Assembly: GCA_008704415.1 (NCBI GenBank)
Contig: VXIS01000029.1
Span: 124,001 to 188,000, forward strand
Source of the DNA: Sphaerosporella brunnea
Taxonomy: Eukaryota; Ascomycota; Pezizomycetes; Pezizales; Pyronemataceae
Direction of reading: 5' to 3'
DNA: 64,000 nt
Part shown: piece after piece, positions 1 to 64,000 of the stretch
Layout of the letters: every line of letters starts with the position of its first letter
Position numbering within the stretch: position 1 is the first letter of the stretch
The notes under the pieces: model-generated
The model's input: only the letters and a program-made list of their open reading frames with translations
What the model was told of the DNA's origin: nothing
Databases searched by the model: none
Translations under genes and position numbers: made by a program

Positions 1-55
1 ACCAAGCCTACTCCTTCAAACGCCTGCCAAGAAAACATCCCCTACCAATGCCACT

Positions 56-374
56 CTAGTAGTGCGGGCCGCCCACTGTGCAGCCAGCGTGGGCGGGGTA
101 ATCGCAGTTCCAGCTGTTGGGGCTGAAGTCCAATCCAGCGGGGCAGTTAAACTTGACGGGTCCAGAGTAGTCACAGATGTAGAAGACATTGCAGTCGGCA
201 TCATCGGTCAAGAAGGTAGTTGGGTCGGTCGGGTGGATCTCGGGGCAACTGCAGAGACAGCTTGTAAGCGGGGGGGGAGACAGAATTAGAGATGTTGTGA
301 ACGTACGTTCCGCTGGGTGCGGCCGCGACGGAGGCTGCGAGGGCAAGGACGGTGGCGATGAGGGTGAACTGCAT
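56..374 (-). CDS. Secreted CBM14 chitin-binding protein, copy 1 (two exons)
   Basis: Predicted 86-aa extracellular protein with one peritrophin-A (CBM14) chitin-binding module. Exon 1 is 374-307 and exon 2 is 248-56; the intron (306-249) starts GTACGT and ends CTGCAG. The join gives a hydrophobic signal peptide (MQFTLIATVLALAASVAAA) followed directly by the module, and aligns residue for residue with the copy at 1956 (GTCPEI against GTCPPI). Six cysteines in CBM14 spacing are visible, with the core DCNVFYICDYSGPVKFNCPAG. Fungal CBM14 proteins such as Avr4 bind wall chitin and can shield it from chitinases; that role here is inference. An unspliced reading frame runs through the intron to an upstream start, but it lacks a signal peptide. 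A TATA box lies 122 bp upstream. Confidence 0.85.
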
Positions 375-495
375 TTTGATTGTTGTTCAAGGTAGTAGAA
401 GCCTGAAGTGCTTGGAAGGTTTTTGGATGCTTGTAGGAGATTGTTGAGGATGCTGGTGGATGGAGAAGAGACTGTTGGGTGGCGGGGAGGTGGGT

Positions 496-502
496 TTATA
501 TA
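496..502 (-). promoter_or_regulatory. TATA box of CBM14 copy 1
   Basis: TATATAA on the minus strand, about 122 bp before the start codon at 374. The matching position and motif upstream of copy 2 support a shared promoter design. Confidence 0.55.
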
Positions 503-559
503 CACTTCAGTTTTCCAACACGATGAAGCGTTTTTCGTTGACGGAGCAGCCGTGAACAA

Positions 560-1534
560 ACATCATCATGAGATCATGAAATGATAAGAATAGCAACGAC
601 TGAGAATGGCGAGAGCCAGCCTGGATCCGGACGGTGTCTGACTTCACGATGCTGGTAGCTACTATGAGTCTACTCTAGCTTCTGTACACGGAGGTTTCGG
701 AAATAGATTTGCCCAGAGCGAGTGATGATGCTGCGCCCCGAAAACGAACTGCCCTGCCGTCGTACACAGCCTAAAGTGCTTTTTCAGTTCCAGATTGTCA
801 GGCAACAACCCATGTTTCCCGAAGCCGCGCCTTGTTGATCATTGCTCCACATTGTCGGGTATAGCGGATCCACGTATTGGTGCTTCTCTGCGCATGATCG
901 TCGCTGAGAGAGAATTGAAATGGTGAGAGCCTGAAGACTTCATGATCACCTCGAGGCTAGAGCCTCTTGTCAAAGAATCTTTTGGCTTCAACCATTTTGT
1001 CTCTTCAACGTCACCGCCGAGATCCCAGAGCCAACAACGCCCTGAAAGTGCATCGAGTCAATATCTTGACCTCTCGTATTGACGGAACGTCGCGGCAGCC
1101 ACGATTAATCAACGGACCAATAAAGTGCGTCAATATGAGTTCATTTGGGCTACCTTTGCCTCAACACCGGTATAGCGGAAAGCCATCGTGTTTCGTCGAA
1201 TGACGTCCACTGGCACCTTGCTAAATCTAGGATCGTGGTACGGCTTCTTCACAGCCGAGTGCTGTTTTTGGCGTTCTGCCCATGGTCACGATGGACGTGC
1301 AGGTGAATAATGGGCTCACAAGTTTTTTTTTACCCCGCAAGTTGTGTGGTGTCCTCAGCCGCAGAATCCAAATGCGCAGTGGGCTATTTTGAGATCCGTA
1401 CATCCGAGCCATGTGTAACCATCATCGTTTGTCACTTAAGTGGTGGGTTAGGGCCGGGTATCGAGAGCTACTGTGGACATCAACACCAGCAAGACAACCC
1501 TCGATGAATTCATGGACGATACTGATACCGAGTG
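560..1534. other. Intergenic, no gene seen
   Basis: The shared promoter interval of the two divergent CBM14 genes. Short open frames here have no recognisable family and no codon-use support. Confidence 0.5.
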
Positions 1535-1810
1535 TGGCGACCACACGGTGTGCAGTCATTATGTAATGTCATATGTACGTTGCAGTCAGGGCGTTTGCTT
1601 TCATTCCGTGAAAAAAAAAAGCCAGATCAAATAGAGAGTCCGCCATCGCGCAAAAAAAACCTGTGAGCCACAGCGCCGCTCCAAAATGGTAGAGCTGTGC
1701 AGTCGCTTCGCTCCAAAATCCGACAGGTCGGAAATTTAGGGTTAGGCCTCCGGAAAACCCCACTAGAAAACGCCACCGGGAAACGCCACACCAACCTGAT
1801 TATAGGGATA
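1535..1810 (+). repeat. Upstream repeat of CBM14 copy 2 (related to 17373-17565)
   Basis: Carries a GTGTGGCGACCACAC-like palindrome, the string GTCATATGTACGTTGCAG and then CCTCCGGAAAAC with repeated CGCCAC blocks. The same blocks occur in the same order at 17373-17565. About 100 bp present here between the two halves (around 1605-1735) are absent or diverged there. Confidence 0.65.
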
Positions 1811-1836
1811 GATGAAGGCTACTCTGTTTCTGTCAG

Positions 1837-1843
1837 TATATAA
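1837..1843 (+). promoter_or_regulatory. TATA box of CBM14 copy 2
   Basis: TATATAA 119 bp upstream of the start codon at 1956. Confidence 0.55.
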
Positions 1844-1955
1844 TCAATAGCCTTCCACCTCGAGCTCTTTTCCCCACCAACCAGCACTCCTCAAAGCCAA
1901 CATCAGTCCAATCCAAATCTTCCTCAAAAATTTCAACCCACCCAGAACACACAGA

Positions 1956-2228
1956 ATGCAGTTCACCACCGTCGCCGTTCTCCTCGCGGCTGCCACTAGC
2001 GCCTTCGCATCAGTCATCCCTGAGAAGCGCTCTCCGTCGGGCACCTGCCCTCCCATCTACGACTATTCTCCCACCACGTTCCTCTCGGACGACAGCGACT
2101 GCAATGTCTTCTACATCTGCGATCACTCCGGCCCAGTCAAGTTCAACTGCCCGGCCGGGCTTCACTTCAGCCCTACCACTTGGGTCTGCGACTTTCCTAA
2201 CCGTGCGGGTTGCAAACACTACTACTAG
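1956..2228 (+). CDS. Secreted CBM14 chitin-binding protein, copy 2
   Basis: Intronless 90-aa protein: signal peptide about 1-19 (MQFTTVAVLLAAATSAFAS), a short spacer with a possible KR processing site (EKRSPSG), then one CBM14 module with six cysteines. It is clearly paralogous to copy 1, from which it differs in the spacer and in having no intron. The likely role is binding chitin in its own wall or that of prey or host; the sequence shows only the fold and secretion. A TATA box is 119 bp upstream, within a region repeated at 17.4 kb. The two genes are divergently oriented about 1.6 kb apart, so the pair is not a simple head-to-tail tandem. Confidence 0.88.
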   Translation: MQFTTVAVLLAAATSAFASVIPEKRSPSGTCPPIYDYSPTTFLSDDSDCNVFYICDHSGPVKFNCPAGLHFSPTTWVCDFPNRAGCKHYY

Positions 2229-3130
2229 GGCGTTTTTGCTTCCCAAAGAGCCTAGGCATAGGAGGCTTGTATTAATGTAACCGTTATGTTTTGTTTTGTT
2301 GTTTTTGCATTTTTGGATCGGTGGTCTGGGGAAACCGTTGCATTTACTGGTTGTACATATTCATGTAATCGACAATAGCAATTATATTATGCATCTTTTA
2401 GAAGCATACTCTATATGGTCGTGTCCGTCTGCTCGTGAATTGTGATCATTCAGCGGAGCGAGTGATCATTAATTCCGATGTGCTTAGATAAGCTACCGCA
2501 CTAGGGGCGTAGAGAACCCGGAACCGCCGTCACCGAACCGAGATTCCTTCTTGCTCAATGATATTACGGCATGTACTGTGCGGTTTCTTTCTTTTTTCCC
2601 GACCGTCTCGCAGATGAGATTGCCCCACTTTCATCGCGGGGGTGGTTTTCTCGACGCTCGGAGGGTTGCCGAATCAACTCATAAAAGACTCTGACCTTAT
2701 CGAACTGTGGCATGCACAGTCACATGAGCATCGAGTCAGTTACCTGTTGATCGGCTCTACGGGCCGTGCAGAGTATGTTTCTGCAGATACCTGCATCCGT
2801 GACTTGCGAAATCCCACACAACTTACCCCCCGCTTCTTATCGCCGGGCATCTTCTATGATATATAGGCCAACAGTCGGCCATTGCAGCACCAATTCGTTA
2901 CTCTGATGCTCAAAGACTCATTCAATCCGCCATGGTGAAGTAGCCCCGACACAGTCGTTGACTGGGCCGTGGAAACTTTCAAAACGGAAGTCTGGCAAGA
3001 TCCCCTTCGTGTCGTCTGTGTATGTAAGCTCTCCCCCAATCCCTTCGATGATAATTCTGTCAGACGCTAATTGCTCCTTGCTGAAGCCGACCAAAGCAAT
3101 TAATCTATCACCGCGGTGATACGCTCAACC
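2229..3130. other. Intergenic, nothing recognised
   Basis: 3' flank of CBM14 copy 2, then sequence without a supported gene. Confidence 0.5.
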
Positions 3131-3135
3131 TCTCA

Positions 3136-4165
3136 ACTTTGACGATGACGATGACATCGCCGATGGAAGGTGTGGTGCAGCTGGACACCTATCACTGGGT
3201 GGGGTAGAAAGCGGAAACCCGTGGACCGCATTATGAACTTTTCCCGGGCAAAAATGTCAGTGCAAAAAAAGGTGCTCTCTTTTTTCATAGCTAAATGTGA
3301 CTTTGTGGTGCAGAATCCCCCTTCCAAGGACGAATTCGGGAGAACCGATGAAGCCTTAACCATGAGTTCCGATGAGATCTCCGCTACAATTGATACCCGG
3401 CCCAAATCCTTTGGTATCCGATTCCAAGCAGGTGGTAAGTCGTTGACCGAGCTTGGATAGAGGTCTGTGGGACACGTCAGGAAGGGCGCACGCGTGCACC
3501 CAAACGTCGAGCTGGAAAATCCTGATGAAGGTGAGTGGTGGATGACATACCAGCTTCAGCTCGGTGTAGGAGAGAAGGTATATGGGTTAGGCGAGCGATT
3601 CGGGCCGTTTATCAAGAACGGACAGGTAGGGTGACATCTCAAAGCAAGATTTCTCGAGCTAATAACGTTTGCAAAGTCTGTTGAAATTTGGAATGAGGAT
3701 GGCGGGACTTCGTCTGAAATGGCCTACAAAAATGTGCCGTTTTATATTACTTCCAACAACTATGGGATCTTTCTCCCAACCGCAGGCCTAGTGTGCTACG
3801 AAATACAATCGGAACGCACGACACGCGTCAATATCACCGTACCAGGAGAAGCGATGTCGATGATGTTAATCTACGGACGGACACCCACCGAAATAATACA
3901 GAGATATGGGAGAATCACCGGCACACCTGCCTTGGTGCCCCCATGGACTTTTGGACTGTGGCTGACCACGAGCTCCTTGACCAATTATGACGAGCAGACA
4001 GTCAATGGATTCTTGGATGGAATGAATGAAAGGTTTACAAACCTCAGAATACCGCAAGAGGTGATGCTAAGCGTTCCGGAACAGGAAAATTTCCTTGTCA
4101 GTCTTCCACTTGGACCGCTTCTGGATGAAGGGATTCCAGTGGTGCGTTGAAAACAGGAGGGGATT
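3136..4165 (+). pseudogene. Decayed GH31 alpha-xylosidase-like gene
   Basis: Pieces of a glycoside hydrolase family 31 (YicI/alpha-xylosidase type) protein are read in order. The segment around 3484-3626 contains LGVGEKVYGLGERFGPFIKNG. An intron with GCTAATAAC branch site ends near 3677, after which SVEIWNEDGGTSSEMAYKNV and the ALVPPWTFGLWL block follow (to about 4060). Finally VFHLDRFWMKGFQWC is found in another frame near 4110-4150. The copy is broken: an in-frame TAG at 3205-3207, at least two frame changes, and no catalytic nucleophile region or C-terminal half after about 4165. An intact enzyme would release xylose from xyloglucan oligosaccharides; this one cannot be functional as read. 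Confidence 0.75.
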
Positions 4166-4169
4166 TAAG

Positions 4170-4917
4170 GCAATATTGGCGATGCTGTTGGCTGGTTTTT
4201 TTCCTCCTGGCTGTCGTCGGCTCAGCCGAGGACGGCGAAACAAATCTTGCTGAGATTTGATTTCATCGGTGCGCTTCACGATTCAAGGCCGAACAGTTCC
4301 CATCCTTCATGGTCTAGCGTGCGTTGCGTAGAGTTCTGGTCCCCCCGTCCAGGACTAGCACCTAATGCTCAGCGTTCGCGCGTTTGATCACTCGGATTGC
4401 AGCGGTGAACGAGTGATCTGCGGTGAAGCGCTCAACTCACACTATCTACGTGAGATATTCGCGATGAAATGGACAGCTTGATGCCGTTATGATTGTTCCT
4501 CGCCAGGGCGACACTGTCTGCGCCGCTATCAAGGTGAAGGAGGCGGGTATGGCCGTTGCGCTTCTCGATTTCTAGCTCATATGTGGTGAAAAATGAGCCC
4601 TGCCGAAAAGTGAACACAAAGTCTCTCTGGCTGCAGCTAAACAGATCGTTCAGCCTGTAAAACGTCGGTTTCTCCTTCCTAGACTCCTTGTCGATCATCA
4701 GGACTCAAGAGCGAGTGAGCAAACGTGCGTGCCGCTCGCCGTAGGAAAAGCGAGAATCAGGAATCCTCACGAGAAATCTATAAAGAATTACTGTTTCTAA
4801 AAGAATAGATGCCGTTTGATTCGATCTCAATTAATGGCACTCCTGCAATAACCTTCTCGTCGTCGCGACGCTTGGCAGAACAGACCTCCGCGCCTCCCGC
4901 GAAATATAAGTACATGC
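4170..4917. other. Intergenic, nothing recognised
   Basis: An 88-codon minus-strand frame at 4432-4698 matches no family that I recognise and may be chance or decayed 3' sequence of the GH31 gene. Confidence 0.4.
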
Positions 4918-5876
4918 TTAACCAGGATAAACCAGTGCCCAGACCTTTCCTCCTTCTTCGCGTCCCCACCTCTGACTCTCATTGGCGTACTCTGGCTGCT
5001 TCCGCAGATATACAGTGTCTAAGCTGCATTCGCCGGTTTCGCCAGTCATCTCATCGTTATCGACGAACATGTTGAACGCCTTGAGAACAGTGCTCATGGG
5101 GGTGATGTGTTCCTTCGGCCATGCATCGATTAGGCCAGGCGGCGCCAATCCAGTCGGCACGAAAGCGGGAAGCACGGCGTTGATGGTGATCTTTTCCTTC
5201 GCCAAGATAGGAGCCATGGAGCGGGTGATTCCAACCAACTTTCCAAGTCTGTTAGCATCTTGAAGTTGATTTTTTTTTTTTTTTTATTTTTTTTTTTGGG
5301 GGGGGGGGGGGGGAGCGGGATTACCCCGTGCTTGCAAGCTGTGTATTGTGGTACTCCAACCAGCGCGTACAGCCCTGCGTCAGAGCTGGTAAGCACGATC
5401 TTTCCACCGCGCCCTTCATTCTTGCGGAAGTAGTGTGTCGCCAATCGGATGCCGTAGAACACAGCAACGAGGTTCACATCCACAGTCTTCAAGTTTGGCT
5501 TCACGGGGTTTCCATCCGCATCGGCTGTCGGCCCGAAGAAATCCTCTTTGTCGTCGATACCCGCGTTTAAGGCTACAAAATCGATGCGGCCCCAGGTTTT
5601 GAAGGCTCCGCCAAAGGCCGCCGCTTGCGATTCCCACGAGGAAACGTCGCTGTGGAAATAGACCGCGGAAGGCCCCAGCTCGCTGGCGATCGATGGACCT
5701 GCTTGTGAGATGTCGAGAAGCGCTACGCGCCAGTTCTTTGCCAGGAGATCTTTGGCCAGGGCTAGTCCCATGCCGCTGGCGGCGCCTGTAATCTAGGTAT
5801 TCCATGTCAGAGCCCGTAGGCTAACTATCGGGAAAGACAAACGCACCAGTGCAACGAGAGAGTCCGAGTCAGCCAT
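4918..5876 (-). CDS. Short-chain dehydrogenase/reductase (15-PGDH-like), three exons
   Basis: Classical SDR, 272 aa. Exons: 5876-5847, 5792-5325 and 5238-4918, all joined in frame. Exon 2 opens with the nucleotide-binding ITGAASGMGLA motif, and has LNAG, the catalytic serine region VLTSSDAG and the active-site YTACK. The third exon continues KHG|LVGITRSMA as in the family. NAD(P)-dependent oxidation or reduction of an alcohol/ketone is expected; the substrate cannot be told. Resemblance is closest to the 15-hydroxyprostaglandin-dehydrogenase-like group common in fungi. Oddity: intron 2 (5324-5239) is filled by a long T-rich run followed by about 18 G on the plus strand, which would be assembly-sensitive. 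No neighbouring pathway genes are evident. Confidence 0.82.
5264..5314. repeat. Poly-T then poly-G homopolymer inside SDR intron 2
   Basis: About 28 T (one A inside) followed by about 18 G on the plus strand. Lies wholly within intron 2 of the minus-strand SDR gene, between donor and CTAAC branch site. Confidence 0.9.
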
Positions 5877-7064
5877 GAAGATCGAGGTGTCAAGGTCTGT
5901 TTCCGGGTCGCTGATCGTAAGATTCTGAGATTCTCGGGCTGGCTTTCTTATTCTCCCGCTGCGTCCACATGGCGGGGAACCCATCCCATATGGCGGGGTG
6001 GATCACGTCGTTACACAAGAAGGTGGTGGAGAGTCGTCGGCACCCTTTTCGGGCATATTGGTGATCTGCAGCGTCGCGGAAACATGGCACATAACGGTAT
6101 TTTTGCAAAGTCCGAAATCCGAAGCCGAGACGGCAGGTGACTGCAGACATGTGTACTCTAGATACAGTACAAATGCAACAGCTTGCCGGTCGATCAGGGC
6201 TCCCAATGCTTTGCCAGCATGCATGGCGGCGATTGCCGCAGAAGCTTTGATTACTGTGCGGCAGAGCTTCAAAAACGCGGGCATGCAGGTGATCGATGTG
6301 GAGCCCACGGATACGTGGTAGCGAGGTAACGGCTTTTCCGTAACCGAGACATTGCCGTCCAGACCACAGATGCAAGCCCAAGCAAGACGTCGACCACCAC
6401 CAAAGAAAGACTTTGCGGCCGTTTGTTCTGTTCAGATGCTAGGTTGTTTGACCCCCACAGCATTCGCAGGCAGAACCGGACTTGTCAAAGGAACCGCCGT
6501 GGTCTCCAGCCGGCTGCCGTCGCTCAAAGCTCGAGCCGGTTAGGGCCGAGCTACTGTACCTTGAATGGCTAATGAACCTCACCAATTGGCTGCGGCCATC
6601 GCCGTCGGGGACGACAGCAGAAACCCCCCGCCCCACAGATCCACTTGAGCTCCCCGAATCAGCACCCCGGGATCTCGGATCTCGCTTTCTCCTCCCCGCC
6701 ATTTCCCCAGCTCCACAGAGATGTCTTTGTGTTTTAGTAACTATGCATTGCTTTCTTGGTCCCAAGCCCGCGATAAGCATTACCAATGGATTGGTTTCTG
6801 GGGGCCCTGCAGAATGGGATGCTGCGATGCCTGCTAGATACTGGGCTGGGAACTACATACAAGCTTGCGTAGTTCATCCAAGCCCGGCCGATGTGGAGTA
6901 ATGCGTGGCAAGCTTTAATCTTCCCCAGCAGTCTGTCTACTCTCGCCAACAAACCTCCTCCTTCCCACGCAATTTAGAAAGAAAGTGGATCAACAACTCG
7001 CAATTCAACCTTCGCCGGATTCGATATACACAGATCGTATGACCTCACGCAACCCCGGAACACA
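5877..7064. other. Intergenic, nothing recognised
   Basis: Common upstream region of the SDR (minus) and zinc-finger regulator (plus). Open frames at 6003-6308 and 6482-6901 look like shadows in GC-rich DNA. Confidence 0.45.
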
Positions 7065-9837
7065 ATGATGCAAGTACAGTCGCAACAGTCGAAGAAACAT
7101 GACGCGGCGGCGGCCTTCCAGCATATTTTGACGCTCTCGACATCCGCCGTGGCGCAGGCAGCGCAAAAGCAGAAGAGAAGCTACAAGTGCGGCCACTGCA
7201 GCACCGCTTTCAGGAGGAGCGAGCATTGTGTCCGGCATGAACGCTCCCGTGAGTTGCATCTGGGTTCTCCTAGAAACCAGCTGAAGAAGCTTATACACTC
7301 CCCAGATACTCTGGAAAAGCCGTTTGGGTGTTCCGTTTGTGGCTGTCGTTTCTCAAGAAAGTAAGGCTCTAGCTTGAATTTCCCTGACAAGGGAGCTGAT
7401 GGGTTTTGGTTCTGATAGAGATCTGCTTGTGAGACACGAACGAACCGTACACAGTAGCAGCCGTACCGTAATAGCGGATTCAAGTAGACCTGCAAAGCGT
7501 CAAAGAACCAATTCACTCCCAGGGGATGCGCTTGAGTTGGTCATCAGCCCCGCAGCTGTCGCGCCGAACCAGCAAACAACGGCAGATGGCCGAGTCGACA
7601 TCACCGCCATGCCCCGTCGTGCGAGCGAGTGTTTTGTCGATCTTTCTCCCATATCGCCGACGGAAATCCAGGCCGATGCCAGAAGGAGTTCGGTTTTCTC
7701 CAGCCATGATGGGGCACAGCCGCTGACACCCCCAGAATCGGATTCCTCCGACCACACGGTCCGCAACAGGACCACATCGCCACTGCTTAGCGAGAATAAC
7801 AAAATGGACTTTGGAGGGATGCAAACTGATATGGATTTCTCGATATTTTTCCAGGCTGGTGACAGCAAAGACGATGGTGCTCTTGGGTCTGAAGGTCTCG
7901 GCCAGAGTTTATTCGCCTCTGTCACGGCCGCGATTAACGGCACATTCTCGGAATCAGAGCAACAATTCGCGGGTTTCGAACCGCTTGATGGTATACGGGA
8001 AGAAACATCACCTCAGGATAGTTCAATGACAGACCTCTTCCGGGAAGCTGCGGTAGATGGGATGACCCCAATTGAGGAATTCATTATTCCGCAAACTCCA
8101 GTGACTGCTATGCGCGAGCGAACTTCCAAGACCTCAAATTACCCCTTCGTCAGCTCAATGGCCAAAACGCAGACACCCAGCGTCGTCATCGACGATGCCA
8201 CACGCGACTGGATCATGCAGGATTTGGCAGCGTCGCATCCCCGAGAGTTACTAAACACCTTTTGCTTGCCTAATGCTCGTGCTCTGCAGAGGTACTTAGA
8301 CAGTTATTTTAAGAGCTTTCACAAGACATTCCCTATTCTTCATATGCCCACATTTTACCCAAAAGGGACCAAGGCACTACTTCTTCTTTCTGTGTGTTGC
8401 ATCGGTGCTCAGTATTGCTTGGAAAAGAGAAGGGCGCGGTATCTTTTCGAGTGGACAAAGCGATTCTTGACCATCGAAGATGTCAAATGGAAGCGAGTGG
8501 AAGTGGAGCGGAAAACCTGGCTGGTGCGAAGCAAGCTTCTGCTTGGGTTCTTTGGAATCTGGGGCGCAGAAAGAGAGCTCGTCGCTGATGCTCTCGCTGA
8601 GCAAGGCTCATATGCGAGCGTAAGTCTCAGCATCCATCTTTCTGCACAGCTTCTCACTTCTACAGTATTTCCGTCACGCACAGAATGTGCTTCTGCGGCG
8701 CGAGGAGATCCCATTAGAACAACAGACATGGCGAGATTGGGTGGATATCGAGTCCTTCAAGCGTCTCTGCTATGGCATTTTTTCCCTCCAAGCGATTATA
8801 TCCATCACTTTCAACCTTCAGCCAGCAGTTTGCTGCTCCGACTTGCGGCTTCCTTTGCCCGCCGCTGAAGATTTGTGGGAAGCTGTAGACGCGAATGCTT
8901 GGGAATCAAACCGCAATATTTTGGCCCCTGGCCTCTACTTCGAAGAAGCAATGGAGTATTGTTTTGGCGCCAATTCTCAGGGCGATCCTTCCAGCCCCGA
9001 GTGCGGCCCCACCGCGTTCGGCGGACTTATCCTGGTTTACGGTCTTCTGCTGCAGCAGTGGCAAGTCACCCAGTGCCGGCAATCTCTTCAACTATTTGGC
9101 TTCACAACACCCACGATATCTCCATTCACCATTGCACAGGAATCCGAAAAACTACTTGGACGGCTTCATAAGTGCTTGATCTATACGCACCAAAACATCG
9201 GTTCTACTGCTGGCGGCTTGCTTTGGTTCGCCGCTGCGGGTCTGCTTAGACAAGCCTACATTCGACAGTTTACACAGTTCGATCAAGCGTCAGTACGGAT
9301 GCGGACAATCATACGTCCGGACGAGGCCAGTGTGGATATGGAAGCAGTGATGAGATATGTTATGGGCGGAATTGCACGATGCAGTGCCGTCACTCGAGCT
9401 GCCGAGAAAGCGACAGAGGCCCTTGAGATGCCTATCCGGGCGGGTCACTTCATGGTGTGTAAGACAGCGGCGCTGATGTGGAGCGTGGACCACGTTATCG
9501 CGGGATGGGACTGCAGTTCGTACCCGCTCCATTTATTTCGATGCAGCAACATGCTAACGTTGAAGCAGTCCTTTTTCTGCTCAGGTGGATGTTCACTCTA
9601 GAAACGCGTCCCCGCTGTGATTGGGATGGGGAGGAAGTCAAGGTTTACAACAATATACAACGGCTGCTGGAAGAGACGGATCTGGACTTGAATACTGACG
9701 GGCCGATGACACCGAGTCTGGCGGCGCTGTTTGGGGACCTGTTGGCAGATACGTGGGTGTGGGGAATAACATGCGCTCTTGGGAACGGCATGAGGATGCT
9801 CTCGGAGCGCTTACAGGCTGCACATGATGGTTTCTGA
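7065..9837 (+). CDS. C2H2 zinc-finger plus fungal-specific transcription factor
   Basis: 852-aa regulator from five exons: 7065-7248, 7306-7360, 7419-8619, 8666-9515 and 9569-9837 (the last acceptor could be 9566). Two classical C2H2 fingers lie at residues 42-62 (C42, C45, H58, H62) and 70-91 (C70, C73, H86, H91). The linker HTLEKPFGC is restored only when intron 1 is removed, and RKDLLVRHERTVH only when intron 2 is removed. A disordered stretch follows, then an all-helical fungal-specific domain (PF04082 type) from about residue 270. This architecture occurs in Adr1-like regulators of carbon use; targets are unknown. The last intron has a weak donor (GTTCGT) but a perfect GCTAAC branch site. 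Two adjacent ATGs (7065, 7068) can start it. Confidence 0.83.
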
Positions 9838-11016
9838 GCTTTTCACTTTTGGTTGCATTTTCTTGTCTCTGTTTTATTTTTTACGGGTGAATGAGGCGTT
9901 TGGATGCGGGAGGTTTTCTGTTTTCTGCCGTGAGTTGATATGTAATTGCCCCACTTCCGAGTGCCGAACAGACTTGCAGCGATCCAATGGCCATCATGAT
10001 CATCTCGAGTGCTATTTAGCGAAGAGTAGAATGCACCATCAAAAACATCTGCGCGGGGCTCTGGATTTCTTTCCTTCGGTACTCATTAAGCGAGTAAGCG
10101 AGTAATAATTGCCCCGGATCTACAAGTTCCGGAGTGTACTAGTACTAGTACATATTTCGGGGTAGATGCAAGAGATGCCTGCAGGAACGTTTGGGAGTTT
10201 GATATTTTCCGGGATCACTCGCTACCCCAGGTTTTGCGGTGTGCGGGGAACCCCGCATTGCGGAGGACCCCGGGCTCGGCTGCCAGAGGCCGAGTGCTAG
10301 CTTGTGAGTCACCAGCAGGCGCCCGAACCTACCAGAGGGAAAATTGGGTAATGTTTTATGATTGTCCCCCAATGGACACCAGCGCGCTGACACAATTCAA
10401 AGGCCGCTCTAGATGAGCGCTTTGTCGCGTCGTTGCCTATTTACTCATGTACTTATTTGGTTACTCTTATGCGTATGCAAGCGTGTTTATTTGTCCGCGC
10501 TGTGTGGGTTGGGGCTCCCTCCGCCTCACCCAAGCCATATCCTGGCCGAGGTTTTATTGGTGTTATCGCAGGCGGCCACCCCTGTATCGAGAGGAAGGAG
10601 ATAGAAAGAAGGAAATCTCGGGGATCTAACGTTCGGGCCAAGTCTGCAGTGGAGGCAACCTAGGAAGTATATATTCTTCGCACTCGCATCTACGTGCCCG
10701 CTGCCAGTGAAGAACTCGGAGCGTGAAGTACGAGTCGCTATATCGTTGTCAGCGAGCCAGCCACGGCGGCTGGCTGGCTATTGACAACACTGTCAGAATA
10801 TGAAATCCACAACGGGTCTTGGTATTCGTCATGACCCTCCTCGTCCTGATTAAAACTAGGCTGGTTGTTGTTGAACTTTGGTGCTGAAGGGGATATCGGT
10901 AGGTCTTCTTCCTCGATATGGCTGCACTACTGTCGGAGACGGCTGCATTCACGGAATATCACTCAGTCTCATTCGTTTGGATGGCCGATGCGACACAACT
11001 GTCAAAATGACGTCAC
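9838..11016. other. Intergenic, nothing recognised
   Basis: 3' flank of the regulator and 5' flank of the Rrt8-like gene. Contains a short (CTAGTA)-like repeat near 10138-10151 and no supported gene. Confidence 0.45.
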
Positions 11017-11109
11017 ATGATGATGATGACATCACAGAGACATGTCTCTTTCGCCAAACCATCTCCCCCAAACTTCCCCAAGCTTGCAAAAAGGCTATCA
11101 CCATCCGCA

Positions 11110-12083
11110 ATGCCGCTCAAAGATACCGTCGTCGAAACTGTCAAGGCCGAAGCCGCCGGCGTGTCGGCCCTGACCAAACAGGCCATTGCATCGGGAACCT
11201 ACCTTTACCCGTTCAAGGGTCTCATCTACTTCTTTACGCACCGGCAGCTGTGGAAGCCGTTGATTTCCCGGCTCCTGCCATTGCTGTCGCTCAGCGTCGG
11301 CGTCGTGGTCCCCATGTTCCTGTTCACGTTCGTCTTCCAGCTCCGTGTAGTCAGAAGCGCGCTGACGCGCCTCGTTCTTGCATACTTCAGATACATGCCG
11401 CAGGCGTTCTTCCTGCAGTTCGTCAACGGCCCGCTCGCGTGGGTTTCTACGATCGCGCTTGTTCTGAGCGAGAGCGCAGCGATCATCTCCGCTTTGAGCA
11501 AGAACTTCCTGATCGAAGATGCGCTCGTGGATACGTTCGACCAGGTGTTGGTGTCCGAGAACATGACGGATCTCGTCAAGAACGGACGGGAACTCAAAAC
11601 CGGCAGTTCGCTGGGGAGGCTGATCAAGAAGCCCTTTGCCATTTTCTCGCCCCAGGCGGTTATCAGATACTTTTTGTATCTGCCGTTGAACTTCATTCCC
11701 GTGGTTGGGACTGCTGTGTTCTTGGTTGTGCAGGGTGGGTATCGTCCACTGCATATAGAGGGTGAATGAAGGCTGAGAGTAGTTGTGGGACAGGACGTGA
11801 GCAGGGACCCTCCTATCACAATCGGTACTTCCAGCTTAAATCATACACGAAGGCTCAGAAGGAGGCTTTCATTGAGCGAAACAACCCTGCGTACATCGCT
11901 TTCGGGACAGCGGCTACATTGCTTCAGTTAGTTCCCGGCCTCAGTATCTTGTTCTTGTATACGAACACTGTTGGCGCTGCGTTGTGGGCTGTTGATCTTG
12001 AGCGCAAGGGATTGGCCGGCCCAGGCGAGGATAAGACTGGGAATGAGCTTAGTGGAGGTGCTGCTAAGAAGAAAGAGTTGTAG
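11110..12083 (+). CDS. Rrt8/Lds-like EI24-domain membrane protein
   Basis: 304 aa from exons 11110-11734 and 11794-12083; the intron (59 bp, GTGGGT...CAG) joins FLVVQG to REQGPSYHNRYFQ in frame. Several hydrophobic segments are seen: around PLISRLLPLLSLSVGVVVPM, the AWVSTIALVLSESAAII block, YLPLNFIPVVGTAVFLVVQG and the C-terminal LLQLVPGLSILFLYTNTVGA. The family is the fungal EI24/Rrt8-Lds group; yeast members sit on lipid droplets and affect outer spore-wall assembly. A lipid-droplet or ER location is therefore expected but not shown by the sequence. In-frame ATGs from 11017 could add 31 residues; 11110 is preferred because homology begins near it and the upstream ATG run is a simple repeat. 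Confidence 0.8.
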
Positions 12084-13581
12084 GTGGGCGTTGGATTGCT
12101 GTTTTTGTCTGCCAGGTGATATGGTGTTCTGTTTACTCTCTTTGCTTTAGCCGGTGATTTAAGAGAGAGATGGTTGGGACAGCAGCCTGTTAATATCAAA
12201 ACTCGCGACATCAGAAAAAAATAATTTCACTTTATCAGCCACAGAGATAAATCGATTGAGGAGAGAGCAGTTTTGCCGTTGTCTTATATATACCACCTCT
12301 TGTTGTAAAGCTAGTTCACCACAAATGTGTTGCGACAACTACTTGCGGGGAGGGCCTGAGCGGACAACAGGTCCGGCAAGCTATCCAAGATGAAGAAAGC
12401 AAATTTTTGCTTTATCAGCGATATATCTTGTAATGCTGAGGAGGATAAACAGAAGTTCAAACATATACCACCTCTACTAGATAGAACTCCTGGCGGCATC
12501 AAATATGTCTGAGGCATACACCTACTACGACATGTGCAGAAGGGTAAATGCTGGAGTACCCGCTGGCGTTTATACAATAGAAATAAATGGTAGGCCAGGT
12601 TTCTTTGCCGAGAAAGAAAACGACAATAAACACCCAAGATATTGGTTTGTTGAAAGGATGGTCTGTTCTAGATATAAGCGCCTGGCACACCGTGACCTTG
12701 TTGTTACTGTTCAAGTTCTGACGGAAGTTTTAGGAAAGGATTGTTGTCTTCCCAGGCAAAGAGGTAGGTATCCCCATCGATAAGGTATTCTGGCTGTGCT
12801 GTCGTTTCTCTCTACATCGCCACGGACTTCCAATGTCTCACGCAAAGAATAGGATATGCACAACGCCTCTTGGGATATCTGGATGCACCCTGCGATGTGG
12901 GCCATAAAAGTTACAATACAGGTTGCTCTGGTTGGAGAAAGTCTAGTCGATAAGAGCTAACTTATGATGATGATGAATCGGACTTTAAAGGCAACAATAT
13001 ATGGTACTCCGCGCATTGGGGTCCACGCCCTCCCTGTAAATGATATTATCACGAATCGCCGGAATTCAACATCTCTTCGGAGCCCGAAACGTACAGACTG
13101 TATCTACCTGGAACAACTGGTCAACTCTACAAAGCAGGATGTATGGAATGCGATTGGAACCAATCACGCCAACGAAGTACTTTACCGTTCCAATATTCGC
13201 CCGGAAACCAAGACAAATGCGATTTTTTTTTTTTTTTTTCAATAGCACAACTCGGAAAAGCTATAACAAATACGTTCCAGCCACGACTGCAACTGGCAGA
13301 GCTTTTGAGTTTTTTGAAAGCATCACAAAGCATATCCATGAATTTGTTACCAAAGCATACAGAAAGCAGTCTGTCTTGATCGTTTACAGTGTCTATTTTT
13401 GAAGGGACTATTATCCGCGGAAAGTGTACGACTGCCAGAAGGGTGGGAGAAGGAAATTCGACAAAATGGGAAACAGCGAAGAAAGAAGGTACCAATATAT
13501 GTTGTTGCTATCCCGAGAGGGAGCCCCCAAGCCAGTAAAAGACCTTCCGAAGGCAAAGAGTATCGCCGCCCATTTGCATTC
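12084..13581. other. Intergenic with low-complexity tract; possible small frame
   Basis: Contains two related blocks (12217-12300 and 12403-12480) sharing TTTATCAGC and ATATACCACCTCT, and a run of about 18 T near 13222-13239. A 92-codon plus frame at 12505-12783 starts with ATG but matches no family that I recognise. A WW-like string (LPEGWEKEIRQNGK) near 13430 is too short to call. Confidence 0.4.
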
Positions 13582-14862
13582 CTATTTCTGCTCGTATTCA
13601 ACACTGGCGAAAATGAACGCCGCAACACCCTTCGGATCATTCGTTTGGAGCGGCACCCCGACATAGTACTGTAAAGGGTTAACCGGAACCCAACTTCCTG
13701 GCAGAGAGGAGCAGCTCACATCATAATCACCCGCGCCATCCAAACTACCCACCTTCACGGTGCCCTCCCAATCCAATGTCCCATCCTCATTCGTCACCAC
13801 AAATGCCTCAAGCATGTACTCATATGCTTTCTCAGCAGCCTCAACGAAACCTCCTTTCTTATCCAGAAACCCCACTCTCACACCCTTCAGCAGGGAGTAC
13901 ACAAACATCGCAGTGCCCGAGCTCTCGATGTAATTCTTCGCCCTTCCCGGTTGATCCATTACCAGCCACCACCCTCCGGTCACCGGATCTGCTGCGGCCA
14001 CCACCGCAGGCATCAAGGCTTTAAAGTAACCCAGAATAATTGCGTACCCAGGATGGGACTTAGGAAAGTAGTCTAAGACATCAAGGAGGGCCATGGTGTA
14101 CCATCCCATTGCGCGAATCCACTCGTGAGGCGAGGCGCCAGTGATATGGTCCGCCCACACCGCCACATGGGAGGCGTCGTATCCGTGATCGAGAAGACCG
14201 GAGGTGCGGTTCAAGGCGTGAATCTGAAGGTCTGTAAATTGGAGGACAATATCTGACAAGGCTGTCAAGTTTGTGGGGGCGAAGAGAGCGGTATGTTGCG
14301 CGAAGAAGGGGAGTGCCATGTATTGCCCGTCGAGCCACATTTGGTTGGGGTATTTCAGTTTGTGCCAAAAGCCGCCTGTGCAACAAAGCCATCAGCTTCT
14401 AAACTCCCCCCCCCCCCCCCCCTTTTTTTTCGCAAGGGTGTCCAAACCATCTTTATTCCTGGGCTGCGTGTTCAATTGGTTCCGCAATGTGTTCGCCGCA
14501 GTTTTATACTTCGCTTCACCCGTCTTTAGCCAAAGGTAGAGGAACTCCTGTCCAAGTCTCAGATCATCCAAGATGTAGTCCGATAGACTGTAGTCTAGAA
14601 GCTTGCCGGCAGAGTCGATGATGTTGTCAACTCCCCATTTTTGATAGGCGTAGTACTTGGAGTCCCCGGTGGCGTTGTAGACCATCTCCAAGGCTCGTTC
14701 TATAACGCCATGTTGATAATCAGTTTTGGGGGCGCCTGAAGCGTCGAGGCCGAGAGTTGTGTTGCGCGCAATGACGGAGTCGGCCATAAGCACTGAGTAG
14801 GGCTTTGCTGCCACCGAGAGGGCGGCGAATGTACAGAGCGACCCCAAGATTCGGAGGGCCAT
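13582..14862 (-). CDS. Secreted GH105 unsaturated rhamnogalacturonyl hydrolase
   Basis: 402 aa from exons 14862-14448 and 14375-13582. Signal peptide about 1-19 (MALRILGSLCTFAALSVAA). The exon join reads NKDG|GFWHKLKYPNQMWLDGQYM; MWLDG holds the Asp that acts as general acid/base in GH105/GH88 enzymes. Further family blocks are WADHITGASPHEWIRAMGWY, KNYIESSGTAMFVYSLLKG and the C-terminal GSWVPVNPLQYYVGVPLQTN. It should hydrate and remove the unsaturated galacturonyl residue left by rhamnogalacturonan lyases, outside the cell, in pectin breakdown. Length fits the family. The 72-bp intron holds a run of about 19 C and 8 T (plus strand), which on the coding strand lies shortly after the donor. 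Confidence 0.87.
14407..14430. repeat. Poly-C/poly-T homopolymer in GH105 intron
   Basis: A run of about 17-19 C then 8 T on the plus strand, wholly within the single intron. Confidence 0.9.
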
Positions 14863-15540
14863 TGCGGTGTCGAGCCTACACATTCTAAAAGGTCTACCTG
14901 AAGAGCGCTTTTTATCTTATGAATCCTGAGATGTCGGTCGAATTGGACTCAATCCGAGATTGATTGCTCTGCCGCTCCCCTGAATCTCGGGATAATTAGA
15001 ATGCACAGCCCCAGCTTTGCCCAGCGCATAAGCACCTCAGTGTAGGGATCTTAATCTGGGTAGAAGGCCCGCTTGGACGGTTGATCCCGGGCCTGCATGC
15101 AGGCAAAAGGAAAAAGCCGAGAAATACTGCGTGTCCCATGGGAAAGACCGGGTTTCTGATGGCCGTTAACGGGAGCCATATTGTACCGGCACACCGATAA
15201 ATGCATTTCTTGCCCTACTATTGTTGCGGGAATCTAGAACGGGTGGTGGAGATCAAGATCGACATACTCAGTGTTTGCGGGGAAGATACCCTGTAAAAGG
15301 AAGCTCTTGAAGCCGAAGGTCGGTGACCCGGAATGGGTGCACTGGGGGCGGTGGCCATTGATGCTGAAGTGTTTGTGGTGACCCGAAGCTAGACACTGAA
15401 TAGATGAGGCCTTCACAAATAGCTCTACAAACCAAACCTGCGTCTTTTCGAACGGCCGATATCGCGACGCACATGGTCTTTATATAAGAAGTAATTTATG
15501 GTAACGTTTCTCCTAATTTAGCGCAGCACAGCTTCAAGAT
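14863..15540. other. Intergenic, nothing recognised
   Basis: 5' flank of the GH105 gene up to the MITE. No supported gene. Confidence 0.5.
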
Positions 15541-15542
15541 AA

Positions 15543-15688
15543 TAGGGCCGCTCAGACAGGCATTTATATTTTTTTCGACGTTTCTGGATTTAAGGCCAGT
15601 TTCGGCGTCAAATGGCTTACAGACATCGATAAACAACCGGTTGAAAATTCGGATATCCAAGTCAAAAACGCCCGTCTGAGCGGCCCTA
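15543..15688. mobile_element. MITE with about 25-bp terminal inverted repeats and TA duplication
   Basis: 142 bp (15545-15686) bounded by inverted repeats GGGCCGCTCAGACAGGCATT (left) and GGGCCGCTCAGACGGGCGTT (right, reverse complement), continuing imperfectly into T-rich sequence. Both ends abut TA (15543-44 and 15687-88), the target duplication of Tc1/mariner-type transposases. There is no coding capacity, so it must have been mobilised in trans. Confidence 0.82.
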
Positions 15689-16464
15689 ATATGCTTCTGT
15701 TTGCCGAGCGTTACACCTTCCCTCACTCTCGCTCACTCATCGTCGCCCACCCCAACCCGCAAAACCTCCCTCTCCATATCCCCTCACATCTTCGAGCTCT
15801 TTAACCGGACCCCACGCAGTAATAGGACACCGCCGACAGCGGCCATGTCCACATTGAAATTTACTCTCTCGCCCCTGAGTTACACGTCCAACAAATTCTT
15901 GCCATTTTCAGTTTCCAACATCTGCTCATGTTTTTTAACTTTAAGAAGATGGGTACCGAGAGGGCAGTGCGTCTTTGTACAGAGATGCTGTGCTTTGAAA
16001 GCAAGGGGGAGAATGCAAAGCACAAGTGGCTATGTAATGAAATAGGGCTCATGGTCTGGAGTTGATTCGAGATGAACTAAAGGTAAACTTTGATATAAGG
16101 GAAACGTTGTAAGTATAAGGAATTGGCGAACCAACCGTTTCTGGTGGACTGTGCTACTCAAAGAGGGATCTGGGCAACTTCACAAGGCCACCAATCATCC
16201 AGGAAGCATGAGAAGCGGAAAATTAGAAATTGAATACTATCCCGCGTACCAAAATGGCCAAGAGCATCCCACTTCTAACTCCAAAATTGTTACTACTTTT
16301 AGCAACGCTTCACATATTTCGGCAAAAACGTATCCCGCTCTGTTCTCAGCCCACCATGGCTACACGCAACACACTCCCCAACCACCCACTTCTTTGAAAT
16401 CCCCAAGAACCTCTTCAACAAAACCCCCGCTCGTGTTGGCAAATCTGAGGATCCTTCAAACACC
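15689..16464. other. Intergenic, nothing recognised
   Basis: Open frames here lack family similarity and overlap on both strands. Confidence 0.4.
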
Positions 16465-16905
16465 TCAAGCTCTCCCCACTTGCACCATTTTCTCAAAAGC
16501 CAACTGCGGCTCCGCAGTGATTTTGCACCTCACAGCACCCGTGTTTTTCAACCACTCGTCCAAGGAGTTCGGATACAGGTAAGAACTCAGCGAGATTCTC
16601 CCGAATGGATTAGCTCGCCAGGGGTTTTGTAGTGAGAAAGGCACCGGCTGAGAGGGGTGTGGGAGGCGGTGGACGACAAAATACCACTCCATGGGGATGT
16701 AGCCATACAGACAGTGCTCAGGCACCACAGACCATTGGGTCAGTCCCTCACGGCGCATCTTGGTGAAGATGTACTCCTGGCTCCGATCCTGTGCGAGCGG
16801 AGATAGCGAAAAGTAAGCCTGCGGCAGAGCACCCTGGTACACCGGAAGCGAGCGATAGGGCGCCCAGATTTCGTAAACGACGAAGGGAAACGAGCCTGGG
16901 GGCAT
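16465..16905 (-). CDS. Hypothetical protein, possibly partial
   Basis: A 146-codon frame from ATG at 16905 (the frame stays open to about 16962 but without an earlier ATG). It is rich in aromatic residues and proline (for example YEIWAPYRSLPVYQG, MEWYFVVHRLP) and has no recognised domain or signal peptide. Composition is unlike the shadow frames around it, which is the only support. It may be one exon of a longer gene, or decayed sequence. Confidence 0.3.
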   Translation of the reverse strand: MPPGSFPFVVYEIWAPYRSLPVYQGALPQAYFSLSPLAQDRSQEYIFTKMRREGLTQWSVVPEHCLYGYIPMEWYFVVHRLPHPSQPVPFSLQNPWRANPFGRISLSSYLYPNSLDEWLKNTGAVRCKITAEPQLAFEKMVQVGRA

Positions 16906-17372
16906 AAGGTAGCGGTACACCGACCTCAGGAGGGATGAGCAGGAGGCAATGTGTTGAGACAATCCCCCTGACTGTCTCGCCTAAGGCGAGCGTTGCTTCT
17001 TTCCCGCATTGCTCGTGGAGCGGTGGGAGGATTGAGGGCGGTGAGGGGTGTAGAGACGTTACACTCGTTTGAAACTTCAGTGGTGGAGAAGCGAATCTGC
17101 TCGGACTATGTGGTCATCAGTAGGCTGGAGTTTTGGGAAGTGCGTCGTAGTGTTTCCCTGAGCGGAGGCCAGGAACCGTTGGTGAGGACAGTCCATATTC
17201 GGATGAATAATGAGAATGAGTGTGAGAGATCATGTGATAACTTTTCGAGATGAGATGGTGAAGTAAGCCACCCAGGAGTGACGATAAGAACAAAGAAGAT
17301 GGGAGGAAGGGCCCGTTTTAAAGGAGGAAACGGTGTTAAGCTTTGGACAGAGAATGATATGACTTGTACAGC
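16906..17372. other. Intergenic, nothing recognised
   Basis: No supported gene or repeat. Confidence 0.4.
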
Positions 17373-17565
17373 CGTGTGGCGGCCACACAGCGTGCAGTCA
17401 TTATTACAGCGCCACTTAATGTAAAGTCATATGTACGTTGCAGGGCGTATGTGTGAAACACGGCGCAGTAAAGTAAGGGGAGGAGTGGGTTGGGGTTGAG
17501 CCTCCGGAAAACGCCACCGGTAAACACCATGGGCAAACGCCACACCAACTGCATTATATAGATGA
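17373..17565 (+). repeat. Orphan copy of the CBM14 copy-2 upstream region
   Basis: Shares with 1535-1810, in the same order and orientation, the GTGTGGC-GCCACAC palindrome, GTCATATGTACGTTGCAG, GCCTCCGGAAAAC and CGCCACACCAAC blocks. No CBM14 reading frame follows on the plus strand, so the copy appears to have lost, or never had, its gene. Confidence 0.65.
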
Positions 17566-18086
17566 GCATGTGTTTTGACTTCTGCTCCAATCCGTAAGTC
17601 ATATCGACGAGCGGATTAGGTGAAGGCAAGCTTAGCGTTTCTGCGCCCAGATTTCTACAGTCGAAACCAAACGAAAAGATGAAGCGAGATCGCTGGATAG
17701 CTGCACGTGATGGACTGTGAATGCATGGTTGGAGGTACCGCTGATGGTATGGAGAAGGAGGAGGAGGAGGAGGAGGAGGAGGAGGAGAGAGTGCTGCAAG
17801 AAGCGAGTACTAGTGGGAGCCATCTTCATTGATTTTTATTTTATTTTATTTTAATTGATGAGGTGTTGAAGGAAGCACGTCACCGCTGATCACTCGATAT
17901 TCTCCAATCCGAGTTGGACCTCAAACACGCCGCCGCACGCCGCCGCCACCTTCCACTTCAACCCGCTGCCACCCCTCCCGTCTGGCCCCATTCATCTCAT
18001 TAGCTTCGACGCGTCCGCCGCCTGAACCGTTACACCTCCAATACCGGCACAATCGACGACATAAGCCAGGGCCATATCACGACAAA
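17566..18086. other. Intergenic with (AGG)n and (TTTTA)n simple repeats
   Basis: A trinucleotide run (about 10 AGG units, 17757-17788) and a TTTTA run near 17836-17853. A minus-strand frame across the AGG run codes only polyleucine and is not called. Confidence 0.6.
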
Positions 18087-19875
18087 ATGCACCCCGAGCC
18101 AGGTGTTTATTGGGCCACTCTCCCTCTCCCGCCTCATCCTCCGACGCATTCCGATACCCCACCACGCGAGCGGTCCTCTGCCCCTTCTCCACGCGGACCC
18201 GTCGCAGGTGGTGCCGCATCTCGTGGCCAATCGAGCTCTTCAACCGATGCGCTTACCCTTGCCGTGATCGAGAACATGTCGCTCAAGCAGCTGGCGAACG
18301 TTTGCACCGTCATGCCTCGTCGCGGCGGACACATCATCGCCACGTACAGCGTCTGCCCCGAGACCTGCAAGGAAATCTTGGACGGTATTGTTCTGGCTGT
18401 CGACGTTGTGGCGGAAATAACGTTTTTTCCGAAATCGGAAACCACCTTGCTTCCCCCCGGGGCGACGTTTATCTCTGAAGAAACTTCACCACTTATCCGA
18501 AGGTTCGATAGCTTGGATGGTATTGTCTCTTTCCAGGCTCTCCATGAGGAACTTCTGGCTTCTTATGCTAGAAACGATCATCCGAAAGACATTCCCAGAA
18601 AGAGGCCCGCCAAACGGATCGTTGCTCTCTGCAAGGCCAGCATCGTTTGGAACAAAAACGGAATCGTCATCGCTGCCCTCCCTAAGAGCGGACTTAAAAC
18701 CTTGGATCACCTAATTGCCGCCAGTCAGGACCTCACAGGCTGGCCGCTCAAAGACGACGCATATCTATCCAAAGACGACTCAGATGCATCGGAAACCGAC
18801 AACAGAGAGCAGTTGTTTGTTTCCGAGTTCGTCGAGGCTTTTAGCAAATCTCAGGATGTCTTGTCATTTCGTGGAGTGAACGATGGTCAAGAGGGGTGTG
18901 AGAGTGAGCTACGCCGTAGGACTATTCCTTGCGTCCATGCTCCTCGATTTACCTCCTCATTTGTGACGTGCGAGGGATGTGAAAACTGTAAGGGACTGGG
19001 CACTAGCTCGGCGGTGGGTACCGCCAACAAGGACTTGGTGACCCTTAAGAAACTAGAGGAGCGAAACCCTGGGTATGCACCTTGAGTAACTTCCACTTTC
19101 GTTCTTACAAAATCACTAACAATGCCCAAGCATCATGCAAAAGATCATCATTGGCGGAAATGCCAGGGTTAACATCGAACGCGGGTTTCTGCGTTGCAAC
19201 TGGCCCCAGTTCCAGATCGCTGAGCAGTATGGAGATGTGCCGGTCCCGGCCATTGAGTATCCTAATATCAAATTTTCACACTGGAGGATTTTCGAGCACT
19301 GGAGTAATGTCGTTTCAATGGCTGCTCGGTCCCCTGGTTGGGCCCTCGTTCTCGCAGCTTGCATGTACGCGCTTGCCAAGACACCAGACGACGCTGCGAC
19401 CGCGGTCTACTCTGCCCAGCGCACCCTCATTGATGCCGTGAGTGCCTTGAAACCCCTCCAGCCCGAGCAGACGGGAGCCTTGGAGGTATGGAAAGGCATC
19501 AACTCTGTTTGGGAGACGATGGGGCGCGACATTGCCCTTTACGTTGCCGTGCACATCGAGAAGCACTACCAGGCCTACTTTGAGCTGTGGGAAAACGATG
19601 CCGAGGCCAGGGCGAAGCGCGAGAAGTACTGCGGTGAACTGGAGGCCGGCGTTTGCAAGCGTGCCTTCGAGACTGAGAGCGCGCGCTGGAGATTCGGAAC
19701 TGAGGTTCGCATCTTGAAAACGGAGCTTGGAATGAGCTCGCGCGCTCTCATCCCGTTCCAGGGCCTGGGAGGCGGAATCACCTGGAAGGATGAGGGATAT
19801 GGCTTTTACAGGAAGACCTTTAAGGATGACCTCGACGCTTCTAAAACACCTAAGCTCCCGAACACTTCTTGTTGA
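18087..19875 (+). CDS. Conserved-looking hypothetical protein, 576 aa, Cys/His cluster
   Basis: Exons 18087-19072 and 19131-19875 join in frame across a 58-bp intron (GTATGC donor, CACTAAC branch site, AAG acceptor), removing a stop that would otherwise split it. The N-terminal 50 residues are Pro/Ser-rich. A Cys/His cluster near residues 284-305 (C-x-H ... CEGCENCKG) could bind a metal. The C-terminal half is helical and charged, with no membrane segment or signal peptide. I do not recognise the family. The acceptor AAG is less common than CAG, so the join is probable rather than certain; the alternative is two adjacent genes, the second starting at 19135. Confidence 0.6.
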
Positions 19876-20246
19876 GGAGGGCATTATCGGTGTTGTTTTC
19901 ATGGTCATTTTGGTGTTGGATTTCTAAGCATGTTTTCTGGCGATTTGGGGAGACATGTAACTTAGGCTTCTTTCATAATTGACTTACTGCCCTCCCTCTG
20001 AGTACGAGCTGAATATGTGCAGGACCTTTTTGGGTGATTCAGTGTCTGGGAAACTTGAGTTTTTTCTGTAGATTGTAGACTGCTCGAGCACAAAAGTTGG
20101 GATATACCTAGATTGGTAAAGAACGGGAAAAACATGCGACGTAAAGCTCTAACCACAGTCTCTCACTCGATGCAGCAGTGCAGCTTATCTCCCCGGGCGC
20201 TGACGTCACCCCAGCTCAACAACCCCGCGATCCCTCACAACCCACC
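19876..20246. other. Intergenic, nothing recognised
   Basis: Terminator of the hypothetical gene and promoter of the FAD-type gene; no motif stands out. Confidence 0.5.
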
Positions 20247-22085
20247 ATGATAACTGCCGTTGTAACCGCCATCGCCATAACCCAGCGCGAAGCGCGGCGC
20301 CAGCAAGCAGAGAAGGAAGCGGAGGCCGCAGCGGCCGCAAAAAAGTCTGTTCTCGTCGTCGGCGGCGGGATCAGCGGGTTGCTGGTGGGCTTGTTTTGCA
20401 GGCAGCAGGGGTTTGCCGTTACGGTTGCGGACCGGAAGGGGGCGGGAGAGTTTTTGGAGGGGGATTGGGGGGAGGGGGTGGTTTGGGTGCCGAGGAGCGC
20501 GGGGAGGGTGTTGCGCGGGGTGCATGAGCGGATGGGGGCGGAGATGAGGGAGCGGGCTTGTGGGGTTGATGTTTGTTCCCCTTTGCTTTGCCGTTTGGGG
20601 TGGGCTAATGGGAGAAAGACACTGAGATATCGAAAACACCGAAGCGGCCGCGAGGTGTGTGCGAGCAAGCTGCGGGACACGCTCCTCTTTGCGGCCTCGG
20701 ATTTTCACGCTCTGCTGAGGGACTTTACGACTGCGGAGCTGAAGCTGGAGACCGAGATTGTGGCGTATCGTGATGGCGCCGAAGACCTCGACGGCCCTCT
20801 GCCGCAGGGAAGGCCGTATGCGCTCACAAACAAGGGGGAGAAGATCTACGCCGACTGTATCGTTGTGTGTGATGGCGACGAGGGCCAGGGGAGGGCGCAT
20901 GTGCTTGCCAGCCAGGGTATAACAGAGTTGCCAGAGATCGATACGCAGTGGAACCAAAGCACCGGCTCTATCTTGGCCGAGGGGTTGTTAGGGAACGACA
21001 AAGCCGCGGCGCTGCTGCAAGGCGGAGACGCAGCGGATATGTGGGTAGGCCCCGACGCCTACGTCTTCACGCTCGTGGTGGGGGATGGGGAGGAGGTAAT
21101 CTTCCTTTCGCACGACCTGGACGCGGAAAACGAGGGGGAGCTGGAGCTGTCCGATCTTCTCGCAGGCTGGAACCCGGCGTTGTCCAGCCCCCTCACCACG
21201 CCCTCCCCGGACACACTTATCACCAGCAAGCGTCTTACAATCCGCCAAAAGCCGCCCTCTCTCGTATCAAGGAAGAGTCGGAAGCTGCTATTGTTTGGAA
21301 AAAATTGCTTCACCTTCCCCCCGCACTCGCCGCACCTGGAATGGTGCTACCACGTCGAAGCCGCTGCGACCCTCGCTGTGTGTCTCAGGAAAGCCGCCTC
21401 TGTGCCCCTCGGGCTGGAGGTGTACTCGCGGCTTACGGCGTTGCGGTGGAAGGAGGCGATGGAGATGGCGCAGGAGAGGTTTAACACTGTTACTGCGGCG
21501 GCGGCGGAGGCGGAGCTGGAGGCGGCAGATTTGTTGTGGGAGGTGGAACCGGGAGACGGAGAGAAGGGCGCTTGGTGGGAATATGATGCGGAGGCTGTCG
21601 CCGAGAAGAATTTCGATGCTGTCATTGAGTTGCTGACTCAGGAGCTGCTGGGGAAGCAGAGGGCTATGGCGGAGGAGCAGGCGAGGGCTGTGGAGGAGGA
21701 GAGGAAGAGGATGGAGGGGGAGCAGAAGAAGGCTGAAGAAGGGCTGAGTGAGGAACCGGAGGAGGGTGAGAGCGAGGAAGGAGTGGTGGAAGAGAAAAAT
21801 ATTGGAGAAAATAGGAATGCCGGTTTGGGGACAAAAGAGGAGGATGAGAAAAAGAAAGAGGCAGAGCAGGTGGAGGCAGCTCCAAAGACCACCCACGGAA
21901 ACCCACCGGAAAACGAAGCCAACGCAGGAGAAGGTATGCTACTGGCCGACGAAGACGAGGACGAAGACGGAGGCATTCCTGTAGAGGAGGTGGTTTGCAG
22001 TAAACCCAAAGATTCAGAGAGAACTGGGGATTCCGCAGCACGGACTAGAACCGAAGTTGAAGTTAGGAACGGGGCCAAGCATTGA
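20247..22085 (+). CDS. FAD-binding monooxygenase-like protein with acidic tail
   Basis: 612 aa, intronless. The start at 20247 has the context CCCACCATG; the frame is open further upstream but without an ATG. A Rossmann FAD site, SVLVVGGGISGLLVGLF, lies at residues about 34-50, and VTVADRK ends the first beta-alpha-beta unit. Layout resembles salicylate-hydroxylase-like flavoprotein monooxygenases. However, the usual second FAD motif GDAAH before PPHxGQG is not seen: the corresponding place reads FGKNCFTFPPHSPHLEW. Residues from about 430 to the end are a Glu/Lys-rich charged, probably coiled or disordered tail with a run of acidic residues (DEDEDEDGG), foreign to that family. It may bind FAD poorly or have a non-enzymatic role; this is inference. 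Confidence 0.65.
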   Translation: MITAVVTAIAITQREARRQQAEKEAEAAAAAKKSVLVVGGGISGLLVGLFCRQQGFAVTVADRKGAGEFLEGDWGEGVVWVPRSAGRVLRGVHERMGAEMRERACGVDVCSPLLCRLGWANGRKTLRYRKHRSGREVCASKLRDTLLFAASDFHALLRDFTTAELKLETEIVAYRDGAEDLDGPLPQGRPYALTNKGEKIYADCIVVCDGDEGQGRAHVLASQGITELPEIDTQWNQSTGSILAEGLLGNDKAAALLQGGDAADMWVGPDAYVFTLVVGDGEEVIFLSHDLDAENEGELELSDLLAGWNPALSSPLTTPSPDTLITSKRLTIRQKPPSLVSRKSRKLLLFGKNCFTFPPHSPHLEWCYHVEAAATLAVCLRKAASVPLGLEVYSRLTALRWKEAMEMAQERFNTVTAAAAEAELEAADLLWEVEPGDGEKGAWWEYDAEAVAEKNFDAVIELLTQELLGKQRAMAEEQARAVEEERKRMEGEQKKAEEGLSEEPEEGESEEGVVEEKNIGENRNAGLGTKEEDEKKKEAEQVEAAPKTTHGNPPENEANAGEGMLLADEDEDEDGGIPVEEVVCSKPKDSERTGDSAARTRTEVEVRNGAKH

Positions 22086-22109
22086 TACCATGTAATTTGG
22101 AATGATAAT

Positions 22110-23060
22110 GCAAACCCATCTACATATCCTAAGCCTTTGCCAAAACACCCATAACAACGCCTCTGACAGCCTCCCGACAACCAGCCATTTCTGCCACCCC
22201 CATATCCCCTGTGCCCTCTCTCTCCCATCTGCCTTACCCGTGACGGTAGTCGTTGCACCCTCCTCGCCTCCAAACACCCTCACTTCCTTCCTTCTCCACG
22301 ATTCGTGCCCATTCACAAACTGCACCACCGCCTTTCCCATCTCCGCGCCAACCTTACTCGCACTAGTCTTGGGTTAATTCCTGAGCATGTAAGCCAGGTC
22401 AAGAATATGATTCGCCTGTCCGATCCACGGTTTCGCAGGGCCAGCAGAGAAGGAGTTCAACTGGTTGAAGTGGTAGAGATACGTTGGTACCTCACTCTCC
22501 ATCGCTCTGGCTGCGGCAGGAGCAAAGAAAGCCCAATCCGTGAGGATACCCCACAGCTTTCCCTTGGCGACTCCCGGGACGAGGCGAGTATAAAGCTCCA
22601 CAAATCCCGAATCTGGCAACGCAGTCGAGAAGTATTCATGCAGTCTCTTCCCAGATACTCAGCGGGAGGCTTGGGAGGAATCAAGATACCACCGTCGTGG
22701 GCGCAGTCGCCAGCCATCACTGCCTCCAGCTTCTGTCCGCTGCCAGAGGTTAAGGGTGCAACTGGAGGGTAGTTTAGATCCGGCGACAGCTTCTCGTAGA
22801 GCTCTTTTTGCGGTGCGGAGGAGAGAGTGTTTATGAGCTCTTCCCCTGTGACCCCAAGTACCTTGCAGACACGAACTACTATGTCTTTGTGTGACGCTTC
22901 TGGGATTGCGGGTCGCAGGCCATCGCCGCTCGCTCATAAGCGCTGCTCTTTCACACCCGGAATTCCGGCCGCGGTGTGATGCGCCACTGCGGCTGCACCA
23001 GCCGACTGGCCGATCAGGGTGGTCCGGAGATGTTGTGGCAGATCCATGAGAGGGCCCTGC
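22110..23060 (-). pseudogene. Broken type-B carboxylesterase
   Basis: Minus-strand fragments of the alpha/beta-hydrolase carboxylesterase family in order: LRTTLIGQSAGAAAVAHH (about 23030-22975), holding the nucleophile elbow G-Q-S-A-G; then MAGDCAHDGGILIPPKPP near 22720; then YLYHFNQLNSF and GQANHILDLAYMLRN; and finally MGKAVVQFVNGHESW near 22340. They lie in different frames, with an in-frame TAA at 22374-22376 and another stop soon after the elbow. The N-terminal third, before the elbow, is missing. As read the gene is dead, though one of the breaks could be an unrecognised intron. Confidence 0.7.
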
Positions 23061-23404
23061 AAAACCTACTGTAATAGGCAATCAAAACAGCGCTAGCAGG
23101 GCGCAATCACCATAAATTGCATAAATGCCAAGCGCGCCTGCGGCTGATATGCCTAATTGGCGACCTTGGCACGCATACTTCGCAACTTGGCAGAACTAAT
23201 TTCCGGTTTGGCAATTTTGAAGTCCGGAAGAATGTTCCCAACCCACAGGTTAAAGGCGTGTAGTCGAGATTCTACGCTATGCATTCGCTTGACTAACGAG
23301 TCGTAACAACACGACAACGGCGTAGCGTCCACCTCATGTCTACTACTCTCCCTCTGATCCCTCCTCCTCAATAGCCAGATCTCTCCATCACGCTCTCAGC
23401 CATC

Positions 23405-24419
23405 ATGCCTCTCTTCAGCAAAAACAAATTCCCGGTGGACGGACGTGTTTGGCTCCCTTCTCCCTTCCCCTTTCTACCCCCATGCCACGTGCAGCAGAGT
23501 GCTGACATAACCGAGCTCACAGGTAGCAGTAATTACCGGCGGTTCCCAGGGCATGGGCAAAAGCGTTGCCATCCTGCTCGCGCAAAGGGGGGCCCACGTA
23601 GCCATCATCGCCCGGAACCCGGCCAAGCTCGACAGCGCGCTCGAAGAAATCCGCGCAGCCCGTCGCTCGGCCGAACAAAAAGTGTTCCTGTACTCGGCGG
23701 ACCTTACACGGGGCGGGGAGGCGGCGGCGGCACTAGCCGCGGTGCAGGCGGAGCTCGGCACGCCGGACATCGTGTGGACCTGCGCGGGTGGCACGCAGCC
23801 AGGTTACTTCAAAGACTACTCGAGCGCGGCTTTGGAGCGGGAAATTGGAATAAACTATTTCACGGTTATGCACACGGCGCATGCGGCGCTGCGGTTGATG
23901 ACTTCGGCGGGCGCGACCGAGGATGGCCGGAAGAGGCATATCGTGTTCACGTCGTCGGTGCTGGCGTTTTATCCGATCGCTGGATACAACAGCTATTCGC
24001 CCGCGAAGGCGGCGATCCGTGCCTTGGCCGATGGATTGAGGCAGGAGTGTTTACTCTACGATATTGATGTGCATGCTTGCTTTCCAGCCACCATCTATTC
24101 TCCCGGCTTCGAGGAGGAGCAGAAGACGAAGCCGGAATTGACAAAGATACTGGAGGGATCGGACGAGGGACAGACGCCGCAGCAGGTGGCAGAGGAGTGC
24201 TTGAAAGGGTTGGAGAGAGGGGAGGCGTTGGTGACTACCACGTTGATGGGGAGCGTTATTAGGGGCTCGGCTTGGGGCGGGTCGCCAAAGGGGTTCTTCG
24301 ATACGCTCTTTGCGATGGTGCTCGTATTGGTGTGGAGTGTTGTTGGGAGGGTCGTGGATGGGGATGTTGTCAAGTACAAGAAGAAGCTGGAGAAGGAGGG
24401 GAAGGCTGATGGGAAGTGA
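23405..24419 (+). CDS. TSC10: 3-ketodihydrosphingosine reductase
   Basis: 312 aa from exons 23405-23446 and 23523-24419; the join restores VDGR|VAVITGGSQGMGK. This is the SDR of sphingolipid synthesis that reduces 3-ketodihydrosphingosine to dihydrosphingosine with NADPH at the ER. Seen: TGGSQGMG cofactor loop (residues about 19-26), ARN after the second strand, CAGG, the serine block FTSSV, and the catalytic YNSYSPAK. C-terminal features typical of the family are the PATIYSPGFEEE loop and a hydrophobic segment (FDTLFAMVLVLVWSVVG) followed by a lysine-rich tail, fitting membrane anchoring. Donor GTTTGG is weak, but phase and homology fix it. Confidence 0.88.
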
Positions 24420-25640
24420 TGGCTTTTCGCATGATGGCAATCGGATACATTTGCGTAATTAATACAGTAATTTCAAGGGTGCGTCCCCTTACATATGCAT
24501 AATAAACGGAGGAGGAGTCTGCAATACACAATTCGACGACTCAAGCACACACCACATATTTTACAGGGCGCAGGTGCGTGTCCGGCAGTTCGAGTACCGC
24601 AGCAATATCGTCTCCGGTGCTTGAAGTCCCCCTACCACTCGCACACACAATTTACCCTTGGTGACGTCATCCTTCCTACACACCACCTGATTCGCGCTTA
24701 CCAGCCGCGACGTGGTGCCCTCTGATTGGCCTATACCTACCATCACGAACCCCACTTTTGCCTCAATGCCCTACTACTCCGCTTTCTTCCCAAGGAAGGG
24801 GGTCCTAACGCCCCGTGTACGATGTGCGGAATGTTCCGTCACTCTGAAGGAGCGTGCCGAGAGATAGAAGCAGGCCGTACTCGCTTCGATCTCCTTTTGG
24901 CGTTCACAAGGGAGCGAGCTGAGGCTGCCCATGTGTTCGCCGAATGGACGGAGGTGCACGAGGATATGAGGAAAGCTTCCGCCCTACTTTCAGATCCGAC
25001 GACGCGCGATGCGGAGATGCAGGACGCGGGCTCGGACTCCCCTCCGGCCGCCTCCCTCCCCGCCGGCTTTTTAGGACGGCAGTCCGCCGCCGCCTTCAAG
25101 GTAGGATATGATGCCAGCATGGCCAGTTTGGTCACGGTCGTACTTGAGCTGAAAGGTACGCTGAGAACGGAGAGCTTCTGGTTCAACTCAAGGGGCTCGA
25201 AGCGGAAAGCCCTCGAACTACGACGGTATCACACGGGGCGACCCAGACGCTGCCCGCACCCCCGCCCCCACCCGTAACGACGACGGCGGAAACGCCGGCA
25301 GCTCCACGTGCTGCGGCAAAGTCGAAACGTAAGCGCGCCGGGCGGTCTAGCCCGCTTTTTTTTTTTTTTTTTGAGTTTCCGCAATCAATTTTTCTTTAAT
25401 TTTTAAAGTATCCGGACACCTAAAAATCCCTCTCCTAATCCGGGTAACCTAACCCGCACCCGGCACTTAGACGAACACCCCACCAAGCTCCCAGAGCTCC
25501 CCCGCAGCAATCTTTATCGCGGCCTCTTCCCAGTGGCCAAAGTATCCAAACTCCTGACGAACTCACGGCGCGTGCAATAATTCGTAGGGGTAGGTATTGG
25601 AGTCCAGGGAGAGACGAGGAGGAGGAGGAGGAGAAGGAGA
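24420..25640. other. Decayed region upstream of the Tc1-like element
   Basis: A frame open from about 24726 to 25277 has no early ATG (first at about 24822), contains a C-x2-C-x8-C string (CTMCGMFRHSEGAC) and changes frame near 25277. It may be a remnant of mobile-element protein, but no family is recognised. A run of about 18 T lies at 25359-25376. Confidence 0.4.
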
Positions 25641-25649
25641 AGGAGAAGG

Positions 25650-27221
25650 ATGAGGAGGAGGAGCTTGAGGACCGGCGCTGATGAGAATGCTGTAGGGCCA
25701 GAAGCCACTCCACGGCGTCGCGCTTCTATTGTCACTCTGGCAAGGCTCGGTATCGGCTTTAGAAAAATAGAGGAGATGACCGGTGTTAAAAAATCAACTG
25801 CAAACGAAGTTTTCCCGAACGCTGTAAAAAATGCAACAGATAGGCGGGCTTCTCTCACCGGGAGCTCAGCGCTGGATGCAAGCTCGGCGATGAGTGAGCC
25901 TGAAGAGCGTTTGCGCAATGCTGAAGACATTTGGATACCAATAAATTTTGGGCTCGCATTGAGGACGGCGTACAGAGGCTGAACCTATGTGACTCCAGGT
26001 CCTCGGGCCCTAAACCAGCGCAATCCGATCCGAAGAAACTAGCAAAAAAGCCTGAGTCAGAGAGAGCACTTGGTGCGGAGCTATCGCTACTGGAGCTTAT
26101 TGCGGCGGATGTTTTGGACCCGAAAAAAAGAACAGGTTGGCCTCAGGTTCTTACCAAAGCGGAGAAGGATCACCTCGTTGCAACTACAAAGCGGGATTTA
26201 AGACACGGCGGATGCGCCTTGTAGATCTGCGGCGGGAAGCAGGTCTTTCTCATTTCAGCGATGCTATAGTGTTAAAAGCACTTCACGAGCAGGGGGCTTA
26301 AGGCCTATATGGAAGAATTCAAGTTTATTCTCTCGAGCGAAAACAAGCAAGCCCGTTTGGTTTATTGTCAGGCCCGGCAACATTGGGAGATAAGGAGTGG
26401 TCGAATTGCGATTTTACGGATGAGATGGCAATTGAAGTATACGGGACTTTTGGTGTGTGTTTGGCTTGGAGAGATCAAAGTGGAAAGTGGGAAGACGATT
26501 GTGTTGGGGCATAGAAGAAGCAAGAACCATCGGTAATGTGTTGGGGGTTCATTATGTGGAATTACAAGGGACCATTCCACATTTGGGACCCGAAAACTAA
26601 GGAGGAACGTGCAGCAGCCGCAATAAAAATTCCTAAACTCAACGCTGAGTATGAAGCGGATGACGGAATGATGAATGGAAGGCTTCAAGGGAGTGGCAGG
26701 AGCTGCGAGAGCGGGAGCTGAATGAGGCTAGAGAAATCTGAGCGGCTGCACTGGCGAAAGGAAAAAAAAACCACCAAAAACGACGCAGTTGTGGCGGGGA
26801 AAGGGCTGTAGAATCGGCTCCTGGCGGTATGTCCAACAGGTTTGCAGGCCTGTTCTGTGGCCAGAATGCAAAGGACTTATAGTGGAGAATCTGAACTTTA
26901 TCCTCATGGAGGACGGTGCTGCATCGCACGGATCTGAATACACAACACAAGAGTGGGTCCGCAAGGGGTGTACAAAAGATGGACTGGCCACCGAACTCGC
27001 CGGACTTCAACCCTATTAAGCGTATTTGGGCCCTGATGAAGCGGCGGATTCAAACTCGTCGAGGCTGTCAACGGATCACCACGGTCAAGCAGTTGAAGCA
27101 GATTTTGCAGGAAGGATGGGATAAGATTACGATCGAGGAGACCAACGCTGAAATTGCAAAGCTGACGACGATTATGCGGGGCTGTATTAAGGTAAATGGT
27201 GGAAATAAATATCATGCTTGA
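25650..27221 (+). mobile_element. Decayed Tc1/mariner-type transposon (DDE transposase remnant)
   Basis: Transposase pieces are found in order, but across several frames. A helix-turn-helix block (ASIVTLARLGIGFRKIEEM) is near 25710-25780. EEFKFILSSENKQARLVYC is at about 26310-26370. DFTDEMAIEVYGTFGV, in another frame near 26413-26460, carries the first catalytic Asp. GPFHIWDPKTKEER follows at about 26568. LMEDGAASH (26903-26929) carries the second Asp, and SPDFNPIKRIWALMKRR (about 26997-27050) is the D-E region seen in fungal DDE_3 elements, though its glutamate reads as lysine (NPIK for NPIE). It is inactive. Clear terminal inverted repeats were not found; both flanks are T-run-rich. Confidence 0.82.
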
Positions 27222-27758
27222 AGCCCCGTTCCTTTTTTTTCGCATTTTTTTTTTTTTTGATTTTCAAGAAACCATTTTTTCCCCCTGTAATTTCACACTC
27301 TATTCTTACGCCTTTTTTTTTTTTTTGAGCATATGCTCGTCTTTTTGGGGCCACAATTGAGCAAGATATGATTTTTTTCGTGATGTTGAGTCTTCACCAG
27401 TGGAAAATCGCCGGAAGTGGGTATAGTAAAGTAAGCCTTACCATCTGGAGAACAACTACATAACCATTTTCCTGCTCATGTCTCAGCCCGCTCTTTGGTA
27501 CAAAGGTGATAGGGTCTCCTGTGGCCCACTATGATACGAGGTTCTACAAGCCGAAAGCACATCTCGCAACCCAAAGCCTCGACCTCGGCTTCCCCGGGAG
27601 GCCGCCAACATTCACGCTAGCCATGCCCCCCACCTCCTTTATCGATAAGCGCTGCCCCACCATCTCCCCGCATCGCGATGCCGATGGCCATGTGGAGATT
27701 CGCTATTAAGGTGGTGGCCGTCGCGATGCGCTAAACACCAGCAAAGACCAGCACAAAC
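27222..27758. other. Intergenic, T-rich flank of the transposon
   Basis: Several runs of 8-15 T between 27232 and 27326; no gene seen. Confidence 0.5.
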
Positions 27759-28713
27759 ATGTCCTCGGTAACCGTAACCAGCGCCGACCTCTCCGCTCTC
27801 GCCGGCAAAAACTGCATCATAACAGGAGGCTCCACCGGCATCGGCGAAGCCACCGTGAAGCTGCTCTTCGGCAAGCCCTCTCTCTCTCTCTCTGTCCTAG
27901 CCCCTAGCTCTAACACGTCTCCACGCAGACCACGGCGCAACCGTTACCATCGGCGACATCAACGACGCAGTTGGCGAAGCCCTCGCCGCGTCGTTTCCAG
28001 AGCGCGTCAGCTATGTGCATTGCGATGTCAGTTCCTGGGAATCGGTGCTCTCCCTCTTCTCAGCGGCAGCGAAACAGGGGCCCATCGACATCGTCTTCTC
28101 GAACGCAGGCGTGACGGGGAAGGAGCAGCTTCTGGAGGACACATTCACATCTTCGGGGGAGCTGGCGGCACCAACGTTCCCCGACGTCGCCGTGAACCTG
28201 ACGGGCACGCTCCACATGACCAAGCTCGCGCTGCACCACTTCCGCAAAACCGGGACGGGGAGACTCGTCCTCACCGGCAGTGCAGCCAGCTACCTGGACA
28301 CTCCGCCGCTGTGGAACTATTCCGCGGCCAAGCATGGAGTCCTGGGGCTGATGCGGGCGCTGCGCTGCCAGGTCCGCGAGTGGGGCGATGTCACGGTTAA
28401 TATGATTGCGCCGTGGTTCACGTTGACTCCGATGGCGGCTACGCTGGGGCCGAAGTGGGGGGATAGGCCGGCTAATTCCCCCGCCGGAGTGGCGAAGGCG
28501 CTGGCTTTTGCCGCCACGGGGAAGGAGTGGAGAGATGGTGGTGTTGGCGGGAAGACGAAGCTTGGGGACCCCGTCAATGGGTGCACCTTTTGGGTTGGGG
28601 GTGATGAGATTGTGGAGTTTGAACGTGCTACTAGGGAGGCGAGGACCTTGTGGATGGGAGAGACGTTGACGCTGGCTGTGAATGAGGGGCAAGAGGCGCT
28701 GGGTGGGTGGTAA
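27759..28713 (+). CDS. Short-chain dehydrogenase/reductase with a GC-AG intron
   Basis: 298 aa from exons 27759-27870 and 27929-28713. The intron opens GCAAGC, not GT, and ends CCACGCAG. Only this join restores the SDR sequence KLLF|DHGATVTIGDIND after the cofactor loop IITGGSTGIGEA. Other motifs: HCDVSSW, SNAGV, the serine block VLTGSAASY and the catalytic YSAAKHG. It belongs to the same broad 15-PGDH-like group as the SDR at 5 kb but is only distantly similar to it. Substrate unknown. The intron body carries a (CT)n tract (about 27880-27893). Confidence 0.83.
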
Positions 28714-29274
28714 AAAGGGGGGTGGACGCACGAATTCATCAGGAGAAAAATCTCGCACTTCAGTTCCCGATGATGATGTTCCGGATATCCCTCCACACTT
28801 TACGCTCCCCTTCAAAACTACTGGCTCATGATCGGCATCAAGTGGCGCAGTCACTGAGCCACCTCTCAGTAAGTTCCTGCGATCATCTCTGCCATAACCT
28901 CTTGGATCCTGTGGCGCCAATCGACGATTGAGAGTGCCCCTCATCCGCTATGATCCTGTCCGCGAATAATAGCCTCAGAGTCACCGAACGGGTACTGTAC
29001 ACGGGCAGTAAAGAAAAAAACATCAAACCAAATCAATTGTCCATACTATCTCCGAAGATGCCGTCCGATACATACCTGCTGCAATATTTAGTAGGCAAGC
29101 TGTATCTACAAAACAAACAAACTATCCAACTCCCCAACGTCCGCCTTCCTCACGCGAAACTAGAACTTTTTTTTAAAAAAAATTTTTTTAATTTTTTTTT
29201 TTTTTAATTTTTTTAAATTTTTTGAACGTCGTGACGTGTTTACCTAGACATACGGTCTGAGATGCTGGAATCAA
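28714..29274. other. Intergenic with A/T homopolymer block
   Basis: Runs of T and A occupy about 29167-29222. No gene seen. Confidence 0.6.
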
Positions 29275-30600
29275 TTAGTAGTGGTAGTACTTCTCAATGC
29301 AGTCGGGGTCCCAGACGTCATCTGCCTCGAGGTAAGGCTGGGACAAGAACTTAGGGGCCTCAGTTTCAACCTTAGTGCCGGAATCCTCAGGGCCAGTGTC
29401 AAGCTCGGAGCCGGAAGCATCAGGGTCAGCGGCGAGATTGGGTCCAGGGTCTCTGTAGCAGGCAGACTCGGTGTCAAGCTTAGATCCCGAACTGTCGGCG
29501 CCAGTGTCTAGCGTCAACTGAGACTCCTCGGCCTTGACCGCGCCCTTGGTCTCGTCGTTGCAATCCAAAGGGCTAGGTGTAGCAAGCGGGCGGCGAGGAA
29601 GCCGGTAAATGTCGTGCGCTCGCTTGGGTTTTCTAGGGCTCCGATGCTCACGAGGCCCGAAGTTCCGACGTCTGCGAGTGGTGGTGGCCGTGACCTCGGC
29701 AGTAGCGTTGAGGTTTGGTCCAGAACCAACCGCCCGAGTGTCGACCTGGGGGGCACCACTACTACCCTTCGAAGACTTGCGTGTAGTGTCCGAGGTGTAC
29801 GTAGGTCTGTAACCGCCATTGAAGGCCTTGCGGCTGCCGTCCCCGAAGAAACGACGCCTACCGGGGGTGTGAATGGTGGATTGATCCTCGCTGTCAAGCT
29901 TGAATGCCGACACATGGGCTCTGTTTCCGATGCCGGGATCCTCAATCGCCTGCGCAAAGTTGGGCGTGGTGCTGCGAACCGGCGTGTGATACCAGTTGGA
30001 GGGTTCCGGTCCATCGGTATCTCCTCCCCCTCTGAAGCCGCCACGTCTACCAGGGGTAGACAGTACGAACTCATCTGCGTCGGTGTAGGGCTTTGGTCCA
30101 GCCTCGACCATCGCGGTGTCAGACTCGTGCTCCTGCAAAGTAGATATGGCCTTATCAGGACCCGCAGCCGGCGTGTGATCAAACCCGTGGGCTGGCTTGG
30201 ATTTATTGGCGCTCCTCCCCCAGCGGCGGCGGCGACCTCTATTGGGCGGCTGAGACCGGTTGTGCGCGCTCACAGACACAACTGTGTCGACAGGCTGGTC
30301 ATACGGGGAAACCCCGGGAGGGCCTCGGTGGTTGAAATCCCTCGAATCCGAGTATTTGGTGCTGTCGAAACGATGACCTGAAAGTCCCAGAACCGGAGTG
30401 GCATCCTGATGCGTAGACTTCTCAAGAACGTCCTCACGAAAACGAGACGTAGTTGGGCTACAGGGGCTGGAGTAACGAGGCGGAGGACCACCTCGCTGGT
30501 CGCTGCGGCGCGTCTGGTCCTCGCCGCTGAACTGGTGACGACGACGACGCGGGGTGGTCGTAGTTCCACCGCGTCTGTGTCTGCCGCGGCCTCTGCCCAT
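29275..30600 (-). CDS. Arginine/glycine-rich disordered protein, likely nucleic-acid binding
   Basis: 441 aa from ATG at 30600 (MGRGRGRHRRGG); the frame is open to 30777, but the upstream part is serine/hydrophobic and looks like 5' UTR. The protein is strongly basic, with RGG/RGR patches at the N-terminus, a mid-region GRRGGFRGGG, and a repeated HTPGRR / STPGRR motif. The C-terminal third is acidic with repeats of the form SGS-LDT(G/E). No folded domain is recognised. Proteins of this make-up often bind RNA; that is inference. Neighbouring 31,079-31,735 encodes a zinc-knuckle protein on the same strand. Confidence 0.6.
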   Translation of the reverse strand: MGRGRGRHRRGGTTTTPRRRRHQFSGEDQTRRSDQRGGPPPRYSSPCSPTTSRFREDVLEKSTHQDATPVLGLSGHRFDSTKYSDSRDFNHRGPPGVSPYDQPVDTVVSVSAHNRSQPPNRGRRRRWGRSANKSKPAHGFDHTPAAGPDKAISTLQEHESDTAMVEAGPKPYTDADEFVLSTPGRRGGFRGGGDTDGPEPSNWYHTPVRSTTPNFAQAIEDPGIGNRAHVSAFKLDSEDQSTIHTPGRRRFFGDGSRKAFNGGYRPTYTSDTTRKSSKGSSGAPQVDTRAVGSGPNLNATAEVTATTTRRRRNFGPREHRSPRKPKRAHDIYRLPRRPLATPSPLDCNDETKGAVKAEESQLTLDTGADSSGSKLDTESACYRDPGPNLAADPDASGSELDTGPEDSGTKVETEAPKFLSQPYLEADDVWDPDCIEKYYHY

Positions 30601-31078
30601 TGCAGTTAGGCGATGAGAGGGGGGATTGACGAAGAAGGGGGGATGATACAGCCAGCCGGATATGCTGTGCTGTATTGGTGGTTGGTAGTCAAAGATGAGA
30701 GATGAAAGGTGGAAGATGGTCGAGGAGGAGGAAGAGCCACGGCTGCCAAAGAAACTATTACAATGGCGTCGGATCATGGTTCAGGATTGTTGTGACGTTG
30801 TTTGGACGTCGGAGACTGCGAAGGAAGATACGGCATTTCACGTAACGTGAGAAAACATGACCGGACGCCGAGCTCAACGCCTAGTGATTAAGAGATCAAA
30901 AAAAAACCCATTGATTTCATTAGTTTCTTCCAGCTATACCGCCATACCATATCGACAGAAATTCCGGGTCAACATCAGACATTGGGTAGCTTGCCCCCTT
31001 TCCGTTCTCCCAGCACCAGGAAATCGATCAGTAAAACCTAAGCAGTTTCTAAAGCCCCAATCCTATCAGTCCTGTCAT

Positions 31079-31735
31079 CTAGTCGGCCTCTCCGCCATCC
31101 CCTTCATTCTCAAAACGACGCACTCTCAGACGCCCGCGCTCTCTCGAGTCGGGCAGACGCGGATCTCTCGTCCTACTGGTGCTCTTCGGCCCACGGCGGT
31201 GGCCATCGTGGGAACGCTTCGGCCGAGTCTCTGGATACCACGCCCGTCTGCCAAGTCTCACAGTGGGCCTTCCACGGGTCCCTTCCGGGCTGCTAACTCG
31301 CTTCGGCGACTGGCTCCTGTCATCTCGGGGTCTCGGCAATCGCTCTCCGGTTCGAGTAGCTGGCATTTCCGGTCGTGTGCCTTCGAAAGGTGAATCAAGC
31401 GGGCTGGGAGGTGGAAAGCGCAACAGCGACGATTGAGCATGGTTTCCCGGAGCTGACCCGAGCCTGAGGGGCAATCCTATGGGCAAGCTCTGCGGACACA
31501 GGTGTTCAAGATGGCCTTCAAGGCCGCAATGGAGGCAAAGAAGACTTGCTCGAAGGAGTGAAGGTTGGCTGTCGCCCGGAGGCATGGGATTTCCTTGAGT
31601 AGTCTCTGCGAGATGAAAACTCCAGCCCTGAGGACGACCCATCTGCCGGCTGTGGCTCTGACTCGGCGCCAGTGGGTTTGTCGTCGTGTTTTCTCGCTGC
31701 CGTCGTTTGGCTCGTCGCTTGCGGCCGGGCGCCAT
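31079..31735 (-). CDS. CCHC zinc-knuckle, arginine-rich protein
   Basis: 218 aa, start ATG at 31735. The N-terminus is a basic patch (MAPGRKRRAKRRQ). One zinc knuckle, CLHCGLEGHLEHLC, fits C-x2-C-x4-H-x4-C. The rest is disordered and rich in Arg, Ser and Pro, ending in an Arg/Asp/Glu-rich tail. Single CCHC knuckles bind single-stranded RNA or DNA, so an RNA-linked role is likely. The strong disorder and repeat-flanked setting leave open a domesticated Gag-like origin. It lies about 480 bp upstream of the RGG-rich gene, on the same strand. Confidence 0.55.
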   Translation of the reverse strand: MAPGRKRRAKRRQRENTTTNPLAPSQSHSRQMGRPQGWSFHLAETTQGNPMPPGDSQPSLLRASLLCLHCGLEGHLEHLCPQSLPIGLPLRLGSAPGNHAQSSLLRFPPPSPLDSPFEGTRPEMPATRTGERLPRPRDDRSQSPKRVSSPEGTRGRPTVRLGRRAWYPETRPKRSHDGHRRGPKSTSRTRDPRLPDSRERGRLRVRRFENEGDGGEAD

Positions 31736-31776
31736 TGCTAAGGCTCGGGTAGTCGGAGAGTCGTGGTGGGGCGGGG

Positions 31777-32220
31777 ATGGAGATCAAAGGATGTTTATGG
31801 AAGGGCGCCGGCTCTCATCTGGAGCAACATGGGTTAAGCATCGATGAGCACTCGCTTCGGATTCCCAAAGTGTTCTGTACCGAGTCTCTAGTATCGAACA
31901 CAACGTCGCTTCCAATGGACAACTGCCCTCTGCTCACTGAAATACGCTTGGCGATCGAAGAGCTAGCGAAAGAAACGATCCCGGCACGTATTTGGAGAGA
32001 TGTTTTGGGTACCAACTGGTCGTGTCTCACACTCAAGGCAGTGGTGTACAATATTCTGCCTGACGAGCAAGCTTTCGGAAAATTGGTTGAACCGCTCCTA
32101 TGGCAGAATTTGAGAGCTGAGAAGAGGATTTTGGTTGAGCTTTACGAGGATCGATATCTCGGCCTCATTATAGAAAGGGGGGATCAAAGCAGTGGGTTCC
32201 AGATTGGACTTCTCCAGTAA
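31777..32220 (+). CDS. Hypothetical protein, 147 aa
   Basis: ATG at 31777, with a second plausible start at 31915 giving 102 aa. It is divergent to the zinc-knuckle gene, only 41 bp away. Mixed helical, with a conserved-looking core (LLTEIRLAIEELAKETIPAR) and ending FQIGLLQ. No domain, signal or membrane segment is recognised. The acidic/helical composition differs from the surrounding disordered proteins. Confidence 0.4.
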   Translation: MEIKGCLWKGAGSHLEQHGLSIDEHSLRIPKVFCTESLVSNTTSLPMDNCPLLTEIRLAIEELAKETIPARIWRDVLGTNWSCLTLKAVVYNILPDEQAFGKLVEPLLWQNLRAEKRILVELYEDRYLGLIIERGDQSSGFQIGLLQ

Positions 32221-32897
32221 GGGGACCGAGTTTCAGTCACTGCAGGGCAAGATGATGCGAGTGGATTGGGGCATTACTGAGCGGCTGATGGCAAGCCGCG
32301 ATGGACCGAGTTTTCGTTGACAGAGTCAGTGGACTTGCGTTATTGCAAAGCGCCTTCAGGGCTTTTAAGGAAATTGTTTGACACAAGCTCCTGATATGGA
32401 GACGGGATAAGGGTTTGTCGGGAGCTGCTTGAGGCGGAGATTGTGTATAGAATATCGGTATTCCAGGCTGCGAACAATGCACAATGTTGTTGAAATTATT
32501 GGGCACTAACTCGGGCAGTTAGCAGTCAGTTGTCTGTGATGTGGATGGGTGCATGGTTCCAGGCAAAATTTTGAGCAACTGCTTTCAGGGGTAGAATGGG
32601 CTCGCTCGGAGGGAGAACGAACTGCTTGAATACTGGCAAGGAGCGGCGTGCACGGTTGGCAGTGACGCGATATATACGATCATTCGAGGTATGCTGTGTG
32701 TACGAGTGCAAAGATCCTTTCAGGCATGGATGTGTCCACAGGCGGATGGCTGAGGCACTCAGGAGCAACACAGGTGACAGCCATTTCAACGAGCTCAATT
32801 GAACCCCCAATAATACAAGCACACTTCTGTCTCCATCGATAGAACAATCCCCCCACAAAGCGAAACAAATGAAAAAAGCCACAAAAAGAGAACCAAG
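32221..32897. other. Intergenic; 3' side of the membrane-protein gene
   Basis: A minus-strand hydrophobic frame (32680-32967) overlaps the end of the gene below in another phase and could be an alternative last exon; otherwise nothing is seen. Confidence 0.35.
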
Positions 32898-33468
32898 TCA
32901 TATACATGTACCCAATGCTTGCAAAGGCCATCTGAAAACCAGCAAGAGCAATCCACCAATCACCCACCCCGGCGTCAAACAGAAAACTTCAAAATACATC
33001 ACAATAATCTCCCCTACTGCCGACCAGCCAATACCAGAGTTCCCATCGTTTGTCGTTGGTGATTGCTGAGGATAGAAACATCGTGCCCGCATCGGCACGG
33101 AATACCCAGCATGCACAGCGTGGAGCAAACGAAACTGCATCCAAAGCCACTTTTTCTGTACATCTGAAAATCCTCGTCCGGTTGTTTCAGCACTTCCTCC
33201 TGTATCAGAAGATTCGAATCAAACCAAATGTCATTTATCCAATCCCCACACGTTCTTTCAAGTCCCAGTGCTCGACTATGCAAGCCATTCTGCGGTCCCA
33301 GTACTCGCCAAAGCATGCGTAGTTGCAAGCGGCCAACATGCCGCGACTTGTTGGTAAAGCGACGGAATCGGATCTGAGGACGACTGCAATTTCGGGAGGA
33401 ACGAAGCGGCGATTGTGAGGTTTGAACCGCTTTAGCACGCGATTGCGAAGCTTGTGCTGCTTGAACAT
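32898..33468 (-). CDS. Small predicted membrane protein, two exons
   Basis: 172 aa from exons 33468-33252 and 33199-32898; the 52-bp intron (GTGTGG...ACAG) keeps one frame (KE|R|GSAETTG). The N-terminus is basic (MFKQHKLRNRVLKRFKPHNRR). A hydrophobic stretch near the C-terminus (GEIIVMYFEVFCLTPG then WVIGGLLLLVFRW) could span the membrane once or twice. No family recognised. Support is the clean intron and the length of the joined frame; a different exon-2 phase is also open, so the C-terminus is uncertain. Confidence 0.45.
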
Positions 33469-35047
33469 GGAGGCTTGTGTGGATAAATGGAGTGGAAATC
33501 GAGTGGAGTAATAGGCTGTCTAGTGATGGCAGTGATGGGTGTCGATGAGGGAGTCGTTCAACGTTGTTGCTGGCGAAGACCAGGTGGTTAGCGTCCGTCA
33601 TACTACCTCACTCGAATATAGCTTACAACACTCGCGATCGAGCTCGAACATTGACCGCAATCGAGCTCGAACATTGACCGCGACCGAACAAGTCAACACC
33701 AACCCGATAGCGAACAAATGGACACCACCACCCTTCAAGTACACCATTCCATCGATACCGTCGCAAGGGACGTAAACACAACTGGACGTCAAGGGTTCTC
33801 TGAAGTGTTCCAATCTGTCCGAACGGAATGATTGCAAGATCCTATCACCACGGACAGCACAACACTGAGAAGATCTTGACTCGACATCGTGATACATTAA
33901 CTACTGAAGCTACTCGGTAGCATATTCCCTCACTACCTCCGGCTTCCTTGCAGCTCATCTTGAACTCTTGGGGCCCAAGAGATCGAGATGTCGATCCCCC
34001 GACCAGGCTGACCTCCTCTCGCCGGTGCATGACCAGGACGCTTAATGAATACATCGACCGAGTGATACATAGTGAATCCATCTTCGCGACCGCTTCTCGA
34101 CTTCGCAGATATCGGTATCGGTGCTTATCTCAACGTGGCCTTACGGTGCCACTGTATATCATGCACGGAGAGTCACAAGGTACAGAAATCAGGATGCGAA
34201 GCGAACCAACAGGGAGGTAAACGGCACAGTCTGACAGACTGGCACCGGAGCCTGGTGCGATGTCGACACCTCTCGGCTAAGATGCAGAAAATCACGACGG
34301 CGGAATCTCAAGCGCAGGGGTTGCATCGTGCGGCCGTCGTGCGGAATCTTGTTGGAGGACAATATTTAGACTCCAGACTCACGTCGAACAACCTTGCAGG
34401 CTGGCGAATGTCTCGATGTGGATTGAGGGCGTTGGAGAAACCTTCCGCGCTGACCCTACCGGTTAATGTGGTCAGCGCCACAGTGGCTGAGATGCGTGAA
34501 CCCGTGGCGCAGTGGCACAGCACAATCCACTCGCTCTCGAGACGGTCTGGCAGAGCCGATACACGCAGGACACGCGCGCTAGGCTCTGAATCGCGCAGGG
34601 ACGAGGCAGCGGACAGTCGACTTTAAAGACGGCCGCTCGACGTCTCATCGGATTCAAAAGCGGGCAGGTGGGCTTGTCTCTTTTTGGTGGGTATCGACCT
34701 CACAAAGGAAAAAAACACAAGTGAACACAGGAGCCTGGCTGTCGACACGTTTTATTCGTTCCTTTGTTTCGAGCTTGAGGAATCAGCTTGATTGGATGTG
34801 CAGAAAGGTATTAGAACCCGTTTTAATTGCACATCCACTCTCCACACGCAAGCCTTCCAGTCTATTCCGTGGCCGCTTTGTTTGTCGCCGGTTGACATAA
34901 CTATGTAAGCAAAGTACGCTTCTGGAAACGAAACCTCATTCCTCAAGCATCATTCCTCACGACGCAGGCTTTTCGAAGGGAACGAAACGTGAGGAACCGC
35001 TCGCCCTTGATTCACCTTGCTACCCCTCGTGCAAACATCACCATAGA
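33469..35047. other. Intergenic; short tandem repeat, no firm gene
   Basis: Two copies of a 22-bp unit (ATCGAGCTCGAACATTGACC core) with period 23 at 33637-33681. A 184-codon frame (34072-34626) opens with GTG, not ATG, and has no recognised domain, so it is not called. Confidence 0.4.
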
Positions 35048-36062
35048 ATGCTTCCACTAAAAGAAATCCTTTCTCCTGCTTCACCTTCTCGCTCTCCATC
35101 CTCTGCGAGAGCTGCGTTGCAGAGAACGGAAATCACAACAACTCAGTCACAAGGCGGTCCAGCAAATCTTTTTCCACACAAGATGCATTCGCCTGGGGAA
35201 GATAGGGTACGAACCCAGGTTGGTCGGAGTGCCTTTTCTTCAGGGCCTCCACCTCAAATATCACAAATACCAGCAGTCCTATCTACAAAACCACCTCTAC
35301 CACTATTGCCCTCCCAACCACCACCACCACCACCACCACACTCCCAAACACACACAGGTCTACACACACTTTTACAAGCTGCAGTAATGTCCACCAATCT
35401 GGACAACAGCGAAACGGTACTCCCAGAAACCTTGGAATGTAAACATCGCTAACATTATTCAGGAGGCGACCACACCCGCGCCCGAGGAACTTTCCGACAA
35501 GGCCAAGGGAAAGAGGCCCGCTAAAGCGGAGCCTGAGAAGGCGACCGATCTCAAAAAGAGAAAGGTCAAAGGTGACAGCGGGGATTGCGACAAGTCCGAC
35601 GAGCCAGCTAGCGGCCCATCCCGTCCTGCGCGCCCTCCGTACAGTCAGGAGGAAGATGATTTCATAAGATTCTGCCGCGACGACCTGTGCCAGTCTTGGG
35701 AAGGAACTCAGAAACTCTTTAACCAGCACTGGGCCGTCGATGAGAAAGCGTATCGACAGATCCCGGGACTGCAATCCCGCTATTACCGCTTGTTGGATAT
35801 TCCTGTCCGTGATCGGAAGAAGGGAAGCTTGGGACGTCCGGAGCTCGGAATTCTGGCGACTACTGATCGCCGTTACTGGTGGATGGAGGGAGCGCTCACT
35901 TACGAGCAGCGGGCGGAGATGGAGAAGGAGAAGGAGAAGGAGAAGGAGAAGGAGGGAGAGGAGAAGAAGCGGCAGCTGGAGGGATATTCGGAGGAAGAGC
36001 CGCGTGCGATGGACAGCGACACTGAGATGACCGACAGTGGAAGTGATCACCTTGGCGAGTGA
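35048..36062 (+). CDS. SANT/Myb-like fungal protein
   Basis: 322 aa from exons 35048-35416 and 35463-36062; the 46-bp intron (GTACTC donor, CGCTAAC branch, TTCAG acceptor) is in phase. The N-terminus MLPLKEILSPASP and a proline run (residues about 85-100) precede a lysine-rich, NLS-like stretch (KRPAKAEPEKATDLKKRK). Then comes a Myb/SANT-type module: YSQEEDDFIRFCRDDLCQSW, FNQHW, LQSRYYRLL and the trailing TTDRRYWWM. The C-terminus is a Glu/Lys helix and an acidic serine tail. Families with this layout are common in Pezizomycotina and presumed nuclear and DNA-linked. An alternative start at 35388 would remove the N-terminal extension. Confidence 0.72.
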
Positions 36063-37478
36063 TCTCCTACTTCCAGATCCTAATCTCTTTGTGCTGTCTA
36101 CTCATTGGCGTGGGGGGCGTTCATGGTTTGTGTTGGGTTGTCGGCGTCTGGGTGTTTTGGGCGGATAGAATTGTATTTCTTGCTTCTTGAACATAGAAAC
36201 AGAGTCACATGTGAAGTTGGACGAAGCCAGCTTGGGAAAACGATATCGATCGAGTCCCACCCTGGGCAGGCCAACATCTAGTAACGCGTCTCGTGGTCCC
36301 AGAGCCGGTGATCGGCTTCACGATGCACTGGCTCCTCCCTACAACCGAGATGTTGGCAATCGCCTGTCCGGCACGTGACGAGCGCTGTATGCACTTTGCC
36401 GTTTTCCCTACATAAAGGCGCCCCCTGGGTTTCTGCACCTGATGATATTTGCACTTTCCATTCTTTGGGGGGGTGGAAGCGGGGGGGGCGCGTCACATCC
36501 CCTGATTCTGCAGGATCACCCCCCTTTTTTTTCCGCTGCAGTTACCGAGATACGTCTTGGGGGGAAGGTCTTGGGGGGGAAGGGAGAGGAGAGAAGCCAG
36601 CAAACGCGGGTAGCGCGGACTCATAGACGCCTGGCTGATGGGTTAATTTTTTTTTTCGATGTGCATCCGCGGCGCGTGTAAGTGGAGAAGCTTACTGACT
36701 TTGCCCACGGAACTTCACCTGCAACAAGGCGAGACAAGGCAGGCGACAGTGAATGAACGGTAAAGGGGGAGGGGTCTTTTTTTTTTTTTTTTTTTTTTTC
36801 TGGCTGCTGAAGAAATCTAAGGCCACCCGTACATAAGCCGTCCCCAGGCATAAAATAAAAATCCCTCCACCAAGCAAGCCGGAGGGTGGGACCAAATACC
36901 CCGGCGGCGCGGAACTTTTCCCCGCAGCTCTCCTTGCACCTGGGGCGCAATGGATGTGAGGGACTACCTGGAGTACAGAAGTCCGGTATATCCAACGACT
37001 ACGTGTAGCTGCCGTTGTGTGTAGAGTAAAGGGCGGCATTAAATGTTTCCGAAGCAGCGGCCTAGGTCTAGAGCTTAGTGTCCGGGGGTCATAAGCATGG
37101 AGATCTGCAAATATGAGTAACGAACACGGGTAGCCTGAGCCACTAAAAGACCCGGAATGTACCAGCCACGCCTTGTCAGTTGCATGAGGTGTCACTCGTG
37201 GAAACGTATGATTGCTACAGTCTACAAAAGCATCGAGAACCAAGTTCATCACCAGACAAACGAATACAAGAGGGAACTGCCGTTTAATTTCCCAAGAAGC
37301 TACGGAGATCTACAATCTGCCACACTCCAAACAAATGATCTCAGCTTTCCAGCCCTGAGGAAAAACAAACCCCCCCCCTTCCGTGAAGATTGAAAACAAC
37401 AAAGCCCTTCCTAGGAAACAACTAATGAAACCATTGTTCACCTGACAATATTGCCAAATCAAAGAGATCAAGAACCTT
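36063..37478. other. Intergenic with poly-T tract
   Basis: A run of about 22 T at 36778-36799 and G-rich blocks near 36470-36590. Open frames are shadows; no gene seen. Confidence 0.5.
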
Positions 37479-39550
37479 TTACCGACTGGGATGGTAAATG
37501 GCAGGGACACGGTTGAGTTCCGAGTGAAGAAACTGTGCCGCGGCCTGATGCTTGGGGAGTTCGATAGCGTGCATCGAGCGTTCCATGTCCTTGTTATCCA
37601 TGTTGGCGATTTGCTGTTGAGCGAGTCCCCCCTGGAACACGAGACGTGCGCGTTCGATGCGCTTTTTCTGTTCGTCAATCTCTGCTTGCTCCATATCCAG
37701 ATCGGGGATGAGATGACGGTTGACGAGGCCGAGACGCGTGCACTCTTCGTCGCCCTGGCACGGATCCTGTGCAAATTCCACTTTGGTGTCACGGAAAGCA
37801 TCAAGGTTTTTGATAGCTTTCAGAGACGCAATGCCCGCCTTGATCGTGGAGTAGCCGAGAACAGCCTTGAGCATCTTTCCTCGGGTCTCGACACTGATAT
37901 CCAAGAACTTACTCTGCACATCGGGGCCGATTGCACCGTGAACAGTCGCGCAGATGTAATCGAGGAGTGCGCTCCTCAGATTCGCACCGTCTCCAGACTG
38001 CTCAACGTACGCTGGGACAAAGAAGTCACAGTGACACGGACCAATGGTGACGACTCTCGAATCCGTATCTTCAAAGTGGTAGACATCCTTGACAGCGACC
38101 ATCATCGGAGGCGGATAGACGACACCCAAGCGTACGGTGCGGCCGTCAGACATGAAGACGGGAAGGTATTCACGCTCGGCAAACTGAGCAGCAGTGCCCT
38201 GATTAGCGAACTTGATTAAAATGAACTTCTCGCCCTCATATGCACCCTGGTAGATTTCCTCGATGCGGCCGGTGTTTCCAAGGCTCCGGAGTACATGGCC
38301 AAGGGTAACCCCTTCATCCAACCCCACGATGTAGATGATGCGACGTTCCTCAACCATCTCAGGCTCCTCAATGATCTCAGACTCATCCGTGGCTCCAGGA
38401 TCGATATGATCAGTGGGAGTTATCACATCAGCAACTGGCGCCGATGCAGTAACTCGAGCTTCACCTGAGGTAACTTGAGGACCTTCATCTGAGACGATAG
38501 GCAAGGGTTCTTCGGTCCCCAAGGCTGCCGTGTCCAGGCCAGGACGAGGCTGGCCTGCACCGTGGTAACGGGGGGTGGTTTCGCGATAAGGTCTATCCGC
38601 AATCATCAGCGGTCTTCGGCTGCCTCTGCCTCTGCGGTTTTCTTGTCCACGGTGTGCGGTAGGACGCAATAGACCACTCCCGCGATTACCGCCAATGTAT
38701 GGGCCGGCGTTGTATTGGCCGGAATATCCCACCTGCTTCTCCAAACTACTTAGGCGTTCCTGGAATTTGTCAGCTCTCTCCTTTTGGTTTAAAGCAGAGT
38801 CCTTGTAGCTGATAGGAACACGGCGGCGGACATGGAAAGCAGGAGGAGGAGCTCGGAGGTCGGCACTAGTAATAGGTTCCTGTCTCACATACGGAGGAGC
38901 GTGTCCAGGCGGCAGTGAATATTTGGCAGCGGTGACATCGACGCCAGCACCTTCCGCGACATGAACCTCAAGGTGAGAAGCAACACCACCTGCTCCCAGC
39001 GTGTTGCGGCCACGTCTGGTATGCAAAACAACTTCCCTACTGTCGACAGTCTCCTGGATGGTTTCCTCCCTCGGCACTCTGTTTCCGCGCAGAGCCGGGC
39101 TGGGAGCTCCTGAACCCATCGGAGAGGGTGGGCAGACCCAGTCCTCCTCCTCAGGGCATTCGTCAAGCTTATCACCCTGGGCACCGCGTGGCAGAGCCGG
39201 GCTGGGAGCTCCTGAACCCATCGGAGAGGGTGGGCGGACCCAGTCCTCCTCCTCAGGGCATTCGTCAAGCTTACCACCCTGGGCACCGCGTGGCAGAGGC
39301 TGCTGAGACGAAAGATGAGCGGGGGTTTCCAATGCACGAGCCTAAATTTCGTCAGTTCCCATCCAGAGACATCAATAAACTTTACATACAGTGTTCCTAT
39401 CCTTCGGGAACCCCGAGGGTCCCTGATGGGGGGCTGGAATTGCTAGGGACAGACGGCCCTTCTGTTTGCAAGTTAATCACAGTTCTTCGCAATTCAGCGG
39501 TGTGTCGCTACCTCTTGCGCGTAGCGCTGCATACGCTCACTTACGTCCAT
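37479..39550 (-). CDS. RRM-like RNA-binding protein with internal tandem repeat
   Basis: 633 aa. The long frame at 39341-37479 has no ATG at its start and is preceded by an acceptor (AAATTTAG); a 13-codon first exon at 39550-39512 (MDVSERMQRYAQE) joins it in phase across a 170-bp intron. Residues about 30-97 are two near-identical 34-residue units (LPRGAQG-KLDECPEEEDWV...). An RRM-type fold is suggested at about 347-424 by RNP2-like IIYIVGL and RNP1-like KFILIKFA with correct spacing. A second, helical domain and a C-terminal coiled coil follow. Arginine/glycine stretches lie between (RRGRGSRR). RNA binding is inferred. A strong alternative donor, GTAAGTGAG, lies six bases into exon 1 and would give a shorter N-terminus. 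Confidence 0.65.
39093..39296 (-). repeat. 102-bp tandem duplication within the RRM-like gene
   Basis: Two adjacent 102-bp units that differ at only a few positions and keep the reading frame, coding two 34-residue acidic/proline repeats. Confidence 0.92.
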
Positions 39551-40545
39551 AGAGAGCTGGCGGCGGTGGATATGACTGATAAAAGACGTAAAAGAAGGTA
39601 AAGTATTGCGGAATGAAGGTGGGGATGACCGGTAGGGGTTGAGGAGACTGAGGATGACTGGGTGTCGCTGGGGTTTGCGGACGATGGAGTGTGACTAGTT
39701 ATCGTGCATCACTAGTATGCACTCAACACGCCGAGACTGGCAGACGTCGTCCACAAATGTGAATGATCCATCTCACAGAACCCTTCGATGCGTTCGGTAG
39801 AGTTATTTTTTGAACGTCTTTCTGTGAAATGCTAGAACGTGCGTTTTCATCTGTCTTGTTTGTACATGCTTCTACCGAGGGCTGTCCTTGCAGGCTGCAT
39901 TCTGAGGCTTTCGGATTCGTAGACACAGTGCAGCCAGCGTCAACAAAATCCTCAAATGCAAGAGATCTGTTCTGTGCTGCCGAGCAAACAACCAGGCAGG
40001 CCGGCCCGCCAAAGCGAAAGGCGACACGGTTGTAAAATCACAAAGAGCCTGAGAAAAAGAAAGTAGTAATGTTGCTTGTTTAGTGCTTGTATACAAATTT
40101 TGAAATAGCGTCGGGGACCTTCCCGTCGCTCTATAACGGCCAAATAGATCAATGTTCTATTGCAACAAACAACCATCTAGTGGAGGACTTCCCGTCATTC
40201 TATTCTGGGTGTGTAGAGGGGTCAAAACTGTCAAGGAAGCAGCAGAAATAGAGGCCCACTAGACAAACCGGCTTTTCGTGCTGGTCTATTGGCGCTCAAT
40301 AGAAAGGTCGGTCGAAAGCCTGTGTCATGTCGAAACTTTCAATTCAGCCGATAGGTGATTGTTCTATTCGGTCTGGATAGAGCGATGGGGAAGGCTTCCA
40401 TTTGTTCAAAAGGAAAAAAAAAAAACGGCTATCATGCTCGGTACACCCTAAATTGCTGAAAAATCTTCGGTACCCCCATTTTTTGCCAATGTAGTGTACC
40501 CTAAAAAATCCCGGAGCGATAGATATGTACCTAGGTACGTACATA
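39551..40545. other. Intergenic, nothing recognised
   Basis: Short frames only. Two similar blocks (CTTCCCGTCGCTCTATA near 40120 and CTTCCCGTCATTCTATT near 40188) are noted; no gene seen. Confidence 0.4.
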
Positions 40546-41332
40546 CCTTAGCAGGAGGGGGGGTGGTTTGGGAAATGGTTCTGTGGGCATTGTGTGGTGA
40601 TTTTTAAAAATGCGGATTCTCTGCGGAGTGGTACTCTCATAGTACTCTTGAACGAAAAATATTTTGCCCAAATAAGGGTGGATGATGGTTATCAAGCAAA
40701 AAAATTATTTCCCGGCTAACCATCATATAACTATTATATGAAATTATACGGTAGAAAGCTTATTTTCCTTGCTTCCGCACCTCGCCGCGGCGATGGCGCC
40801 CGCGAGGCACTAGCTATCTCCTCTCCACCTCGAACACGAGCGCCAGCATTATCTCCTCATCAGCATCATCAGCATCATCATCATCATCATCACCGTCCAG
40901 GCGTGCACCCGACTGGTCCCTCGCCTCCTGCAACCCCCAAAACCAGCAATTGATGCAGCATAAAAAATTAACTGGGAAATGTGGTGATGCCAAAGTCGGA
41001 AGCATACTTGTCGCAGAGGGACAGCTTGTTGAAACACTCACCACAATCGCCGCGAAGGCTGATGAATCGTGCGAACACACGATCTCACTCGTGAAACACG
41101 TGAAGTCACTCGCTGGTGTCGCAAGCATTACCTGCTAGTCCATGGATGTGAGTATTACCAAGGAAAACCGGTCCCATAATGCTTTTTCGATGTGCACGAT
41201 GTTTTGAGGAGGTGGGTTATGTAATGAAGCACTCCCAAAAACACAGTGCGTTGTAGAGCTTACTTCCGAAAAACCATTATATGTCCATAACCATTTTAAC
41301 CATTTTCCAGCCCCACCCCCCCCTTGCTAAGG
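40546..41332. mobile_element. Non-autonomous element with about 35-bp inverted termini
   Basis: Left end CCTTAGCAGGAGGGGGGGTG and right end (reverse complement) CCTTAGCAAGGGGGGGGTGG, each continuing with TGG(G/A)AAATGGTT. They are about 790 bp apart in inverted orientation. No clear target duplication was found, and no transposase is recognised inside. The interior has a CAT/His repeat near 40858-40891 and ACCATT/AATGGT motifs repeated near both ends. The family cannot be assigned. Confidence 0.6.
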
Positions 41333-41787
41333 CACTTAGATAATGGTTCAACCTCGAGTGAATTTTATTGTCAAACTACCATCAAAAACCACTGCACTCG
41401 CACACGCACTGACACCTGCTGGCACTCGGTTCCACGGATCGCGTCCGCCGCTTCACTTAAAATCTGGTCACAGACCTGTGTATCCTCAAACTCTTCAACT
41501 TCAATTACAAGCGCTTTCAACGTCAGATTCCAGCGTGCCATCGCCTTCTAAGATGCGAGCATCCAAGCTGTGAGCAGGCGCCGCAATATACACATACCAG
41601 GGACGCAAAGCACACTCAGTTCATGGAACCAAATCCATACGACCCCATCTGATAGGCGATCCATCATCGCTGTTGCGGAGACTTAAGGTATAGCTGTCTT
41701 CAACCGTGCTCTAGGATATTTAGGCGGCTGAAAATGATCTCGCTCACCTTGCGGCGCGGTGGCGCGTGCTGATGAACCAATTGCCGA
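41333..41787. other. Intergenic, nothing recognised
   Basis: Flank between the inverted-repeat element and the tandem duplication; no gene seen. Confidence 0.4.
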
Positions 41788-42348
41788 GCATGTGAAGTAT
41801 TATTGGAGAAGCCTGTTGCATGAGGCGCCGGCGTGTACATTCGAAGAAGTCAAAAACCTCACTCTCTCGCCATCAGCCAGAGAAGTAATGTTTTATAGAG
41901 GAAAAACCCTCAAAGGGGACAAAAACCTCTGCCCGACGTCGGGTTGCTCTTTCTTCCACGTTTCGGGGGCCCTGCAGTATGCCATTTGCTCTTATCGTGC
42001 ACAGTTACACATTGTTCTTTTTCTTGTTCTGAGGAGAAAAAGAAGGAGGAGAGGAGGGAAAAATGGTATTTATAGTCGAGGATGAGGCTCTGTAGGGTTT
42101 TTGCCGACATATTTTGGCCGACATTCTGGCAGAGTGCAGCCATGTGGAGCAAGAGTGCCGGTCTCTTACTCGCAGGTCCTGTCACATCACTCCTCAGCTT
42201 CGCTGGACTTCCCATGGGATCTGGAGGTTCACATGCTGGAATATCAACATCCAAGTGAGAGAGACAGTCCTTGGTAGCGAGCCTCAGAGCATAGATAATA
42301 GCGCAAGCCTAGCCATATGGAACACCGAGCGTATGGGCATGTGAAGTA
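41788..42348. repeat. Tandem repeat unit A (about 549 bp)
   Basis: Starts at GCATGTGAAGTATTATTGG. The same start string recurs at 42337 at the junction with the second unit, setting the period. It is highly similar to 43650-44190 throughout, including the stretch reading CTCTCTCGCCATCAGCCAG and a polypurine block GAGGAGAAAAAGAAGGAGGA. It ends without LTR-type TG...CA boundaries. Confidence 0.8.
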
Positions 42349-43651
42349 CCGTATGATTCCTTATATACCGCGCACGCGGTGTTCAAAAGTCTGGGCGGTT
42401 AGGTTTTCTGGGCGGTTAGGTTTTCTGAGAGTAGGACCCGGATGCCAGCCAACCTGACGTCAGGCAGGCGTTTCATTGACGTCCACCAACGGCGCACCAC
42501 AAGACTGCATCGCGCACCGAACACTGAACCCCCGCAGCATCTGAACAGCCCCAGCCCAGTATGTTCCCAGGACCTTGAAATGCATGGAAAACTGACTTGT
42601 GAGCGAAGGGATGAGCACATAAAACTACGACATTCTCAATCAAGTGCGGGAGGAGGCGGACCATCTTCCAACTCCACCCCGACAGTATGTTGACCGCGCT
42701 GTGGGCTCGGCATCCCAGGCACATACTACTAGTTCTAGTAGTACTAGCATGGAGAGGGAGCTCTGCCTGAGCATCGGCGGCGGCAGCATGGAGAGCAATA
42801 CCAAGAGGCACGGCCCCGACGTCAAGGCCACAAACCAATCCCCGTCGGTGCCCGTTGCACGAACTCTCTAACGTTCCCGCCAGCGGTAGAGGCAGTAGAG
42901 GGCCGTCCCCCGCTGGCACCTATGCAACAAAGCCATACGAGAACGCGCATTGTGAATTTCTTAAAGCGCAAGGCTACGACGGCATTTATTCCAGAAGGCC
43001 TGACAGGCTATGTGCGGCCACTCGATACGCATGTCAACAAATCGGTGAAGCAACATATCAGCGACTATCTTGAGGAAAAGATAGAAGAGAATTGGCATAG
43101 CGATTTCCCTGGTAAGGCAAATGTTCGGGTGTGGGAGCGTCGGATTTTGATTACTCACTGCATCGCTGACGCATGGGAAAAGCTCCATAATGAGCAAGGA
43201 GATGTCATTCGCAAGTCGTTTCAGCAGACTGGGATTTCTTTGAATCCTAATGGTTCAGAAGATCACCTTCTGAAGGTCATAGATCTACTACATCTTGCCA
43301 AGAAAATTGGTAGTAGCGAGGTTTGGGGAGCCAGAGGTTTGAGTTGTGATTTGGAGCCGGGCGTGGTGGGGGAGGAAAAGCAGGCGCCGGACCGGGGGTG
43401 GGCTTCTGCAGGAGGACAATTGGCCACATCTTTTACGACTGCTTGACGACAAGGATGCTGTGCCACAGGATATTGAGGCCAAAGAGTGGGAGGATGATGA
43501 TGATGAAATTGCTGTACAAGTGTAATTATCAGTTTCTGAGCTGTTTCTGGCGCGCTGCACCTGTTGCTGCCTACCCCCCTAGTACCGGCACTTGGTATAA
43601 TAAAGTTGCGCGGTACTTCAAAATGCGCGGTATATAAGGGATTATACGGTA
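42347..43651 (+). mobile_element. Pogo-like DNA element with TIRs and a truncated DDE_1 transposase
   Basis: Inverted termini CCGTATGATTCCTTATATAC (left, from 42349) and CCGTATAATCCCTTATATAC (right, reverse complement, from 43649) are flanked by TA on both sides, the duplication made by Tc1/mariner/pogo enzymes. The right end is nearer the consensus. The plus frame 42922-43446 encodes the C-terminal part of a pogo/Tigger-type transposase: FIPEGLTGYVRPLDTHVNKS, ERRILITHCIADAWEKLH, and FQQTGISLNPNGSEDHLL. The N-terminal DNA-binding domain and most of the catalytic core are missing, so the copy is not autonomous. A 17-bp tandem repeat (TGGGCGGTTAGGTTTTC twice) follows the left end near 42392. 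Confidence 0.82.
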
Positions 43652-44190
43652 TTATTATTGGAGAAGCTTGTCACCGGCGTGGAGTCAAAAACCTCACTCT
43701 CTCGCCATCAGCCAGAGAAGTGATGTTTTATAGAGGAAAAACCCTCAAAGGGGACAAAAACCTCTGCCCGACGTCGGGTTTGCTCTCTTTCTTCCACGTT
43801 TCGGGGGGCCCTGCAGTATGCCCATTTGCTCTTATCGTGCACAGTTACACATTGTTCTTTTTCTTGTTCTGAGGAGAAAAAAAAGGAGGAGAGGAGGGAA
43901 AAATGGTATTTATAGTCGAGGATGAGGCTCTGTAGGGTTTTTGCCGACATATTTTGGCCGACATTCTGGCAGAGTGCAGCCATGTGGAGCAAAAGCGCCA
44001 GTCACTTACTCGCAGGTCCTCTCACACCACCCTACCCTTCAGCTTCGCTGGACTTCCCATGGGTGACTGGAGGTTCGCCTGCTGAAATATCCACATCCAA
44101 GTGAGAGAGTTCAGACTCGTCCTTGGTAGTGAGCCTCAAAGCATAGATAATAGGACAAATCTAGACATACAGAACGCCTGTATCGCGATA
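43650..44190. repeat. Tandem repeat unit B, interrupted near its start by the pogo-like element
   Basis: Begins TATTATTATTGGAGAAGC directly after the right inverted repeat and follows unit A to about 44190, with scattered mismatches and small indels. The first bases of this unit, GCATGTGAAG, are at 42337 on the other side of the inserted element. Confidence 0.8.
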
Positions 44191-44758
44191 ATTTTTACAG
44201 GTTCATGTCAGGTCAGTGAGCATGAGGTGGAACTTGAAGGGCTGGCTAGAGAAAACCGGCCTGGCGGTCGCCAGTACAATCAGCTCGGCAGGATAGTACA
44301 GATCTTCTTACGACTTTAAGCTTTACAACATGTGCAGTCGGCAACCAGCAGCGAAGCATTCTAATCGGGGTCAAGCCGCGTTGAGTTCTGCAGTTGGTAG
44401 GGAATTGAGGGCTGCAATATAGGATCTGCGGGTGTTAGCTGGTGGAGTCGCTGCCCCTCTTTAGACTAACTAACTTCATCACCCTTTCAACTGCTACTAA
44501 AAGGCTTTCAGAAAGCTCGAGAGGGGAGGCTAGCACAAAACAAACAATGGAAGATGGAAAACATGGCGAGGCTCTGGCATTTTGCCAGACCCTCTTCCAT
44601 TAATACAATACAGCGTTCCCCAAACATGGCGGTTTCAGGACAAATCATTCAATTGTCATGCCCGTACTATCTATGCACGTAGCATATCCCCTCATTCCCA
44701 AATCAATTCCATGTCAAGGGTTGTATCCCTTATAGCCGTCCTATCGGATTGCTCTCCG
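44191..44758. other. Intergenic, nothing recognised
   Basis: 3' flank of the membrane-protein gene; no supported gene. Confidence 0.45.
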
Positions 44759-46723
44759 TCACCAAACCACTTCTGAACCTGTAGTCTCCATGAGGCGGTT
44801 ATGCTCGATCTCATACGCACGAATGGCTTTGACAAGGCAGAAGACGAGGCCGGTACAGAAGAGCGAGTAAAAGAGGTAAAGCACCTGCTCGCTGTACAAC
44901 AAAGCCAGACAAAGCAAGACCGCAATGGTGACAGCCCAGAAAGCGGGAGACAGAATGATGGTCAACGACAAGAGCTGTCGTCACTATGTCAGTTCACATA
45001 AACTTTAACCGAGAACCTGCAAACAGAGAGTACTAACGAATACAAGTTTGAAAATCAAACAAAAGTTGAGAATGGTGCCGGAAACGAAGTTGTGGAAACC
45101 CTCAGCGGCAAATCTGTGAATGACGGCGCAAACTCTCAACACGTGCGTCTTCACGGTAAACCATACGCTGTTTAAGCCGATCAAGAGTAGGATTAGCTCG
45201 CATGCATAGAGGATGGATGGATCCTGAAGGAATCGCATATAGCAGATGCCGACGATCAACCAGCGAACCACCATTCCAACATTGAGCTGCTCAAGTCGAT
45301 CATGTTGAATTTGCTTCACTTCCTGCACTAGACATCAGTTGTGATCCTGGGGACCCAAAATTGATTTCCTGCTCACCTGTTTGGCAGTAGGGAACGTAAA
45401 CGGACCGTTCTGGGTCACATTGATCTCAACGGTCGGTTCGACCTGGCTGGGCCTCGAAAGAGGTGACTTGAGAGGGGTGAAAAAGTCGCCATGAGCTGCG
45501 CTGATCATACTGCCGGGCATGCCACGGAAACCGCCTAAGGGAGGTGGTTGAGGCCTCGGTGTGTCAGGCACTGTGCGGTCGTCGGTGACCTCCTCAACCC
45601 TTCCAAAGTCACTGTTGTTCCTCACAGGCATAGGGGTTCTCCCAGGGCGCCCGAACATGCGGGTAAGGCTAGGAGACCACTGCGCCAAGTTGATGTTGAA
45701 ATACTGAATAACCGCAGGTGTCGGGAGCTCCATGATAGGGACGTTCTCAACTTTTCTTGGTGGAGTAACCGGAAGAGAGTGCCCGATGATTTCTGGTGGC
45801 GACTCTGAGAAACGTACAACTCTCTCATCAGGTGACTTTGATGCCTTCCTCTCCACGAAACCTGGACGGCTGGTGGGTGCCTGTCCTGGCGAGACAGAGG
45901 GCCTCTTCAGGGCAGGAGGACGTTGAACCTCCCGAACCGGTTTCAATGGTTGGGATTGCTGCACAGTGGCACGACTAGCAGGGTTGAAGTTGGTCGGGTT
46001 CTTGGTATTGGCCTCGATGTTGAACAGCTCCTTTGCGGCGGGCAAATAGTCTTCCCTTCCAAGAAGCTCCAGGGTTTCATCGCCAATATCGATATCAGCA
46101 AAATCCATAGCGGCAGCCCCCGAATGTCCCCCGCTCAGAAGCGGTCTGAATGGCGTCGGAGACTCATCTGGCCCAGCCTCTTGGAATCGGGCGGTAGCGA
46201 GCCTAGGGTTGAGAAGCATTCTGGGGCCCGCCAGACGGATATCGTTCTTCGTTTCGTTGCACAACGGAATGGAACCTTCGCGCGAAGGACCGAGTGGCGT
46301 CGCAGTCTGCTTGCTATCGACCGAAGCCGCGGTAACGTGGTCGGGTGGGTCCGTAGTACTGGTACGGCGGAGCTTCTCCATCGAGTTGTTATCAAACCTG
46401 TCAGATTGGATCTCGCAACTCCCGGGTAGCTCGTAACAAGTTGCGGCTGGAGAGGATCTGACTCCGTTTTCGGAGATGGAGGAATGTGGATCGGTTGTCG
46501 GCTGAGGGCTACTCGGAGGATCGTAGGAGTGATTGATTGTCGAGACGCTGACCCTATTCTTGGAGACGAACGGTCCTTTCGGGTCCGGCAGTGGGGGTTT
46601 CGTGTAGTGTTCGTTGCTGTCGTCAGGCGTTGCCACCTTGCCATGAGGAGTGAACTTGATAAAGGTAGGACAGGGAGAGAAAGCCCCGAATGGCCGCGCT
46701 CCGCTTGACGGCGGAGCTTCCAT
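44759..46723 (-). CDS. Multi-pass membrane protein with long disordered N-terminus
   Basis: 613 aa from exons 46723-45377, 45322-45044 and 44974-44759, all joined in phase 0 (AKQ|EVKQIQH and IFKL|LLSLTII). The first 430 residues are disordered and Ser/Pro-rich, with a short conserved-looking block (PTPAVIQYFNINLAQWSPSL). The last 180 hold about five hydrophobic segments: MVVRWLIVGICYMRFL, ILYACELILLLIGLNSVWF, FVSGTILNFCLIFKLLLSL, AFWAVTIAVLLCLALLY and LFYSLFCTGLVFCLVKAI. The layout (soluble disordered head, compact helical bundle) recalls inner-nuclear-envelope or ER proteins, but I do not recognise the family. The frame reaches 46783 upstream, but only through a GTG. Confidence 0.68.
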
Positions 46724-47534
46724 TCTTGGGACCGCTTGCAAACGTGCGAAGAATATTTGGGGGGTATTGGTGTCAATTAGCACGGCACCGTGTGGGGGGC
46801 GGGGGTTCTGGTCATTTCCTTTATTACATCACTCCATGGGCGCTCATCCCCAATAACCAGGTACAGCATTGCTGAGAGACAGCTGATCAGGGATCGTCAC
46901 TCGACGGTTAAATCAACCGGCAATATCAACCGGCAGATGTTACCGGCTAAACAGCACCTATCTCTGCCTGTGGCACATTACTATTGGAGACAGCATGCAA
47001 TTGTGCAAGGAGAGCTGGTAGGGCGATGCTGTTTTTTTGTTTTAATCATATTGCATTTGGCCGCTTGCGGCCATGGCATGTAGATACAGAATCATCGCCA
47101 CCCCTAGGCACTGAAAACCTACTCTGGGGCACGCTCCTCCGAAGGAAAAGGAAGCTAGGATGTTGTTAACGTTGAGTCTGAGAAAGGCTATGAACCTGGT
47201 TGACTATGGGCCTCGACAGGCTCGACCATTACGACTCGCAAAAAATCGACCAGACTCACTGTATTCTGGGTCTCAAAATATTCGTCAGCTCACTGGCACG
47301 AAGGACCTGTGGGGCAAAATTTTCATAAAAAATAACCAAAAGTGCGATGACTGGAGAATAGGGAACGACAGTAAAAAACACTAAAAATCAAACAACCAAA
47401 ATCAAACGAATCTGAAAGGAAAGCAAAACAAAGACCCTGAACAAAGAAAAAAAAATCCTCCGAGCATCTGGAACAATCTTCCACGAAGTGTTCGAGAGCC
47501 AGTTACTTCCAGAGACTAGCCCTCACACCTCCGA
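46724..47534. other. Intergenic, nothing recognised
   Basis: 5' flank of the membrane-protein gene and 3' flank of the repeat-built gene. No gene seen. Confidence 0.45.
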
Positions 47535-49490
47535 TTAATCCTCCTCCTCATAATTTTGGTCAGCAGCCGGCTCCATAAAAGTTAGTGCCGCTGTATTTGG
47601 GCCCTTCTTCTTAGCGGGGGCCGGAGGGGGTGATGGCGCTTTCTCGCCCTGCTCCTCCCCGTCTTGCTCCTCCCCGCCCTGCTCCTCCCCGCCCTGCTCC
47701 TCCGCTTCCTGCTCCTCCTCTTCCTGCTCCTCCTCGCCCTGCTCCTCCTCTTCCTGCTCCTCCCCGCCCTGCTCCTCCCCGCCCTGCTCCTCCTCTTCCT
47801 GCTCCTCCTCTTCCTGCTCCTCCCCGCCCTGCTCCTCCCCGCCCTGCTCCTCCTCTTCCTGCTCCTCCCCGCCCTGCTCCTCCCCACCCTGCTCCTCCCC
47901 GCCCTGCTCCTCCTCTTCCTGCTCCTCCTCCCCCTGTTCTGGCTCATCGCCGTGGTCATTGTCATCATCGTCAGTATTTCGTCTCTTCGCTCTTGTGCCT
48001 TTTTCTCTTGTGCCTTTTTCTCTTGTGCCTTTTTCTCTTGTGCCTTTTTCTCTTGTGCCTTTTTCTCTTGTGCTTTTTTTGGCTTTCGGTAACCTGAATC
48101 CCTTCATGACAACTTGTTCGCGAGTTCTTCTCATATCGAGTTGCAAGAAAATATCCCGGAAGAGCATTCTGAGGGCCTGTACATTCCCGTTTGCATTTCT
48201 GATGCGCTCCATATTCAGTCTCTGGACTTCGTTCAAGCGCCGAGTGCTGTTTTCTCCTGACAGAATATCAACTTGCAGACGGTCTCGCCATCCAGGGTTT
48301 TCGGGTTGTGGCCAGCCAGTGGCATGGTAAAAGCGGTCGCGTAAGTCTTGCCAAGTTGCCCGACTGAAATAGTAGTGCTCTCGCTCGTCGGGATCTTCAG
48401 GGACGGTTCCATCAATCTCCTGCTGCCATAGTGCTCTGACACGGTCGCGGAGTAAATTGCCACCAATTTGTCGAAATATTTCAGCGGCGTCTGGGTCGTT
48501 GAGGAGTAAAGCCATCAGACGGATTGGCATGAAGTCGTCGACGAAACCTTCTATCCTGGTCTCAAGTTGGTCTCGCTCGGCGCGGCGAAGGCGACCAGCA
48601 AGCCGTGGATTCGCAACATGATCCGGGACGTGTCCTGGGTTTGCTAGCATTATGGCCCGGTTGGTTTCTTCGTTTTCTCTTCGCCTGCGAAGTGCAGCTT
48701 CGGCCCTCAAACTCTCTGTTTTTTCTTGGAGTGCATTCGCCTTGTCTCTCTTTTTTTGATCCCGCCGCTTCTCCGCGTCGGTTTTTTTCACAGGACGCTT
48801 TCTGCCAATTTTGGCTAACCGCGCCGCCGTTTCCCTCGCTTGGGCCTCGCCTGTCTCCTTGTTCTCCGCAACAGCAGCCTTGTGATTCGCCTCCCCAGCT
48901 TTTACCTGAAGCGCTGCTGCAATCTTTTCCAGTTGGGTTCGGCGATCGGGTTCAAGTTCGACCACGCGGTTGTCCCTGTCTTCTTGAGCGGCTGTGAGGG
49001 CATCGTCCGCCTCCTGTTGCAGTTTGTCTGCTGCTCTGCGAAGACGTTCCGCCTCTGTTTTCGGCTCGGGTGTAAGAGCCCTTGTCTCATCAGCCGCCCT
49101 CTTTTTTTGTGGGGTCTTGTTTTTGACGTCCTTTTTTTTGGGAGTCCTCCTTTTTCTGGCAGACTTCTTTTTTTCCGCGGCGGTATCGGGTTCGGGTTCG
49201 GGTTCGGGTTCAGGTTCGGGTTCAGGTTCTAGTTCAGTTTCGGGTTCGGGTTCTGGTTCAGGTTCTGGTTCAGGTTCTGGTTCATATTCGGGTTCAGGTT
49301 CTGGTTCAGATTCGGGTTCGGGTTCAGGTTCGGGTTCGGGTTCGGGTTCGGGTTCAGGTTCAGGTTCGGGGTCAGGTTGGGGTTCAGGTTGACGGGCGCG
49401 ACGAGGAGGGGGAGGTGTTTTCTGGGCACCCACACGCCTGCCCGGGGGAACGGACAACAGACCCGGCCGCTGCTGCTTCGCCGGCGGCAT
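47535..49490 (-). CDS. Repeat-built acidic/charged protein
   Basis: 651 aa from ATG at 49490 ([10 protein letters not shown]); upstream codons lack an ATG. Four zones: a Pro-Glu dipeptide array from hexanucleotide repeats (residues about 33-103); a Lys/Arg/Glu-rich coiled-coil region (about 104-300); a compact, non-repetitive domain (about 305-500, including [35 protein letters not shown], and [16 protein letters not shown]); then a GTREK pentapeptide array and a long [10 protein letters not shown] array. The globular part probably carries the conserved function, but I do not recognise it. The repeats are in frame throughout, so the gene is likely expressed despite them. Confidence 0.6.
47648..47935 (-). 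repeat. 15-bp minisatellite coding [10 protein letters not shown]
   Basis: About 19 units of CTGCTCCTCCCCGCC / CTGCTCCTCCTCTTC on the plus strand, alternating two variants. Confidence 0.92.
47989..48079 (-). repeat. 15-bp minisatellite coding GTREK
   Basis: Six units of TTTTTCTCTTGTGCC on the plus strand, the central ones identical. Confidence 0.92.
49183..49395 (-). repeat. Hexanucleotide array (TTCGGG/TTCAGG/TTCTGG) coding Pro-Glu
   Basis: About 35 units on the plus strand, keeping the E-P dipeptide frame on the minus strand. Superficially telomere-like, but the fungal telomere unit is TTAGGG. Confidence 0.9.
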
Positions 49491-50570
49491 GGTGGATGTT
49501 TTAGCTGATATTTCGGTGCGAGTTCCTTCCTGGGAGTCTTTCTGTGTCGCTAATCTGGTTTGCGTTGAGAGAAGTTTGCCGTTGTGGACATGTTGGCTGA
49601 GCCGTACATATATCGACCAGTCGTGTTCAAGTTGTGCCGGTGGGCCCAAACAATGTGCTTGAACTTAGATGTCTGTCTAGCTGTCATGTCCAAAAACGAA
49701 AGGTGTCATTGACCACCGGGTTGTGCAAATCGGAAGTCGTTTGGAATGAGTTAGTGTATTTGCCATTGTAGAAACGCCTATATCTCATGCCGAAAGTCAA
49801 TAAGGAATGCTGCCACTGCTGCTTGCCCGTGGGGATCATGAGGATATTGCTCCCAAATCGCAGACCCTCAGCAGAGCGAAGAGATGTTAGTGATGAAAGA
49901 GCTGCCAAAGCGATGTGTTGTCCCTTGACACGCACTTCCTTCCCTTGACCAATCTAACACCTGTCACGGAAGATAACTACGCGGAACGGAGACTGAATAC
50001 AAACTGTCAGATACAAGGTGGAACACACGGCCGACCCCGACTACAACGTTGTCAGGTTCAAATTGATCGCGTCTTCTAGTGTTGAAGGCCGGCGGTTCGA
50101 ATTGTGCCAGCCACCAGGCTTAGTTTCTTCTATTGTGCCTAGGTAGCAGAATTGTGCATATACAATACGTCCGGCCATTTCTGAAGGCCTGTTTAGTTGT
50201 TGAAGTGGCAAATATAGGTAGTAACTTATAGTAAAAAGAAACAGGTGGATCTGCACCGTGCATGTGCTATAGATGGACAGCCGCTTTCTGGATCGACCTA
50301 TTTCGTCCTAGAGCACGTTCTCTGGCTTTCATGATACCTACTGGATGCAAACGACCTGTTGACAGAATCACTTTTGATGCATACGGTCGACGGAATCGTC
50401 ACGATGTGGAGCCCCCAGTTTACAAACAGGAAGCAGTATTTATTGAAAATTCGGGCAGTAAATGTGGATTATCGCATCGCATGCCAGCAGATTCCAGACA
50501 GCGAAACAAGACCAAACGGGCAATCAGATCAAGAACAAACAAGCCACACCCGTGACGGTAAGACCAAAAC
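49491..50570. other. Intergenic, nothing recognised
   Basis: Short frames on both strands without family similarity. A GGTTCGAAT string near 50093 resembles a tRNA T-loop, but no matching acceptor or anticodon arms are present. Confidence 0.4.
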
Positions 50571-53500
50571 TCAAAAATCAACAGCCATGCAAGGCGTAGT
50601 GCTCCTGGGCCCTGGAAATTCGCAGCTGGAACCCTTGGATATCTTCGGGCTCCTCATCTTGAGCTTGAAATCCCGCCATCCGTGCCCTAAACAGTTGACC
50701 CAGCACGTCGCTAGCTGTAACTTGGAATCGATCGTCCTCGACTTCCACAAGTAGGTCCTGTGCCTCTTGTCGAGGCCCCAGTTGTACCTGGCTGCTTCTA
50801 GAGCAAGACGTGTCGCTGCAGGAACCCTCTCCCAATAGATCGGCATCCTCTTGACCTCGGTTAACACTGCAGTCCCCATATTGCTCCACTCTATGTGCGT
50901 TGTGGCTATCGCATGACGCGTCTCTGATGGGATCCTCGCCAAATAGGTCGGCACGTTCTCCCAAAAGGTCTCCAGCCTCTCCGGAATGTTCTCCAAATAG
51001 TTCTCCAGCATCCTTAGCCCCTTCCTCAGTGCGAACTCTACCGCAATCGACCCCAAGGTCCATTTCAGAGACGTTACAGCACATGCAAGGTCTGCATCAA
51101 GCCACCACATTTCGGCTCTGTTCCGGGCGGCATGATCCACCTCGTCAAGAATACCACGAAGTTTTTTCAATCCGCGCCGGATACGAGCCCTCCTGTGGCG
51201 TTGCGAGTCAGTTCTGTTCGTCGCTTTGTTAAGGCTCTGATTTGGGTAACTCACAATTGGCGGTCCTCGCGCTCTTTACGTTGTTTCGCTTCTTTTCGCA
51301 GCTGAGCCCGGGCTTGGCGTTCCTTCTTATGATGCTCTCGAGCACTGAGGTGCCTCATTCGCTGGGCAAGCGCGTCACGTTGCTTCTCAAGCTCCCGCTG
51401 CTGTTCTTCCAGTGCTTCGATCTCTCTGGCAATCTCCCTCTCATCATCTGAGTCTCCTGACTCGTCGTCGGAGTCAGAGTCACTGTCGGTACCAGCTACA
51501 GCGGGCTCTTGAATCCTGCTGGTAGAGGGTGCGGCAATCGTACTGGAGTTGGAAGTTACAGCATGGACGCCTGAAGGTCCGGCCTGGGCCTGGGGACTGG
51601 CGGTGTGCTTCAGAATAGACTTGGGAGTGAAGGGTGTCTCGGGAATTGAATTGGAATCACTCCTCTTCTTCTGACTGGGGGTGGACGGTTCCGCAATGGC
51701 AGTTGCATGGGAATCAACATTGCCAGGGTGGTCCCTGGCTTTGCCCACGAGATCATACGCAAATGTAACCTTCTTGGCCATGCTGGATCCAGAAGCGTTG
51801 CTTGAATCCGAGCCACTCCTGTTCTTTGTTCTGATGGTGGGTGGTGGGGGCGTACTGCAAGAAAGCATAGGTTGGGCCTGTGCTGTGCCCTTCTGTTCCC
51901 ACGTGGGCGCGAAAACAACGCTCTTGGCGGAGTCGAAAAGCTTGTTGGCATCTGAGTGAGTCCTGTTCTTGCCGGCGGTGGATGGTTCGGCTTTGGTTGC
52001 GAAAGTGTTCGAGGAAGACTTCCTGGTGATGCTAGCCCGGTCTGAAGACTCGGGGTTTTCCAATCCAAGCTTCTTTCCCGGGATGAAAGATTGGGCAATA
52101 GAATCAGTTCCAAGATCGGTGTCGGACTTTGTGGCACGGGAACCAGATGGTCCAGTAGCCTCTTTGGTCGTAAAAGCGTTCTGCAAAACAGAGTTGCTGG
52201 TGGGGCGAGTATCGCTGGCCGGCTCAGAAAAGCCTGGCTCATCCAATCTGGTCGTCTTCTTGCTGGCGGCCGCGGATCCATCAAGGACCAAGGGGGAGAC
52301 AGAAGCCTTAACCTTTCCTTTGGTACTCCTTCTGCGAGCAAACTTCTTGCTGAAAAAAGTCTTTGTGTCCGAACCTGCAGTGTTTTTTCCAGCAGCTTCA
52401 ATCCTCTTCTGCTTTTCCCGGAGTGGGGATTCCGCGATCCAATCAGCAGTGGAATAACTGCAGGAGTGTGTAGCACGAGCAGGGGAAGAGGGAAGTTTAG
52501 TTTCAGTGTTGGCTTCTTCCGAATTGCTACTGACGTCCGTAACAGAATAATCAGTCGCATCCGATGAAGACCTCTTCTTCTTGCGGCTGTTGAAAAAGGC
52601 TGAAATGAAACTAGAACTAGAACTGCTCGAAGACGAAGCACGAGGACGAGATGGTTCCGGCTCGGCTTCTTCGCGTCCGTCGTGCCTGGAAACCGACTTT
52701 CCCTTTGCCCTGAACGAAGGTTCCTTCTTCGAGCCCGTTACCTTGCTTGCCGTGGAGTGACTTCCTTTTGTTATGCCCCTCGATGTGGATTCGGCAATCA
52801 AATCGGCGTTCCCATCTGAGCTTGGAGTGGAAGGCCGAGAGGAGGAAGGTCCGTCCTCAGGTTTTCTGGGCAAGTCGCAGTTGGGAACGGCTTTTCCCTT
52901 TCCCTTGAAGGGACGCTTTTTAGCCAAGTCCGAAACACGCACAGTCCGTACATTGAAGCCAGCACTCTCGGCACCGGAGGGATGTTCTGCAATGACATCA
53001 ATGCCAGCATCTGAGCTTGGGGTTGAAACCCGGGCGCAGAAAGCGCCAATCGCAGAATTGGTGTTGACGTTCGGTTCGGCCGGACCTGTAATGCCATGGT
53101 TGTATGTTGACCGTCTTCTACGCCTACGGCGGCCTCCGGCGCTACCGGCACGCTGGAGCTCGTCCTCAACAGGATCTTCGGAAGATTCTGATGGGGCGTT
53201 GTCCGCGGCAGAAGCCTGCCTCCTCCAACCCGGTCCAGTCCTGCTCGCGCCGGCGGTAGATGACTCAGCAACAAGCGTGGTGCTGGAATGAGTCCTCAAA
53301 GCAGGTCGAGGACGGGAAGGTCTAGCCTCTGGTCCGCTGTGCATCACACCAGTCCTGCCGCCGAATAGCGCATGGCCTTTTCCGGTGAATTTCATACCAC
53401 CGGGGAAAGTAGGCTTACCTTCCTCGTCGACGGTCGTTCCGCGAGGATAGGTATAGTCAAGTCCAGTAGGAACAAAGAGCTTTCCAGGCTTCTGATCGTG

Positions 53501-54267
53501 AACAGGGGCTGTATGAGGTTCCAATTTGGGTTGTGGACTATGTCCGCTCGTTTCGACGCCTTTGCATGTGGAACTATTGGCGCGATCCCCTTCATGATCT
53601 TTAGTAGCGGATGTTGTAGGTTGTCCAATAGAAGTTTTACCATGCTTCTTGTAATACTCGAAGGATTTCGGATGAACAGCGTCTTGCAGAGCCTGAACCC
53701 TGGCCGTGACACCTCCAGTATACGGTGGACTGTTATCCCATTCCTCGGGTCCAGTCAGGCGCGGTTCATCTTCCTTAGTCTGAGTGGTGGCTGCAACCAG
53801 CTTTCCACTATCGTGCCCGGAATCTCCGTTGACGTCAGTAACGGCTTTCGAAGCCTGAACCGTGGTTGAATCCGTGTTTCCAGAAAACGGTAAACTATCC
53901 CGCCAACACTCTCCGTTGATACCAGTAACAGGCTGCGCAGTCTGAGAGACAGCGCTCCTCGTAAAAGGTGGACTGTCCTGCCAGATTTCGGCCTCAAATG
54001 GAGGTCCAACACCATCCTCGGCATCGTCTTTATCGTGCGGGGCATGTGGGAAGTTCTTGATGTAATCCGGCAGCTTGCGAGCGTAAGCGGAGAGCTTAAA
54101 CTTGCTCGGCTTCATCCTCGGCACGATATCGGGACCCGAAGGCACCACTACTGGCGGATCAGGGGACCTCCGCAGGCCCCGCTTCCTATAGGATTGTTAG
54201 CTACTAGGAAAAGGAAGCGCCTCATGAGAAAGAGGAATGAGACTTACTTGTTGCTATGAAAGTGCAT
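50571..54267 (-). CDS. Large disordered, coiled-coil protein (1,197 aa), three exons
   Basis: Exons 54267-54248, 54185-51255 and 51213-50571. Exon 1 is only 20 bp (MHFHSN plus two bases) with a perfect GTAAGT donor, and the acceptor CTATAG follows a GCTAAC branch site. The last intron is 41 bp. The first 900 residues are Ser/Pro/Lys-rich with recurring motifs: W-DSPPF / W-DSLPF / WDNSPPY in the N-terminal 150 residues, and STPSSD...(D/A)xIAE repeats in the middle. A highly charged coiled coil of about 65 residues (EREIAREIEALEEQQRELEK and on) precedes the last intron. Exon 3 adds a 214-residue, Trp/Arg-rich helical domain. No family recognised. Without exon 1 the frame has no ATG before the sequence MKPSKFKLSAY. 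Confidence 0.7.
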
Positions 54268-56180
54268 TGTTCAGCGCAACAATACGGGAAAGGTGACGGT
54301 GAAAGCGGATTGAAGATCAATGAAGGTGCGTTAATTGCAAGTAAAGATAAACGCTCGTCTTGATGGATAGCGATGTGGAGGGATTTGGAGGTAGTCAGTG
54401 TGATGCAAGGTGTAGATGGTGGTGAGATTGAAGCGGGTAGGAGGCAGGTTGTGGTGGGAAGAGGTAGAAGGCGGCGTCTTTTGGAGTGGTAAAGCGTTTT
54501 CCAGGCACTGAACCCGCAGATTTGTCGGTTCAGTTTGAGGTGGGTTCAGAGTGGGGCGGGTGATATATGGTGCTTGGCTTTATGTCGGCCAAAACACGCT
54601 CAATCACAAGCCATAATCCAACCACTTTGAAATGGCTTAATCTATCTCTTTTACTTGGAAAGTACTCACAATAATTGAAAGCACAACTTTTGCGGTAAAA
54701 TACAGCTTCAACTCTGGAAGGATTTTTGAAACAGGCCGTGAAGTAGGCACTGATGTTTGTCGCCTTCGGGAAGCTTATATCATGTGGCGCTCAACCACCC
54801 TCCAGAACACTTGTGGGTGTTGAAGCCTTGTCCAGAAAGTCTTGCGGAGAGAGAAACCCATCACATATGGCTTGCAAACACCCATTACTCCTTTCCAAAT
54901 GCGAGGGAGAAGAAATGGAAACCAAAAAAGGCCTAATATCGGCATACAACGCTTTGGTACGCAAAGTGAGGGGTCAGCATCCTCCAAAGCCCATAGCACC
55001 ACTCCGAATGTTTGCATCGCAGCCTACTCTTGCCATAACTAGGCACATCGCGGAACAGGTACACCCACCTCTCCGCACTAGAGCAGACTATGTTTCAGCA
55101 GCCGCACAGTTAGAATCCGTGTTTCCAGGATTGCGACGAAAGTCCAAGATTACAAAGCTGCAGCTGATACTTCCGACTTTGCCAGCACCACCGCAAGAAC
55201 TGGTCCAGTTGGTTGCGACGTGCACGTCTAGCACAGGCCAACTAACAAACGCGAACAGAGGCGGTAGTTAGCGAAGAATTACCTCTTTCGGCATTCGCTA
55301 GTATGCAAGCTTGTACCACATCAACTGTGGGAAGGTGGTGGTGTTTTTTTGTCTGCAATTTTCTGATACCGGCATGTTGAAACCGCACAAAGTGGTCGCG
55401 TTCTCGCGATCGCCGAGTTGCTAGGAAGAGTTGAGAGTTACTATTTGATTGGCAGCCAGGAATCACGCATCCAACAACCTCCAAATCATCCACCAGTTTT
55501 ACCAGCAATTCCTTACTGAGATCTTGGTCCTCGTTTTTCGGATAGATCTTCCGGTCACAAGGGTAGAAACGTCCTCATCGTGTCGTCTTGTAGCATTCAG
55601 TCCATCAACGAAGGCTTCCGCTCTGTCCGACACGGAACATTGGTTCTCCATAGTGTCTCTGGATCCGAGCGGTTTGTAAGTAGGCTGAGAAGAGCACTGC
55701 GCATCCCCTGCATGTCACAAGATACCGGCGCCTGCCTGAATTACCCAGCTCTTGGTTTGCAACAGGAGCTTCGGGAAAGCTTGAAGTGGCGCTTGGAATC
55801 TCGTACCTTTGAGTTAGATCTGGCGATAATACATGCTAGCGACAAATAAGTGAGCTTTGAACCTACACCACAAAATAGCCGCTCGTAGGCACTTCATTAA
55901 AATGTGAGGCGTTTGGTTAACCGTAGATGTTGAGGCGCACCTAAGCTGGAGGCACCTGGCGAGCAGAATGCCTTTTCCTTCTGAAATAGCTTGTTATTGA
56001 GTTTTCTTTGGTAATCACTCCAGGTCCACCAAAGAAATTCACTTAAGCCAACCATTCTACGATTTATTGGCCGCCACACGTGATTAGGGTTGAAGATTTT
56101 GATTATTTATTGAATGACGCACATATCCCTTCGACCTTCTTGCCGTACCACCCCCCGCCGCTTTCCCCTCTTCTAAAACA
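54268..56180. other. Intergenic; one uncertain frame
   Basis: A plus frame at 54753-55271 (172 codons, ATG start) has no recognised domain and is flanked by other short frames, so it is not called as a gene. No repeat or RNA seen. Confidence 0.4.
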
Positions 56181-57629
56181 ATGCCTAAACCCAAGGCGGC
56201 CTCCAGCTTCAAGCTGGGAAAGAACGCCTTTGCCCGGGAGAGCAACTTTCGCTACATTGAGGACCCCGTCACGAGGGAAAAGACGTATCATCATGTCGTT
56301 GCTGGCCTGATGAAAAAGGTAATGACGGCAAAGTCAACAGCCCCATCAAGTGTTGCGCCAGACTAATCACTGCTCGACAGTGTCGTGATCTGGCCGGGTT
56401 GACAGGTTCCGAGGTTGTGCTTATCGCACAGTCAGAGGCCGGACATATCCACAGTTTTGCCTCTAAAAAGTTGATGCCAGTGATCACAGAGCATAAGGGT
56501 AAAGATCTAATCTTCCGTCTGCTTACCGGAAGTGGCATTCCCCAGGCTGATTCGTGAGTTTACCTCCCCTTCCTTAAAACTCCGATCAAAGTTCAGATAA
56601 CTGACACCTCACAGGAGCGAGAAAGTGGAAGGCGACTCAGGAGCCCTTGAAACTGTCACCCAGGATGATATACCTGATATTTCGTCGCTCCACGATGGCA
56701 TCTCCCCAGACCTCGGTCCGTACAGGCTTGTCGCGCTGAACATTATGGATCACCTCCGGAGCCCGCTCACCCGTCAGCCAACGCCTGTTCTTTACCTTCC
56801 CATGGTTAAGCCGAACTATGCCGTGGTCAAACCGGTAAGCCGCACCCAGACATGGGTACATGGTGAGAGGGACTTTTTCCGCCCTCTGCCTGGTTCGATG
56901 ATTGCTCGGGACGTGATTGCTCGGGACGACTGGCCCAGCAACATTGATCCGACTCTTAGATTCGAGGACATCTCGATGACCGATATGGAAGGCTCCGCCC
57001 AATTCTCGCCTGCTGAGGGAACCCAGGTCAGCAATGAAGGCTTCGAGACTTCTCGGCACGGCATCGTTCCGGATTACAACACTCCAAGCTCCCTCACTCG
57101 CATTACTCGTAGTTCCACTGGCCGCAGAAGCATCCTTCAGAGATACTCCAATGTCCAGATGGCGGGTGATGGGGCGCTCAGCGATGAAGAGCATGATCCG
57201 AGCGATTACGAAGATGAGAACTCCGACGAGGAGTATACGCCAGAGGAGGACACCAGGTTCATTCGTGGGATGGGCAAGGCTGTTAAGGCCTCTGGTCGCA
57301 AGGCCAAGGCCTCTAAGCAGATTTACGATGAGGATATGAGCTCCGACGGCTACGAGTCTCCGTCTACCCGTTTGGGAGGCCGTCCCAAGCGCAAGAAGAG
57401 GAACTGCCTTGACTCTGATGACGAAGAGGTCATCACTGGCAGGATCATCAAGCCGAAGAGAAAGTATCCCAAGCGACCTCCTAAGCCCAAGAAGGACAGT
57501 TCTGTCAACGCTTCGCCTGTCGAGCTGGGCGGCGCTGCTACTGGTACTCCGAAGTCCAGTAAGCCGACTCGCCCCGCCCCCAAGTTGAGTGCCAAGGGAA
57601 AGAAAATTGGTCGCCCCAAGAAGAACTGA
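56181..57629 (+). CDS. Divergent MADS-box protein with AT-hook-like tail
   Basis: 441 aa from exons 56181-56318, 56381-56553 and 56615-57629. The first intron splits the MADS domain (residues about 22-80): FRYIEDPVTREKTYHHVVAG|LMKK continues CRDLAGLTGSEVVLIAQSEA and GHIHSFASKKLMPVI, which parallels the SRF/Mcm1 order (KRKAGLMKKAYELSVLTG...SETGHVYTF). Unusually, the basic KRKAG stretch of the DNA-recognition helix is replaced by HHVVAG. The C-terminal third has an acidic block (SDEEHDPSDYEDENSDEEY) and then four basic, AT-hook-like patches (GRPKRKKR, KPKRKYPKRPPKPKK, GRPKKN at the end). A nuclear DNA-binding role is expected, perhaps through the tail. Stop at 57627-57629. Confidence 0.78.
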
Positions 57630-58395
57630 GGAAGTGTAGCCCGTCAGGCTACAATTAGGCTGCTTCGCTACCAGGTTTCACGCTGCACATCGTACACATG
57701 AAAAAAAATAAAAAATTAAACATGTGCAGCCCATAAATCTCATTGCCCCACCGATTGCAGGTGGCCCGCCAATTCCACTGCCTGGCTTGAATTTCACCTC
57801 GTAGAGGTAGATATGCGTATATGTGATGTGAGCGACCCGCTGTTCCGGTCCGTTCGACTTGCGTGTGCGCTAAGCGGGCGGTTCGCAGACGAACCGGCTA
57901 AAACATGCTAAAACATTATATCTAAACGTCAGACTAATCATCTTCTAGCAGTTTAGCCAGTCCGTTCGGTAACTTTCTTGCGTAGGTCACCCAGATCTCT
58001 TCCAAAAAGCAAGTAAAGAAAGAAAAAAATGCAAAAAGGAAAAAAGGAAAATTTTACATGTTACATCTTGACCCTCCTCCTTTACGGCATCTACGGTCAC
58101 CCCAAACCCTCTCAGTTCTTCAACGAGGTCCTTATTCTCAGGCCAAAGTCTCTCACAATATCTGGAGGCATTACTCAAATCGGCAGAGATAAAGTGGATG
58201 AAAATCTGCGGCGCTATCACTTCTCGGATGGCAAAGTCCAACAAAAACGAAAAGTTCTTACTGGGAATAAATGAACCGTCGAATTGACCTAAGTGACATT
58301 TGCAACAGTGATAAACCAAATCAATTATTGCATCCAAAAATCCGAAAGTAATCGCGGACACTTATAATACACGAACCTTTCGGTCCTCTCGAGGG
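57630..58395. other. Intergenic, nothing recognised
   Basis: 3' flanks of two convergent genes; A-rich stretches only. Confidence 0.5.
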
Positions 58396-58845
58396 TTAAT
58401 ATTCCACGCACTCGTAGAATACCTCCTCATCGTCGGTGCCCTCATCCTGTGCCATACAGGTCTCCGGCTCTCTCGTACGTTCCAGCGCCGAAAACCCCCC
58501 TTCATCGAGCCGAGCCTTGATTTTCTCAATCTCGAGCTCCAGCTGCCCAATCTTTTGGACAATCCTCTCGATTTCTGGCTTTTCCGGGAAGCTGGGACCG
58601 CCATCCCCTGGCTGTCTTGCCCAACCGAGCCGCGGGTCGGTGGCTACGCTAGATCCCTTTTTCCGTTGCGTACGACGTCCATTGCTGTCCGCCTCTGGCG
58701 CACTTAGCTTGCTCTGGATGGCGGCAGAGCTCGAACAGTGGTCCAAAGAGCTGCGGGGCGTCCTATAGGTCTTGTTGGACCTGTGGAAAGCCTCTTCGTA
58801 GGTGATGGAGTCGTATGGCGAGGACTCGCTTTCCTGTTGTGACAT
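58396..58845 (-). CDS. Small coiled-coil protein
   Basis: 149 aa, ATG at 58845 (MSQQESESSPYDS). It is Ser/Thr-rich at the start, with a predicted coiled coil near residues 90-117 (PEIERIVQKIGQLELEIEKI), and an acidic, tyrosine-containing tail (DDEEVFYECVEY). The frame is open upstream to 59049 but that part lacks similar composition. No family recognised. Confidence 0.5.
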   Translation of the reverse strand: MSQQESESSPYDSITYEEAFHRSNKTYRTPRSSLDHCSSSAAIQSKLSAPEADSNGRRTQRKKGSSVATDPRLGWARQPGDGGPSFPEKPEIERIVQKIGQLELEIEKIKARLDEGGFSALERTREPETCMAQDEGTDDEEVFYECVEY

Positions 58846-59517
58846 AAATATGTGAGAGATGGTTGGACGGCTGGTATGGTAGAAGGTGACGCTGTTTATA
58901 GCTGTACCTACACTGCTGGAAAGCAACCGTTGCTCTTCAAGTTGGCAGTCGTAATCCGGAAATTGGGCGGGGACACTAGCGACATCACAGCTACTGGGGG
59001 TGTATATCCGAGTCTTCTGGACATACATGTTGTTCGTGATGGAAAACACTAGCTAAAGACCCCCCAAAAGCGCTCAAAGAGTCATCTGTAGAAGAAAAGA
59101 AAAAGGCAACTTCCAATTCTGCGGGTATCAAGCAGAAACAGAAAAGAAAAAGAAAAAATCGCCGGCAAGCGAAGCCGCATGCGCTTTGGGGGACAGTGCT
59201 CGGCTGCACAAGAAACCGGGCTGGCTGTTTGGACTGTTTGTCACGCGCGATGGCAGTGTTATCAAGATACGTTAATTCCCCTGGCAAGAAGACCTTTGAT
59301 AGTGAGTTGGGATAATTTCTCTGGTCCCGATTCACTGGAGAGCACTCCTTCTTTCAATGCCGGCCCAGATGCAGGCTTCGAAACCGTGCTGTATCAAGAC
59401 ATCCGGCAGGCTATCACGACCACTGGTTCCAAAGGAAATTTCTGGATGTAGTGTACATAGTCGAGATGATCTATCTATCTTACACGGTGTCAAAAGTTGC
59501 CTAAAACTCCATGGCAT
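58846..59517. other. Intergenic, nothing recognised
   Basis: Between the small coiled-coil gene and the 3' end of the nuclease-ATPase gene. Confidence 0.5.
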
Positions 59518-62500
59518 TTAAGCCTTCAACCAATATTCGGTCTCCCCGCCTCTTGTTTTCTGGACCTGAATCACCCTTCCTCCAGCGACCTCTCTGTGGG
59601 TCAACAAAAACGCCCTGCCGCCCTCACTTCTTAAATACGCTGCCAGCCACGATCGCAAACCCTCCAACCCCGCCTCATCCAGCGCATCGATGATCTCGTC
59701 CATAAACAAAAAGCTGGGCCGGAAGGGCATTCTCGCGCGGGCGGTGACAAACATCGCTAAGAACAGGGTAAGGTATGTCCTAGTCAATTGCCCGCGACTT
59801 CTGCGGGCAAGCGACAACGCGCCAGGAGAAGGAAGCAGCCGAAAGTCCGGGGTGAGCTTGAAGTCGAGCAGTTGTTCGGTCGAGAGAAGTTGCTCCGAGT
59901 CCGCACAAAGTTCTTTCAGAATGGACGGGATGAGCACATTGATGTGAGCCACGTACGCACTGCGGCAGTGTGTCAGAAAGGCACCCTTGTTTCGCTCCGA
60001 GTCTTGGAGTTGGCTCTTCCAGAAAGTGGCGAGTTCCAGGGTACTCTCTTTCTCGGCGAGTTCGCTACGCACTCTGGACAACTGTAGCTCCAATTGCGTC
60101 TCGAGGGTAGCGCAATTCTTCAGCCGCTTCAGGTGGTCTGAACGCTGGCTGGCAATCAGCTTAAGTTGACCATCTGCAGAAGATACTGTTAGTTCCAAGG
60201 AGCTGATGGACTGGTCCAACTTTTTCGCCTTCGTCACCGGATCTCTGAGAGCTTGTGATATCGATCTCTCGCGATTCAACACCTCCTGGAGGAGTCGTTG
60301 CTGCTCTGAGATCACGTGTGCCACCGCATCAACTTTTTGCAGGATGTATTCGTGAAGATGCCGATCATAAAACGGAGGCTCGGGAATAGGAACGGGGACC
60401 GCATCATTACTTGCTTTCTCTGGCCGTAATGTCAGTACAATTCACAGAAATTACGAGGCTAATCATTACCATCTGTAGACATATCCGCTTCCGGGGGTGA
60501 AACTCCCAAGAAGGTCTTGATACTCGAAAAAACGGATCTGACTAAAGACAAGAAGATTTGAGTTGGCTCCTTCATCCTTCTCTCCTCAGCTTCGCGGGCT
60601 TCGCGAGCCTCCCTAGCCGCTCGCTCAGCAGCTTTTTCGGCCATCATTTTCTGCCTGAAAAATTCGTCGACATCTGACCTGTCTCTCTCATGAGGCTTCG
60701 TTGCCGCAATGAATTTTTGTTGCTTTTTGGACCAAGTCTGTAACACTTTTGACACCGCCTGTTTCTCTCGATCAACGGCATCAAGCAGAGCTTGTTGTTC
60801 AGCAATGACTCGTTGGAACTCTAGCCGCTGCGGTCGTAACCTCTCGATTTCGGCCCGAGATTTGGTAGCTTCGACTTGTAGTTGCTTCTCCCTCTGCTCT
60901 TCTTTCTGAAGCTCGGTCTTTCGGGAATCCCATTGACGTCTGTTCTCCGAGATCTGGGTTTTCAGCCCGAACTCTCGGCTCTTTCGTTCAGTAATCAAGC
61001 TTTGAAGTTCCTATAAATGAACCGTCAGTTCCCTTCCATAATAACAAAAGTTGTTGTATAATACCTTCATCATGACAGACAGCTCTTCCCGCATCTGACC
61101 AAGGAAATCTAGTCCAAACATTGCGTCCAAACATTCCGTTCTTCCTTTGTCTCCTGCCGCACGAACAAAGTATTCAGCGTTATCTCCAATAACAACAGTC
61201 TGCTTGAACATCGAGAGATCCATGTGGAGAATGTTCTCCATCAAGTAGGCTGTGTTGGAGGTGGTATCATGTCCATGCTCTTCCAGATTTCCATCCGGCC
61301 CGAAAATTTGGAAGGCAACCTTCTTGATCTTCCCTTTCCCACGTCGCGACCGTTCAAATTGGTAGCCGTTTCGGAACCGCAGACGGACGAAACAATCGGG
61401 GGAGTTATTGAAAGAGATTTCGTCAACGGGGACTGCATTACGTTTACCGGCCAGGAACTCTCCAAACAAACACCATACTGACTTTGAGATTAACAAGATA
61501 CTATGCAATAAATGGCAGGATAAATACCTATTGATTCTATGAGCGTAGACTTTCCGGAACCATTGGCACCGGATATCAAGAATACCTCCGAAGCCGGTAA
61601 TGCATCAAGATTGATCAAGGTAGTTCCCTTAAGGCCTCGGAAGTTCTTCATTTCGATGGACACCAGATCGCCCTGGAAAACACTACCCATCGCTTTCGTT
61701 TGCGGAGACTTTTGCTGGTACGGCTTCATGAAATCTAGGAAGAAATCCCGGCGTTTTTCATCCAATGAGATTGAGTTTGAGTCAAGTAGTTGAGATGATC
61801 TCATTTCCATGAATGACATTACCATGTCATGAATGGTATCACCAAGCGTAACAGGTGCTGGAGTCTCGCCTTTTAATGTGCTCAAGGAGGCTTCTGGCAC
61901 GACAGGCTCCGTGCCTTCGAATGAGGTCTCCACCATGTCTGCCCCGAATGCGTACAGAATTTCCCTGGCCTTTGTCACTTCCACCGCTGAAGCATCGACA
62001 TCCACCAAAAGCCGTATTTTCTTCCCAGCAACAATACTTCCATCAATTTCCGACGCTTCCTGCAGTGGCAGCTTGATAAAATGTTCCGCAAAAGGATTAC
62101 GATGCAATTTCCAAACGTCTCGTGAAGGTATATAGCTGACAAGCCCCCGCTCCGTATCGCCGGCATCTCCCATATTCGATTGTATCGGAGACCCCACATA
62201 GACAGCCTTGGATCCGGGGCCACCAACAGGGCCGTGTGTGTGGAAATGCCCAAGGAAAACCTGCTTGTACTTCTCCAGATTGTGTGGAGAAACCTCCGCA
62301 TTATCGCACGGCTTGTGACTGTTCATGAGGGCGCCATTCACGGGACCATGATAGAACGCAACAGTATTGTGGGAGGCGGTCTCGGTGATGTACTTTCTCA
62401 CAGTCTGATCGTCATTATGGAATGGAATGAATACAGTGGGGTAATTGTCGAGTGTCTGAGTAGTTGTTTCCGCATAGACGTGGATCCTTCCAGAGACAAG

Positions 62501-63043
62501 GCGGAACGGTTGAAGCGAGTTATCTTGACGGTTGAATCGGTTCTTCATGTCACTGGAGAGAACCGTGTTAGTTTGTGCACTTACAATTGGCCGCACATAG
62601 ATGCGGGAAACTGTACATATGGGGGCTAAAGAAACTCACTGATTCCCAACCAAAAGATGAACCTGTGGAGACCACGGAGCTGAGATGATGCGTTCCAAAA
62701 TCTCGGTGAAATACCGGTGGTGGCGAGGATCCGTACCCCCACGAATATGGAAGGTGTCACCAAGAAAGAGTACTTGCGAAGGCTGGTAGGTCTCGAACTC
62801 CTTGAAGAAAAAGTTGTTGAAGAATACATCAAGCCGTGGCAAAGTCTTCTCCGCGATGTGTGTGTCTGCAAGTAGAAACCAGATGGGCTCATGCGCTGGC
62901 CGTCCAGTGTGAGAGATTGCGGTAGCGATTCGGCGACACTGGAGCCCTACAAACGGAACATGTCTGCGCGGGAGTTGTCGAGACCGAACGGCGCAAATTC
63001 CAGTGCCTGCTATAGCATTGGATGGTAGATGGCGTAGTTTCAT
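59518..63043 (-). CDS. SbcD-SbcC (Mre11-Rad50-like) fusion protein, probable mitochondrial
   Basis: 1,094 aa from exons 63043-62640, 62552-61528, 61477-61065, 61010-60470 and 60419-59518, all in phase. Residues 1-45 are Arg-rich without acidic residues, like a mitochondrial presequence. A metallophosphoesterase (Mre11/SbcD type) follows: ADTHI (59-63), LGDTFH (94-99), GNHD (133-136, completed by splicing), YHGP (202-205) and GHFHTH (236-241). Next comes an SbcC/Rad50-type ATPase: Walker A GANGSGKST (463-471), Q-loop FKQTVVIG (567-574), coiled coils about 615-750 and 820-935, an ABC-signature region LSLARRSRGQLTR (about 996-1008), Walker B FLFMDEIIDALD and an H-loop THRE. Expected activity is ATP-driven processing of DNA ends; a role in organellar DNA is inferred. 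No CxxC zinc hook is present between the coils. Confidence 0.85.
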
Positions 63044-64000
63044 GGTGGCGGTAGACGCGAAGAAGTGTGTAAAAGCTCCATGGGCGCTGGAAGCCACTGC
63101 TTGGAAATAAAACGGTGGTCGCTGCGGGAAGGCAGAACAGTTGCGATTGTGATTGCTGGAAGCGCTTTTTCTGAGCGGTTGCGGTGGGGAGGCGCGTCTT
63201 TGTTAGCGCGTTCCATCAAATTTGTAAGAACGGAACATGACGTGAGGCTGCCACGTGCGGCCGCCGCCGCGTGCGAAGTTTGACACAACAACCATAAATG
63301 CACAAAGCTGTTGCCTTATTGCTTCGAAAGCGATTTCGAGAATCGAGATACATTATTGGTGGCAAATTCTTGGCTTTACATCTATAACGGCATGTTTGGC
63401 GGGCCGCAAGGTTGCTGTAGAAGAAGCGATAATGATACTGTACCAGAACCAGATTACCAGGAATTCCGGAAATCCATGGTGCCAAAGAATTCACCAAAAT
63501 TCTGCGAAACCACGTGTCGGTTCTGACCTTGCCGCAACCCTAACCACATCTTGACAACCTCACCGCCATCCGCTCCAAGCCTTCCTACAGAACGGGTTCT
63601 GGACGGAATTTGGATGGTATCAGGAGACCATTAGTTCTGGGGCCCTAGGCAGAAATTTTACATTTACGAAACGCGAACTACAGTTTCGCCGCCGAACCTT
63701 ACCTACCTGATTGTATGGAAAGGGATTATATAATGAGGGTGATGACCCAATAGACCGTAAGACTTTGGCGCATTGTAGTGACGCACTGCGGGGGATACAT
63801 TCAGGCTTCGAGCGAGTAGGCACCCGGACCGGAACATGATTGAAGATGCAGAAATTGGTGACTAAGTAACTGTAACAAAGAACGGAAGAAAGCACCACAC
63901 GTAAACAGCGTAACTGACACCATGATGAAAGAAGTAGACGACGGAAGTTGATCAACAGCTCCGGTACCTGCTCAAGACACAACGCACCAGAAAACAAACA
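63044..64000. other. Intergenic to the window edge
   Basis: 5' flank of the fusion gene. A 125-codon minus frame (63620-63997) at the edge has no recognised domain and could be part of a gene outside the window; not called. Confidence 0.4.

Follow-up and report, generated by a model that had tools for sequence, protein, structure and literature searches.

The SbcCD complex of Escherichia coli is a nuclease acting on DNA hairpins and ends. In phage T4, gp46/47 readies DNA ends for strand invasion, and recombination-dependent replication requires it; parallels between T4 and mitochondrial DNA metabolism have been stressed (PMC3016281). End resection in yeast mitochondria has been attributed to Din7, and the Rad52-related protein Mgm101 takes part in recombination there (PMC7288456). 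Fusions of Mre11 and Rad50 (SbcDC) in one polypeptide were described by Yoshida, Claverie and Ogata in 2011, who argued for viral origins (PMC3175470). According to the accessible part of their text, these fusions, which are not monophyletic, occur in Mimivirus (R555), five bacteria, a Bacillus phage, a moss, two slime moulds, a diatom and two prasinophytes; Physcomitrella, Dictyostelium, Polysphondylium, Phaeodactylum, Micromonas and plasmids of Clostridium kluyveri are named (PMC3175470).

The fusion itself is therefore no discovery, and the novelty that an earlier note on this DNA had implied for a eukaryotic fusion has to be given up, since the moss, slime-mould, diatom and prasinophyte cases have been known since 2011 (PMC3175470). 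Words beginning with 'fung', 'hook' or 'organell' are absent from the accessible text of that paper (PMC3175470). Neither a fungal SbcDC fusion nor a hookless SbcC/Rad50 was found among the literature titles and abstract openings listed, a scope mostly outside subscription journals. The fusion arrangement is thus already known; what sets the fungal family apart is its hookless and mostly hydrophobic apex, which is also more worth following up than the fusion.

The gene is located in a 64-kb stretch of DNA (the window) from Sphaerosporella brunnea, whose genome assembly comprises 50.6 Mb in 640 contigs. The coordinates, the minus strand and the four introns proposed in the earlier note were correct when the five exons were re-derived (Table 1). 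All four introns, of 87, 50, 54 and 50 nt, begin with GT and end with AG. As had also been claimed, a single spliced frame encodes SbcD followed by SbcC; its 1094 amino acids contain no internal stop, also not between the nuclease and the ATPase half. The first methionine of the frame is residue 1 and the next one is at residue 137, so that a start beyond the N-terminal extension would cost the protein its first three catalytic motifs. A second copy of the fused gene was not found in the genome; among the best candidates scored, all five matches were exons of the same gene. Judged by this spliced frame, the locus is a single gene making one fused nuclease-ATPase chain.

Table 1 Features of the fused gene and its predicted protein (positions refer to the window)
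Feature	Residues	Position	Strand	Basis
Fused gp47-gp46 (SbcD-SbcC) gene, five exons and four introns	1094 aa	59518..63043	-	spliced translation
Exons 1-5		63043-62640, 62552-61528, 61477-61065, 61010-60470, 60419-59518	-	spliced frame
Arg-rich N-terminal extension, mitochondrial-presequence-like	1-53	62885..63043	-	composition; comparable extensions in P0002, P0003
Nuclease domain	54-290	62087..62884, interrupted by intron 62639-62553	-	
Motif I	D60-T-H62	62858..62866	-	alignment
Motif II	G95-D-T-F98	62750..62761	-	alignment
Motif III, split by intron 1	G133-N-H-D136	62549..62647	-	alignment and spliced frame
Motif IV	H203	62348..62350	-	alignment
Motif V	G236-H-F-H-T-H241	62234..62251	-	alignment
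Capping-like and helical (Rad50-binding-like) region with linker	291-424	61685..62086	-	helices 348-361, 368-381, 383-388 of P0001 model
Walker A	S462-GANGSGK-S470	61547..61573	-	alignment
Q-loop equivalent, without canonical Gln	V571-V-I-G-D-N576	61179..61196	-	alignment
First coiled-coil arm	about 601-754	60591..61106, interrupted by intron 61064-61011	-	P0001-model helix 572-715 = query 601-744; end extended by eye
Hydrophobic amphipathic apex segment at zinc hook position	Q765-L782	60507..60560	-	centre scan
Second coiled-coil arm	about 818-931	60010..60351	-	P0001-model helix 777-894 = query 814-931
Signature-like motif	R1000-RSRGQ1005	59788..59805	-	alignment
Walker B	F1031-LFMDE1036	59695..59712	-	alignment
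D-loop	D1039-ALD1042	59677..59688	-	alignment
H-loop	H1069	59596..59598	-	alignment

All five Mre11/SbcD phosphoesterase motifs that had been read from the sequence were found again and are conserved in the alignment: D60/H62, G95-D96, G133-N-H-D136, H203 and G236-H241 vary little or not at all across the query and 22 relatives, with the exception of T240. The same holds for Walker A, S1002-x-G1004, D1035-E1036, the D-loop and H1069. The ATPase half thus has the features of an ABC-type enzyme (Walker A, Walker B, D-loop, H-loop) together with a signature of non-canonical form. The claimed ATPase motifs therefore stand for Walker A, the signature-like region, Walker B and the H-loop; the Q-loop does not, since 'LLSQGQF' of E. 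coli SbcC aligns with 'VIGDNAEYF' of the query and the canonical Gln is missing. T4 gp46 likewise has no Gln at this position. For residues 291-424, homology to Mre11 suggests a capping and Rad50-binding-like role.

A Pfam scan covered ten long open frames in other parts of the window. Four of them had any match at E up to 0.01, one match was above the cut-off (a short-chain dehydrogenase, 23511-24416), and the matches of the ten frames included no DNA-repair protein names. The earlier note had regarded the fused protein as distinct from the nuclear MRX complex, and the same genome indeed contains separate canonical genes, MRE11 at C422 (PF00149 39.4 bits, PF04152 206 bits) and RAD50 at C291 (3e-84 to a solved RAD50). 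The RAD50 locus contains a CLLC motif, in a frame whose alignment to residues 661-702 of a solved RAD50 is weak (E 0.77). A PDB search with this hook frame listed endonuclease VII zinc regions (E 0.003) ahead of RAD50 (E 0.77), and on its own the frame had no Pfam match.

Homologues of similar length exist in Tricharina praecox (P0001; 60% identity, 95% query coverage), Trichophaea hybrida (P0002; 51%, 95%) and Geopyxis carbonaria (P0003; 40%, 62%). With the Nemania homologue as query 247 proteins were obtained, and the 120 matches listed, which form the Sordariomycete set, include the genera Xylaria, Nemania, Fusarium, Trichoderma, Clonostachys, Chaetomium, Gaeumannomyces, Cytospora, Daldinia and others. 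These matches indicate that the fused SbcDC family is widespread in filamentous ascomycetes.

The hook is regarded as the stable dimerisation module of Rad50/SbcC, and fission yeast Rad50 still works with an SMC hinge in its place, as far as the accessible part of the source reports (PMC6969161). A CxxC at the centre of the coiled coil was found in none of the 141 usable family members, the query included (142 were examined and P0107 was dropped); these members are not independent, because many are congeners and they represent mainly two ascomycete groups, one metagenome clade and the isolated P0021. Among the phage, bacterial, metagenomic and SMC-like relatives, 135 of 141 usable sequences possess it, and at least three of the six without it bear chromosome-segregation or SMC names (P0075, P0087, P0091). 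In a second viral set all 59 usable SbcC-like ORFs have the CxxC. The missing zinc hook is the oddest feature of the protein, and had gone unremarked in the earlier note.

The hook position is occupied by a hydrophobic segment in most members. The Kyte-Doolittle mean of a central window of 19 residues reaches at least 0.8 in 115 of 141 family members (median 1.10) as against 10 of 141 non-family relatives (median 0.02). The other 26 family members are below 0.8, ten of them below 0.6, including Geopyxis P0003 (0.16) and P0021 (0.51). The query's own segment, QIFLSLVRSVFSSIKTFL, spans residues 765-782 and has a hydrophobic moment of 0.54; the best 19-residue window there carries a charge of +2. 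The structure models predict an apex helix at 732-750 of the Tricharina protein P0001 (pLDDT about 49) and at 779-802 of the Fusarium protein P0160 (pLDDT about 50-71), in which the hydrophobic segment begins at residue 789. A retained intron was ruled out as its source, as the single-ORF metagenome proteins P0005-P0020 are also hydrophobic at the centre.

The N-terminal extension was taken in the earlier note as a mitochondrial presequence. Residues 1-51 of the query contain eight Arg, one Lys and no Asp or Glu (net charge +9). The Geopyxis extension is acid-free over 58 residues, and that of Trichophaea is Arg-rich with two Asp at its end and four more acidic residues if the annotated start is right; the annotated Tricharina extension is short (25 aa, two Asp). 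In a control from coiled-coil-rich proteins, which is no fair null for N-termini, 19 of 21,931 internal windows were acid-free. An Arg-rich extension was seen in Pezizales only. The targeting claim is thus partly supported, by an Arg-rich and acid-free start to which the extensions of P0002 and P0003 are comparable, and not as a property of the family. Of the 120 proteins in the Sordariomycete set, 108 begin at most 18 residues ahead of the core motif, with recurrent forms such as MRGPSASTVRWL; five begin further upstream, and in seven no motif could be recognised close to the start. Fourteen of the 16 proteins of the metagenome clade begin with MWH or MMWH and have no long extension. Because both groups are mostly without it, the protein may originally have acted outside mitochondria. 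For the query protein import into mitochondria is likely from its composition, and probably lineage-specific unless other members use another signal.

Profile search of the query matched both halves as had been expected, with PHROG 77 (SbcC-like) at 5.7e-41 and PHROG 100 (SbcD-like) at 1.3e-37. In addition, the NCBIfam SbcC model TIGR00618 gave 46.8 bits, far short of its curated whole-protein cut-off of 478.5, and the SbcD model TIGR00619 was not among the 25 of 33 families listed for the query. A PDB sequence search found weak Rad50 matches (best E 0.017). The family nuclease profile scores four phage gp47 proteins at 69-116 bits, eight bacterial SbcD at 12-33 and the own MRE11 at -2; the N-part profile of the ATPase scores two phage gp46 at 67.5 (T4) and 81.5 bits, seven bacterial SbcC-like proteins at 45-64 (best 64.4), L112 not at all and the own RAD50 at 11, the MRE11 and RAD50 rows being approximate exon joins whose scores may be lowered somewhat. 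By these scores T4-type gp47/gp46 is the best fit among the sequences tested, clearly for the nuclease and narrowly for the ATPase. Bacterial SbcCD, the main comparison of the earlier note, fits in the types of its domains; the T4-type profiles score higher.

The 26 family rows, hand-picked from 142 members, form one clade in the nuclease tree (98/89) and in the ATPase tree (99), where its position with respect to bacterial SbcC and the Listeria phage is not firm. The nuclease trees contain just two bacterial SbcD rows, as the motif filter picked up one of seven bacterial loci, all seven of which were scored by profile; the long rows P0023, P0024 and L083 were removed ahead of the careful nuclease tree. 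Constraining the family as one clade with T4-like phages is not rejected (p-AU 0.084), and joining it with the two bacterial SbcD is weakly rejected (p-AU 0.03). The phylogeny proposed for both halves thus confirms one family clade in each, and leaves its position towards phages, bacteria and the own MRE11 without firm placement. A phage-type ancestry is the better reading of the profiles and trees together, the tree alone being no proof. By tblastn, 2509 phage records matched the query, and in none of them did a single place cover 80% of it. A scan of genome contigs led to a single locus, L100, from a Rhodobacteraceae bin; in the trees its gp46/gp47-like pair falls together with a viral contig. 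When viral sequences were scanned a second time, with the Sordariomycete alignment, 78 new loci came up and no ORF passed the fused test.

Several other explanations have to be weighed against a single-chain phage-type enzyme. Descent from the nuclear MRE11-RAD50 pair by duplication and fusion would agree with the nuclease tree joining the fungi with their own MRE11 (p-AU 0.187, not rejected); however, the bits of the own proteins given above, from approximate exon pieces, are far from the 67-116 of the phage proteins, which makes this origin very improbable. The non-canonical signature and Q-loop might indicate a relic with lost activity, an idea even slightly less credible, as the metal-site and Walker residues are kept in both alignments made. 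The least probable case, to which hardly any weight can be given, is that of two genes or a mis-spliced model with SbcD-like and SbcC-like products made separately, as with the separate gp47 and gp46 genes in T4 and KVP40. Two separate genes are ruled out by the one spliced frame and by homologues which are single proteins, annotated over the same domains in many fungi and found as single ORFs in metagenome contigs.

For location and apex the alternatives carry more weight. The same enzyme might serve the whole family as a nuclear or cytosolic accessory of end processing or as a nuclease against foreign DNA, with the Pezizales extension non-functional or a lineage-specific re-targeting. The short starts of most Sordariomycete proteins speak for this possibility and the acid-free, strongly basic start of the query with its counterparts in Geopyxis and Trichophaea against it, so that it deserves serious but clearly lesser credence. 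For the apex, a zinc-free hydrophobic dimeriser is plausible because an SMC hinge can replace the hook in fission yeast (PMC6969161), and any stable dimeriser may serve. Whether dimerisation is its sole purpose, without membrane contact, is evenly balanced, as segments like YLIPFISTVLYVGIQISWF of P0010, with a Kyte-Doolittle mean of 1.49, would by their hydrophobicity suit a bilayer, which is not decisive. Judged by its composition the apex is possibly membrane-binding; insertion into a membrane is the bolder option of the two. A family with no hook in any of its 141 usable members and mostly a hydrophobic segment is a ready experiment on the purpose of the coiled-coil tip.

The reading preferred here, to which we give about an even chance, is that of a single-chain nuclease of the T4 gp47-gp46 kind which depends on ATP and metal, works on DNA ends beside nuclear Mre11-Rad50, is probably mitochondrial in this fungus and stands upstream of Mgm101, which is encoded in the same genome. 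Two chains would pair through a dimer interface like that of Mre11, through the ATPase heads and through the hydrophobic apex, the last without zinc. The heads, opened and closed by ATP, would let in DNA ends or hairpins, which the nuclease would trim or cut. In the Pezizales lineage the protein would probably be imported into mitochondria, where ends of mtDNA may be prepared for repair and for replication of the recombination-dependent (T4-like, rolling-circle) type, the fused enzyme doing or assisting the end processing upstream of the annealing protein Mgm101. If true, fungal mtDNA, whose metabolism has been likened to that of T4 (PMC3016281), would have a T4-type end-processing enzyme. A more daring and rather unlikely version is a phage-derived one-chain SbcDC which in filamentous ascomycetes traded its hook for a membrane-inserting apex and, in Pezizales, is tethered by its tip to the inner mitochondrial membrane at mtDNA nucleoids, as a membrane-anchored T4-like recombination and replication machine. 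The family is present in genera with laboratory genetics (Trichoderma, Fusarium, Chaetomium), which makes both the apex and the mitochondrial ideas testable.

Compared with known systems, the protein shares the general architecture with the nuclear MRE11-RAD50 of its own genome, which are however separate genes, have a CLLC at the RAD50 locus and are barely recognised by the family profiles. E. coli SbcCD resembles it in domain types and fold; unlike the family it has separate genes, lower family-profile scores (29 and 52 bits) and one CxxC, at residue 506 of the 1048 of SbcC. The fusions of 2011 also join an N-terminal Mre11/SbcD to a C-terminal Rad50/SbcC with non-canonical sequences, and separate canonical genes accompany them in all listed cellular hosts except Deferribacter; in the accessible text, however, no fungal member is named and yeast is mentioned for canonical Mre11/Rad50 only (PMC3175470). 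The fused recombination exonuclease of Listeria phage LMTA-57 (KJ591605) likewise carries both halves in one polypeptide (1009 aa) and came second in the viral structure search, yet with low overall overlap (TM 0.38-0.39), and it has a CxxC at the coiled-coil centre, which the family does not. T4 gp47/gp46 and relatives (KVP40, cyanophages) differ in the CxxC of gp46 (T4, at residue 288, KVP40 and S-BM3) and, in T4 and KVP40, in being encoded separately; they have the top family-profile scores among those tested, the same gene order, 47 then 46, and, in T4 gp46, the FKQ-x-V-V sequence in common with the family.

The metagenome members of the family (P0005-P0020), each encoded by a single open reading frame, form a separate clade. 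Fourteen of these 16 proteins start with MWH or MMWH, and hydrophobic apex segments are present in the clade. Three database models (P0161, P0144 and P0170) exceed the usual length; one of them carries a cytochrome P450 name and two possess N-terminal extensions of more than 150 aa. The additional length of all three probably reflects annotation fusions.

Other features of the window were compared with Pfam. The PF05887 match of the long ORF lies far under the family cut-off, and for the 218-aa frame the Pfam scan gave no match above the cut-off.

Further features of the window (Pfam matches from the Pfam scan)
Feature	Position	Strand	Remark
Short-chain dehydrogenase	23511-24416	plus	PF00106, 2.5e-38
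Long ORF	47541-49664	minus	low-complexity PF05887 match
Frame with KKAQE-type tandem repeats	47585-48103		overlaps the long ORF
Open frame, 218 aa	58399-59052	minus	lies a short way downstream of the fused SbcD-SbcC gene

A gp46/gp47-like pair is also found in L100, a locus of a Rhodobacteraceae bin (FZLS01000007.1). Because this pair clusters with the viral contig L058 in both the nuclease and the ATPase tree, L100 is probably phage sequence inside a bacterial bin. Genes for a metallophosphoesterase and an AAA ATPase, or two exonuclease genes, lie side by side in records H101-H108 and resemble the fused SbcD-SbcC family. These records, from Klebsiella, Enterobacter and Acinetobacter, are labelled as plasmids of about 108-118 kb and are possibly phage-plasmids.
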